A stretch of 42,434 nt of DNA from a virus. Shown piece by piece: positions 1-42,434 of the stretch; within the stretch, counting starts at the first letter, position 1, and the number at the start of each line of letters is the position of its first letter. Under the pieces are notes generated by a model, which was not told the DNA's origin, did not search any database, and was given only the letters and a program-made list of their open reading frames with translations. Location: positions 1 through 42,434 of the IMG/VR virus record IMGVR_UViG_3300035698_004282. One strand, 5' to 3'. The position numbers and the translations under genes were made by a program.

Positions 1-127
1 CCCTTGATGGGTGCATCAACCTTGCCGTCCAGTTTCTTAGCAGTTGTGGATTTTTTGCTCACTGCTCGCTGGATGTGCGCTGCGTTCAAGACACGTCCTT
101 CACCCTTCTTATCGTAGGCAAAGCAGA
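1..127. repeat. 127-bp exact terminal repeat, left copy
   Basis: Identical to the last 127 bases of the window (42308-42434). Both copies lie inside one leftward gene, which reads through the junction without a break when the contig is circularised. The length of 127 equals a commonly used maximum k-mer in short-read assembly, so this is most likely an assembler overlap showing a circular or permuted map rather than a physical terminal repeat. Confidence 0.95.
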
Positions 128-401
128 TAGTCCAGTTTTGCTGAGCCTTGTCTGTCTCAACCTTTGCCATTTTAGCACGGAGGCGCATGACTTGTGGACT
201 GGATGCACCATGCTCGAGAGCCATGGCAAGGGCACCAGCTTCGAAGCCTTTACGATTGTAAGATCCTGCCTTGGTTGCTACCACTGCCCTCATCTCAACA
301 GTGAAGACGTCATCACCGTTGCACGCCAGTGTGAACGCGTTGAATGCATGAATGCCTTTGTCAAAAGCTGCTTGGTTTGCTTGTGTCATTTTGTTAGTCA
401 T
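1..401 (-). CDS. Hypothetical early protein, 5' part of a junction-spanning gene (171 aa in total)
   Basis: I do not recognise this protein. The leftward frame starts at the ATG at 401 (MTNKMTQAN), with a GGAAG Shine-Dalgarno about 8 nt upstream; a second in-frame ATG lies at 389. It stays open to position 1 and continues at 42307, ending with TAA at 42193. The joined product is 171 aa: hydrophilic, Ala- and Lys-rich, ending in a Gln-rich tail (AQAQEQSKQ), with no membrane segment. It is the first gene after a sigma70-type promoter (449-476) and is followed by a hairpin terminator (42166-42183), so it is probably an early single-gene transcript. The first-expressed position suggests host takeover or regulation, which is only inference. 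Confidence 0.85.
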   Translation of the reverse strand, partial: MTNKMTQANQAAFDKGIHAFNAFTLACNGDDVFTVEMRAVVATKAGSYNRKGFEAGALAMALEHGASSPQVMRLRAKMAKVETDKAQQNWTICFAYDKKGEGRVLNAAHIQRAVSKKSTTAKKLDGKVDAPIK

Positions 402-448
402 TTTGTTTACTTCCTTTTTATGCCGGACCGGATGTCCTGCTTGCAATC

Positions 449-476
449 AATATAGTGGCTATTCAGACAAAGTCAA
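449..476 (-). promoter_or_regulatory. Leftward sigma70-type promoter
   Basis: On the minus strand TTGACT (476-471), a 16-nt spacer and TATATT (454-449). It lies about 48 nt upstream of the ATG at 401. Three other leftward promoters of the same kind (TTGACA-N17) occur at 31280, 40319 and 41387. Confidence 0.7.
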
Positions 477-522
477 GTAATAGCCATTAAATAATCAAAG
501 TTTATTCAAATTAATTCAGAGT

Positions 523-536
523 TGTAACCAGTTATA
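523..536. promoter_or_regulatory. TATAACYRGTTATA-type operator-like site
   Basis: TGTAACCAGTTATA, an imperfect palindrome upstream of the promoter at 449-476. It matches a family of sites at 39667, 41083, 41497, 41942 and 41972. Confidence 0.45.
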
Positions 537-590
537 TGTTTATTCTGTACAAACTGCGACCATTTGCTTAGCTCTCAGACGCATAGTTGT

Positions 591-799
591 TGTACTCCCT
601 AGAGTACATCCTGTAATGCCTTAGATAGTTATATCCTACATGTTGTAGTTCTTCCTACATGGTGTAATCCTTCTGTAATCCTAGCATAGTTGTTCTAAAC
701 CCTAGGCTACATCCTCTCTCACTCCCACTTCTCCCTGTCCTACACCCTGTAGTCCTAGCATGCATGTTGTCCTACATGCTGTAGTCCTACCTCCGGTAG
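591..799. repeat. Array of CTACA-N3-TGTAG inverted repeats
   Basis: Short inverted repeats with 5-bp arms and a 3-nt spacer: 636-648 (CTACA-tgt-TGTAG), 655-667 (one mismatch, TGTAA), 740-752 (CTACA-ccc-TGTAG), 772-784 (CTACA-tgc-TGTAG) and 787-799 (CTACC-tcc-GGTAG). A related 7-bp-arm palindrome, TGTACTC-ccta-GAGTACA, lies at 591-608. Several right arms are followed by TCCT. Intact units are 15 to 73 bp apart and half-sites (TGTAATCC, GGCTACATCC) fall between. Geometry and clustering fit binding sites for a dimeric protein or an iteron-like origin. Confidence 0.7.
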
Positions 800-906
800 T
801 CCCTGATTCAATTAGCTCAGCTCAGCCCTGAAACTAGGGGGCGGGGGGGCTGTACAGGCACGGAATAATCGAGTAAAGACACTCACACTGAAGCGGGTAG
901 GATTCT

Positions 907-928
907 AGCCTTCCAAAAAAGGAAGGCT
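907..928. terminator. Hairpin, 8-bp stem with A6/T6 loop
   Basis: AGCCTTCC, a loop of six A and GGAAGGCT form a perfect 8-bp stem. Read leftward the loop is T6. No T-run follows on either strand, so terminator function is uncertain. Confidence 0.35.
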
Positions 929-1071
929 CAAATTCCAGTAAAAAAAGCATAATACGACTAGGCCCAAATAAGGGCCAATTAGTACATATTGGATGAACCA
1001 TCGTGCATAATATTAGGGGGAACAGGGTATTAAAAATAGTTGGGGCTCGATGGGTGCTAAATCCCGAGAAA

Positions 1072-1083
1072 GTTCCTAGGAAC
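1072..1083. repeat. Dispersed palindrome GTTCCTAGGAAC, intergenic
   Basis: Perfect 12-bp palindrome. The flanks extend the symmetry imperfectly (CGAGAAA on the left, GTTTCG on the right). It lies in the divergent control region, between the CTACA array and the rightward promoter. Confidence 0.9.
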
Positions 1084-1313
1084 AGTTTCGAGGAAAAATA
1101 AATGAAAATAAATCACTCATTAAATCAATGGCTTACCCTTCGGGTGCCAAAAGTTATGCATTTTTTACACATAGGGGTAGGGAGACAGTAAATCTGTCAC
1201 CGAAATAGGAATGATTTATAGGGGTTCCTGCCCTATCAAAATAACAATCGGAACCCATGTGCCTAGAAGGGCACATATATATAACTAATAACTAATTAGC
1301 TGGCTATATATAG

Positions 1314-1343
1314 CTGACCTCTCAACGAGAGTCAGCCTATAAT
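1314..1343 (+). promoter_or_regulatory. Probable rightward promoter with an internal inverted repeat
   Basis: Consensus TATAAT at 1338-1343. Eighteen bases upstream is CTGACC (1314-1319), or TGACCT with 17-nt spacing, a 4/6 match to TTGACA at best. The spacer is filled by GCTGAC-c-TCTC-AAC-GAGA-GTCAGC (1312-1335), an inverted repeat with 10 paired bases and one bulge that could be an operator or a leader hairpin. The first late gene starts 110 bp downstream. Confidence 0.5.
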
Positions 1344-1453
1344 GTAGAAACTAGTTAGCCACCTGTTATACAAACACCCTAGGGGGTGTGTTAAACCTAA
1401 CCCTAGCGAATCTAGTACCTTGCCCAAGGATGGGCAGGTCAATATAGGACAAC

Positions 1454-1840
1454 ATGACAAAACCTGCACCCCAACCCACAGCTGTTGCCAAGGTCAAGAA
1501 GCCTGTTGGACACAACCTGAAGGGTCGTCCCAAAGGCGCCAAGAACAAGACAACCCTGTTCAAAGAAGTGATGAAGGAGGGGTTCGAGGAAGCACTGACA
1601 AAAGACTTCAAAGCAGTCATCAAGGTGGTGATTGATAAGGCGAAGGGAGGTGATATGTCTGCGGCAAAAATGCTGATGGATCGCGTCGTGCCGGTGAGTA
1701 AAGCAGCTGACTTGGATGATTTAGCCTCTAAGGGCGTGAGTATTTCAATCAGGATTGGTAAAATGGATGAAGACCCCTACGGGGAAAAGGCAGCCATTGA
1801 AGGAGAGTTCACTACGGTGGATGAGCAAGAGTCCAGTTGA
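1454..1840 (+). CDS. Putative small terminase / DUF5681-like protein (128 aa)
   Basis: First gene of the rightward unit. A Lys- and Pro-rich N-terminus leads into GRPKGAKNKTT (about residues 25-35), typical of short phage DNA-binding proteins with a GRPKG-KNK motif that often stand near the packaging genes. A helical segment (about 36-80) and an acidic C-terminus follow. The ATG at 1454 has AGGA about 5 nt upstream. The next gene follows closely. A small terminase role is inferred from position and the motif; it could equally be another DNA-binding protein. Lower start codons in other frames here are shadows. Confidence 0.6.
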   Translation: MTKPAPQPTAVAKVKKPVGHNLKGRPKGAKNKTTLFKEVMKEGFEEALTKDFKAVIKVVIDKAKGGDMSAAKMLMDRVVPVSKAADLDDLASKGVSISIRIGKMDEDPYGEKAAIEGEFTTVDEQESS

Positions 1841-1896
1841 CAGGACAGTATGTCATCGACCTTGAAGAGGGTCTGTACTTTTCGGAGAGTAGCACA

Positions 1897-2052
1897 ATGA
1901 AGAACAAAGGAAATGGTTTGGGTGAGAACAACGCTAAGAGCTGGAATCCAAAGTCCATGCGTGACGACAGATGGGCCGGAGCTGGTCAAAAGAATGTTCC
2001 ATCTGAACATCGTAAGGGCGCAGGCCAGAAGGGCAGCGGCAAGTCGAAGTAA
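1897..2052 (+). CDS. Small basic hypothetical protein (51 aa)
   Basis: Not recognised. The ATG at 1897 has a good GGAGAG ribosome site 8 nt upstream. An in-frame TTG at 1837 would overlap the preceding gene and extend the product to 71 aa, but it lacks a clear ribosome site. The product is Asn-, Gly- and Lys-rich, probably disordered, and ends GQKGSGKSK. Basic composition would suit a nucleic-acid or virion-associated role, but this is only a guess. Confidence 0.55.
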   Translation: MKNKGNGLGENNAKSWNPKSMRDDRWAGAGQKNVPSEHRKGAGQKGSGKSK

Positions 2053-2063
2053 GTCAGGCGAGC

Positions 2064-2086
2064 AGCCTCCCCTCTCGGGGGAGGCT
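2064..2086 (+). terminator. Strong hairpin without a U-tract
   Basis: AGCCTCCCC (2064-2072), loop TCTCG and GGGGAGGCT (2078-2086) form a perfect 9-bp stem 11 nt after the stop of the 51-aa gene. No T-run follows, so it may be an RNA-stabilising or processing element rather than an intrinsic terminator. Confidence 0.45.
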
Positions 2087-2182
2087 CAGAAGCCAAAGCG
2101 TCAACACTTGAATCATGACGATAAACATTAGGATTCTATCGGGGCGGGACCTCTCGCTCCACCAAACATTTAAGGAATCGAT

Positions 2183-2230
2183 ATGAACACAAGAGCAACT
2201 TTAGGTTCGATTCCTAGGATGCCTTGGTAA
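2183..2230 (+). CDS. Possible 15-codon peptide upstream of the 80-aa gene
   Basis: An ATG at 2183 preceded by AAGGA (7-8 nt upstream) opens a 15-codon frame ending TAA at 2228-2230. The peptide ends SIPRMPW. Its ATTCCTAGGATG segment (2210-2221) looks like a decayed copy of the dispersed GTTCCTAGGAAC palindrome. It could be a leader peptide or chance; nothing besides the ribosome site supports translation. Confidence 0.25.
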   Translation: MNTRATLGSIPRMPW

Positions 2231-2254
2231 GGCACCACACACACAGGAAACACC

Positions 2255-2497
2255 ATGGCAACAGTAGCAGAGAAGGCTAAGCAGCGCATCAAGTTTGGTA
2301 AGAACGGCATCAAGGACGGGAATGGTCGAGTCATTCGTACTGACCATATGTCCTTGGGAGATGCTATCAGCGACATGCTGGACGGCACCCCTTCACGACT
2401 AGAGAATATGGACAAGACAATCGATGAGGCTGTCGACCCATTGGCTGCCCTAAAGGCACGTCAAGACAAGATTGCAGGAAACACAAGACGGACATAA
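2255..2497 (+). CDS. Hypothetical protein (80 aa)
   Basis: Not recognised. The ATG at 2255 follows AGGAAA with suitable spacing. The product is charged and soluble, starts MATVAEKAKQRIKFG and looks helical in its C-terminal half (ENMDKTIDEAVDPLAALKAR). It ends 3 nt before the fibre gene, so it is expressed with the packaging and fibre genes. A small virion or packaging-accessory protein is possible. Confidence 0.6.
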   Translation: MATVAEKAKQRIKFGKNGIKDGNGRVIRTDHMSLGDAISDMLDGTPSRLENMDKTIDEAVDPLAALKARQDKIAGNTRRT

Positions 2498-2500
2498 GCC

Positions 2501-3769
2501 ATGCCAATTGAGAGTAGTAAAACTAAGACATCCACATGGCGTAGGTACGTTAAGGATGCTGTTGAGAACTCCGGTGGCATCGATCAGATCGGCTCTATTG
2601 TAGGCTTCTCTTTCGCTACTGCTCGAGTGGGCTGGCTCTACTGTGACGGCAGTGCCGTATCTCGAACCACCTACTCTGATCTATTCGCTGCGCTTGGTGA
2701 TGATTATGGTGCTGGTGATGGATCAACCACCTTCAACCTCCCCGACTACCGTGGGGAGTTCCTTCGTGGACAAGCCGACGGAGAGACAACTGATCCAGAC
2801 AGAGCATCCCGTACAGACCGCGGCGACGGTACTGGCGGTGATGTCATCGGTTCAAAGCAAGCTGGTGCCAACCTGAGTCACACTCACGCAGCGGCAGGTA
2901 CTCACACGCACACTACCTTAGTTCGTGATGTACAGTCCAACGACCCCGCGCACTTTGACAATGCGAACGAACAGGGCTACGCTTACGCAAACCGCACCTC
3001 ATCAGACGCCGGTAGCCACAGCCACGCAGCGGATGGCGGCAACGAGGCTCGTCCTACTAACATATATGTTCGATACTACATATGTGCAGTCATCACCGTA
3101 ACTGGCCCCACTGGCCCCACTGGCCCGACAGGAGACACAGGTCTGACTGGAGACACAGGCTTAACAGGTGCTCAAGGTGATCAGGGCATCCAAGGTGTGC
3201 AAGGCGACACAGGTTCAACTGGCGACACAGGAGCAACAGGTGCTCAAGGTGTGCAAGGCATACAGGGAGTCACGGGTGACACAGGTCTGACAGGGGCCAC
3301 TGGCCCAGCAGGGGCAGGTATCGTCATCCAAACAGCATTTTTGATCGACTCGGCCTTGAGAAGTGGCACTACTACGATATCAGTAGATAACTCCATCCCT
3401 CAGAAGACAGAGGGGAATCAATGGATGACGTTAGCCTTCACACCCACATCAGCTACAAGTCTGTTAAAGCTTGAAATTAATGGACACCAAGCGCACACGG
3501 CTCCGGCATGGCAATCCCTGTCACTCTTCCAAGATGACATTACCAATGCCATCGCTTCTACGATGGTTTTTAATTCCATTGCAACAGGAGTCGCGAACCA
3601 GTTCTTCAATCACGTCATGGTGGCAGGAACCACGGATGAGATTGTATTTAAAGTCCGAGGGGGAGGGCATGTTGCCGGGTCCTGCATATGGAATGGAAAT
3701 ACAACGATTAGCCGGCTTCAAGGTGGGGTCATGGCTTCCTCAATCATCATCACAGAGTATGCACAGTAA
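2501..3769 (+). CDS. Tail fibre with collar domain and collagen-like repeats (422 aa)
   Basis: Likely receptor-contacting virion fibre. An N-terminal phage tail collar domain is recognisable by [36 protein letters not shown] and the His-rich [12 protein letters not shown] segment. A collagen-like Gly-X-Y tract follows, about residues 201-273 ([26 protein letters not shown]), and then a beta-rich C-terminal domain of about 145 residues that may be a C1q/TNF-like trimeric head. In many fibres the collar lies near the C-terminus; here it comes first. The gene sits ahead of the terminase, unusual for a T7-like order, and its TAA overlaps the terminase ATG (TAATG). Confidence 0.85.
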
Positions 3770-5049
3770 TGGAACTAGACTTCAGTCTACACAACAAGCA
3801 GCTTGAGATTTTCAAATCGAAGGCTCGCTTCAAGATTGTAGCAGCAGGCAGACGTGGTGGGAAGTCCTACCTATCGGCCGTAACGCTACTGATCGAAGCA
3901 CTGAAGGAGGAGAACCGTTTTGGTATTCCCTTGAAGGGGAAGGAAGTTTGGTATGTAGCTCCCACCTACCAGCAGGCCAGAGACATCATCTGGAACCTGC
4001 TGAAAGAACTAGGTCAGCCTGTAATTGACCAAGTGTATGAGAACACATCTACGATGCGACTCATCAATGGACGGACTATCAAGCTGAAAGGCTCTGACAG
4101 ACCGGACACCCTCCGCGGAGTGTCACTGGCGTATGTCGTTCTAGACGAGTACGCCTTCATGAAACCGGAGGTTTGGGATATGATCATAGGGCCTGCATTG
4201 GCAGATACACGTGGAGAAGCTCTCTTCATTGGTACTCCAGCAGGCAAAAACCATTTCTACATGTTGTGGGATGAAGCCGCCACTGACTCCGACGAGGAGT
4301 GGGAATCATTTCACTTCAACAGCTTGGACAATCCTCTGATCAGTCAGAAGGAATTGGACAAGGCTCGCAACCGCATGAGTAAGGAAGCGTTTCGACAGGA
4401 GTTCGAAGCATCGTTTGAAGCTGCCGGTGGCGGCGCCTTCAACTCTGATGACTTCCAGTACGCAGACAAGTCTCCCGAAGTGGGAGATATTTTCATTGCA
4501 GTTGACCCTGCCGGTTACGGCACGGGGCAAGGACTCTCCAAAGCAGCAGCAGCAAAACTGGACGAGTGTTCTATTGCTGTCGTTGAAGTGAGCACCCAAG
4601 GCTGGTTTGTTCACGACATGGTGCACGGACGATGGGGCGTGAGGGAAACTTCCATCAAGGTGATTCGTGCAGCCCAGCAGCACAAGGCATCCGTCCTCGG
4701 AATCGAGGCAGGAAGTTTGAAGAACGCCATGATGCCCTATCTGGAAGACCAGATGAGACGCCTGAACTCCTATCCGAATGTCCAGCCACTGAAGCATGGT
4801 GGTCAGAAGAAGGAAGAGCGCATCATTTGGAGTTTGCAAGGCCGGTTCCAGAACAAGAAGATTTGGTTTAAGAAGGGCGCCCCTTGGCTTCCTTGGTTGG
4901 AAGGCCAGCTCCTCGACTTCCCCAACAAGATGAGTCACGACGATGGGCCAGACAGCTTGGCATACATCGACCAGCTCGGCACAGCCATCTACAACCACGG
5001 CTGGCACGAAGAAGATTATGAAGCACTCGACATGGTGTCGGGCTACTAA
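3769..5049 (+). CDS. terL: Terminase large subunit (426 aa)
   Basis: ATP-driven DNA packaging motor and headful or terminal nuclease acting at the portal. Walker A is AAGRRGGKS (about residues 25-33), Walker B YVVLDEYAF with D126-E127, and a coupling motif FIGTPAGKN follows (153-161). The C-terminal RNase H-like nuclease has IAVDPAGYG (D246), GIEAGSLKN (near 310) and GPDSLAYID (near 395). The length is normal for phage terminases. The start overlaps the fibre stop, and the portal follows after 11 nt with its own AAAGGAAA ribosome site. Confidence 0.95.
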   Translation: MELDFSLHNKQLEIFKSKARFKIVAAGRRGGKSYLSAVTLLIEALKEENRFGIPLKGKEVWYVAPTYQQARDIIWNLLKELGQPVIDQVYENTSTMRLINGRTIKLKGSDRPDTLRGVSLAYVVLDEYAFMKPEVWDMIIGPALADTRGEALFIGTPAGKNHFYMLWDEAATDSDEEWESFHFNSLDNPLISQKELDKARNRMSKEAFRQEFEASFEAAGGGAFNSDDFQYADKSPEVGDIFIAVDPAGYGTGQGLSKAAAAKLDECSIAVVEVSTQGWFVHDMVHGRWGVRETSIKVIRAAQQHKASVLGIEAGSLKNAMMPYLEDQMRRLNSYPNVQPLKHGGQKKEERIIWSLQGRFQNKKIWFKKGAPWLPWLEGQLLDFPNKMSHDDGPDSLAYIDQLGTAIYNHGWHEEDYEALDMVSGY

Positions 5050-5060
5050 AGGAAATATGC

Positions 5061-7070
5061 ATGGCAGACTTGAGCATTGTGGCAACTGATAACGACCTAG
5101 ACGACGACGAGACGAAAGTATCCGGCATCGAAGGCTGGGTCATGACTCGTGTCAAGGCATGGGAAGATCACAGGAACACCACATACAACGAGCGTTGGAA
5201 CGAGTACTACCGTCTATGGCGGGGGTTCTGGAACGCAAAGGACAAGAGCCGTAAGTCTGAGCGCAGCCGGTTAATCACTCCAGCACTGGCACAGGCAGTT
5301 GATGCCACAGTTGCTGAGCTGGAAGAAGCCACCTTTGGTGGTGGTAAGTGGTTTGATATCGATGACAACTTCACCGATAAGGACAAGACTGACGTTGCGA
5401 TGTTCCGTGACTCCATGCGTGAAGACCTCGACGCCGCTGGCGTACCTCAAGCAGTAGCTGAAATCTTCATGAACGGTTGCCTGTATGGCACCGGCATCGG
5501 GAAGGTTATTGTTCAAGAGAACGAGACTCGAAAGCTGGTTGCCGATTACATTGGTGACACTGAGATTGCCAATGCTGAATCCACACTCGACGTAGCTGTT
5601 GAGTGTAAACTTGTGGCTGTCTCCCCATTTGATTTTGTCATTGACCCCACAGCACGTGAGATCGATGATGCCCTCGGCATGGCTCACATCACTGAAGTGA
5701 GTCGCCACTCGGTGCAAGCCAAGATTGAGGACGGAACCTACAACGATGTCACCCTCGGTGGCTTCACTGACACAGTGGTCGGCGGCAGGAGCCACGACAA
5801 GCTGCTCATGACAGAGAGCATCCGTGACCAAGACAAGGTGATGCTTGTTGAGTACCATGGATTGGTTCCCCGGGAGATGATCCCCCTTGAGCTGGTTGAA
5901 GGCGAAGAGGAAGTTAGCCTGTTCGACGAAGACGACGAGCATGCTGGGATTGACGAAAACGATTTGATTGAAGCGATTGTCACAATCGCCAACGGCACTA
6001 CGTTGCTTCGTGCTATCGCTAACCCCAACATCATGAAGGATCGGGCATTCGTTGCCTATCCGCACGAGCGTGTGCCCAACCAGTTTTGGGGGCGTGGTGT
6101 AATGGAGAAAGGGTTCAACCCACAGAAGGCACTTGATGCTGAGCTTCGTGGGCGCATTGACGCAATGGCTTTGGCTGTACACCCAATGATGGGTATTGAT
6201 GCGTCACGCATGACACGTGGTGGGAACTACGGTGTGAGTGCAGGTAAGAACATCTACACAAACGGTGATCCGTCTACCGTCCTCCGTCCTCTACAGTTTG
6301 GGCAAGTGACACAAGCAACCTTCTCCCAATCGGGAGAACTCGAGCGCATGGTTCAAATGGCTACAGGTGCCATGGACTCTGCCACCCCTATCGGTGAGAA
6401 CCGTAGGAACGAGACATCCTCTGGCATGAGTATGATTATGTCAGGCAGCATCAAACGAACTAAACGAACGCTTGCTAACATAGAGCGCACCTTCATCAAG
6501 CCACTGGTACACAAGGCAGCTTGGAGATACATGCAGTATGCTCCTGACCGCTACCCTGTATCGGACATCAAGTGGAAGGTGTTGGCTAGCATGGGGCAGG
6601 TGGCCCGTGAAGTCGAGCAGCAGAATCTCACACAGATGATGCAGACGGTTCCACAAGAGTCACCGGCATTCTGGATGCTGCTGAAGGGAGTGTTTGAAAA
6701 CTCAGACCTCTCGAACAGAGAACAGATGCTCCCCCTCATCGACCAGATGATACAGCAGAGCATGCAGAAGCAAGCTGAACCTGAGAAGCCCGATCCTATT
6801 ATCGAAATTAAGATGAAGGAAATCGATCTCAAGGCACGGATTGCACAAGCTGAGTTGCAGCTTGATGCTAAGAAGAACGACAGTGAGGCGCAGAACAGAC
6901 TACAGAAGTTGATGCTTGAATATGAAAAGCTGAAGCTTCACGAGAGGTCGATCATTCTTGATGCTCGTATTGCCCTAGCTGGGCAAGAGCAGGACAGCAA
7001 TGTCACCCTGTTGCAGATGGGTGCCAGCGAACTCCAGTCAAGGCGTAAGGAAATAGGGAACAAGCAATGA
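5061..7070 (+). CDS. Portal / head-tail connector protein (669 aa)
   Basis: Dodecameric connector through which DNA enters and leaves the head. Length and sequence character (RLITPALAQAVDATVAELEE, a mid-protein acidic insert at about residues 270-300, and a long charged coiled-coil C-terminus rich in Gln, Lys and Glu) fit T7 gp8-type connectors in podoviruses. It directly follows terminase and precedes scaffold and capsid, as expected. The stop overlaps the holin start (ATGA), so the two are translationally coupled. Confidence 0.9.
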   Translation: MADLSIVATDNDLDDDETKVSGIEGWVMTRVKAWEDHRNTTYNERWNEYYRLWRGFWNAKDKSRKSERSRLITPALAQAVDATVAELEEATFGGGKWFDIDDNFTDKDKTDVAMFRDSMREDLDAAGVPQAVAEIFMNGCLYGTGIGKVIVQENETRKLVADYIGDTEIANAESTLDVAVECKLVAVSPFDFVIDPTAREIDDALGMAHITEVSRHSVQAKIEDGTYNDVTLGGFTDTVVGGRSHDKLLMTESIRDQDKVMLVEYHGLVPREMIPLELVEGEEEVSLFDEDDEHAGIDENDLIEAIVTIANGTTLLRAIANPNIMKDRAFVAYPHERVPNQFWGRGVMEKGFNPQKALDAELRGRIDAMALAVHPMMGIDASRMTRGGNYGVSAGKNIYTNGDPSTVLRPLQFGQVTQATFSQSGELERMVQMATGAMDSATPIGENRRNETSSGMSMIMSGSIKRTKRTLANIERTFIKPLVHKAAWRYMQYAPDRYPVSDIKWKVLASMGQVAREVEQQNLTQMMQTVPQESPAFWMLLKGVFENSDLSNREQMLPLIDQMIQQSMQKQAEPEKPDPIIEIKMKEIDLKARIAQAELQLDAKKNDSEAQNRLQKLMLEYEKLKLHERSIILDARIALAGQEQDSNVTLLQMGASELQSRRKEIGNKQ

Positions 7071-7255
7071 CAAATCACCTAGGGGACACAGCAGTGCATA
7101 ATGCAGGTTACGTGGCGGGATCAGCCACGGTTCTTCTCGGTATGAACGCAGAGCAGTGGGGAATTGTAGGAGTGTTGGTGGGTATTGGTTTCATGGTACT
7201 CACCTACGCAACGAACCTTTACTTTAAATGCAAGGCCGATAAACGGCACAAATAG
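7067..7255 (+). CDS. Class II-type holin, HP1-holin-like (62 aa)
   Basis: Small inner-membrane protein expected to form lysis holes. A weakly hydrophobic N-terminal helix (AGYVAGSATVLLGM), the turn NAEQWG, a strong membrane segment (IVGVLVGIGFMVLTYATNLY) and a basic tail (KCKADKRHK) match short phage holins placed between portal and scaffold in T7-like phages. It overlaps the portal stop. A second holin candidate lies next to the endolysin at 20909. Confidence 0.8.
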   Translation: MTNHLGDTAVHNAGYVAGSATVLLGMNAEQWGIVGVLVGIGFMVLTYATNLYFKCKADKRHK

Positions 7256-7256
7256 T

Positions 7257-7268
7257 GTTCCTAGGAAC
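7257..7268. repeat. Dispersed palindrome GTTCCTAGGAAC, intergenic
   Basis: Perfect, extended to the 16-bp palindrome GTGTTCCTAGGAACAC (7255-7270). It sits 2 nt after the holin stop and about 40 nt before the next start. Confidence 0.95.
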
Positions 7269-7309
7269 ACATCACATAGACCCCCCGGGGATAATCTAAG
7301 GAGAGCAAG

Positions 7310-7591
7310 ATGAACGAAGTAGATCAGAAGCAACAGTATGAAGACTTTGAAGAGATGTTCCAAACTGCCGGTTGGAAAGAGTTGATGAAGCTCAGCAACG
7401 AGATGCACAAGAACATCATGGACAGCGCAGTCAATGCTGCTCCTTCGAACGACCAATGGCAGTTCCTGCGTGGGCAAGTAACCCAGCTTGATACTCTCAT
7501 TCAGTTCGAACCTTACATTGTCAACACGATGGTGCAGATGGACGCTGAAGCCAATTCAGATGAATATGAAGTCTCCGATTTGGAGGCGTAA
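7310..7591 (+). CDS. Hypothetical protein between holin and scaffold (93 aa)
   Basis: Family not identified. Strong ribosome site (AAGGAGAG) 5-6 nt before the ATG. The product is acidic and mainly helical (QYEDFEEMFQTAGWKELMKL), without Cys or membrane segments. Proteins of similar size stand between holin and scaffold in other podoviruses of this layout, as far as I recall. Its TAA overlaps the next ATG (TAATG). Confidence 0.75.
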   Translation: MNEVDQKQQYEDFEEMFQTAGWKELMKLSNEMHKNIMDSAVNAAPSNDQWQFLRGQVTQLDTLIQFEPYIVNTMVQMDAEANSDEYEVSDLEA

Positions 7592-7809
7592 TGATTCTTC
7601 TGGACTTTCAGTGCGATCAATGTGGAATCGTGGCAGAACAATTCGTACCCAGCGACACTCAGACCATGCCTTGTGCATGTGGGTGTCGTAACGCAAAGCG
7701 GATAATCAGTGGAACGAGCTTCGTGCTCGACGGGACTGATCCGGCATTTCCTACTGCATGGGACAGGTGGGGAAAGCAACATGAAAAAGCTGGTGGTCAA
7801 TCCGAGTAA
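7591..7809 (+). CDS. FmdB-type zinc-ribbon protein (72 aa)
   Basis: Two Cys pairs, FQCDQCG (about residues 7-13) and CACGC (about 28-32), followed by AKRIISG, match the FmdB-like small zinc ribbon family. The C-terminus (GTDPAFPTAWDRWGKQH) resembles phage members of that family. It starts in overlap with the 93-aa gene and lies upstream of scaffold. A structural or regulatory nucleic-acid-binding role is possible; the phage function is unknown. Confidence 0.75.
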   Translation: MILLDFQCDQCGIVAEQFVPSDTQTMPCACGCRNAKRIISGTSFVLDGTDPAFPTAWDRWGKQHEKAGGQSE

Positions 7810-7854
7810 TCGGCGCCTCAGTAAAACCGTAACCCCTTTGGGGTGGAAAATATT

Positions 7855-8667
7855 ATGAGTGAAGAAGAAGAGTTTGAAGAAGTAAATCTGTTTGGCGAGG
7901 ACAATCGGCCCATCACTATCGAGCGCAAGCCCGATGCTGTAGCAGCTGACCTCGAAGCAGAAGGCGACCAAGATCAAGATGAAGCTAACGAGTTTGTTGT
8001 CCCTGATAAGTTCAAGGACAAGAGTTTGGAAGATGTCATCACATCGTACACAAACCTTGAAAGTCAATACGGTCGTACGACCAATGAGAATGGTGAGCTG
8101 AGAAAGCTGACGGATGAAATCCTCAAGCAAGGCATGTCGGAAGGCAATGCCGATGATAGAGAAGTAGGTTTTGATGACTTCGTTGAAGACCCCGAAGCTG
8201 CTATCGAGAAGGCTCTTGCAAAGAACCCTCGGCTGCAAGCGTTCGAGAAACGAATCGCTGACGAAACACAATCACAGGCTCATGCGGCAGTTGTATCTGC
8301 GCATAGTGATGCTGATGCTGTTGTTGCCAGTGTTGACTTTCAAGAATGGGTTATGGCGAGTGCATCAAGGCAGCAGCGTTTTGCTAATGCATCTAATTCA
8401 TACGATGCGGAAGCCGCTAGCGACCTGATCACTTTGTACAAGAGTTCGGCGCTGAGCGCAAACGAAGCTGCAACGACCCAGCGTGATGCCAAAGCGAAAG
8501 CTGGGCTAAAGGCTGCAACAACTGAGACAGGCAGAGTAGCTGCCGGTGAGTCCCGTAAGATTTACAAACGGGCCGAACTAATCAAGTTGAAGCAATACCA
8601 TCCTCAGAAGTATACGGCGATGGAGCCTGAGATCATGCTTGCCTACCAAGAAGGTCGAGTTAAGTAA
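7855..8667 (+). CDS. Capsid scaffold/assembly protein (270 aa)
   Basis: Highly acidic N-terminus (MSEEEEFEEVNLFGED), helical and charged middle, and position immediately before the major capsid gene are the signature of T7 gp9-type scaffolds, which fill the procapsid and then leave. The VPDKFKDKSLEDVITSYTNL segment is common in phage scaffolds. The ATG at 7855 is chosen because GGGGTGG lies about 8 nt upstream; an in-frame GTG at 7843 is the alternative. A short hairpin (ACCCC-TTT-GGGGT) lies just upstream and could modulate translation. Confidence 0.88.
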   Translation: MSEEEEFEEVNLFGEDNRPITIERKPDAVAADLEAEGDQDQDEANEFVVPDKFKDKSLEDVITSYTNLESQYGRTTNENGELRKLTDEILKQGMSEGNADDREVGFDDFVEDPEAAIEKALAKNPRLQAFEKRIADETQSQAHAAVVSAHSDADAVVASVDFQEWVMASASRQQRFANASNSYDAEAASDLITLYKSSALSANEAATTQRDAKAKAGLKAATTETGRVAAGESRKIYKRAELIKLKQYHPQKYTAMEPEIMLAYQEGRVK

Positions 8668-8708
8668 CACACACACATAATTGAGTTCACACAAAAGGAG
8701 TTAAACTC

Positions 8709-9650
8709 ATGGCTAAAGGCGTAATTGGTACAAGCGGCGCGCACGTCAGCAACACCTCGCAGGATGTATTCATCCCCGAGTTGTGGTCTGATGACGTGAT
8801 TGCTGCGTATAAGACAAACCTTATTTTGGCACAGTACGTTACCAAAATTGGGCATAAAGGTAAGAAGGGTGATACCCTGCACATTCCCGTTCCCACTCGT
8901 GGTAGCGTGACAGCGAAAACATCTGAACAGCAAGTTCAAGTTCAGTCCAACGTCGAGACTAAAGTGTCTCTGACTATCGACAAGCACTACGAGTACTCAC
9001 GCATCATCGAAGACATCACGTCTGTTCAAGCAATTGAATCTTTCCGTGCCTTCTACACTGACGACGCTGGCTTCGCGCTCGCCACTCAGGTTGATGACGA
9101 CCTCTTCGCCCTCGCAGAAGGTTTGCAAGGTGGTACGGTTGGTGGTACTGGTGCAGCTCTGTGGGAGGCTGCCGTTATCGGTGGTGACGGTATGACTTTG
9201 TATGACGGTTCTAGCTCAAACAGCTCCACGCTGACTGATGCCGGTATTCGGAAGATGATCCAGACTCTGGATGATGCCGATGTACCTCAGAACAACCGTG
9301 CATTGATCATCCCGCCTGTCGAGCGTAACACCCTGATGGGTATTGCTCGATTCACTGAGCAAGCGTTTGTCGGTGAAGTTGCCGGTGCTAACACCATTCG
9401 CAACGGCATGATCGGTAATATTTATGGCGTCGAAGTTGTAGTTACAAGCAACTGCCCGACCATCAATACCAATGATCGTGTTGGTCTGCTTCTGCACAAA
9501 GATGCCTTGGCATTCATTGAGCAGATGAGCGTTCGCTCTCAGACTCAGTACAAGCAAGAGTGGCTCGGTGACTTGTTCACAGCTGACACCATCTATGGTG
9601 TAGGCGAGCTGCGTAACAACGCTGGTATTGCATTCATAGTCGACGTGTAA
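8709..9650 (+). CDS. Major capsid protein (313 aa)
   Basis: HK97-fold shell protein by position and sequence type: a short N-arm (GVIGTSGAHVSNTSQDVFIPELWSDDV cut at about residue 30), GHKGKKGDTLHIPVPTRGSV typical of marine podovirus capsids, then alternating helix/strand segments ending GELRNNAGIAFIVDV. A strong ribosome site (AAAAGGAG) precedes the ATG. A GC-rich hairpin follows the stop, as often seen after abundantly expressed capsid genes. Confidence 0.93.
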   Translation: MAKGVIGTSGAHVSNTSQDVFIPELWSDDVIAAYKTNLILAQYVTKIGHKGKKGDTLHIPVPTRGSVTAKTSEQQVQVQSNVETKVSLTIDKHYEYSRIIEDITSVQAIESFRAFYTDDAGFALATQVDDDLFALAEGLQGGTVGGTGAALWEAAVIGGDGMTLYDGSSSNSSTLTDAGIRKMIQTLDDADVPQNNRALIIPPVERNTLMGIARFTEQAFVGEVAGANTIRNGMIGNIYGVEVVVTSNCPTINTNDRVGLLLHKDALAFIEQMSVRSQTQYKQEWLGDLFTADTIYGVGELRNNAGIAFIVDV

Positions 9651-9656
9651 TCAATC

Positions 9657-9677
9657 GGGGGTAGCCTAGCTGCCCCC
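9657..9677 (+). terminator. Hairpin after the capsid gene
   Basis: GGGGGTAG, loop CCTAG and CTGCCCCC pair over 8 positions (one G-U), 7 nt after the capsid stop. No T-run follows. It is possibly a partial terminator or 3'-end stabiliser that separates capsid from downstream expression. Confidence 0.45.
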
Positions 9678-9698
9678 AAACTATTCGGGAGAATAAAT

Positions 9699-9974
9699 AT
9701 GAGTATGTACATGAATGGTTCTGCTACACTGGACTTGGCTTCGATGGCTGATGGTAATGCAGAAGACGCCAACATCGCTGTAGTTGGTGCTGCACTTGGT
9801 GACTATGTTGATGCCTCTTTGGCTATCGACGTTACTGGTCTTCAGGTAACAGCTGGCGTAACTGCCGCTAACGTGGTCACTGTGACCGTAACGAACAACA
9901 CTGGTGGGACATTGGACATTGCTTCAACAACTGCCTACGTTCGGGTAACAGGCCGCGCTTCACTTAGTTCGTAA
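9699..9974 (+). CDS. Putative head decoration/fibre protein (91 aa)
   Basis: Small Ala/Thr/Val-rich beta protein with segments IAVVGAALGDYVDASLAIDV and VVTVTVTNNTGGTLDIAS, a pattern seen in short proteins encoded right after the capsid gene in many tailed phages. The ATG at 9699 has GGGAG upstream. Likely a capsid-surface or stabilising protein; assignment rests on position and composition. Confidence 0.6.
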   Translation: MSMYMNGSATLDLASMADGNAEDANIAVVGAALGDYVDASLAIDVTGLQVTAGVTAANVVTVTVTNNTGGTLDIASTTAYVRVTGRASLSS

Positions 9975-9981
9975 GTAAATC

Positions 9982-10013
9982 AGGGAGGCAGGGCATTAGC
10001 TCTGCTCCCTTTC
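9982..10013 (+). terminator. Hairpin followed by a short T-run
   Basis: AGGGAG (9982-9987) pairs with CTCCCT (10005-10010) and an inner CAG/CTG extends the stem past a bulged G. TTTC follows. It may be a weak rightward terminator or attenuator between decoration and tail genes. Confidence 0.45.
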
Positions 10014-10030
10014 ATATCTAAGGAAATATT

Positions 10031-10681
10031 ATGTCAGCAACATTTACAGAAGCAGTCAATTATGTCCTAAGACGTATGCGGGAATCAGAAGTATCTACTC
10101 CCCCAGCTTCCAGCTATTCTACACTCGTCGGTGACTTTGTCAACGAGTCTAAGCGAGAAGTGGAAGACATCCACGACTGGCAGAACCTCCGCACTGACAT
10201 CGAACTCACGATGGTGCAAGGGCAGCAAGAGTATGCAGTGACTGGCTCCACGACACGTGGGCGTATGCTGAACATCTGGCACAACCAAGATTTCTACCAT
10301 CTGCACAAGGGTGTTCCTAGGAACATTAAGGCGCAGCTGGCAATGACCGCCGACGAAGGTCGGCCTAGTCAATATTTCATGTCAGGTAATAATGGCACTG
10401 ACCGCAAGGTCACGTTCTGGATTCGTCCAAACGCTACCGTCCAAACCCTGTCCTGTGAAGTTGTAGTACCACAAAATGACTTTGTCATCGGCACCGAAGA
10501 GTTTTCAGTTCCACATTGGCCCATCTATCTTGGTGCGTATGCTCGAGCACTTGACGAGCGCGGTGACGATCAGGGCAATGCCTTGACAAAAGCAAATGGG
10601 GCTTACGCCTCTGCCATTGCAGACGCAGTGGCTCATGACATCACCGACATTGAAGGTGAGTCCAACTGGTTCGAAGACTAA
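10031..10681 (+). CDS. Tail tubular protein A-like adaptor (216 aa)
   Basis: Head-tail adaptor ring below the portal, T7 gp11-like. Characteristic features are the N-terminal FTEAVNYVLRRMRESEVSTP, a long helix with DFVNESKREVEDIHDWQNLRT, and a beta-sandwich region containing VTFWIRPNATVQTLSCEVVVP. Length is in the family range. The dispersed palindrome at 10313 is embedded as GVPRNI. The stop is followed 1 nt later by the next ATG. Confidence 0.85.
   Translation: MSATFTEAVNYVLRRMRESEVSTPPASSYSTLVGDFVNESKREVEDIHDWQNLRTDIELTMVQGQQEYAVTGSTTRGRMLNIWHNQDFYHLHKGVPRNIKAQLAMTADEGRPSQYFMSGNNGTDRKVTFWIRPNATVQTLSCEVVVPQNDFVIGTEEFSVPHWPIYLGAYARALDERGDDQGNALTKANGAYASAIADAVAHDITDIEGESNWFED
10313..10324. 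repeat. Dispersed palindrome GTTCCTAGGAAC in tail adaptor gene
   Basis: Perfect copy read as GTT CCT AGG AAC (Val-Pro-Arg-Asn); flanked by T and A, giving TGTTCCTAGGAACA. Confidence 0.95.
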
Positions 10682-10682
10682 T

Positions 10683-12224
10683 ATGCCTAAGCCTCTAATC
10701 CCACTCACTGTCCAAAGTCCCGGATTTCTTGGTCTGAACACACAGCAATCAGGCAGCGTTCTGCCTGTGGGCTGGGCTACCACACTTGACAACTTCGTCT
10801 ATGATGACGTGGGTCGAGTGGCTTCTCGTTCAGGCACTCGTAGACGCAACGCTACAGTTATTCCATCCACTCCTGTTGTGTATGCAGCACATGAGTTCAT
10901 CGACGCCTCTGGCAACCGGGTGAACATCCTCGCAGCTGACGACAAAATCTTCAAAGAAGTTAGTGGCACTATCACCGATGTGACTGATGCTGGCATGTCT
11001 GCGCCTGCCGCCGACAAGTGGCAGTTCGTCAACTTCAATGGCTGGTGTGTAGGATTTCAGGCAGGGCACGTCCCTTGCATCTCTACGTCAGCCACCACAC
11101 CAAACTTCGTGGACTTCTCTGGCTCCAATGGAACCAATTTCTTCAAGGGCAGCATGGGCTGCTCTGCCTATGGTAGATTGTGGACAGTGTTGGACAACAC
11201 CCTCCACTACTCTGACCTTCTGATTGCCAACTTTGCTGGTGGCAGCAGTGGCAACTTTGACCTAGCTAAGTTCTGGCCTAATGGCATGGATGAGGCTGTT
11301 GCAATTGCAGACTTCAATGGTCTGCTTATTGTGTTTGGCAAGAAGTCAATCATCGTCTATGAGAATGCAGACGAAGTGGCGAACATGGCTATTGTTGAAG
11401 GCATCGACGGGATTGGGTGTATCGCAAGAGACAGCGTCCAAACAATCGGGAAAGACATTGCCTTCCTTTCTGACTCAGGTGTTCGTTCTTTGGGACGAAG
11501 CTTGGGAGATGAGGTTATGCCTCTCACTGATCTGTCAGCACACGTGCGTGATGCTCTGATTCGAGTGGCACTGCTCGAGACACCAGTTGACATCAAGAGC
11601 GTGTACAATCCAGAAGAGGGTTTCTATCTGCTGTCCTTTCCGACAGCTGGAATCAGCTACTGCTTTGACCTGAAGTTCCCAAACGATGATGGGACATGGA
11701 AGGCTACTAGGTGGGACATTGCTCCAACGGCTCTTATGTACGATGAAGGGCATATAATGTACATGTCAGTGTCTGCGGGCTACATCTCCACCTACACAAA
11801 CTATCTGGATGAATCTGCATCCGATGACAGTGGCGGCACAGCCTACCGGCTGAATTTCGAAGGAGTGTGGAATGACTTCGGTGAAGACTATGCCCCATTC
11901 CTGAAGATCGTAAAGAACGTAAGCATGCTGGCAGCAGGAACCCCTGCGGGTGCCGTTGCTTTCAAGTGGGCCTTCGACTATGACGAGACATTCCGGTCTG
12001 TTGTCTTGGACTTCTCAGGCGCCGCACCTCCAGTGTATGGTGGAAGTGCTACATGGGGTGGGGCTTTCTCGTACACAAGTGGAGGCTCGTTCCAACGTAT
12101 CAGGAGTCCTCTGTCCTCTACTGGACAGGTAATGAAAATGGGAATGACAACCACAATCAGTGGCTACGCCTTCGCCCTTCAACGGCTTGACGTACTTGCT
12201 AAGATCGGGAAGCTTGGGCTATGA
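10683..12224 (+). CDS. Tail tubular protein B / tail nozzle-like (513 aa)
   Basis: Probable tail nozzle, in the position of T7 gp12 or P22-type stabilisation proteins. The N-terminus SPGFLGLNTQQSGSVLPVGWA-type opening is typical of this group, followed by beta-propeller-like repeats (DDKIFKEVSG, NGLLIVFGKKSIIVYE, IAFLSDSGVRSLGR). The ATG at 10683 lies immediately after the adaptor stop. The protein is somewhat shorter than T7 gp12, which is common in marine podoviruses. Confidence 0.82.
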   Translation: MPKPLIPLTVQSPGFLGLNTQQSGSVLPVGWATTLDNFVYDDVGRVASRSGTRRRNATVIPSTPVVYAAHEFIDASGNRVNILAADDKIFKEVSGTITDVTDAGMSAPAADKWQFVNFNGWCVGFQAGHVPCISTSATTPNFVDFSGSNGTNFFKGSMGCSAYGRLWTVLDNTLHYSDLLIANFAGGSSGNFDLAKFWPNGMDEAVAIADFNGLLIVFGKKSIIVYENADEVANMAIVEGIDGIGCIARDSVQTIGKDIAFLSDSGVRSLGRSLGDEVMPLTDLSAHVRDALIRVALLETPVDIKSVYNPEEGFYLLSFPTAGISYCFDLKFPNDDGTWKATRWDIAPTALMYDEGHIMYMSVSAGYISTYTNYLDESASDDSGGTAYRLNFEGVWNDFGEDYAPFLKIVKNVSMLAAGTPAGAVAFKWAFDYDETFRSVVLDFSGAAPPVYGGSATWGGAFSYTSGGSFQRIRSPLSSTGQVMKMGMTTTISGYAFALQRLDVLAKIGKLGL

Positions 12225-12940
12225 GTGATTACACAAACACATTTGGAGGTGCTGCAAAAGACAGTGGCACCGATCCCATTCTCGGTGCAGAGCATGATGT
12301 TGAGCTGGACGCTATTGCAGTGGCCCTCGCCACGAAGGCTGATGTAGTTGCCGGGGGAGTCTTCGACAACCTTGTCAGCCAAGCAGCCAGCGGCGGGATC
12401 GCCGACTCTGGCGCTGACAGTGATCACTACTTAGGACTGAGTGGGGTAATTCCGACTCAACTCGCCACTAAGATTGTGTGCCTGCCGGAAGCTGCTAACC
12501 ACAAGAAGATCGGGAATCTTCAGATGGCTGACGGCAATCAGTCCCACAAGATATCAGCCAGCGACATCACGGAGAGTACGTGGGAATCAGTGGGCCCCAC
12601 GGGTAATGGAGCAGACCACGTCATTGCATTCTGGCCTGCCTCTCCTATTCCTCGAATTGCAGTCTTCAATGTAATTATCTCCACTACGAATACCGGAGGT
12701 GTGGGAACAGATACACACACGTTTCTTCACACCACTCACGGAGATGATGGCAGCCCTGCACTGGACTCCCGCACCCTACAGGTTCGGGTAGGACATACAG
12801 CTCTCGACAGTTCTTGCCAGTTTGGATTCTCTCAGCTAATCTTTGTTCCACTGAATGCTGCTGGAGTGTTCAAGATGTATTGGGAAGGCAACGGGTCAGG
12901 TACACAGATGGACATGTACTACAAAGGATTTATTGGATAA
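12221..12940 (+). CDS. Tandem paralogous virion protein 1 (239 aa)
   Basis: First of three consecutive paralogues. Shared features are MSDYTNTFGGAAKDS at the N-terminus, a VELDAIAVALATKADV helix, GPTGNGADH in the middle (around residue 126) and a C-terminal YYKGFIG. The C-terminal half looks beta-rich, like a fibre head. It starts in an ATGA overlap with tail nozzle and ends in a TAATG overlap with copy 2. Likely tail-fibre or tail-associated proteins; family not identified. Confidence 0.7.
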   Translation: MSDYTNTFGGAAKDSGTDPILGAEHDVELDAIAVALATKADVVAGGVFDNLVSQAASGGIADSGADSDHYLGLSGVIPTQLATKIVCLPEAANHKKIGNLQMADGNQSHKISASDITESTWESVGPTGNGADHVIAFWPASPIPRIAVFNVIISTTNTGGVGTDTHTFLHTTHGDDGSPALDSRTLQVRVGHTALDSSCQFGFSQLIFVPLNAAGVFKMYWEGNGSGTQMDMYYKGFIG

Positions 12941-13674
12941 TGAGTGACTACACAAAACAGATTGATTGGGTTGCCCGAGGCACCACAGCTGCCAATTGCC
13001 TAGCTGCTGACCACGACACTGAACTGGCCGCCATTGCTGTAGCAATTGCCACCAAGACAGAGAACGTGCCTTCTGCCGTTGCTGGTAACATCAGCAAGCA
13101 GACAAGTGGAGGCAAGCTAGCTGACACAGGCATCGCTGCCTCTCTTCTGGCAGGCACTACGAGTAGTGTGCAAGATCAAATTGACGCCGGGTTAGATGTT
13201 GTTGCTACTCCAGACAACCACATTAGGGTAGGCAATTGGTTCCTCACAAACCAAGAGGACGGACTTGCTGAGTTCGATCTTGATGGACTGACCTCGAGAT
13301 TGTGGACGACTATCGGGCCGACAGGCAACGGAGCTACGGAATGGGCAGCACTGGACGTAGTGCCTTCTGAAGCAGGCATTCTCATTTTTCAGATGCATGT
13401 CAAAGGGCTAGGGACGAGCGCCGACGAGTTGAATTCTCCGTCCTCCTCTCTGTGGCACAGCGTCCCGAGCCATTCCTCCGATGGGCAAGAGAACAGCAAT
13501 AAGTGTTGGTATCTTGAAAAGAGTGTGCTCAAGGTAGGAGCAGTCTACGAAGCGACTTCCACGTTTATGCTGCCATGCACCACGGATCAGAGAATTGCTC
13601 TGTATTGGTCACAGGGCACCTACCACAATAATGTCACAGCAAACCTGTCTTACAGGGGGTTCATCACTTCATGA
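12940..13674 (+). CDS. Tandem paralogous virion protein 2 (244 aa)
   Basis: Second paralogue. N-terminus MSDYTKQIDWVARGTTAAN, then HDTELAAIAVAIATKTENV aligned with the matching helix of copy 1, GPTGNGATE in the middle and SYRGFITS at the C-terminus. The start is the ATG overlapping the preceding TAA (TAATG); the stop overlaps copy 3 (ATGA). The N-terminal module is best conserved and would attach to the tail, while the divergent C-terminal halves could bind different ligands. This division is inference. Confidence 0.7.
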   Translation: MSDYTKQIDWVARGTTAANCLAADHDTELAAIAVAIATKTENVPSAVAGNISKQTSGGKLADTGIAASLLAGTTSSVQDQIDAGLDVVATPDNHIRVGNWFLTNQEDGLAEFDLDGLTSRLWTTIGPTGNGATEWAALDVVPSEAGILIFQMHVKGLGTSADELNSPSSSLWHSVPSHSSDGQENSNKCWYLEKSVLKVGAVYEATSTFMLPCTTDQRIALYWSQGTYHNNVTANLSYRGFITS

Positions 13675-14426
13675 GCAATTACATTAACATTTTCGGTGGG
13701 GCAGCTAAGGATGCTTCCCTGTCGCCGGTCGTAGCCAGCGCATGGGAAGAGGAGTATAACAGTATTGCTGAGTCCATATCTTCCAAGGCCAACTCGATTG
13801 TCGGGGGCACTGAAGACAACCTCCTCAAGCTGGATGCGGAAGGCAGCGTCGAAGACGTAGCGGTGAGTGCTGACAACATTGTCGGAGTCACTACTAATGT
13901 GCAGAGCTCGCTTGACCTACTGGTGCCGGACACAGCTCCAGCTGCTCAGAACACCAGCATGACAAAGGTGGGAAACCACATCATCTTCAACACAAAGAAC
14001 AACAGTAACACTGACTCCCTCACTGTCCTTGATCAGGCCACCTTCTACACTATGGGGCCGGTGGGAAGTGGAGCTGACATTGAGGATGCTGATTGGGCAG
14101 ATTACTACATGGTAGGAGCCGACTGCATCGCAGGCTGGATGAACGTCAACTTCACTATTAAGAACACCTTCTCGACGGCAGTCTCGGTGTACATGACGAG
14201 CTCAGATATTGTCTCCCCAACCGTGGATGATAGAAACTTGATCGCTGAGATCACAGCCAGCGGGCTGGCGGGCAACGCTTCTAAAGCCTTTCGTACCCAA
14301 CAGCAACAGTATTTCATGTGCCCGGTGGGCGCTGACGGCAAGGTCAAGATTACATGGAAGGCAGGTTTGGGTGGGCAGTCGCTCGAGAACTATGCAATGT
14401 ATCCTACGATGAGCATCAAAGCATGA
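13671..14426 (+). CDS. Tandem paralogous virion protein 3 (251 aa)
   Basis: Third paralogue. MSNYINIFGGAAKDASLSP closely matches copy 1, followed by EYNSIAESISSKANSIVGG and the central GPVGSGADI. The C-terminal domain is the most divergent (MTSSDIVSPTVDDRNLIAE). Coupled by ATGA overlaps on both sides. Function as for its neighbours: probable virion protein, unassigned. Confidence 0.68.
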   Translation: MSNYINIFGGAAKDASLSPVVASAWEEEYNSIAESISSKANSIVGGTEDNLLKLDAEGSVEDVAVSADNIVGVTTNVQSSLDLLVPDTAPAAQNTSMTKVGNHIIFNTKNNSNTDSLTVLDQATFYTMGPVGSGADIEDADWADYYMVGADCIAGWMNVNFTIKNTFSTAVSVYMTSSDIVSPTVDDRNLIAEITASGLAGNASKAFRTQQQQYFMCPVGADGKVKITWKAGLGGQSLENYAMYPTMSIKA

Positions 14427-14899
14427 ATGAGCTGGCAGTGCGCACCGAGCACCAGCTCGTGGTGCGTAGCAAGATCGACAAGTTGCAGGACGAGATGTCC
14501 CTTGCAATTGATAACGGAACCATCAAGCAGACTATCAAGAACTGCAAAACTGATAACGATCAGGCTGACCACTTCTATGGGGAGAACCTGTACGTGAGGA
14601 GCCTCCTGATTCCGGCAGGCACAGCCCTAGTCGGGTACATCCACAAGCAGGACAGGGTGTGCATCATTGCTTCTGGCAAGGTGACATTCTCAGATGAGTT
14701 CCTAGGAACAAAAACAGTCGAAGCTCCATGGGTCGGGGAGTTCAAGGCAGGTAGCAAGACAGCAGTATACGCACATGAAGACACCCTGTGGGTGGCTGCA
14801 CTCGGCACAGACAGTGTAGATGATAATAACATGGTCGACAAATTAGTAGTCAGCAGTCATGAAGAATATGACGCTTTCCTCAACGGAGATAACAAATGA
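14423..14899 (+). CDS. Cupin-like phage protein (158 aa)
   Basis: The central part, LYVRSLLIPAGTALVGYIHKQDRVCIIASGKVTF then EAPWVGEFKAGSKTAVYAHED (each given in part), matches the single-stranded beta-barrel cupin-like proteins found near tail genes of podoviruses. The family function in phages is not established. The ATG at 14423 overlaps the preceding stop (ATGA); an in-frame upstream start at 14354 lies inside copy 3 and is less likely. The dispersed palindrome at 14698 encodes EFLGTK. Confidence 0.65.
   Translation: MNELAVRTEHQLVVRSKIDKLQDEMSLAIDNGTIKQTIKNCKTDNDQADHFYGENLYVRSLLIPAGTALVGYIHKQDRVCIIASGKVTFSDEFLGTKTVEAPWVGEFKAGSKTAVYAHEDTLWVAALGTDSVDDNNMVDKLVVSSHEEYDAFLNGDNK
14698..14709. 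repeat. Dispersed palindrome GTTCCTAGGAAC in cupin-like gene
   Basis: Perfect copy, read in another frame than the adaptor copy (GAG TTC CTA GGA ACA, Glu-Phe-Leu-Gly-Thr). Confidence 0.95.
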
Positions 14900-15753
14900 G
14901 CTTTGGAGCAATTGGCGGGGCAGTAGCCTCAACAGTAGTAGGCAGTGCACTGTCACGAAGAGGTGGGGGTAGTGGCGGCAGCACGGAAGTGCAGCAGTCA
15001 GCCAATCCATTCATGAGTGATCAGGGGAACTTCTTCGCACAGCTGGATTCTAAAGGGAACGCTGAGGCGTTCTCACGTGGCAATACGGGGATTCTCGAAG
15101 CCAACGGCATTCAGGACGCACGGGACTTTGCTTTCGATGCAAGAAATAATGCAGGGGCAGATACCGCCAACCGTCTTGGCAACCAGATGTTCAATGGAAT
15201 TGATGCCTTCGATCCGATGGCTATCGCCCGGCAGCAGTTCGATCTGTTCAACCCTATCCTTCAGGAAGGGTTTGAGGATGACCGGCTGTTTCAAGAGAAC
15301 CGACAGTTTTCTCAAGGCCGATTGGGTTCCACCGGAGGAGCCAACGATGTCAACGCTCTCTTGGATTCCCAACGGGACTCCGAGCGTAAGCTGTTGTTTG
15401 ATTCCTTTGGTCAAGGCATGGCAGCACAGAACCAGCAGATTGGGAACGCTTCCAGTCTGCTACAGCTTGACCCACAGCTTCGAGGGATGTTCCAGAATCT
15501 CGGGACGAACAGTCTGAACAACAGTCTGAATATTAATGACCAGTCTCTGGACAGGTTCAATGCATTCGCTGCTGCACAAGGAGGGAACTCAGTTTCCACC
15601 ACCCGCGGCGGTTCTACCACTAGTCAGATTGGGAACGGACTGGTTAACGCAGGTGTAAATCAGATCGGAAATCAGGTCAATGGCCTATTTGCTCCTCAAA
15701 CCACTTCAAGACCACCACTAGCATACAACTACCAGCAAGGAGGTAGGGGATAA
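14896..15753 (+). CDS. Ejection/internal virion protein 1 (285 aa)
   Basis: First of three genes in the place of T7 gp14-gp16. The N-terminus FGAIGGAVASTVVGSALSRR has a glycine-rich hydrophobic helix typical of DNA-ejection proteins; the rest is Gln/Asn/Gly-rich and helical (QFDLFNPILQEGFEDDRLFQ). It overlaps the cupin-like gene by ATGA. Expected to leave the head with the DNA and help build the trans-envelope channel; inferred from order and composition. Confidence 0.7.
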   Translation: MSFGAIGGAVASTVVGSALSRRGGGSGGSTEVQQSANPFMSDQGNFFAQLDSKGNAEAFSRGNTGILEANGIQDARDFAFDARNNAGADTANRLGNQMFNGIDAFDPMAIARQQFDLFNPILQEGFEDDRLFQENRQFSQGRLGSTGGANDVNALLDSQRDSERKLLFDSFGQGMAAQNQQIGNASSLLQLDPQLRGMFQNLGTNSLNNSLNINDQSLDRFNAFAAAQGGNSVSTTRGGSTTSQIGNGLVNAGVNQIGNQVNGLFAPQTTSRPPLAYNYQQGGRG

Positions 15754-15755
15754 TC

Positions 15756-17198
15756 ATGGCACTATTTGACACAGCAGCTGACGTTCGTCAGACTGAGCAG
15801 CAACAACGTGCTGCCTTGTCTCAGACGAATGACCCGAATGGTGGAGCCTTCTTCAACTTGGGGAATGCTCTCGGCAATGCAGGTATTCGTGGCGCCAGTG
15901 GCCTCACTGGTGATCAAGTTGACACACGCTCTCATGCAGAGATCAAAGCGAGTCTGCTTCAGGAGAGTTTGAAAGGGCTGGACTTCAGCTCACGGGCGAG
16001 TGTGTTCAAGCATGCCAACAAGCTGAAGGACGAGGGCAACTTTGCTGAAGCCACTCAGGTTCTGAGCATGATGCCTGCTGCATCCGCTCAGACTTGGGGC
16101 AAGCCTGTCACTACCACTGAAGAGATTGTCCTTGACGGCCAGAAGACCAAGCGTAGCGTAACCACAATCACAGGCAGTGACGGTGACGTGAGGAAGATTG
16201 ATGCGTTCACCGGCGTAGCGTCCAATCCTGAACCAGCTGGTGGTGGCAGAGCAGGTGATCCTCTACGTCCAGTGATTAGTCCGAAGATGACACTCAGCGA
16301 ACCAATGAAGCTGCTGGTTGACAAGTCAATTATCGACATTGTGAACCAACGCAATGGGAACTATGGTCTGGCTAATGAGAGTGTGGATGGCGTAGTCGGT
16401 CGAGTGGAAACACTGGCTGCACGTATGATGACCAAGGAACTGAAAGCGGCTCAAAGTGAAGCCTTCAAACTTGCCTCGGCAAATGGGCAGTTCAATGGTG
16501 GAGCGTACAACGACATCATGAGTCAGTATGTGTCTCCATCACCACAGGACTTTGCTCAACGAGCAATCAACCTGATCAAGGAGTCTGGTGAGTCTGAGAA
16601 CTACACCACAATGAATGAGTTCTTTGCTGACGAAGTGAGTCTCGACACCTCCGGTGATGTTACACCGGCCGAGCTGGAAAAAGAAGCACTGCTCAACCAG
16701 CATGCTAAGCAAGAGCGTCTGAAGGATGAAGCGATGAGGGCGAAGATGAAGTTTGGGCTGACTGCCAATGGCGAGCTGAACCTGAAGAACGTCGACATCG
16801 ACACAGGCATCAGAGCCTTCCATAACTTTGCAGAAAAGATGCAGAAACCCAACGGGCCTGAGATGATTGCCGAAAACTTCAGAGCACTTGGAGTTGACGT
16901 GGGGAGTGGTGAAGCATACCGGACCCACGTTAAGAACTGGCAATGGATGGCTGCATCTCCTGAGTTTACTACAGCATGGGTCGGGGCAGTTAGTCCTGCT
17001 GATCGCAAGTCTATCTACTTCGACTACCGAGAGAAGCTGCAAGACGAAGGACGCATGGAAGAGTTTTACAGGATTGGTCGTGTCAACGACTACCTAGGTC
17101 AGATGAAGAGGACTGACTTTGTTGATTCCGAAGGGAAGGGCAGAGGCTTCGGCAACCCAGCTGGTCGAGGGATTTGGAATTTCTTTTTTGGAGAGTAA
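15756..17198 (+). CDS. Ejection/internal virion protein 2 (480 aa)
   Basis: Middle gene of the ejection set, in the place of T7 gp15 but shorter. Predominantly helical and Gln/Ala-rich (TAADVRQTEQQQRAALSQTN), with no transmembrane segment and no enzymatic motif visible. AAGGAGG lies about 11 nt before the ATG. Assigned by synteny only. Confidence 0.68.
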   Translation: MALFDTAADVRQTEQQQRAALSQTNDPNGGAFFNLGNALGNAGIRGASGLTGDQVDTRSHAEIKASLLQESLKGLDFSSRASVFKHANKLKDEGNFAEATQVLSMMPAASAQTWGKPVTTTEEIVLDGQKTKRSVTTITGSDGDVRKIDAFTGVASNPEPAGGGRAGDPLRPVISPKMTLSEPMKLLVDKSIIDIVNQRNGNYGLANESVDGVVGRVETLAARMMTKELKAAQSEAFKLASANGQFNGGAYNDIMSQYVSPSPQDFAQRAINLIKESGESENYTTMNEFFADEVSLDTSGDVTPAELEKEALLNQHAKQERLKDEAMRAKMKFGLTANGELNLKNVDIDTGIRAFHNFAEKMQKPNGPEMIAENFRALGVDVGSGEAYRTHVKNWQWMAASPEFTTAWVGAVSPADRKSIYFDYREKLQDEGRMEEFYRIGRVNDYLGQMKRTDFVDSEGKGRGFGNPAGRGIWNFFFGE

Positions 17199-17202
17199 TT
17201 AG

Positions 17203-20200
17203 ATGGCTGAAGTAAACACTTTCAACAGAGCAGAAGATGCACCCATGGCGCAAGCCGGTGATCTGGATGGCATGGATGCCAGTCAACTGCTCAATGCCGT
17301 AGCTGGCATCAATCGTTCCAAGGATGGAGCACTGCAAGTACTCGAAGAGGCCAAAGAATTCATGGGCATCGTCGAGCGGGGTGGTGCTGAATACTTCACT
17401 CAAGAAGCAAAGGAAGAGCAAGACCTTCTGGACACTCAACGCACACACGCTTCCTCACGGAAGGGTGCTCAAGCTGCTGAGCTGGTGGGTGAGATTCTCC
17501 CTGCCTTCGCTATCCCTGCCAGTGCCTTCACAGGTCTGGTAAGAGGTGCCGTCACTGGTGGCCTGCTGGGAGCAGCTGAGTTTCAAGACGATGTCAATGA
17601 CAGTCGAGTAGGATCGATTGCTGGCGGCTCTATCCTAGGTGGTGCGTTTGGTAAGCTGTTCTCTGGACAAGCTCGGAACGCAGCAAAGAAGTTGGTTGGT
17701 GATATGGACGCAACAGTCAAGCTCAAGGGCATGGCTGGCGCACGTCAGGCACTGGAAGCTCGTCAGCTGGGTCAGGGTGGTGGAGTTCAGAGAGGTTTTC
17801 CTTCTGGCAATCCCATCATGGACAAGGCTCGTGCGGTTGTACGTCAACGTGCCGAGAACTTCGGTCAACGGGCACCTACGCCTGCCGCTACAACCGGCAT
17901 GGCTGGTGCGCGAGCTGTTGCCAAAGCACGTGCCATTAAGTTTGGTGGTGTCCAGAGGGGCGAGTCCATGGAGGCCATCATCAAGAAGGGCTTCAGCACT
18001 AGTGCCAAGGTGAAGGCCTCCCTGAAGAAAGCTGCTGCCGCGATGAAGCAAGCTGCTATGCTGGCTCGACTCAAGGTCGAGAAGCTCGCCCGTGCCAAGC
18101 AAACTCCCAAGGTAACACAGTCACTGCGTAAAGCAGAGGACGATTACATGGCAGCTCTGATGATTCGGGGCGAGATCAACAAGACTCTCAAGAAAACTGT
18201 TCCTAAGAACAAAAAGGTTCCTGTAAAGGGAGCACCGAGCAAGGCCAAGCTGGCAGCTAATACTGTGAGTGAAGCAGCACCTGCCGTCTCCAACGTACGA
18301 AAGAAGCCGGTCAACTCCATGAATCGTGGAGAGCTCGCCGAGGAACTCGGACTGCCTCCGTCAGCTGCGAAGCTACACAAGGATGAATTGGCTACTCGTG
18401 TGCGCAAGCAGCGTCACGATCAGATTCAAGCGGAGCGCCTGCGTGACACCCAAGGTGTCCCACTGAAAGGAAAGAACCAAGGGGGTTTCATTGATTCCAA
18501 AGTAGCTGCTATTGGTGGAGGTGCAGCGCTGGGTGGTGTAGCCGGTGGTGCCACCACTGACGGCAACCCAATGGGCGTACTCGCTGGCGCAGCTGCTGGT
18601 GCGTTTGGTGGTAGCAAGATCAGTAATCTCGCTCCTCGCCTGACCAAGACTGCCAAAGCTCGTGAAGCTTCCAAGCTGAACGTAGGCAAAGCAATCAAGG
18701 ACGTGCAGGGAATGGCCGCCAAAGTGAAGGCAGCCATTGCTGAGATCGACAAGAACCAATTCAACGGCAGCATCTCCGAGCTCATCGGTGGTACGCGCGA
18801 GACAGCTGAGAACTATCTTGGTGCTGTCATCACACGTCTAGCTAACATCAACCCCAAGCTGGCTGATGGCATGCTGAAGTCAGAAGCTCTCCAACACATC
18901 CGAGCCGGTAAGTGGCTGGCTCAAATAGAGCCTATGAAGAAGATGATGAAGAAGCTGAGCTACGATGAAACTCTGATTTTCAAGAAGGCTGTCCTAGGCA
19001 ACAGAGAGGTTGCTGCCGCTCTCCTGCGCAAGCAGGGGCACAACGACATTGCTGACGAGCTGATCAACGTAGTTGCTCCTGCTCTCGACGAGATCGAAGC
19101 CTACCTCAAGGCAGCTGGGTACTCCACTGTGCATATGAGAAAGAATTTCTTCCCTCGTCAGGTTATCGATACCGCTCCGTTCAGGACGGTTCCGGAAATC
19201 GCTAGCCATCTTGAAGCTGTAGCCAACGCCAAGCACATCGTGCTGGGCCGAGCTGGTGAAGAGGATGCTATCACCAAGCTGCTGAATGGGCAGCTCGGGC
19301 GCAAGGCTCCGACCAAAGCTCAGAGTGCAGCTAACCTGAAGCTGAGAAAGATTGACCGTATCACTGATGAGAATGTGAATGCGTATGCTGATCCCATGCA
19401 GGGACTCAGCAACTACATTGACGACATCACTCGACAGGTGGAGCGTCAGCGTTACCTTGAAGGGAACGGTGCTAAGGGTGTAGTCGGGCCATCAGGTGAG
19501 AACCTCGACAGCGTGGCAATCACCATGCGGAAGGCACTGACTGATGGCGGCATGGACTTGAAGGCGGCCGATGAGGCTATTGGCCTGATCAAGAGTAGGT
19601 TTGGTGCTGGTGAGACAGCCCCTCACAAGCTCTCTCAGCTGTTCAAGAACCTGACATATACCGTACTGCTAGCCAACCCTATGAGTGCGGCTGTCCAGTT
19701 CGGTGACGTGGCTCTCAGTGCGCATGCTAATGGGTTGAGACACACAGTCAACGCTCTCGTGAACGAGCTCGCCGGCAAAGGCAGCAAGATCAATGGTGTG
19801 GACAAGAAGTCTCTGATCGGTCTGAATGACGTAGCAGCTGACTTTGCCTCCAACATGAAGAGTAGAGACATCCTCGGTGCTGGCCTCAAGTGGTCGGGCT
19901 TTGGGTTCATGGACAAGCTTGGCAAGAACACATTCATCAACGCATCGTTGAGTAAGAACAAAGCCATGTCTGAAGTGGACTTCAAGAATAAGTGGGGTAG
20001 GTTCTTTGACGTAGAGTCAGGGCCGAAGCAGCTGGATGACCTGTACAAGCAGGTGCAAGGATTTGAGAAAGTCACTCCGGAGAACAGAGAGAACATTGGA
20101 CTCATGCTGGCAAATGAATTGAGCCAGACTCAGCCCATCTTCCTGTCCTCACTGCCCCAGCGTTTCCATGACAATCCCAACGGGCGTATGTTCTACATGC

Positions 20201-20565
20201 TCCAGTCGTTCAACCTCAAGTTGCTCGACACCATGCGTAGGGACGTAGGTCAGAAGGTTGCTGCCAAGGATTACAAGGGTGCCGCTAAGGCAGCCACAAC
20301 CCTCGGTGGATACTTCGTCCTGATGAATGGGACGGTGGATAGCTTCAAGGATTTTGTCAAGGGCAAGCCACAGAAGGGCGCAGTCGACATCGTGTCAAGT
20401 AACATGATGAGAATGTTTGGCCTTAACAAATTCGTAGGCGAGCAAATGCTCTCCGAAGGATTGGGATCAGCAGCCATGGGAATGATTGCTCCTCCAATGG
20501 CATTGCTAGATGATCCAGCACGTATCGCCAGCTTTGGCGGTGCACTAGACAGGGTGACTAAATGA
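17203..20565 (+). CDS. Large internal virion/ejection protein (1120 aa)
   Basis: Largest gene, in the position of T7 gp16. Two glycine-rich hydrophobic stretches (FTGLVRGAVTGGLLGAAEF and IGGGAALGGVAGGATTDG) could insert in membranes; between them is a very basic Lys/Ala-rich region (about residues 160-360) suited to DNA contact in the head. I see no lytic transglycosylase motif of the T7 gp16 type, so cell-wall opening during entry is not apparent here. The stop overlaps the endolysin start (ATGA). Confidence 0.75.
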   Translation: MAEVNTFNRAEDAPMAQAGDLDGMDASQLLNAVAGINRSKDGALQVLEEAKEFMGIVERGGAEYFTQEAKEEQDLLDTQRTHASSRKGAQAAELVGEILPAFAIPASAFTGLVRGAVTGGLLGAAEFQDDVNDSRVGSIAGGSILGGAFGKLFSGQARNAAKKLVGDMDATVKLKGMAGARQALEARQLGQGGGVQRGFPSGNPIMDKARAVVRQRAENFGQRAPTPAATTGMAGARAVAKARAIKFGGVQRGESMEAIIKKGFSTSAKVKASLKKAAAAMKQAAMLARLKVEKLARAKQTPKVTQSLRKAEDDYMAALMIRGEINKTLKKTVPKNKKVPVKGAPSKAKLAANTVSEAAPAVSNVRKKPVNSMNRGELAEELGLPPSAAKLHKDELATRVRKQRHDQIQAERLRDTQGVPLKGKNQGGFIDSKVAAIGGGAALGGVAGGATTDGNPMGVLAGAAAGAFGGSKISNLAPRLTKTAKAREASKLNVGKAIKDVQGMAAKVKAAIAEIDKNQFNGSISELIGGTRETAENYLGAVITRLANINPKLADGMLKSEALQHIRAGKWLAQIEPMKKMMKKLSYDETLIFKKAVLGNREVAAALLRKQGHNDIADELINVVAPALDEIEAYLKAAGYSTVHMRKNFFPRQVIDTAPFRTVPEIASHLEAVANAKHIVLGRAGEEDAITKLLNGQLGRKAPTKAQSAANLKLRKIDRITDENVNAYADPMQGLSNYIDDITRQVERQRYLEGNGAKGVVGPSGENLDSVAITMRKALTDGGMDLKAADEAIGLIKSRFGAGETAPHKLSQLFKNLTYTVLLANPMSAAVQFGDVALSAHANGLRHTVNALVNELAGKGSKINGVDKKSLIGLNDVAADFASNMKSRDILGAGLKWSGFGFMDKLGKNTFINASLSKNKAMSEVDFKNKWGRFFDVESGPKQLDDLYKQVQGFEKVTPENRENIGLMLANELSQTQPIFLSSLPQRFHDNPNGRMFYMLQSFNLKLLDTMRRDVGQKVAAKDYKGAAKAATTLGGYFVLMNGTVDSFKDFVKGKPQKGAVDIVSSNMMRMFGLNKFVGEQMLSEGLGSAAMGMIAPPMALLDDPARIASFGGALDRVTK
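18199..18210. repeat. Dispersed palindrome GTTCCTAAGAAC in large ejection gene
   Basis: Copy of the A-form (CCTAAG centre), read GTT CCT AAG AAC (Val-Pro-Lys-Asn). TGTTCCTAAGAACA with flanks. Confidence 0.92.
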
Positions 20566-20909
20566 GTAAGTATTTCAAAGAGCATGAAACTGCATGCAAA
20601 TGTGGATGTGGATTCAACGAACAAAACCAAGAGCTATACGACATACTTGACGAGTTAAGGGAGCACTTCGGTGCTCCTGTTACTCTCACCTCTGGCAATA
20701 GATGCCCTACTCACAATCGTGAAGAGGGTGGCAGCCGGTACTCTCAGCACATCTTCGGACGTGCAGTCGACATGAAGGTGAAGGGGATTAGTCCCCTTGA
20801 AGTATACACCTATCTTGACGAGTTGTATCCGCTGAGCAAGGGGATAGGTCTGTACCATAACCGAGTGCATTTCGATGTACGCAAAGGTCAAGCAAGGTGG
20901 AGTGTCTGA
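20562..20909 (+). CDS. Endolysin, peptidase M15 / VanY-like (115 aa)
   Basis: Zinc peptidase that cuts peptide cross-links of peptidoglycan at lysis. The metal-binding pattern is complete: SQHIFGRAVD gives H63 and D70 (SxHxxGxAxD), and RVHFD gives H103. The N-terminal CKCGCGF is typical of this subfamily (Peptidase_M15_3). No signal peptide or anchor, so a holin is needed. It overlaps ejection protein 3 upstream and the second holin downstream (TGATG). Confidence 0.92.
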   Translation: MSKYFKEHETACKCGCGFNEQNQELYDILDELREHFGAPVTLTSGNRCPTHNREEGGSRYSQHIFGRAVDMKVKGISPLEVYTYLDELYPLSKGIGLYHNRVHFDVRKGQARWSV

Positions 20910-21289
20910 TGTGGAATTTAATTGTGGGGCCATTGATTAATGGCGTGAGTGGTTTCTTCAAAGACAAGGCCCGTATCAAACAGGCCAAGGTAGATGGGGA
21001 GGTGAGGCTCTTGCAGAGTGCCTCAGATAACATCGCTACATGGGAGCAGCTACATGCCAAGGGGTCGTTGAGTTCTTGGAAGGATGAGTTTGTCCTGCTG
21101 ATGATTGGCTTCCCATTCATCTTAGGCTTCATTCATTTTGATTGGATGGATGGCCCTGCCATTGTGGCAGAGGGCTTTCAAGCCTTTGCAGCTGCACCCG
21201 AGTGGTACAGCTACACGTTTGTCACTCTCTGTTTTGCAAGCTTCGGAATCAGAATGACTACGAAGATCAAGAGCATGATTCCTAAGTAG
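20909..21289 (+). CDS. Holin of the 3-TM / gene-transfer-release type (126 aa)
   Basis: Two clear membrane segments (FVLLMIGFPFILGFIHF, about residues 60-76, and SYTFVTLCFASFGIRM, about 103-118), and an N-terminal LIVGPLINGVSGFFKDK that may be a third, amphipathic one. A charged helical linker between the first and second resembles the holin family found beside marine phage endolysins. The ATG at 20909 overlaps the endolysin stop and has GGTGGAG upstream. The 3' end overlaps a leftward gene by 8 bp. Confidence 0.75.
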   Translation: MWNLIVGPLINGVSGFFKDKARIKQAKVDGEVRLLQSASDNIATWEQLHAKGSLSSWKDEFVLLMIGFPFILGFIHFDWMDGPAIVAEGFQAFAAAPEWYSYTFVTLCFASFGIRMTTKIKSMIPK

Positions 21290-21644
21290 GTATCTTGTGG
21301 ATTCGGATACCCCGTTCGAGGCTGGCGATGATGTTTGCACATGCCTCGCAATCGTCGTCGCCAGTCCATGTCAAGTCAGAATGATTGAAGTACGTGAGTC
21401 TGTGCTTCTTCTTCCCCCTAAGACCCCCAAGCCAGTCCACGGCGCATAGTGCTTTAAGCCCGTAGGGCCTCGAACGATCATAACCAATCAGCAGATACAA
21501 AGGGCCGGTCTGGCCTTTCTGCACTATACTCCCTTCGAGCAAAGACAAGGTCTTCACCTTGATCCCCTTCATAATATCTTCATCCATCCACGCATCCGCT
21601 ATCACAGTGCCCCTCGTTTTAGGTTTACTCTTCAAGCTGTCCAT
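21282..21644 (-). CDS. Hypothetical protein, last leftward gene (120 aa)
   Basis: Not recognised. Mixed alpha/beta composition, one Cys pair (DDDCEACANI) near the C-terminus. The ATG at 21644 lies inside the 3' end of the HTH gene with GAGAGG 8 nt upstream. Its TAG lies inside the 3' end of the holin, so the two converging units overlap by 8 bp with no terminator hairpin between. Confidence 0.65.
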   Translation of the reverse strand: MDSLKSKPKTRGTVIADAWMDEDIMKGIKVKTLSLLEGSIVQKGQTGPLYLLIGYDRSRPYGLKALCAVDWLGGLRGKKKHRLTYFNHSDLTWTGDDDCEACANIIASLERGIRIHKIPT

Positions 21645-21963
21645 TACGCAACCTCTCTTCAATTTCCTGCTCAGCCTCAAGCATTGCTTCAGGCGTGTTC
21701 CAATCTACTTCGTGGTTGGGGAGCACATACTCATGGTCAATGGTCTTTGTGTCCCCCAGCATGCCGGTGACGTAGCATCCGTCATCCCGCACCACAAGGC
21801 CGAACGCTTCCATGCGGTCAGCCTTCCTGCTGTCGTTGTCCCTGTCATCCAGAGCGCGACTAATGGTCGCCTGATCTACGCCATACTGCTCAGCGATAGC
21901 GGCTTGAGACATGCCGTCGGACTTCAGCTTTCTAATCTTCCGTCTCTCCATTATATTCAACAT
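21625..21963 (-). CDS. Helix-turn-helix DNA-binding protein (112 aa)
   Basis: N-terminal HTH of the resolvase/HTH_23 type: RRKIRKLKSDGMSQAAIAEQ followed by YGVDQATISRALDD (about residues 6-39), with QAAIAEQYGVDQATISRAL as the helix-turn-helix. The C-terminal half is acidic and unassigned. The ATG at 21963 sits 5-7 nt after AGGAGA; a GTG one codon upstream is possible. It is one of two HTH proteins of this phage and thus a candidate binder of the dispersed palindromes, which is inference. Confidence 0.75.
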   Translation of the reverse strand: MLNIMERRKIRKLKSDGMSQAAIAEQYGVDQATISRALDDRDNDSRKADRMEAFGLVVRDDGCYVTGMLGDTKTIDHEYVLPNHEVDWNTPEAMLEAEQEIEERLRNGQLEE

Positions 21964-21972
21964 CACATTCTC

Positions 21973-22116
21973 CTATCTGTTGGCTAGGTAAATTCGATGA
22001 AGGAGCTTTAGCTCCTCAGTCTCGTTCACCATATCTTTCTCAGTGCACTCCGTCATGTCGTTGTCCTCGAAGTACTGAGCGACATCATTGAGCACTGGTA
22101 TCAGGGCGTACTTCAT
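21973..22116 (-). CDS. Small acidic hypothetical protein (47 aa)
   Basis: Starts at the ATG at 22116, which overlaps the stop of the upstream 29-aa frame (ATGA). Acidic, helical (YALIPVLNDVAQYFEDNDM), ending LLHRIYLANR. Longer versions of this frame would need a TTG start inside the upstream small gene with poor spacing. Confidence 0.5.
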   Translation of the reverse strand: MKYALIPVLNDVAQYFEDNDMTECTEKDMVNETEELKLLHRIYLANR

Positions 22117-22202
22117 AGCCCGATTGCTCTTAGGAACAAATACCAGTAGGCTGTTACATGGGCCCAAGCCTCCTTCAGGTCTTCCCTCAGTATGTGTATC
22201 AT
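22113..22202 (-). CDS. 29-aa membrane-like microprotein
   Basis: Found by following coupled starts: its ATG at 22202 overlaps the stop of the 73-aa gene and its TGA overlaps the ATG of the 47-aa gene. The first third is polar (MIHILREDLKEA) and the rest aromatic and hydrophobic (VTAYWYLFLRAIGL), long enough to sit at a membrane interface. Contains the degenerate palindrome at 22126. Confidence 0.4.
   Translation of the reverse strand: MIHILREDLKEAWAHVTAYWYLFLRAIGL
22126..22137. repeat. Dispersed palindrome, one mismatch (GCTCTTAGGAAC)
   Basis: Differs from GTTCTTAGGAAC only at position 2. Lies in the 29-aa frame, read leftward as TTC CTA AGA GCA. Confidence 0.75.
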
Positions 22203-22420
22203 AATGGATTCTCCGTCTTTGCTAGTGCTCTCACACGTTGAATGCGTTCTCCGATCTTCACATTAGACACCGTCCCATCAGGCTGAATCGTCAGCTTGGT
22301 GACGGGGAGGGTGCGTTCGAAGTACAACACCTTACCAATTACCTTCGGCACTCCACCGTCTACCACTCGTGCCTTGTAGGCATTCATGTGTCCAGTGTGC
22401 CGGTTGCGCAGCTTGTTCAC
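22199..22420 (-). CDS. Hypothetical protein (73 aa)
   Basis: Not recognised. A GTG at 22420 overlaps the previous stop (GTGA), fitting the coupled style of the operon, but its ribosome site is weak; an ATG at 22387 is an alternative. Beta-rich, basic (KVLYFERTLPVTKLTIQPDG). Confidence 0.5.
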   Translation of the reverse strand: MNKLRNRHTGHMNAYKARVVDGGVPKVIGKVLYFERTLPVTKLTIQPDGTVSNVKIGERIQRVRALAKTENPL

Positions 22421-22641
22421 TTACATTTCAACTTCGTAATGCCATGGAGGCCGCCTGCTGCCAGCAGAGCCAGCGCCCCTAGCCCAAGGACTAGGGCCAA
22501 GACACCGTAGAAGGGGAGCAATACCCAACACCACGACCATGCGATAACCTCTGTCAACTTCAGTCCTATAAACATGACACCCAACAAACCAAGGATACTA
22601 ACTCCCGAGCTGCTGCCGGTACTCTTCTTTAAACTCTTCAT
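22417..22641 (-). CDS. Two-TM small membrane protein (about 74 aa)
   Basis: Two long hydrophobic stretches, SILGLLGVMFIGLKLTEVIA and WVLLPFYGVLALVLGLGALA, mark an inner-membrane protein. The start is uncertain: ATG at 22641 (GAGG about 9 nt upstream) or 22650, or GTG at 22677. Possibly lysis- or exclusion-related, but no family is recognised. Confidence 0.55.
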   Translation of the reverse strand: MKSLKKSTGSSSGVSILGLLGVMFIGLKLTEVIAWSWCWVLLPFYGVLALVLGLGALALLAAGGLHGITKLKCK

Positions 22642-22705
22642 CGATTTCATCCTCAAACATTTGATTGAACACCTCACGCCCTTCGGGTGTGGTGCTAAGA
22701 TTCAC
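22598..22705 (-). CDS. Small acidic protein (35 aa)
   Basis: A GTG at 22705 overlaps the stop of the 98-aa gene; the product is strongly acidic (MFEDEIDEEFKEEYRQQ). Codons in this frame look protein-like, while the region further upstream in the same frame is a shadow of the 98-aa gene. Ribosome site weak. Confidence 0.4.
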   Translation of the reverse strand: MNLSTTPEGREVFNQMFEDEIDEEFKEEYRQQLGS

Positions 22706-22991
22706 CTTCTTTGTTGGCCTTTCTCCGTGCCGCCCCAGCCTTGGCAGAGGCGCTTCGCTGTGCTGCTGTTCGCTCGGTGCTTGACTTGTCCACTGCGCTT
22801 TCGAGAGGGGCAGAGGCTTCGGGCTTGACGTCAACGACACCGATGTCGTCGAGTGAGATAGACTCGCCTTTGATTTCGCCTTCGGCGCCAACGACCTTGA
22901 CTGTACTGATATCAGGGTGAGCTCCTCTTGCATCTGCTGCATCGTCTTCATGGGCTTTTAAATCCTTTGGGTCAGAGAAGTAGCGTTTCAT
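22695..22991 (-). CDS. Hypothetical charged protein (98 aa)
   Basis: Starts MKRYFSDPKDLKAHEDDAAD; an acidic N-terminal half with a possible small beta domain (VKVVGAEGEIKGESISLDDI), and a basic Ala/Lys/Arg-rich C-terminus (AGAARRKANKEGES). The ATG overlaps the previous stop (ATGA). Not recognised. Confidence 0.6.
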   Translation of the reverse strand: MKRYFSDPKDLKAHEDDAADARGAHPDISTVKVVGAEGEIKGESISLDDIGVVDVKPEASAPLESAVDKSSTERTAAQRSASAKAGAARRKANKEGES

Positions 22992-23215
22992 GAGAGCAGT
23001 GCTCCCACCTTACCGACGATGCGCTTCGCACGAGCAGCTTCATCAGTGGCCTCGTCGCGCTTCACCCGAAGAGACGCAATCTGTGCATCAGCAACATCAG
23101 CTTCCTGCTCCTTGGCGATCTGCACTCGTTCCAAATTCTTCATGGAAGAGTGCAGCCCTGCAAGGGCTCCGTCAACTGAACCTAATCCAAACATAATCAA
23201 TAACTGTTGTAACAT
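22988..23215 (-). CDS. Small coiled-coil protein with hydrophobic N-terminus (75 aa)
   Basis: A hydrophobic N-terminus (LQQLLIMFGLGSVDGALAGL) precedes a long charged helix (about residues 25-68) with heptad character. Such anchored coiled coils occur among spanins and virion accessory proteins, but no lipobox is present. Strong ribosome site (AGGAG). Function unknown. Confidence 0.6.
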   Translation of the reverse strand: MLQQLLIMFGLGSVDGALAGLHSSMKNLERVQIAKEQEADVADAQIASLRVKRDEATDEAARAKRIVGKVGALLS

Positions 23216-23224
23216 GTCCTACTC

Positions 23225-23443
23225 CTATCTATGGTGCCACCAATTAAAACCTCGTCTTATGAAGTACCCGAAGAAGATCGAGTTCAACATGAAGATGAAT
23301 GTGATTCCGAAGTTGGTAGCAAGTGTGACTTCGTAACCGAATAGCGGTGCAACAATCAACTGCCAGCAGGCCATGGCTGTGACGAACTTCAGTCCAGCCT
23401 GTACCACCTGCTCCAGTATTGATGCCAACCTACTCTGTTGCAT
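23225..23443 (-). CDS. DUF7220-like two-TM membrane protein (72 aa)
   Basis: N-terminal QSRLASILEQVVQAGLKF and then LIVAPLFGYEVTLATNFGIT, followed by a second membrane stretch and a basic tail (RRGFNWWHHR), match a family of short phage membrane proteins that I recall as DUF7220. The family has no known function. The start overlaps the end of the MazZ-like gene by 14 bp. Confidence 0.7.
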   Translation of the reverse strand: MQQSRLASILEQVVQAGLKFVTAMACWQLIVAPLFGYEVTLATNFGITFIFMLNSIFFGYFIRRGFNWWHHR

Positions 23444-23972
23444 CGTCCAGTGCAGCGTTCTCCAGTTCCTTCTGAAGTAGGGCCAAAGCCCTCCACGCTA
23501 CCTTTGCACTATGCCGTACGCCATCAGTGTCGATGGTTCCTCTGTCGATGAAGTGTCGCATCAAGGCGTCACTCTCGTCAGTGCTCTTCCCCCTCGCCCA
23601 ATGCAGAGGCTCACCAGCGTTGTGCTGATCGTTGCCCACCTTCGAGCAACGTGCCACCTCATTGAGAGCATCAGGGAAATAGTCCACGACGCCGGTAGCA
23701 ACCGGGGTGTCCTTCCGTGCCTGCGCTTCAGGAGTGATTGTGTTCTTAGGAACACCCACCTCTACACCAACACACCCTTTCTTCGGGGCGAAGTCGAAGT
23801 GCTCGTCCAGCCCGAGATCAGGCAATGGCCTGTCATTCTCCACTGCATCGAGTGGTGGGGAGGGGAAGATGCCAAGCATCTCTAGGAAGGCAACGGTTTC
23901 TTGATCCATCGCAATGACCTCTTTGAAATCCACCTCACTACTGTCTTCCTGTAAGTAATCTTTACCAAACAT
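23430..23972 (-). CDS. DUF5664 / MazZ-like (dATP/dGTP diphosphohydrolase domain) protein (180 aa)
   Basis: The C-terminal half carries the family signature RKDTPVATGVVDYFPDALNE, then GNDQHNAGEPLHWARGKS, DALMRHFIDRG and HSAKVAWRALALLQ. In cyanophage S-2L a homologue (MazZ) converts dGTP to dGMP, supporting 2-aminoadenine DNA; many phages carry the domain without that pathway. No PurZ or DatZ is visible here, so general nucleotide-pool control beside NrdJ is more likely. The ATG at 23972 overlaps the NrdJ stop (TAATG). The palindrome at 23743 encodes GVPKNT. Confidence 0.75.
   Translation of the reverse strand: MFGKDYLQEDSSEVDFKEVIAMDQETVAFLEMLGIFPSPPLDAVENDRPLPDLGLDEHFDFAPKKGCVGVEVGVPKNTITPEAQARKDTPVATGVVDYFPDALNEVARCSKVGNDQHNAGEPLHWARGKSTDESDALMRHFIDRGTIDTDGVRHSAKVAWRALALLQKELENAALDDATE
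23743..23754. repeat. Dispersed palindrome GTTCTTAGGAAC in MazZ-like gene
   Basis: Perfect, read leftward GTT CCT AAG AAC (Val-Pro-Lys-Asn). With flanks GTGTTCTTAGGAACAC. Confidence 0.92.
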
Positions 23973-25669
23973 TATGAACACTCCTTCTGGCCCGTAGCCA
24001 TGTCTATGTAACAAGCTCCACCCTCTTCAGGCTCCTTGGCCTCGGTGGGGTTTAGAATACCGTATCTCTTTCCAGCTGATCGGAATGTTGTGCACCCCTT
24101 GCAGCCACGCTTCCATGCGTCCATATAAATCCCTTGGAATTCTTCCCAGCCAACGGCAGCAGAGACGTTGAGCGTCTTGCTGACAGCTGAGTCAACCCAC
24201 TTGGTGCATGCTACCAGAACATCGAGATGCTCCTGAACAGTACACTCGTCGGCAGTCTTCCCTCGTACTCCCCATTCCCGAATGGCGAAGTCCTGCACCG
24301 TAACGGTGACAGCTCCCTGCTCGGTCTGCATAGTACGATCATACTCCATCAAGAACGGAGGTTCAATTCCGCTACTGATGTTGTCGGCACAGAAACTAAT
24401 CGTGCCGGTGGGCGCAATGGACAGCAAGTGTGAGTTGCGTGTGCCATTCTCCTTGATGAGCTGCTGGACATCCTTGTCCAACCTTTGAACAAACTTGCTA
24501 TCAAGGAACCTCTCGTCATATAACGGGAAGGCGCCCTTCTCATTGGCAAGTATTGCACTCGCCCTGTATGTCTCGTTGGCAATCATTCGGAGAGTACGCT
24601 CCGTCCAACGGACAAACTCTGCTGAGCCATAAGAGTAGCCCAGCTTTTCACCACAGTTTGCTAGTCCTGTGACACCTAACCCCATACGTCTCTTGGCTTC
24701 GGCTTCCTGCCGCTGAGCCTCCAGCGGGTAGGTGGTTCTATCAATGATATTATCCATGGCCCTCACAACCACAGGTATGTCAGCCTTCAGCTTAGCTGCG
24801 TTGAACTTACCGTTGTCCCCGATGTATTGGGTGAGGTTCCAGCTGCCTAACAGGCATGCTCCATTGGGTGGCAAAGGCTGCTCCCCGCAAGGATTCGTCG
24901 CAGCGATGTCCTCACAATAGAACAGGTTATTCATCTCATTAATCCGGTCGATGAACAAAATTCCCGGCTCTGCCCAATCCCATGTGCAGCGCATGATACG
25001 CTGCCAAAGGTAACGAGCATTCACTCGCTTGAACACCCGACCATCAAACTTCAGATCGAACTCAGTGTCGTCCCTGACTGCTTCCATGAACTCGTCAGTG
25101 ACACCCACGGATATGTTGAACTGAGTGAGTTTGTCAGTGTTCGCTTTCGCTTCGATGAACTCTTCAATGTCTGGATGGTCGACCCGCAACACTCCCATCT
25201 GAGCACCTCGACGGTTCCCAGCCGACGAAACAGTTTTGCAGACGGAGTCGAAGATTTGCATAAAGGACACAGGGCCGGAAGACCGTGAGTCAAGAGACAC
25301 GATAAGATCGCCCCTCGGGCGTAGTGTGCTGAAGTCATATCCTATACCTCCTCCGAGTCTCATTGTGTTGGCTGCCTCAGTGGCAGCGTTCATGATCCCA
25401 TCCATGCTGTCGGGTATGGTCGAGGACACGAAGCAGTTGAACGCCGTGGTGCGACGTGGGCTACCTATGTCACTCTGAACCCGACCTGCTGGCAGAAAGT
25501 CCATCGGCAATAGCAGATCACGATAGGCATTGAAGTGCCTCGTGTCATCGGCTAGCGTACCGGCCTGCCGTGTGCATGCCTCTCGGTATGATTCTCCTTC
25601 CCCACGATACTTTGTAGCGTGTAGGTCTTGGCACAAGGCCAGTTTGGGGCCGTCAATCCTATCTGTCAT
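23972..25669 (-). CDS. nrdJ: Adenosylcobalamin-dependent ribonucleotide reductase, class II (565 aa)
   Basis: Reduces ribonucleotides to deoxyribonucleotides for phage DNA synthesis. Conserved elements: FNCFVSS (C79, redox Cys), NPCGEQPLPPNG (N259, C261, E263, radical site), ACLLGSWNL (C272, second redox Cys), GTISFCADNISSG and GCKGCTTFR. The C-terminal Cys pair (C553, C564) would relay electrons from thioredoxin. One chain without a NrdB gene, and the NrdJ-like motifs, indicate the B12-dependent class. AGGAGAT precedes the ATG, and the palindrome at 25682 abuts that ribosome site, suggesting control. Confidence 0.93.
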   Translation of the reverse strand: MTDRIDGPKLALCQDLHATKYRGEGESYREACTRQAGTLADDTRHFNAYRDLLLPMDFLPAGRVQSDIGSPRRTTAFNCFVSSTIPDSMDGIMNAATEAANTMRLGGGIGYDFSTLRPRGDLIVSLDSRSSGPVSFMQIFDSVCKTVSSAGNRRGAQMGVLRVDHPDIEEFIEAKANTDKLTQFNISVGVTDEFMEAVRDDTEFDLKFDGRVFKRVNARYLWQRIMRCTWDWAEPGILFIDRINEMNNLFYCEDIAATNPCGEQPLPPNGACLLGSWNLTQYIGDNGKFNAAKLKADIPVVVRAMDNIIDRTTYPLEAQRQEAEAKRRMGLGVTGLANCGEKLGYSYGSAEFVRWTERTLRMIANETYRASAILANEKGAFPLYDERFLDSKFVQRLDKDVQQLIKENGTRNSHLLSIAPTGTISFCADNISSGIEPPFLMEYDRTMQTEQGAVTVTVQDFAIREWGVRGKTADECTVQEHLDVLVACTKWVDSAVSKTLNVSAAVGWEEFQGIYMDAWKRGCKGCTTFRSAGKRYGILNPTEAKEPEEGGACYIDMATGQKECS

Positions 25670-25681
25670 TCTAAATCTCCT

Positions 25682-25693
25682 GTTCCTAGGAAC
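25682..25693. repeat. Dispersed palindrome GTTCCTAGGAAC in the nrdJ leader
   Basis: Perfect copy 12 nt before the nrdJ ATG, directly touching its AGGAG ribosome site. A bound protein, or an RNA hairpin, would affect nrdJ expression. Confidence 0.92.
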
Positions 25694-25739
25694 ATAAAAG
25701 GTGAGCAGTGGATGATACTCAGCTGCACGACCAACAGTC

Positions 25740-25811
25740 GCTAGTTGGGCGGACTCGAACCGCCGACCTCACCCTTGAAGGGGCGCGCTCTACCAACTGA
25801 GCTACAACGCA
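25740..25811 (-). tRNA. tRNA-like gene with a 6-nt anticodon loop (possibly degenerate)
   Basis: Leftward cloverleaf with a perfect D arm (GCTC-AGTTGGTA-GAGC), perfect T arm (GGCGG-TTCGAGT-CCGCC) and a 5-bp anticodon stem (CGCCC/GGGTG, one G-U). The loop between is only CTTCAA, 6 nt instead of 7; taking the second T as U33 would place TTC or TCA as anticodon depending on register. A standard 7-bp acceptor pairs at only four or five positions; CCAGTTG (25816-25810) pairs better with CAACTAG (25747-25741), but then five extra bases precede the D arm. No CCA is encoded. The arm between D and T arms resembles bacterial tRNA-Ile. Either degenerate or deliberately altered. Confidence 0.65.
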
Positions 25812-25830
25812 ACTGGTATCACCGTGCATA

Positions 25831-26001
25831 TTAGTTTTCTACTAAGGGAGTGGGTTGCAGAAAGTTGGGGCAGTGTACATACTTAGCTGCGTCCATCACA
25901 CCTGCTCTCACTCGATCGTCGTTGAGGACGAAAGTGAGGGCTGCAACAACAGCCTCCATGTCCTTATCGTCAACGACCATCTGAACGAAGAGTGCGTTCA
26001 C
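25831..26001 (-). CDS. Small hypothetical protein upstream of the tRNA-like gene (56 aa)
   Basis: A GTG at 26001 overlaps the stop of the exported 94-aa protein (GTGA). The frame reads MNALFVQMVVDDKDMEAVVA, then a helical segment and YVHCPNFLQPTPLVEN. It ends about 20 nt before the tRNA-like gene. Not recognised; weak ribosome site. Confidence 0.5.
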   Translation of the reverse strand: MNALFVQMVVDDKDMEAVVAALTFVLNDDRVRAGVMDAAKYVHCPNFLQPTPLVEN

Positions 26002-26282
26002 TTACTTACATCAATTAAGTCACACTCCAGCGTTTGGCTGGAGCGTGTGGCTCCTGCCTTGCATGTCGTAGCTGTGGCTAGGAAACGTTCCAAGTTTATC
26101 GGCTGACATGCCATAAAAACCCCGTCTCGTGCTGCCGTCGGCATACATAGGAGGACGGCACGTTCTCCCACGTATACTAGCCATACGCTGCTGTCTACTA
26201 CTACTGGTGTCGGTTCAGCATAAGCTGCCAGTGATGCGAACATCAGCATGACGCCGATGATAAATGCTTTGATCTTCTTCAT
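25998..26282 (-). CDS. Exported small protein with signal peptide (94 aa)
   Basis: Classic Sec signal peptide (MKKIKAFIIGVMLMFASLAA, cleavage expected after AYA) followed by about 70 residues with four Cys, likely two disulfides in the periplasm. The ATG at 26282 is chosen because GAGGG is 8 nt upstream. Overlaps the metallophosphoesterase stop. Exported phage proteins often block superinfection or protect the envelope; that role is inference. Confidence 0.65.
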   Translation of the reverse strand: MKKIKAFIIGVMLMFASLAAYAEPTPVVVDSSVWLVYVGERAVLLCMPTAARDGVFMACQPINLERFLATATTCKAGATRSSQTLECDLIDVSK

Positions 26283-27046
26283 GTCCATTCCCTCATTAAG
26301 TAGTCGATTGATAGTTCCATAATATCGTAGTTGCCTTGGCTGACTTGGTGTTTCATGATACACCCCCGCCAATGCTCGTTGCCTTGCGGCCCCTTGTAGT
26401 CTTCCTCATGCTGGTAGAAACTCCCAGCTATCAAGCCGCGGTGCACATGCCCGTTGCTAAGGTATCGCTCGGCCTGATCCTTGCCTTGCTGATGCCCCAT
26501 GGTGAAGCTGAACCCCAACGTCTTCAGTCGAGTGTGAGCTACGCCACCGAGTGGCCTGCCTGTGTTAGGCTGGTAGAAGTAGTGGGCATAGTAGACACCA
26601 TCAATACAGATTGGAGTCAAGAAGTCCTGTACGTCCCAGCCCCAGCTGTCCAGCTCAAGGTCATGGTAGCCAAGCTTGCCTGCCAACTCAGGGTTGGCAT
26701 TCACATGGCGCATGATGCGCTCCTCGTGGTTTCCCAAGAGAAAGATTTGCCTCGGTTTGTACTGCCTTATCTTAGCACGTTTCTGCTTCCTTTGCAAGTC
26801 CTGAATTGGTTTCATCAGAACATGCATGCCTTCAAGACCAGCATCAATATCAGATTGATATCTATTGCCCTCTGCCTTCTTAGTGCCCCTGTCGTAGGAG
26901 GACAGGCTTGGCATGTCGAAATGATCCCCGAGATGGATGATGACATCAGGCTGCTTGTCGGCAATGTAATTGCCAGCAGCTTCGAGATGACTGAGGTCAG
27001 GCAGGTCGGGCTTGACCTGTGTATCTGGAATGACGAAATGTTTCAT
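26279..27046 (-). CDS. Calcineurin-like metallophosphoesterase (255 aa)
   Basis: Two-metal phosphoesterase. Motifs in order: VIPDTQ (D8; Gln replaces the usual His), HLGDHFD (G40-D41), GNHEER (N106-H107), a His near 175 (MGHQQGK) and NGHVHRG (near 194). Substrate unknown; phage homologues are proposed to act on nucleic acid ends or cyclic phosphates. Together with the RNA ligase at 29234 it might form an RNA-repair pair. Overlaps genes on both sides by ATGA-type junctions. Confidence 0.85.
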   Translation of the reverse strand: MKHFVIPDTQVKPDLPDLSHLEAAGNYIADKQPDVIIHLGDHFDMPSLSSYDRGTKKAEGNRYQSDIDAGLEGMHVLMKPIQDLQRKQKRAKIRQYKPRQIFLLGNHEERIMRHVNANPELAGKLGYHDLELDSWGWDVQDFLTPICIDGVYYAHYFYQPNTGRPLGGVAHTRLKTLGFSFTMGHQQGKDQAERYLSNGHVHRGLIAGSFYQHEEDYKGPQGNEHWRGCIMKHQVSQGNYDIMELSIDYLMREWT

Positions 27047-27318
27047 AATAAATTCACTTCCTTTAAATAATCAATCAAAATTGGCTCGAACTTAGCCAAG
27101 GCTAGTATAACGGTGGCACTGTCAGCAAGGCCACGTGGATAGACCAACGAATCTCGGTCATACTTAAGTCCATCTTCGGCCGTCAGACTTAGGACAACCT
27201 TGCAGCTACAGTTGCCAACGTCATAGTAAGTTAGGTGGAACTGCTTCCTCACAGTCCTGCCCCACTCACCATCATTGCTAATGGGATTGACAGCAGCTAC
27301 TAAGGGCGGCCAAATCAT
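27043..27318 (-). CDS. Hypothetical protein (91 aa)
   Basis: Not recognised. The start at 27318 gives an ATGA overlap with the preceding gene. Contains KQFHLTYYDVGNCSCKVVLS and ends LIDYLKEVNLL. Its sequence pattern (conserved-looking beta strands followed by a helix) resembles the upstream 122-aa protein, so the two may be distant paralogues; this is tentative. Confidence 0.55.
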   Translation of the reverse strand: MIWPPLVAAVNPISNDGEWGRTVRKQFHLTYYDVGNCSCKVVLSLTAEDGLKYDRDSLVYPRGLADSATVILALAKFEPILIDYLKEVNLL

Positions 27319-27683
27319 CCGAATAGGTCGGGCTGAGATGAAGTATCCATTAAACCTAAGCCCGAAACACCACCAGCAGGGGGTCGGGATGGACACAAGA
27401 GTATCTCAATCTTCTTGAGGTGCGCTTGCAAGTGAGGCATGAACTCACGGATTGCAAGTCGCGCTGCTTGCTCTCTCCACACTTCCTTCATGCCACCACC
27501 ACTGACTTCCCAATCGTCGTGTCCGGCAACCATCTCAGTCGAGTACTCTAGCTTCTCAACCCTACCCCCACAGGGGAAGTTACACGCCTTCACCGTCAGT
27601 CGAGATCGAAACCTCATCACATGGCTGCGCAAGTCTATCTCCTCCACCGTTTTGATGACGAAGTAATCGTCGGGGAATTTCAT
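27315..27683 (-). CDS. Hypothetical protein (122 aa)
   Basis: Not recognised. Beta-rich N-terminal half (YFVIKTVEEIDLRSHVMRFR), helical segment KEVWREQAARLAIREFMPHL and a Pro/Gly/Ser-rich tail ending PDLFG. The ATG overlaps the HNH stop (ATGA). Confidence 0.6.
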   Translation of the reverse strand: MKFPDDYFVIKTVEEIDLRSHVMRFRSRLTVKACNFPCGGRVEKLEYSTEMVAGHDDWEVSGGGMKEVWREQAARLAIREFMPHLQAHLKKIEILLCPSRPPAGGVSGLGLMDTSSQPDLFG

Positions 27684-28054
27684 TTGTCTTTCTCCCTTGC
27701 TGCTTTCGTTTTGGCCTTATGGCACGGCTTGCAGACAACCTGTAAATGTTCCTGAGAACAAAACAGTCTCTCGACAAACCCAGCGAGGTCAGCATGACAG
27801 CGCAGTGAACCACACTCAATGATGTGGTCACACTCTGTCTCCTTCTGCTTGAACCAGCCACTGCATACAGCGCACTGATACTCAAACCGTTGGTTGCCTA
27901 CCTTCACTTTCATCTCGCGCTTGGCTGCCTTGATCACCTCATACTTCGGAGGCCAGCGAGTAAACTTCGCTCGCAGTCCCGACCGTACAAAGCTCCAGTA
28001 GGCAGCTGTTGTCCATTTAGGGTACACCGGACAAGGTGGCGTTTTCTTAGCCAT
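27680..28054 (-). CDS. HNH nuclease-like protein (124 aa)
   Basis: Zinc-bound HNH motif: CAVC (C61, C64), ECDHI (D76-H77), HLQVVCKPCHKAKT (C108, C111, H112). The N-terminal 55 residues are basic and aromatic. It is a free-standing nuclease between replication-type genes; it could be a homing-type or recombination nuclease. Start at 28054 with GGAGG 5 nt upstream. The near-palindrome at 27748 is embedded as FCSQEH. Confidence 0.82.
   Translation of the reverse strand: MAKKTPPCPVYPKWTTAAYWSFVRSGLRAKFTRWPPKYEVIKAAKREMKVKVGNQRFEYQCAVCSGWFKQKETECDHIIECGSLRCHADLAGFVERLFCSQEHLQVVCKPCHKAKTKAAREKDK
27748..27759. repeat. Dispersed palindrome, one mismatch (GTTCCTGAGAAC)
   Basis: Differs from GTTCCTAAGAAC at one central base. 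In the HNH gene, read leftward TGT TCT CAG GAA. Confidence 0.75.
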
Positions 28055-28136
28055 GCGTCCTCCATACAATGACGGCCCATAAGACACAGATAATCCCCAC
28101 CTGTGTCCACAGCCCTGCCTCGGTGTACACCCACAT
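28047..28136 (-). CDS. 29-aa single-TM microprotein
   Basis: The ATG at 28136 overlaps the nuclease stop (TGATG), and the TAA at 28047 lies past the HNH start. The product is mostly one membrane helix (WTQVGIICVLWAVIVW) with a short basic tail (RTHG). It resembles other phage membrane micropeptides in form only. Confidence 0.55.
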   Translation of the reverse strand: MWVYTEAGLWTQVGIICVLWAVIVWRTHG

Positions 28137-28990
28137 CACGCTACTACCTCTGCCACCTTCGGCAGCTTCGCTACATGGGTGAGGTACTTAGGCCCATTGG
28201 AATATAGGAACACACGCAGTCCCTTGCCATCATTGGCGTCAGCCCAACAGTTAAACTTGTGGTTGCAATACTTGCACTCGGTACACAGAGTGAGGTTGCC
28301 AGACTTCCCATCTTCCACCGGGTTGTACTTGCTGCTCCGCGCAGGCTCTGGAGTATCTTCCTTCGCCAGCTCCTTGAGCTCCTCGATCCGTGGAACCACA
28401 CTTTTCTTGCCCTTCACTTCCATCCATGCAAGGTGTCCGAACTGCTTGTCCATTGCTAGGAACCCGCCACGGGTGTTGCGCCCTTCCTTGTAGAAGTTGA
28501 TCTGATCCATGTAGCCGAACGGGTCATCCTTCTCCAACGTCCCATACTTGAACTTGTCGAAGCTCCGTGGGCTGGTGGACTTGGCGTCCACAGTAACACC
28601 ATCAATCTCGGCGTCGATGTGGCCCTTGATGCCAGCTACCGTGACCTCTTCCTGCTCACAGCTGACAGCATGACCTGCTTCCTTGGCTAGGAACAGAAGC
28701 AACGCTTCTATCACATGACCGTAGAGAAACATCAGCTTGGTGTTCGACTGCAACGGAATGGTTTCAAACTCTTGGAACCCGTACCACTGCTGCCGGTTAC
28801 ACGCCTTGCCAATACCACTGGCCCTGATACGGGCCTTGCCTGTGGGGTCAGACTTCTGAGCCATGGACTGTTCGACAGCATCCATCACACTGTGCCCGAG
28901 ATACCTAAGGTTTTCCTCTGACACAATCCTGCCTTCGTCGTCGAGCACATCGTAGATGTCCTCGACTATGGTTTCAATTTTCTTAACCAT
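28136..28990 (-). CDS. PD-(D/E)XK exonuclease with Cas4/AddB-like Fe-S cysteines (284 aa)
   Basis: RecB/Cas4-type nuclease fold: KGHIDAEIDGVTVDAK gives D126, D135 and K137 of the PD-(D/E)XK site. One N-terminal Cys (C64, KACNRQQWYG) and a C-terminal group (CTECKYCNHKFNC; C236, C239, C242, C248) have the spacing of a 4Fe-4S clamp as in Cas4 and AddB. Likely host DNA degradation or recombination exonuclease. The ATG at 28990 follows GGGAG by 8 nt. Confidence 0.85.
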   Translation of the reverse strand: MVKKIETIVEDIYDVLDDEGRIVSEENLRYLGHSVMDAVEQSMAQKSDPTGKARIRASGIGKACNRQQWYGFQEFETIPLQSNTKLMFLYGHVIEALLLFLAKEAGHAVSCEQEEVTVAGIKGHIDAEIDGVTVDAKSTSPRSFDKFKYGTLEKDDPFGYMDQINFYKEGRNTRGGFLAMDKQFGHLAWMEVKGKKSVVPRIEELKELAKEDTPEPARSSKYNPVEDGKSGNLTLCTECKYCNHKFNCWADANDGKGLRVFLYSNGPKYLTHVAKLPKVAEVVA

Positions 28991-29237
28991 TATCAATCTC
29001 CCATATTTCCAGTGCGGTTTGTTCAGCAGCTTTGGCTATTAGCCTCAGCTTCTTGACAGAGGCCACCCGATCCTTCCGGCTGTATACGTCAATCGACAAG
29101 TTGACACTACGAGCGCAGTCGGCAAGGCGAAACTCTGCATCGTACGTTCCATCGTCCAAGTCCATCGACAAGCCATACTTCAGCCAGCCTGTGTGATAGC
29201 TGTTGACAGGATTCAACCAAACTCTATGCTTACTCAT
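28983..29237 (-). CDS. Hypothetical protein (84 aa)
   Basis: Not recognised. The ATG at 29237 overlaps the RNA ligase stop (ATGA). Contains YGLSMDLDDGTYDAEFRLAD and a helical C-terminus (LRLIAKAAEQTALEIWEI). Soluble. Confidence 0.6.
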   Translation of the reverse strand: MSKHRVWLNPVNSYHTGWLKYGLSMDLDDGTYDAEFRLADCARSVNLSIDVYSRKDRVASVKKLRLIAKAAEQTALEIWEIDNG

Positions 29238-29803
29238 AACTTCCACTTCCCCTCGCTCATGGCGAACGTATGTTTCTCGTACCGTCTGGACTTGCAGTAC
29301 CAGACAACAACTCCTTCAGGGCGTATGCCTTCAGCTTCGTACGCATAGTTCCTGAGTAGCCCCGTCATCGTGACATCGATCATGTCCTCACCCATCTCGT
29401 TGACTGCTGGCCCTTCGTACAGCACAGGGACACACAGGACGCCTGACGGGCGCTCCTGTCTACCATCACGCCAGCGGTTTGAGTCGAACAGTAGGAAGTG
29501 CTTGCCTACCATACCGTGAGGATTCTTCTGAATTCCCTCACCAGCCCACTCACCGTAGTGATACCCTGCACCCAGCTTAGCTGCTAGATCATCCTTGTTG
29601 GCCTCAACGTAGTTGGCGAAGCCGTAGTTGTCGTCATGAATTTCGATCAATCTCTTGCGAGACTGGACACCCACTACGATGGGGCCAGCTATGCCCTCCT
29701 CCACGATGATGCATGCGTTAGTGCCATCGATCTTCTCGGTGATAGTAATCACTTCCTGCTTTGTCCCTCTCGGGATTTTAGGCCAAGCTACAAATTCACT
29801 CAT
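29234..29803 (-). CDS. RNA ligase, Rnl2/DRB0094-like (189 aa)
   Basis: ATP-dependent nucleotidyltransferase. Motif I TEKIDGTN has the lysine to be adenylated (K24); GYHYGEWAGEG is motif III-like (E86), FLLFD is motif IIIa (103-107), EGVVVWY is motif IV (E163), and KHTF may be motif V (K177). It lacks a large C-terminal domain, as in minimal RNA ligases. Probably repairs or seals RNA in infected cells, possibly tRNA. ATG 29803 overlaps the previous gene. Confidence 0.85.
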   Translation of the reverse strand: MSEFVAWPKIPRGTKQEVITITEKIDGTNACIIVEEGIAGPIVVGVQSRKRLIEIHDDNYGFANYVEANKDDLAAKLGAGYHYGEWAGEGIQKNPHGMVGKHFLLFDSNRWRDGRQERPSGVLCVPVLYEGPAVNEMGEDMIDVTMTGLLRNYAYEAEGIRPEGVVVWYCKSRRYEKHTFAMSEGKWKL

Positions 29804-30002
29804 GCTTTTCCCCCAGCACATACACTGTGCCTGATTCAGTTGTAATGGTTCCATTGCTATCGTCTCTCTCAACGATAGGGCTGGTGATGGAGTAGTTACC
29901 TTGCTGACCTACTCGTGAGTCGGGGTGGTCAGTGATGCGCCCGGTGAGGCACGGCGCCCCATTCCACCTGATCTCCCTCCAGTTGTGAATGATTGTCTTC
30001 AT
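29796..30002 (-). CDS. Conserved phage hypothetical protein (68 aa)
   Basis: Beta-rich short protein with TGRITDHPDSRVGQQGNYSI and ITTESGTVYVLGE, a pattern I recall from small conserved phage proteins of unknown function. It overlaps genes on both sides. Confidence 0.6.
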   Translation of the reverse strand: MKTIIHNWREIRWNGAPCLTGRITDHPDSRVGQQGNYSITSPIVERDDSNGTITTESGTVYVLGEKHE

Positions 30003-30238
30003 GAGTACAGCTCCTCAAAGATTCGCTTCATGTCGTTGTTCCTAAGAACTTTTCTGACCCATTTCATTCTGGTCTTGCGTTGTGCATGGCTCGGGATCGA
30101 TTCCCTTACCGGCACTTGTATCGCATAGCGCAGTTCATCCCGTACGAGGTGGGCTCGTTCGTCAACATACTTTGTGATGTGATCCAACATCACTTGCTGA
30201 ATCAAACTCATTCTCGTTTTGCAATCTCTAATGTTCAT
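29999..30238 (-). CDS. Hypothetical basic protein (79 aa)
   Basis: Not recognised. ATG 30238 has GAGG about 8 nt upstream. Helical and basic (RKTRMKWVRKVLRNNDMKRI), possibly nucleic-acid-binding. Carries the palindrome at 30038 (VLRN). Confidence 0.6.
   Translation of the reverse strand: MNIRDCKTRMSLIQQVMLDHITKYVDERAHLVRDELRYAIQVPVRESIPSHAQRKTRMKWVRKVLRNNDMKRIFEELYS
30038..30049. repeat. Dispersed palindrome GTTCCTAAGAAC in 79-aa gene
   Basis: Perfect; read leftward GTT CTT AGG AAC (Val-Leu-Arg-Asn). Confidence 0.92.
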
Positions 30239-30320
30239 GCCGTTGCCTCGCATTCATGCTGAAAGTAATCATGGCAATGTTGCCTAACTCGTAGGGGCCT
30301 GCATCCCCCTTACGAGCCAT
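30228..30320 (-). CDS. Possible 30-aa protein
   Basis: ATG at 30320 opens 30 codons (MARKGDAGPYELGNIAMITF), overlapping the start of the 79-aa gene in another frame. No good ribosome site; it directly follows the hairpin at 30323-30350. Kept as a weak candidate. Confidence 0.25.
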   Translation of the reverse strand: MARKGDAGPYELGNIAMITFSMNARQRHEH

Positions 30321-30322
30321 CA

Positions 30323-30350
30323 CTAGGGAGTCGGCCTTCCGACCCCCTAG
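30323..30350 (-). terminator. 12-bp hairpin downstream of the SSB-like gene
   Basis: CTAGGGAGTCGG and CCGACCCCCTAG (one G-U on the minus strand) close over a 4-nt loop, 27 nt after the SSB-like stop. No T-run follows leftward, so it is probably an mRNA-stability or partial termination element. Confidence 0.5.
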
Positions 30351-30376
30351 CTTGTTCCACTTGCTTTGTGGAGACA

Positions 30377-30958
30377 TCAGTAAGGGATGTCATCCATTGC
30401 TGCCATGGCGTCTTCGAGTTGCTTTGCTTCGGCAACTGGATCAACAACCACCTTAGCGGCCGCGGCTGCCTCGGCTGCTGCATTGGCTGCCTCGGCTGCT
30501 GCATTGGCTGTCGCCTCTGCTGCTGCCACCTTAGCTGCTGCCTGCTCCGGAGTCTCAGGTACCTTGGGAGGATTCCCAATTGTATACCGTTCGATCTGCA
30601 TTGCCAACTGGATCAGCTCCTTGAAGTCATACTTCTTGTTGCCGGTGTTCGCCATCATGGAATTGGCATTCGTCACTGCGTTCTGACGCACGATACTCAC
30701 CTGACGCTTGTCCCATCCAGCCGGGCCAGCGGCTGCTGCCTGTGTACTGCCGCCGGTCGCTGCCGGTGCAGCGCTACCAGTCGTAGTCAGGCCGTACACA
30801 CTCTTGCTATCAGAGCCTGAATCAAAGGTGACGAAGTCTCCCTTCTGTGCAGCGATGCCCTGCTTGCTGTTGAACCAATTTTCATGGCCCTCAATCTTCA
30901 TGCCGTAACCATAACGGTTTTTGGTAACGACTGCTACTTGTCCACTGATTTGTCCCAT
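30377..30958 (-). CDS. Putative single-stranded DNA-binding protein (193 aa)
   Basis: Three-part layout like SSB proteins: an N-terminal beta-rich domain (VAVVTKNRYGYGMKIEGHEN, VTFDSG), a flexible Ala/Gly linker, a helical segment and an Ala-rich tract ending in the acidic tip MAAMDDIPY, very close to the DDIPF tip by which bacterial SSB recruits partners. It sits with primase, helicase and polymerase. Not a standard OB sequence, so the call rests on tip, layout and context. The Ala tract contains a perfect 21-bp duplication (30465-30506). Confidence 0.6.
   Translation of the reverse strand: MGQISGQVAVVTKNRYGYGMKIEGHENWFNSKQGIAAQKGDFVTFDSGSDSKSVYGLTTTGSAAPAATGGSTQAAAAGPAGWDKRQVSIVRQNAVTNANSMMANTGNKKYDFKELIQLAMQIERYTIGNPPKVPETPEQAAAKVAAAEATANAAAEAANAAAEAAAAAKVVVDPVAEAKQLEDAMAAMDDIPY
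30465..30506. repeat. 21-bp tandem duplication in the SSB-like gene
   Basis: Two perfect 21-bp copies joined head to tail (30465-30485, 30486-30506), encoding repeated Asn-Ala-Ala-Ala-Glu-Ala-Ala. In-frame, so it lengthens the linker without frameshift. Confidence 0.9.
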
Positions 30959-30959
30959 C

Positions 30960-31190
30960 TTAAAGCTCCTTCATTGGTGACACTCTCGTGTCGTTAACGG
31001 CAATCTTCCTTGCCCCGTTACGGGTGTTCAAGAAATCTTTACCAGAATAACTACGTGCCGTTGTGCTAACGGTGCGCACTCCACAGCCTAGCTCCTCTGC
31101 GATAGCAGGATATGTCATGTCTGTGTGTGCTATACGCTTGCAAAGCAAAGCGGTGTTGTTCATGTGCTCTTGTCTAGTATTACCTATCAT
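30960..31190 (-). CDS. Small HTH-type protein (76 aa)
   Basis: MTYPAIAEELGCGVRTVSTT (about residues 25-44) has the form of a helix-turn-helix, with a basic C-terminal tail. First gene after the leftward promoter at 31280-31308. Start 31190 or 31163; neither has a strong ribosome site. Possible regulator of the downstream genes or binder of a dispersed palindrome. Confidence 0.55.
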   Translation of the reverse strand: MIGNTRQEHMNNTALLCKRIAHTDMTYPAIAEELGCGVRTVSTTARSYSGKDFLNTRNGARKIAVNDTRVSPMKEL

Positions 31191-31311
31191 TAGTTAGTTA
31201 CTCTATCTCCCCCTTTAGGGGGGAGAGTTAGTTAGTTATCTAGTTAGTTAGTTAACTAGTTAGTTAGTTAGTTTTAGTAAGGGTAGCATACTTCCTACCC
31301 CCTGTCAAGCA
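31191..31311. repeat. AGTT/TAGT tetranucleotide tract with a C/G hairpin
   Basis: The space between the polymerase 3' gene and the HTH gene has many TTAG/AGTT units in several short runs (about 31191-31275), interrupted by a hairpin CTCCCCC-ttta-GGGGGGAG around 31207-31227. It lies downstream of the promoter, so the tract would form the leader of the HTH transcript. Simple repeats of this type expand and contract easily. Confidence 0.75.
31280..31308 (-). promoter_or_regulatory. Leftward sigma70-type promoter
   Basis: Consensus TTGACA (31308-31303), 17-nt spacer, TACCCT (31285-31280). It begins right after the polymerase stop (31312) and would drive HTH, SSB and later genes. Confidence 0.6.
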
Positions 31312-32160
31312 CTACTTTAACGTGCCCCAAGTTGGGCCAACCTCCACATCGACGGGGAGTTGCATGTCGAAGTCAATGCCAAACACATCCTTCAATACTT
31401 CAGGCGCAGACTCGAGCAGTTTCTGTGTCTTGATAATCAAGCCACCCTCTTCAGTAAGAGCAGGGGCATCGAGCATCACGCTGTCATGAGTCGTATTAAC
31501 CAGCATTACCTCGGGGAACTCACGTTTCAAGAAACGGTTGACTCTTCCAAGCATCATGGGAACCACGTCACCCGTGGCAAACCCTTGCACCTTGAAGTTC
31601 TTCATCTGTGTTGGGCTGAAGCTCAGCTTCTTGCCCATCCATGCCGGTGGTGCCTGCTCGATGAATGTGTAGCGCCGACCAGTCGGTGAGGTAATCATGC
31701 TGCTTCCTGCTGACATACCATTAACCATGTGGGAACTCATAGTTCTGTTCCTAAGAACATCATGTGCCACTCTCTCCTGCCATTCCTCGACAACCCTATA
31801 CCTTGTGTAGTATCGGCCGATGAACTGCTGGCAAAGCTTCTTCGGCAGGCCAGTCTGGTGTGCCATCAGTCCAGCTGCTCCACCATACTGAACCAGAAAT
31901 CCAAGGGGCTTGGCTCGCTTGCGAAGTGCTGACATATCAGCATCGCCTGCCTTGTGTGCCTTGTAGATTTCATTGTACGTGTAGTCAGAGATGAAGCTTG
32001 CCGACAGGCAGTGCATGTCCAGCCCACCCCTGATGTCAGCCTTCAGCTGTTCATCGCCTGACAACCATGCCAGACCAATGACTTCGAGCTGACTGTAGTC
32101 AAACTGTATCAGCACCCCGTCATCAAAACGGGAGGTGAACATGTCCTTGATGCTACTCAT
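31312..32160 (-). CDS. DNA polymerase family A, C-terminal (palm/fingers) subunit (282 aa)
   Basis: Carries polymerase motif A (FDYSQLE; D21, E26), motif B (RKRAKPLGFLVQYGG; K84, Y92) and motif C (TTHDSVMLD; H225, D226, with Ser at 227 in place of the common Glu). It starts exactly where an intact polymerase would continue after GRLSSS-PNMQN of the 33913-32729 gene. ATG 32160 (overlap ATGAGTAG with the 42-aa gene, AGGAG 8 nt upstream) is preferred over 32166. Both halves must associate to give an active enzyme if no splicing occurs. Palindrome at 31747 encodes VLRN. Confidence 0.88.
   Translation of the reverse strand: MSSIKDMFTSRFDDGVLIQFDYSQLEVIGLAWLSGDEQLKADIRGGLDMHCLSASFISDYTYNEIYKAHKAGDADMSALRKRAKPLGFLVQYGGAAGLMAHQTGLPKKLCQQFIGRYYTRYRVVEEWQERVAHDVLRNRTMSSHMVNGMSAGSSMITSPTGRRYTFIEQAPPAWMGKKLSFSPTQMKNFKVQGFATGDVVPMMLGRVNRFLKREFPEVMLVNTTHDSVMLDAPALTEEGGLIIKTQKLLESAPEVLKDVFGIDFDMQLPVDVEVGPTWGTLK
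31747..31758. repeat. Dispersed palindrome GTTCCTAAGAAC in polymerase 3' gene
   Basis: Perfect; leftward GTT CTT AGG AAC (Val-Leu-Arg-Asn). Confidence 0.92.
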
Positions 32161-32281
32161 CTTCATCCACTCCTATGTCAATGTAATCGCAGTGCTCGTG
32201 GCACTCGGTGCACAGCCCGATGTCCCTCGAGATGTCCTGCTCCGGTGCACTACAACATTCACTTACCCATTCTTCACTCAT
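32153..32281 (-). CDS. 42-aa Cys-rich protein inside the split polymerase
   Basis: ATG 32281 overlaps the previous stop (ATGA), and the TAG lies in the polymerase C start. Sequence MSEEWVSECCSAPEQDISRD, then LCTECHEHCDY: four or five Cys and two His in zinc-ribbon spacing, acidic tail. Too short for a full ribbon domain search by eye, but coupling and Cys pattern support a real gene. Confidence 0.6.
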   Translation of the reverse strand: MSEEWVSECCSAPEQDISRDIGLCTECHEHCDYIDIGVDEDE

Positions 32282-32499
32282 TTTATTTCTCCACAATCAT
32301 CAAGCGTTGGTCGGGGGCAGCCACTCGGCTTGCCATGTTTCAGTTTGTTCCTAAGATCAAAAAGCTTACGTCGAAGGTAAGAGTTCTCCTTGTTCAGTGC
32401 AAGGTATCCTGCCTCGTACAGATCACCCATCTCATGGAACCTCTGTATCGTGTGTGGCATCGGGTCGCCACGCTTCCAGCCTTCCTCTTTTTTTAGCAT
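32278..32499 (-). CDS. 73-aa hypothetical protein inside the split polymerase
   Basis: ATG 32499 overlaps the stop of the 77-aa gene (TGATG), with GAGGAG about 9 nt upstream. Helical, charged (YLALNKENSYLRRKLFDLRN), probably coiled-coil. Function unknown. The near-palindrome at 32347 is inside (DLRN). Confidence 0.6.
   Translation of the reverse strand: MLKKEEGWKRGDPMPHTIQRFHEMGDLYEAGYLALNKENSYLRRKLFDLRNKLKHGKPSGCPRPTLDDCGEIK
32347..32358. repeat. Dispersed palindrome, one mismatch (GTTCCTAAGATC)
   Basis: One mismatch in the right arm. Read leftward GAT CTT AGG AAC (Asp-Leu-Arg-Asn) in the 73-aa gene. Confidence 0.75.
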
Positions 32500-32732
32500 C
32501 AGAAGTGCTCCTCACCACGTTCAGCGTAGTACTCATTAACTTCAACTTCAAGCTGATCAATTGCCAGTAGCTTGTTCTCGTACGTCGAGCGCAGGCTCTT
32601 TTCAATGACGTATATGCCAGTAGCAGAGTGAGTCACCTTGACCCCATTACTCATGCCGCCGGTACGCATCCCACGTGTGGGTGCTGGGGGCCAGCCTTCC
32701 AGCTTCAGTTGTTCACGGTTGAATACACTCAT
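32499..32732 (-). CDS. Mini release-factor-like protein (77 aa) inside the split polymerase
   Basis: ATG 32732 overlaps the TGA of the polymerase N gene (ATGA), and its AAGGAG ribosome site is inside that gene. VKVTHSATGI (residues 31-40) and RSTYENKLLAIDQL (48-61) line up with the VRITHIPTGI and RSQHKNKAKAL of class I release-factor domain 3, and small phage RF-like proteins are known to me from annotation. The catalytic GGQ is not present (TRGMRTGGM instead), so peptide hydrolysis is unlikely unless the motif is altered. An upstream start at 32807 would lie wholly within the polymerase N gene. Confidence 0.6.
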   Translation of the reverse strand: MSVFNREQLKLEGWPPAPTRGMRTGGMSNGVKVTHSATGIYVIEKSLRSTYENKLLAIDQLEVEVNEYYAERGEEHF

Positions 32733-33913
32733 AAATCTTTCTCCTTGGTCGTAACATTCTGCATGTTTGGTGCGCTTGAACTCAAGCGGCCAGTGTTCGT
32801 GTTGCAATGGTTGAAATTACCATGGATAAATCCATCGTCCCAAGTCAGCTTGCTGAAGCCAACGTAATACGTCTTCACATCCTTCTGCATGCGACGATAG
32901 TCAAGCATTGCATTGACAAACCTCGTCACCTCAAGTGAAACAGAAGCAGTGCCGCCCTCGAACTCTCGGTACAACTCGGTGAGTACGTCATTCGCCACAC
33001 TAAACCCTTCCTTATTCTTCCATTCTTTACGAGGCTTTACCATCAAAGGTAGTGTGTTGAGCACCTCAACTTTCTTGAACTTACCCTGTCCCTCCTTGGC
33101 CCCACTTTTAAACCTGACCTGAATCCCGTCGGTGCCCATCACCGGCTGGTTCTCAATGTGCTTGGTTGTACCTCCGAAAAGATATGCACTCACCTGCTGT
33201 GATGATGCGGGGTTGGCATCGACAACACCTCGAGCCTCCATGTACGACTCCAAAATCATCTCTAAGCCCCTGATATCCTTAGACATTTCGACAGCAGCTT
33301 CAAGTGCAGCTTCCTTGTCGAAGGCCATTCCATTGAACGACATCTCAGCTGTGGCAAGCAGCGCCTCCATCTGTGTAACAATCAGAGGCATCATGTTCAT
33401 AGACATCGCTTGCTTTACTTGGGCAAGGAAAACCAGCTCAGTGTTCTTGATGTCCTCAATTAGGTACGGCTGAATCTCTTCCTCCGGTATGTCCTCGGTA
33501 TCAATACCAGCCTCCCAATACTCTTTCATCCTTGAGTCCTTGACTGTGCCCCCATATTTCTCAGAGAGTTGGTCGAGGCTAGCCCACTTGGAATCCTGTC
33601 CGGTCAGCAGGTACTCAGCCAGCTGTGTGCACCAGATACGAATGCCTCTTTTGTAAAACAGTTCATGGTTTACAGGGTCAACCTTCCACAAATAGTGGAG
33701 ATCAAACTTGATGTTGTGTCCCACCAGCAAGTCAACTTTTCGCCCTATCCCACAGTGCTTGGTACGAGGGGTGCTGATGATGTCACTGCCTCCAAGCTTG
33801 CGACCCCAATACACTGCAAAGTTATCGGGGTGAAATGGGTCGGCCTTCATCTTACCTACTGCGTCCTCCCCCACGTTCTTGATGTTCGTCTCACTGTCTA
33901 TGACTTGATACAT
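32729..33913 (-). CDS. DNA polymerase family A, N-terminal (exonuclease/thumb) subunit (394 aa)
   Basis: A 3'-5' proofreading exonuclease with Exo I IDSETN (D6, E8), Exo II LVGHNIKFDLHYLW and Exo III YLIEDIKNTE. A thumb region and GRLSSSAPNMQNV (375-387) follow, the strand just before motif A. The frame then ends seven residues later (TTKEKDL). Motifs A, B and C are supplied by the gene at 32160-31312. The good ribosome site GAGGAG precedes the ATG. No intein N-terminal Cys and no intron-like continuation is obvious. Confidence 0.88.
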   Translation of the reverse strand: MYQVIDSETNIKNVGEDAVGKMKADPFHPDNFAVYWGRKLGGSDIISTPRTKHCGIGRKVDLLVGHNIKFDLHYLWKVDPVNHELFYKRGIRIWCTQLAEYLLTGQDSKWASLDQLSEKYGGTVKDSRMKEYWEAGIDTEDIPEEEIQPYLIEDIKNTELVFLAQVKQAMSMNMMPLIVTQMEALLATAEMSFNGMAFDKEAALEAAVEMSKDIRGLEMILESYMEARGVVDANPASSQQVSAYLFGGTTKHIENQPVMGTDGIQVRFKSGAKEGQGKFKKVEVLNTLPLMVKPRKEWKNKEGFSVANDVLTELYREFEGGTASVSLEVTRFVNAMLDYRRMQKDVKTYYVGFSKLTWDDGFIHGNFNHCNTNTGRLSSSAPNMQNVTTKEKDL

Positions 33914-33937
33914 ACTACTTCTCCTCTTTAGGTTTCA

Positions 33938-34492
33938 TTAGACTGGATCCATGAATGATCCAGAGGACTCGTTCATTGGGAAGTTGGCCTCACAATAATC
34001 CTTGGCCTCACTCAGGCCCCAGCCTGTCTCCGTCCGACACAGGCGGATGGCCGGTATCTTCAGTCTATTCCACATGAGATTACGTGCCTCTTCTTCCCAG
34101 CTCGGCCCAGCGAGCTGGCCCGAATTAATGTTAGGCATGTAGCTGACGAACTCAAATTTAGCTGTGCTTTGAATATTATCCCACTCCTGCTGGTTTGGGT
34201 TGACGCACCTGCACTTCACATTACTGCTCCATGAATTGCCCGTGTTGTTCATCCCCACCAGTGCGTGTCCTGAACCGGCAACGTGGATAAGCAGGTACAA
34301 ATCATTCTCGGTTATACTGTCCTTGCGTTTCCACAAAGTGCCAGCTACCACATGCTCAACCCATACAAAATTCATCTCATCCTGCACTTCCCGCACTTCA
34401 GCAGAGGTCATCTCCTCTGATCTCGTGCGTAGGTAGGAGGGAATGCCCATCGCTTCGATGTCTGCCGGTGTCAATTCCTTTACCTTCTTCAT
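33938..34492 (-). CDS. Hypothetical protein with L7/L12-like C-terminal motif (184 aa)
   Basis: The bulk is unassigned. Near the C-terminus, PAIRLCRTETGWGLSEAKDY (about residues 145-165) closely follows the pattern of the ribosomal L7/L12 C-terminal domain (V-K-x-x-R-E-x-TGLGLKEAKD). ATG 34492 overlaps the helicase stop (TAATG). Located between helicase and polymerase, so a replisome-adapter role is thinkable, without direct evidence. Confidence 0.6.
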   Translation of the reverse strand: MKKVKELTPADIEAMGIPSYLRTRSEEMTSAEVREVQDEMNFVWVEHVVAGTLWKRKDSITENDLYLLIHVAGSGHALVGMNNTGNSWSSNVKCRCVNPNQQEWDNIQSTAKFEFVSYMPNINSGQLAGPSWEEEARNLMWNRLKIPAIRLCRTETGWGLSEAKDYCEANFPMNESSGSFMDPV

Positions 34493-35748
34493 TAGTGTGC
34501 CCCTTTGAATCTCGCTAAGTCAGGCTGTATCTCAATCTCAAACTGTGCATTGCGATAGCGCCCGTCGGATGTGAGCTCGCCCACTAATTTGTTCTTAGGA
34601 GCATAAAGCCCACGAGTATTGTCACTGAACTCAGGGTCGTGCGGTCGGCCCAGCATGACGATAGCATCACACTCACCTTGAATGATGGTGGTTGATCCGT
34701 ACAGTTGATCCATCTCAGGATACATGACGCCCTCGCCCGTGCCCTTTACCTGATGCACGTTGATGACTGGAGCGTACTCTGCTATGCCCCGTGCCCATGC
34801 AAAGAGCAAGCCCTGCTTACCAACCTCGTTGGTGTCCTTGCCTCCTACCACGCCTTGAAACTTGTGCAGCTGGTCGAAGACGATCAGTCCTACGTCATCA
34901 CGGTTCTTGACCACTGTCTCTACATCATAGCATGACATAGAGGCAGAGTGAATCAGCTTGATGCGCTCGCCGCCGACCGTTGCAAGGTAGGCAGCGTAGT
35001 ACTTCTCGATGTCACTGACAAAGTCCTTCGTCTTGATACCGAGGGCAGCCTGCATGATACGAAACTTAACACGCTTGCCACTCTCCTCGTTGCAGAACCA
35101 GTACACTGTCTTGTCCTGATGCTTCAGCTGAGCTGCCATGTTGCTCACCTCACTGGCTAGCATGGTGGTCTTGCCCGAGTCGGGTCGTGCCCCAAGTGTG
35201 ATGAAGTCACCAACACGCAGGGGCCCTAGGCTGATGTTCAATTCTTTGAGCCTCCATCGCAGGCATTCCTTTGATGGGATGACAGCAGTCATGATCTCGT
35301 CGATGTCCTCAGTCACGAACATGCTGTCGGTCTTGCTCACTATGTCGGCATGTACCCTGTACTCCGACATAAGCATGTCGATGTCCAGTAGCTCCCCCTT
35401 GACACCGTCGGCTATGTTCCCTGCCGACTCAGCTATCCTCGCTGCATACTCTCTCATGACAAGAGCATTCATAATCTCCTCGTCTGTCTCCGTCGGTTCG
35501 AAGCTGTCCATCTTGGTGAAGATGGCAGAGTACAGGTCGAGCTGTTCGGCTTTCATGCCGGAGTGCTTGACGATTCGGAACCATGTGCTGAAGTCAGCCC
35601 ACACTACGTCGTCGTTGGTCTTGAACCATTCCTTCAAATCAATCAGTATAGTGTAGGTTTCACGTGTAACAAGGTGCTTCGCAATGAAGCGCATGTACTT
35701 GCTGTGATTCTCCGCTATGCTGAGCAGTGATATGATGGCTAATTCCAT
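34492..35748 (-). CDS. DnaB-like replicative helicase (418 aa)
   Basis: RecA-fold hexameric 5'-3' helicase. Walker A GARPDSGKTT (186-195), Walker B VGLIVFDQLH (D292), a catalytic-Glu region NEESGKRVKFR (about 220-230), and INVHQVKGTGEG of the H3/H4 region. The N-terminal 150 residues are DnaB-N-like helical. Unlike T7 gp4, helicase and primase are separate genes, 10 nt apart. Clear ribosome site AGGAG. The palindrome variant at 34591 encodes APKN. Confidence 0.9.
   Translation of the reverse strand: MELAIISLLSIAENHSKYMRFIAKHLVTRETYTILIDLKEWFKTNDDVVWADFSTWFRIVKHSGMKAEQLDLYSAIFTKMDSFEPTETDEEIMNALVMREYAARIAESAGNIADGVKGELLDIDMLMSEYRVHADIVSKTDSMFVTEDIDEIMTAVIPSKECLRWRLKELNISLGPLRVGDFITLGARPDSGKTTMLASEVSNMAAQLKHQDKTVYWFCNEESGKRVKFRIMQAALGIKTKDFVSDIEKYYAAYLATVGGERIKLIHSASMSCYDVETVVKNRDDVGLIVFDQLHKFQGVVGGKDTNEVGKQGLLFAWARGIAEYAPVINVHQVKGTGEGVMYPEMDQLYGSTTIIQGECDAIVMLGRPHDPEFSDNTRGLYAPKNKLVGELTSDGRYRNAQFEIEIQPDLARFKGAH
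34591..34602. repeat. Dispersed palindrome, one mismatch (GTTCTTAGGAGC)
   Basis: One mismatch in the right arm. In helicase, read leftward GCT CCT AAG AAC (Ala-Pro-Lys-Asn). Confidence 0.75.
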
Positions 35749-35758
35749 TGTTGTTCTC

Positions 35759-36583
35759 CTAAGTTAGTAACTCAATTAGCTCAGCGTTCGAGCATGCCTT
35801 CGGGTCTTTGCCTACACCTGAGATGATGCGGGCTGTGCCCATGTTAGCAAGAGTGTTCCTAAGAACACGTTGCTGCTTTTTTACAATCTGATTATCGTCA
35901 TCATAAAAGATCACGAAATCAGAATATGACCTTATCAACCAAGCCAGCACCGTCACGCTGGGGCTAGTGCCCAACGTGGCAATAGCGTTCGCATGTCGAC
36001 TCACCTTGATGGCTGACAGGATGTCCTCTGTCAGTACAACAGTACCACCAAGCCGAGTAGCGGGAGGCCAATGAACAGCAGGCCCATTACTATTGGAAAT
36101 ATCAAATAGATACTTCGGCCCTTCCCAATTGAATCTACGTAGAGTGTAACCGATAGGGCCACTAGCGTTAGTAACAGTGAGATACAGGCCATCAAGCTCG
36201 TCCGAATACCTGATGTCATTGTCGATTAGCTCCCTGTCTGAGAGTCCGTAGGCTCTGAGTCTGGCCCTGACTTCGGCAGGCCAGTCAAGCGGCTGACGGC
36301 TAGCTGACTCATAGCATTCAATGCGTCTGCTATGACCCGCTGAGTGTGCTGTAATATCGCTATGTGTCTTTCCCCTATGACTACCTTTAGAATAAGGAGA
36401 ATCATAATTACCAGATTTGCTACACCTATGACAATACCCAAATATTGAACCATCATCTTTTCTCTCCACTATCATTGACTTGCTGTCGCCACCACAATCG
36501 GGCGACAAGTGATTGACCCTGACCTTACCAGTGTGCTCCGGTGCAAAGGGCAGGAATTCTTTATGTTTGAGAAACTTCGGCAT
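35759..36583 (-). CDS. DNA primase, zinc-binding plus TOPRIM (274 aa)
   Basis: Makes RNA primers. Zinc motif in the N-terminus (H25, C30, C51 and C54, the last pair CHRC), then a TOPRIM core with VVLTEDILSAIK (E186) and FVIFYDDDNQ (D228-D230). Size matches the primase half of T7 gp4. ATG 36583 has GGGGGAG about 9 nt upstream. The palindrome at 35855 encodes VLRN. Confidence 0.88.
   Translation of the reverse strand: MPKFLKHKEFLPFAPEHTGKVRVNHLSPDCGGDSKSMIVERKDDGSIFGYCHRCSKSGNYDSPYSKGSHRGKTHSDITAHSAGHSRRIECYESASRQPLDWPAEVRARLRAYGLSDRELIDNDIRYSDELDGLYLTVTNASGPIGYTLRRFNWEGPKYLFDISNSNGPAVHWPPATRLGGTVVLTEDILSAIKVSRHANAIATLGTSPSVTVLAWLIRSYSDFVIFYDDDNQIVKKQQRVLRNTLANMGTARIISGVGKDPKACSNAELIELLT
35855..35866. 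repeat. Dispersed palindrome GTTCCTAAGAAC in primase gene
   Basis: Perfect; leftward GTT CTT AGG AAC (Val-Leu-Arg-Asn). Confidence 0.92.
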
Positions 36584-36737
36584 CGTGCCACTCCCCCATC
36601 CCAAGATGGTCTGTTGTTATGCTGTCGAGGTGTGCGTCCTTGCACTTGTCACACTCACCATCGTCAGCGATGAAGTCTGCCCGAGCCATAGGCTCGTGGC
36701 ATCGAGTGCACTGCACTCCTGTATACGTGTTGTCCAT
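36561..36737 (-). CDS. Small zinc-ribbon protein (58 aa)
   Basis: CTRCHEP (C10, C13) and CDKCKD (C29, C32) form a treble-clef/zinc-ribbon pair; acidic C-terminal half. Starts 3 nt after the AAA gene stop and overlaps the start of primase by 23 bp in another frame. Function unknown, perhaps a replisome or transcription accessory. Confidence 0.65.
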   Translation of the reverse strand: MDNTYTGVQCTRCHEPMARADFIADDGECDKCKDAHLDSITTDHLGMGEWHDAEVSQT

Positions 36738-36740
36738 GAC

Positions 36741-37853
36741 TCAACTCTTCAACCGTCTGTCGAAGACAGTGATGTAGTGCTCACCGATCAGGGCGCGTTC
36801 GTCATCCTCTGCGTACCGATCCAACACGATCCATGCTGCTGCTGCATCCACATCACTAAGCTCAATCGCAAGCTCAGCCCATGTCAACAGGTTACGGGGT
36901 GACAGTGCTGCCGACAGTGCACGTTGAGCGTACGATGTACGGCACAAGGTGATGAAGTCGACCATACGACCGGCCGTACGTGCTGCAAGATCAGGATAGG
37001 CCAGCGTAATCATATCAACCTCATCCTTTTTCAGCATGTAGTCCTGCTTGAGCACGACATCCATACGATTCAATGTGCTTCCATCCTGAATCATGGTGGC
37101 TGCATACTGATCCATGTTGTCACCTGTGCCCACTACGTTGTCACACAAGACCAACCGACAGGTGGGGCCAGTCGTAATCAGCTTATCCTCGAGCTCCCCC
37201 ACCATGTCATCCAGCTGGAATTGTCCGTCCTTCTCGTAGAAGCGTTGCAATGCCATCTGGATTGGGGCTGGCATCTTCCACGGCTCGTCAATCACAATCC
37301 ACCAGCCCTTCTCGGCGGCCTTGACCAGCTCACCCTTCTCATAGTGCATGCTTCCCTCACTCACCCACGGCTTGCCGAGTATGCTGTCCGACTCCATATC
37401 ACCACGACCATTGATGCAGAAGATCGGTTGGCGAGTGTGTGCACAGAAATACTTCTGCAAGCTGGACTTGCCTGACCCGGTCGGGCCAACGACCAGTGCC
37501 TTCTTATTGTTCCTAAGAACACTCACCCACAGCTGATACAGCAGCTTGATGTTAGGCACGTACTTGTCATCTACAGTAGGGATGAACGCTCGCTCACCCT
37601 TGGGCCAGTCGGTGTCCTTGAAACAAGGCGCCCTGAGATTGGGCATGCCTATTGGTGGTTCAATGTCGAAGCATTCGCTGAACGTCTTGCCTTCACGTGT
37701 ATCAGAAAACTCCTTGAGGAACACCTTTGGTGCCTCGGGTGGTATCTCGACAGCCATTCCAGCCCGTTCCCCACGTTCAGTGTTTCCGCGTGCCTTCTTC
37801 ATGGCGTCCAGTAAACCGTCTGTAACGCGCTTGTCAACTTCTTTGCTGCTCAT
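36741..37853 (-). CDS. CobS/MoxR-like AAA+ ATPase (370 aa)
   Basis: Walker A VVGPTGSGKS (121-130), Walker B WWIVIDEPWK (D189-E190), sensor-type LVLCDNVVGTGD and an arginine region (SPRNLLTW) show a MoxR/CobS-type AAA+. Its partner is the adjacent VWA protein, as in CobS-CobT and MoxR-VWA pairs. Without a CobN subunit this is unlikely to be a working cobaltochelatase; a chaperone or remodelling machine acting on a replisome, virion or host target is more plausible. AGGTGA precedes the ATG. Palindrome at 37509 encodes VLRN. Confidence 0.85.
   Translation of the reverse strand: MSSKEVDKRVTDGLLDAMKKARGNTERGERAGMAVEIPPEAPKVFLKEFSDTREGKTFSECFDIEPPIGMPNLRAPCFKDTDWPKGERAFIPTVDDKYVPNIKLLYQLWVSVLRNNKKALVVGPTGSGKSSLQKYFCAHTRQPIFCINGRGDMESDSILGKPWVSEGSMHYEKGELVKAAEKGWWIVIDEPWKMPAPIQMALQRFYEKDGQFQLDDMVGELEDKLITTGPTCRLVLCDNVVGTGDNMDQYAATMIQDGSTLNRMDVVLKQDYMLKKDEVDMITLAYPDLAARTAGRMVDFITLCRTSYAQRALSAALSPRNLLTWAELAIELSDVDAAAAWIVLDRYAEDDERALIGEHYITVFDRRLKS
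37509..37520. repeat. Dispersed palindrome GTTCCTAAGAAC in AAA+ gene
   Basis: Perfect; leftward GTT CTT AGG AAC, placed about 10 codons before the Walker A motif. Confidence 0.92.
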
Positions 37854-37861
37854 AATATCAC

Positions 37862-39565
37862 CTATTTTCTAAGGATTTTGGATTTGATGACAGCCAGTAA
37901 TGCTTCTTCAAGCTTGCTGGTGTCGCCGATTACTTCACACTCTTTGTAGAACTCTTTCACTGCATTCGACATAATCCCTATGCCATAAATCTCCATGTCA
38001 TTCCGAGCTTCCAGCTCTTTGATGGCGTCACGTGTTATGGCTCCTGCCCCACTACGGTAAGCCGATGGCTGTCCGTCACTGAACACAATCTGTATTCTAC
38101 GCACTGTCATCTGCTTTAGCAAGCGCATTGCACTCCACATGATTGATTCCCCGTCAAGGTTCTGTTCCAGACCCCAATTATCGAAGTCCTGAAAGTTAGA
38201 CATCAACCTTTCCTTATCTGCATCCTTGGCGAAACTCTTGATGATGCCATGTTGCAGCACATACTCGCCATGATAGCGCACCTCAGTGAACACGATGATC
38301 TCATGTTTGATCCGGAGCTGTGTCAGGACGTGACTCATAATCACCGCACTGGCACTTGCTGCCTGATACTTTGAGCCGCTCATGCTGCCGGAACCGTCCA
38401 CCACTAGCTGCACTGCGACATCCAACGAGATGGCATGGGTCTTCTTCTTGAATATCTTCTGCTGATATCCACCGGCATCCTTCATCGTTGCTCGATGCAG
38501 GTTCTTGCCCAGCCTTCCTTTCTTCATCCCGTGTATGTTACGAGTCATGCTCATGGTCTGCAAGAGCTTGCGCACTTGTGTTCCTAAGAACATTCCCTTT
38601 TCCACCATGGCACGGGTGTTACTGTTGGGAAGGGCGCTCACAACCTTCTTCGAGTAGTCACGCAGGCGCATGTTGTCCCAATTGCTCGGAGTGTAGCCGT
38701 GGTAATCCGACGGGACTTCCATTTCCACCGCGACCTTCTCACCATCCTCGTCCACAACCTCACCACGGACTAGCTTGTAGTCGCCACCGTCTTCGGACAT
38801 GACTTCGATGAACTCGTCGGAGTGCATGTGCTTGAATAGTTTTTCTCCAAACGCCTTCGCTTCCTCAGATAATTGCTCTTCGGCTGCCTCTTTGTCTTTT
38901 GCATCCTGTTCCTCCTTTTCGGGGTCAAGGCCAAGCAGCTCAAGCATGCGCTTGGATCGCTTGTACGTCTCGGCTGCATCACAGCCAATGGGGTTGATCT
39001 CATCATCGTGCTCGATGAGAGTTTGAAGCTGACTCATCGTCTCAGGACGAAGCTGATCCAGCACTTGGTTAGTGGCACCCGCCATTGCAGGATACCACTC
39101 CATGACAAAGGTCATGTAAGCAAAAACAACCTGCAAGAACTCAATACCACCGTCCTCGGATGTCTGCTCAAACATCTTCGTCTCAACATGCCCATCCATT
39201 ATGAGCCTGTTCGACTCACCCATGACCCGGTCACGTCCTGTGAACCGGCCGTACTGCTCGTGCTCCTGACGCAAGTCGTCGAGCGCATTTAGGCACTTGC
39301 CCAATCGGCTAGCCATGTGCACTGGTGTATTGTGAATGACATCAAAGATGTCACGATTGTTCTTAGCGCAGTGCCCCACCTCGTGGTAGGCATTGCCTTC
39401 CCACATCACCAGTTCTTCCTTTGACCATTTCCAAGAGGGTCGCTTGAGGAAGATTGTCGTTCCATCGGTGCAAGCTATGTCCTGATCGGACAGCTGCACT
39501 TTCAGGCCAGCGTCTCCAGCTAAGGCTCTCACCCGGTTGGCAATTACTGTTGCCGAGATAATCAT
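37862..39565 (-). CDS. CobT-like protein with HExxH-type and VWA domains (567 aa)
   Basis: Two recognisable parts: an N-terminal AYHEVGHCAKN (H61, E62, H65: zinc-metalloprotease-like HExxH) and a C-terminal von Willebrand A domain with a full MIDAS start VDGSGSMSGSK (near 389), plus VFSDGQPSAYRSG. Between them lies an acidic Glu/Asp/Lys linker (about 215-245). This is the CobT-like partner of the adjacent AAA+ ATPase. Substrate unknown. Clear ribosome site (AGGAG). Palindrome at 38580 encodes MFLGTQ, and another lies in the leader (39581). Confidence 0.85.
   Translation of the reverse strand: MIISATVIANRVRALAGDAGLKVQLSDQDIACTDGTTIFLKRPSWKWSKEELVMWEGNAYHEVGHCAKNNRDIFDVIHNTPVHMASRLGKCLNALDDLRQEHEQYGRFTGRDRVMGESNRLIMDGHVETKMFEQTSEDGGIEFLQVVFAYMTFVMEWYPAMAGATNQVLDQLRPETMSQLQTLIEHDDEINPIGCDAAETYKRSKRMLELLGLDPEKEEQDAKDKEAAEEQLSEEAKAFGEKLFKHMHSDEFIEVMSEDGGDYKLVRGEVVDEDGEKVAVEMEVPSDYHGYTPSNWDNMRLRDYSKKVVSALPNSNTRAMVEKGMFLGTQVRKLLQTMSMTRNIHGMKKGRLGKNLHRATMKDAGGYQQKIFKKKTHAISLDVAVQLVVDGSGSMSGSKYQAASASAVIMSHVLTQLRIKHEIIVFTEVRYHGEYVLQHGIIKSFAKDADKERLMSNFQDFDNWGLEQNLDGESIMWSAMRLLKQMTVRRIQIVFSDGQPSAYRSGAGAITRDAIKELEARNDMEIYGIGIMSNAVKEFYKECEVIGDTSKLEEALLAVIKSKILRK
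38580..38591. repeat. Dispersed palindrome GTTCCTAAGAAC in VWA gene
   Basis: Perfect; leftward ATG TTC TTA GGA ACA (Met-Phe-Leu-Gly-Thr), a different frame from most copies. Confidence 0.92.
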
Positions 39566-39580
39566 TTATTTTCTCCTGCT

Positions 39581-39592
39581 GTTCTTAGGAAC
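39581..39592. repeat. Dispersed palindrome GTTCTTAGGAAC in the VWA-gene leader
   Basis: Perfect copy 16 nt before the VWA start, just upstream of its AGGAG. The leftward TAA in its centre is the stop codon of the 11-codon leader frame. Confidence 0.92.
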
Positions 39593-39620
39593 AAAATTGT
39601 TTCCCGCACTTAACGCTCAT
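39585..39620 (-). CDS. Possible 11-codon leader peptide
   Basis: AAGGAG 8 nt before ATG 39620, followed by MSVKCGKQFCS and TAA. The stop codon lies in the palindrome 39581-39592. The strong ribosome site and the position 20 nt before the VWA gene suggest a leader whose translation could be linked to palindrome occupancy. No direct proof of translation. Confidence 0.35.
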   Translation of the reverse strand: MSVKCGKQFCS

Positions 39621-39666
39621 CGGTGTTTCTCCTTCGATGGCGAGGGGCGGCGGGGAACCCTGAGAG

Positions 39667-39682
39667 ATATAACTAGTTATAT
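39667..39682. promoter_or_regulatory. Perfect 16-bp palindrome ATATAACTAGTTATAT
   Basis: Overlaps the TAA stop of the 183-aa gene and precedes the leader of the VWA gene. Best example of the TATAACYRGTTATA family. Confidence 0.65.
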
Positions 39683-40228
39683 AGTTGAAAGCTCCTCACG
39701 GATAGCAGCTTTCTCGTTGGAATCCAAAGATTCCATGGATACACGCAGACGCTTCAAGTGATTGAGTGCCTGTTGGAACGGTGTAGCAGGATTGGCCTTG
39801 TGTGCAGCCACTCCCTTGCCCACTACGGTCTTCGGTACAGCCATGCCTTTCTCGACAAGGCGAACACCGGCTTCGCGGGCTTGCTTGATGGTGGACTTGG
39901 CACTGCTGTAGCCAGCAGGCAAACCGCCATACTCCTTCTCGCCCTGCTCATTCACATCAGCAAAAGTAAACTTCCGGTACTTCCATGTTCCATCACCCTT
40001 TTTGGCTTCAGGTACATCGGCATACATGGTTTCCATGTAGTCGTCCTCTTGAGCACGGAGCGCACCCATCCAGTTGTCTTCACTGGCGAATTTCTTCGAG
40101 ATACCCACCATCTCCTGCCATGCGTCCGAACGACGACCGTCTGCCATATCATCGGCAAGCTCGGCCTCCTTATACTGCACGATCAGGTTGATCGGCAGGG
40201 CGGGTGATACTGCTGTTGCTGTAGTCAT
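39677..40228 (-). CDS. Hypothetical early protein (183 aa)
   Basis: Not recognised. Acidic N-terminal half (YKEAELADDMADGRRSDAWQ), basic C-terminal half with a helical end (LNHLKRLRVSMESLDSNEKA). First gene after the promoter at 40319-40347, with GGAG 7 nt before the ATG. Soluble; probably a DNA- or protein-binding early protein. Confidence 0.65.
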   Translation of the reverse strand: MTTATAVSPALPINLIVQYKEAELADDMADGRRSDAWQEMVGISKKFASEDNWMGALRAQEDDYMETMYADVPEAKKGDGTWKYRKFTFADVNEQGEKEYGGLPAGYSSAKSTIKQAREAGVRLVEKGMAVPKTVVGKGVAAHKANPATPFQQALNHLKRLRVSMESLDSNEKAAIREELSTI

Positions 40229-40318
40229 TTCAAACTCCAATATACCGGCTAATATTACCGGCATGTAATGCACCTGTCGGAGGTGCCCCGTAAAACTGTA
40301 TGTGAATCAAAGAGTTGC

Positions 40319-40347
40319 ACTGTAAAGCAACTCTCGGCTTTTGTCAA
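40319..40347 (-). promoter_or_regulatory. Leftward sigma70-type promoter
   Basis: TTGACA (40347-40342), 17-nt spacer, TACAGT (40324-40319). About 90 nt upstream of the 183-aa gene; the leader includes a repeated TACCGGC. Confidence 0.65.
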
Positions 40348-40385
40348 GCTCTTACGTCTGCCATCCTCAAATGGCAGGGTAAGAA

Positions 40386-40715
40386 CTAGAATCGATATTC
40401 TAGTGTGACTCCAACATGGTCAATCCAGCTCTCTTGAATGTCATTGAACGGCTTGCCCGCCAGCAGCTGGCTGGTGTGTTCATATCTGCCTGATACGAAG
40501 AAGTCCGATTGATACAATCGTTGGACGTAGCCAGCACCAAAGCCATTGGACATCGGTACACTGTCGATCCACGTGTTGCCGGTGGTGGCCCCAGCGAACA
40601 CCATCACATAGCCGTAGCTATCAGGATCATAATCCGCTTGTGCCTTGTCAGTGTAGATAACTGCTGACAACACCCAGAAGATAATTACAAGCAGCACCCC
40701 GTCATCGGCCTTCAT
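40386..40715 (-). CDS. Exported beta-barrel-like protein (109 aa)
   Basis: N-terminal hydrophobic signal (DGVLLVIIFWVLSAVIYTD, then KAQA) and a body of alternating strands with aromatic girdle residues (YGYVMVFAGATTG, GAGYVQRLYQSDFFVSGRYE), ending VGVTLEYRF. A terminal Phe and preceding strand are the outer-membrane assembly signal used by OmpA/PagP-like barrels. Probably a mini outer-membrane protein; superinfection exclusion is a natural guess. Overlaps the 116-aa gene by ATGA. Confidence 0.6.
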   Translation of the reverse strand: MKADDGVLLVIIFWVLSAVIYTDKAQADYDPDSYGYVMVFAGATTGNTWIDSVPMSNGFGAGYVQRLYQSDFFVSGRYEHTSQLLAGKPFNDIQESWIDHVGVTLEYRF

Positions 40716-41062
40716 TGAGTCACCTCAATATCTTGCCCCGTGGCTATGTCGAAGATTGCTTCTTCGCCATTGAAAGCGGCCTGCATGAGGGCCACCTCTT
40801 TGTCGAGGAACCGCTGTGATACGTCAAGGTAGACAGTGCCGTTGGATGTCCATGTTCCTAGGAACATTTCCGTCTTATACCAGTAGTCCATGTGGTCATT
40901 GATGTATTGCTTGATGTCAGAGTAGGTGATGCGCGGTACTCTGCGCTCCTTCCCCATGCCCACCATATAGCCAGCAATAGGAGGCGGGTTGCCGGTGATT
41001 GGGTTGACGGTGAATCCACCTCTAAGCTTGGTGGTGTTCAGTACGGTTTGAATGATGTTCAT
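40712..41062 (-). CDS. Hypothetical early protein (116 aa)
   Basis: Family not named, but GGFTVNPITGNPPPIAGYMV and YLDVSQRFLDKEVAL read like a conserved soluble phage protein. AGGAG precedes the ATG. Carries the palindrome at 40854 (MFLGTW). Confidence 0.65.
   Translation of the reverse strand: MNIIQTVLNTTKLRGGFTVNPITGNPPPIAGYMVGMGKERRVPRITYSDIKQYINDHMDYWYKTEMFLGTWTSNGTVYLDVSQRFLDKEVALMQAAFNGEEAIFDIATGQDIEVTQ
40854..40865. repeat. Dispersed palindrome GTTCCTAGGAAC in the 116-aa gene
   Basis: Perfect, extended to ATGTTCCTAGGAACAT (40852-40867). Leftward ATG TTC CTA GGA ACA. Confidence 0.95.
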
Positions 41063-41082
41063 TGATAATACTCCTGAAGAGT

Positions 41083-41096
41083 TATAACTGGTTATA
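41083..41096. promoter_or_regulatory. TATAACTGGTTATA operator-like site
   Basis: Near-palindrome containing the TAA stop of the 79-aa gene, 21 nt before the next ATG. Confidence 0.55.
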
Positions 41097-41331
41097 TTTT
41101 TGAAAGCGAAGCGAATGCTTCAGCATCTGATTCGAACGGGTTGACGCAGTCACCTTCGATCTGGCGATAGTAGTGCTTGAACATGGCAGGCGACAGACGT
41201 GCCTTTGATACGAATCCGGTACGTGCTGACCGAACACCAGTGGTCGGGTGTATGGCAACAATACGCACCTTGGCGAGATCGATCTGTCTTTTGATCTCGT
41301 ATACGTCCACGATAATTTCATTGTCTTTCAT
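41092..41331 (-). CDS. Hypothetical early protein (79 aa)
   Basis: Not recognised. Contains VRIVAIHPTTGVRSARTGFV and a helical end. First gene after the promoter at 41387-41415. ATG 41331 is used; an upstream in-frame ATG at 41346 (MRTSKMKD) is also possible. Confidence 0.6.
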   Translation of the reverse strand: MKDNEIIVDVYEIKRQIDLAKVRIVAIHPTTGVRSARTGFVSKARLSPAMFKHYYRQIEGDCVNPFESDAEAFASLSKI

Positions 41332-41386
41332 CTTGCTAGTCCTCATCAGTTGTGCCTCACTTGATCGGTCGATCGAGCGAAAAGCT

Positions 41387-41415
41387 ACCATAACACAATG
41401 GCAACTAAATGTCAA
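41387..41415 (-). promoter_or_regulatory. Leftward sigma70-type promoter
   Basis: TTGACA (41415-41410), 17-nt spacer, TATGGT (41392-41387), about 50 nt before the first possible start. Confidence 0.7.
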
Positions 41416-41496
41416 GTTTCTTGGGTATGCTGAACGGTATGCTCAACATACACAAAAAGCCCGACACCCCCATGGGTGCCGAGCGCCTTGCAAAGA

Positions 41497-41510
41497 TGTA
41501 ACCAATTATA
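41497..41510. promoter_or_regulatory. TGTAACCAATTATA operator-like site
   Basis: Weaker member of the TATAACYRGTTATA family; contains the TAA stop of the 90-aa gene. Confidence 0.4.
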
Positions 41511-41778
41511 AATCTCGGAACACTCGCATATCATCGATTCGATTTGTGACAGCTTCAGTGAACCATGTATCGGTTGTGATGTTGCCCTGTCGACCGTACG
41601 TGCCAATGTAGCCGCCGGACAGTTCACGTGATTCCACATAGTGGATTAGATGTCTATCCACTTGTAGTGATCCAAACTCCCGACCTGTTGCATTGCACTT
41701 CAAGACAATTCGATTGTCCGAGGTGAATGATAGGTGCGAGAACTCCCACAATGCCGCTGGCACTCGACTTAATTCCAT
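41506..41778 (-). CDS. Hypothetical early protein (90 aa)
   Basis: Not recognised. Strong ribosome site (GGAGGAA, 8 nt before ATG 41778), which lies inside the end of the 51-aa gene. Beta-rich (LSFTSDNRIVLKCNATGREF) with a charged C-terminus. Confidence 0.65.
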   Translation of the reverse strand: MELSRVPAALWEFSHLSFTSDNRIVLKCNATGREFGSLQVDRHLIHYVESRELSGGYIGTYGRQGNITTDTWFTEAVTNRIDDMRVFRDL

Positions 41779-41924
41779 TGTAATTCCTCCAGTGTAAGTT
41801 GAGCGCATTCCAGCTCTTCATCACAATCATAATCAGCATCTGCGTCGATGAGTCGCGCCACTTCAGCATCCAGCAGCGCCCCATGTAGCACGTTCAAGTG
41901 CTTGTCTAATTCTGTTACTTTCAT
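41769..41924 (-). CDS. Acidic early protein (51 aa)
   Basis: ATG 41924 with GAGGTG about 7 nt upstream; 51 codons, very acidic in the middle (LIDADADYDCDEELECAQLT), overlapping the next start by 10 bp. Small acidic early proteins can mimic DNA or bind host enzymes; not established here. Confidence 0.6.
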   Translation of the reverse strand: MKVTELDKHLNVLHGALLDAEVARLIDADADYDCDEELECAQLTLEELQWN

Positions 41925-41941
41925 TTGTATCACCTCAAAGT

Positions 41942-41955
41942 TATAACTAGTTATA
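41942..41955. promoter_or_regulatory. Perfect palindrome TATAACTAGTTATA
   Basis: In the leader of the 51-aa gene, 18 nt before its ATG; a second, degenerate copy (41972-41986) lies just upstream. Confidence 0.6.
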
Positions 41956-41971
41956 TAAATCTATCAACCAG

Positions 41972-41986
41972 TGTTAGCCAGTTATA
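41972..41986. promoter_or_regulatory. TGTTAGCCAGTTATA operator-like site
   Basis: Degenerate member of the family with one extra base; contains the TAA stop of the 29-aa gene. Confidence 0.35.
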
Positions 41987-42071
41987 TAGATGCTATTAGC
42001 ATACCAAGGAGGTATCCCAAAGGCCATGCCGCCATGACTGCGCATACCCAGTTTGTAATTGTTGAATCCAT
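41982..42071 (-). CDS. 29-aa single-TM early microprotein
   Basis: ATG 42071 with AAGGTG 6 nt upstream. The product is nearly all one membrane helix (WVCAVMAAWPLGYLLGMLIA) after a polar N-terminus (MDSTITN). The palindrome at 42087 lies just upstream of its ribosome site. Function unknown. Confidence 0.55.
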   Translation of the reverse strand: MDSTITNWVCAVMAAWPLGYLLGMLIASI

Positions 42072-42086
42072 ATCAGCACCTTGTTT

Positions 42087-42098
42087 GTTCCTAAGAAC
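42087..42098. repeat. Dispersed palindrome GTTCCTAAGAAC, intergenic
   Basis: Perfect; 15 nt upstream of the 29-aa start, in its leader. Confidence 0.92.
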
Positions 42099-42113
42099 AT
42101 TTGTTAATCGGTT

Positions 42114-42133
42114 ACGTGGGCACCTTCCCACGT
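42114..42133. terminator. Hairpin, 7-bp stem
   Basis: ACGTGGG (42114-42120) and CCCACGT (42127-42133) around a 6-nt loop. Lies between the 171-aa gene terminator and the 29-aa gene; may be part of a double terminator or a leader. Confidence 0.4.
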
Positions 42134-42165
42134 TTCATGCTATCGCACTCATCAGACCGATGAAA

Positions 42166-42183
42166 CCCAGCCCGAAGGCTGGG
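42166..42183 (-). terminator. Leftward intrinsic terminator with a TTCG loop
   Basis: Leftward CCCAGCC-TTCG-GGCTGGG followed by TTTC, 10 nt after the stop of the 171-aa gene. Stable tetraloop hairpin, short T-run; the best terminator candidate in the window. Confidence 0.7.
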
Positions 42184-42192
42184 CAGTGACAT

Positions 42193-42434
42193 CTATTGCT
42201 TAGACTGTTCTTGAGCCTGTGCAATCTGGTTCATCAGTTCCTGACTTGTTGCCGCAATGCCGTAGTGATCGATTGCATAGGCTATCAGACTGTGCAAATC
42301 CTTTACACCCTTGATGGGTGCATCAACCTTGCCGTCCAGTTTCTTAGCAGTTGTGGATTTTTTGCTCACTGCTCGCTGGATGTGCGCTGCGTTCAAGACA
42401 CGTCCTTCACCCTTCTTATCGTAGGCAAAGCAGA
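42193..42434 (-). CDS. Hypothetical early protein, 3' part of the junction-spanning gene
   Basis: C-terminal part of the 171-aa protein whose start is at 401 on the circular map. Bases 42308-42434 duplicate 1-127. The non-duplicated end reads VKDLHSLIAYAIDHYG and finishes AQAQEQSKQ with TAA at 42193. Helical, soluble, unassigned. Confidence 0.85.
   Translation of the reverse strand, partial: CFAYDKKGEGRVLNAAHIQRAVSKKSTTAKKLDGKVDAPIKGVKDLHSLIAYAIDHYGIAATSQELMNQIAQAQEQSKQ
42308..42434. repeat. 127-bp exact terminal repeat, right copy
   Basis: Same sequence as 1-127; marks the closing point of the circular assembly. Confidence 0.95.

Follow-up and report, generated by a model that had tools for sequence, protein, structure and literature searches.

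A family A DNA polymerase probably encoded as two separately translated polypeptides in a metagenomic phage genome

The replicative family A DNA polymerase of the phage described here is very probably made as two polypeptides, translated separately from a single operon, which would assemble non-covalently. The window, which is the whole stretch of DNA analysed, is an IMG/VR metagenomic virus contig of 42,434 bases that may be incomplete. It encodes the polymerase as two halves with three small genes between them, transcribed in the order N-half, 77-aa gene, 73-aa gene, 42-aa gene and palm half. The halves are separate genes, their break point is shared with relatives, the inserts between them are variable and dispensable, and the catalytic motifs are divided between the two. 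A preliminary description, made from the sequence of the window, had reported the split locus, and its coordinates were correct (Table 1).

Table 1. Positions of the split polymerase genes in the window and of the endonuclease genes found in two relatives
Feature	Position	Strand	Remarks
Family A DNA polymerase locus	31312-33913	-	two halves and three small genes, all five on the minus strand
N-half of the polymerase, 394 aa	32729..33913	-	3'-5' exonuclease, thumb, first palm segment
77-aa small gene	32499..32732	-	ATGA overlap with N-half
73-aa small gene	32278..32499	-	TGATG overlap
42-aa small gene	32153..32281	-	ATGA overlap; CC...CxxC
Palm/fingers half, 284 aa (ATG 32166) or 282 aa (ATG 32160)	31312..32166	-	motifs A, B, C
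Palm-half start region	32158..32174	-	ribosome-binding-like AGGAG, then ATG 32166, ATG 32160
HNH-type endonuclease gene (phrog_3322)	L151:3165-3760		inside first palm codons
HNH-type endonuclease gene (phrog_3322)	L162:7150-7780		inside first palm codons

The stop/start overlaps said to join the small genes were seen at the junctions N-half/77-aa (ATGA), 77-aa/73-aa (TGATG) and 73-aa/42-aa (ATGA). A Shine-Dalgarno-like AGGAG or GGAG lies 8-9 nt upstream of every small ORF, in agreement with the earlier statement that each has its own ribosome site. The overlap of the 42-aa gene with the palm half is 8 nt, or 14 nt if translation starts at ATG 32166. The palm half is more likely the 282-aa protein starting at ATG 32160, as the AGGAG lies 9 nt upstream of this codon and 3 nt from ATG 32166, and as this start yields MSSIKDMFTSRF, agreeing with MSDIKKCIKSRF, MSQIKECFESRY and MSRIKECFTSRF in relatives. 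The palm half had been described as beginning nine residues before DGVLIQFDYSQLE; this count needs correction, to 15 residues from ATG 32166 or 13 from ATG 32160.

The Pfam model PF00476 (381 positions) matches the N-half over 51-136 and the palm half over 139-380, both above cut-off. The model is cut between 136 and 139 with nothing lost, which bears out the claim of a break at a single point. The NCBIfam model PRK05755 likewise covers the N-half up to 644 and the palm half from 649. The N-half carries a PF01612 3'-5' exonuclease domain (26.2 bits; cut-off 23.6) with the motifs DSET, NIKFDLHYL and YLIEDIKNT. Its first palm segment closes with TGRLSSSAPNMQNV followed by the C-terminal tail TTKEKDL, so that the protein stops exactly seven residues past GRLSSSAPNMQNV, as had been stated. 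In the palm half are motif A (DYSQLE), motif B (R82...K86...YG) and motif C (HDS). Across 43-44 relatives, the exonuclease residues D6, E8, N67, D71, Y150 and D154 and the palm residues D23, R82, K86, Y94, G95, H227 and D228 are invariant. Bacterial Pol I has HDE as motif C; the serine in its third position here is common to the relatives. The full set of catalytic motifs is thus present and divided between the halves. From the established structure of family A enzymes, neither half should be a complete polymerase alone, because the GRLSSS/QN segment lies in the N-half and both catalytic aspartates lie in the palm half. An intact polymerase elsewhere in the genome, which the preliminary description had named as evidence that would count against a two-subunit enzyme, was not found: the record holds no second PF00476 match.

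Structure models are consistent with this division. AlphaFold2 predictions of the single chains had a mean pLDDT of 91 for the N-half and 94 for the palm half. When the predicted halves were aligned with Bst Pol I, the N-half covered residues 314-639 (Z 19) and the palm half 630-876 (Z 24); in the model alignments the palm half begins at 588 on Taq and at 683 on Klenow. The predicted halves tile Bst/Taq Pol I, with the break shortly before motif A. In the isolated N-half the last ~25 residues, which are its palm segment, were modelled weakly (pLDDT 57-63), as would be expected if this segment needs the partner chain.

Alignment with intact relatives had been proposed as a check, and a survey of 160 viral-contig loci and named phages set 125 intact loci beside 46 split loci (20 alpha and 26 beta, duplicates included). 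Intact polymerases of Autographiviridae (Lullwater, ParMal1, JSF7, R8W and Kurepalu-1) are homologous along both halves but are encoded by one uninterrupted gene. The split loci have one of two break points, about 17 residues apart. At the alpha break the N-half stops a few residues past QN and the palm half opens with the strand before motif A, whereas at the beta break this strand is kept in the N-half and the palm half opens directly at motif A. Alpha members are the window, the Vibrio phages ICP2, ICP2_2013_A_Haiti and MJW (Icepovirus) and VP41s3, and environmental contigs; beta members are the OM43 phages MEP401 and MEP402 and their kin. In the window the break falls between QN and the pre-motif-A strand and the palm half starts M-S-x-IK/R, as in alpha. 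The N-half does not end in the LFLSRYGE-like strand characteristic of beta; the corresponding strand, SIKDMFTSRF, sits in the palm half. One further locus, L068, was rejected as a split locus and placed in neither class, as its N-half lacks GRLSSS and appears frameshifted.

VP41s3 and the ICP2 group are the closest named relatives of both halves. The most similar split relative found shares about 46% identity, and when viral contigs were scanned with one protein at a time (palm half, N-half, 77-aa and 73-aa proteins) no close relative was found. The break of the window recurs more than chance would allow: 19 further loci have it, although these include near-copies. In a polymerase tree of 94 rows the beta loci form one clade with 100/100 support, and the window groups with the split rows L010, L011, L013 and L016 (support 91/61), although several long branches make its exact placement unsure. 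The distribution of split and intact genes takes at least two changes, and none of the bootstrap trees has one change. Taken with the difference in break point, these changes point to two or more separate splitting events. On the best tree alpha itself takes two changes, though a single alpha origin is also compatible with the data.

Selection was measured as dN/dS on pairs of split relatives, the window itself being too distant for this. In the pairs compared, N-halves gave 0.09-0.21 and palm halves 0.05-0.18; the halves of ICP2 and ICP2_2013_A_Haiti, which are 88-95% identical, gave 0.05-0.10. Both halves thus evolve under purifying selection in these relatives. It is very improbable, therefore, that the polymerase is non-functional and decaying, or that the split is an assembly error, while another enzyme replicates the genome. 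Such an error might be suspected in a metagenomic contig that is perhaps incomplete, but a similar split is present in isolates with complete genomes (ICP2_2013_A_Haiti, VP41s3, MEP401 and MEP402), the catalytic motifs are intact, and the record offers no other PF00476 gene.

The spacer between the halves is variable. In ICP2_2013_A_Haiti it is the stop codon and 9 nt; ICP2 and MJW each have one HNH gene, the two being mutually dissimilar; and VP41s3 has one unrelated 86-aa ORF. The spacer has thus changed completely within the ICP2 group while the halves (ICP2 and Haiti) stayed nearly the same. Across the split loci it holds none, one, two or three unrelated ORFs, an HNH gene, an Endonuclease VII gene or an R67 dihydrofolate reductase. 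In ten split loci the halves overlap or lie no more than 9 nt apart: six alpha (L005, L012, L013, L016, L019 and L021, of which L012/L013 and L016/L019 are apparent near-copies) and four beta (L144, L156, L158 and L166). Nearly all split loci have a separate ATG for the palm half, in most cases preceded by a ribosome site. The R67-type enzyme (PF06442, E 2.7e-22) is encoded in a beta spacer at L009:4139-4345 (ctOsX528, MW202697); the palm half of this locus reads SIATQKALEW where relatives have NADAKALEW, and has no ATG start. In another locus, a short tmRNA-family match (66 bits; L010:7475-7553) lies ~600 nt downstream of the split polymerase.

None of the three small genes of the window was convincingly matched in the other loci compared. 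The 77-aa protein has weak similarity to part of the RF-1/PrfH domain, with the GGQ loop missing, and one weak phage relative. Phage searches gave no relatives for the 73- and 42-aa proteins, and the viral contigs none for the 73-aa protein; the CC...CxxC of the 42-aa protein is possibly zinc-binding. These genes are read as cargo. Because of their tight overlaps they belong to the same translational unit as the two halves, which could suggest bridging or regulatory subunits of a five-gene polymerase. The spacer content is not conserved, however, and neither the 77- nor the 73-aa protein was matched in viral contigs; inserts as polymerase subunits were rejected for the variation between loci, and a five-gene polymerase is considered very unlikely.

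The same comparison bears on splicing, either of RNA or of protein. HNH genes are often carried by introns, and the RefSeq record of ICP2 annotates the polymerase as a two-part join. Introns are common in phage polymerase genes, according to work cited in PMC10580990. A self-splicing group I or group II intron carrying the small ORFs, with a spliced mRNA giving one protein, is nevertheless highly improbable. The covariance-model search proposed earlier gave no intron signal: no Rfam match was obtained in the window at the gathering threshold, nor over 31900-33000 at E<=10, nor was there an Rfam intron match in four named relatives and in seven loci, most of them with inserts. The interval is instead filled by small genes with overlapping starts and stops, followed in nearly all loci by a palm half that has a start codon of its own. 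An intron cannot explain the split in the ten loci with an absent or minimal insert, as there is nothing to splice out.

Joining of the halves by protein trans-splicing is extremely improbable. Split inteins together with a homing endonuclease have been described in 'fractured' phage genes (Dassa 2009, as cited in PMC10448857), but here the N-half has just 7 residues past the conserved QNV and the palm half about 5 before the conserved IK..SRF. Relatives sharing the break have short tails as well, and the window has no intein family match. The earlier statement that no homing endonuclease, intein or intron is present thus holds for the window, on domain-family and Rfam searches.

The separately translated polymerase is favoured over these alternatives because the split is widely inherited, ten loci are free of inserts, relatives show purifying selection on each half and the motifs are complete. 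The split is real and the two-polypeptide enzyme probably functional, and comparison with the relatives supports the earlier suggestion of a working two-subunit polymerase rather than a broken gene. Ribosomes would travel down the operon via the overlapping or adjacent stop and start codons, presumably by re-initiation, making one chain with the exonuclease, thumb and first palm segment (GRLSSS...QN) and a second with the fingers and the remaining palm, which together hold motifs A, B and C. The two chains would fold separately and then assemble non-covalently between the QN motif and the pre-motif-A strand, rebuilding one polymerase active site; we infer this assembly, and the activity that would follow from it. 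A spacer read in this way would tolerate nothing, or a few small cargo genes, harmlessly.

How the split may have arisen is suggested by relatives. HNH or Endonuclease VII genes occupy the spacers of five of these (ICP2, MJW, L151, L162 and L165), and domain-family searches found no endonuclease gene between the halves in the window. In the beta loci L151 and L162 the HNH gene is preceded by a dead palm start, ATG...CAAGCGGA or CAAGCAGA, running into unrelated sequence, and is followed by a new ribosome site, an ATG and the first palm codons. The two HNH proteins are identical at 81 of 144 aligned residues. The new palm start probably came with the element, because the upstream remnant of L151 matches its relative L145 while its downstream start resembles that of L162. 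These loci show how an element can interrupt the gene yet restore the downstream piece. In L162, motif A contains an additional six bases that include a stop codon. An apparent loss of the aspartate of this motif in L151 was rejected as a wrong choice of start: the true palm start reads CAAGCAGATGCAAAG, and there is an apparent one-base deletion just after motif A.

By analogy, the first splits may have arisen when a homing endonuclease gene inserted, later to be lost or replaced. A broader proposal is made tentatively, with a little under even confidence: that the stretch from QN to motif A of phage family A polymerases is a recurrent fission site. On this view, homing endonuclease genes, by replacing the start of the downstream piece, would have split the polymerase independently in two or more lineages; the obligate two-subunit enzymes would outlast the endonuclease, and other genes would then land in the spacer.

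A split of this kind has already been reported (PMC10580990) and is also visible in ICP2-group records. The published split is that of the Zobellviridae OM43 phages MEP401 and MEP402 and of group I metagenomic genomes, for which the authors suggested an intron and left the matter unsettled (Yang et al. 2023, PMC10580990). There too a family A polymerase is divided into an ORF with exonuclease and N-terminal Pol_A and an ORF with C-terminal Pol_A, with a small ORF between the halves and a similar helicase/polymerase gene order. In these phages, however, the FDGEIKTLFLSRYGE strand precedes the break, which lies immediately ahead of motif A and about 17 residues later than that of the window; they form a separate clade, and have one unrelated small ORF rather than three. 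Published accounts of an RCA phage group and of cobaviruses do not mention a split polymerase. The Icepovirus phages and VP41s3, the nearest named relatives, break within a few residues of the window, but their spacers consist of 9 nt, of an HNH gene or of a single unrelated 86-aa ORF, and in ICP2 the polymerase is deposited as a joined CDS.

More distant parallels are found in other replication enzymes. In Aeromonas phages 25 and 44RR a replicative polymerase is likewise encoded by two genes, 43A and 43B, with a homing endonuclease or an untranslated spacer between them, and the halves from phage 25 co-purify and are active (PMC2988022). This is an unrelated polymerase, of family B, with another break and in other phages. 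NrdA of Aeromonas phage Aeh1, described in PMC2988022 as genes-in-pieces split by mobE, is also an essential enzyme of nucleotide metabolism and replication that was split by a homing endonuclease and still functions. It is a ribonucleotide reductase, and its endonuclease is still present, unlike in the window.

The ICP2 group also shares with the window a CobT-like gene, which in the window forms part of a CobS/CobT-like pair (36741-39565, minus strand; an AAA_5 ATPase and a CobT_C VWA protein). The best phage matches of the polymerase halves and the CobT-like protein are to ICP2-group phages first. Those of the terminase (3769-5049, plus strand) lie outside Zobellviridae, unlike the replication genes, which hints at modular exchange and makes any assignment of the whole phage to Zobellviridae tentative. 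Other features of the window are a tail-fibre-like gene with a collagen-like Gly-X-Y stretch (2501-3769, plus strand), three tandem, apparently related genes among structural genes (12221-14426, plus strand; starts MSDYTN, MSDYTK and MSNYIN), a protein with an EKIDGTN motif, like RNA/DNA ligases (29234-29872, minus strand), and, immediately downstream of the palm gene, a series of TAGT/AGTT tetranucleotide repeats (31190-31275).

What is added here to the published split is the ICP2-type break as a class of its own, the members without inserts, the tree with two splits and the endonuclease footprint. The comparison addresses the intron question of PMC10580990 and favours two genes. If its two chains do work together, joined at the catalytic palm, such a polymerase would be a natural split enzyme in which to study how an essential protein can be divided and still be retained. 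The footprint in L151 and L162 suggests a concrete, testable route by which a selfish gene may divide an essential one while the phage survives.
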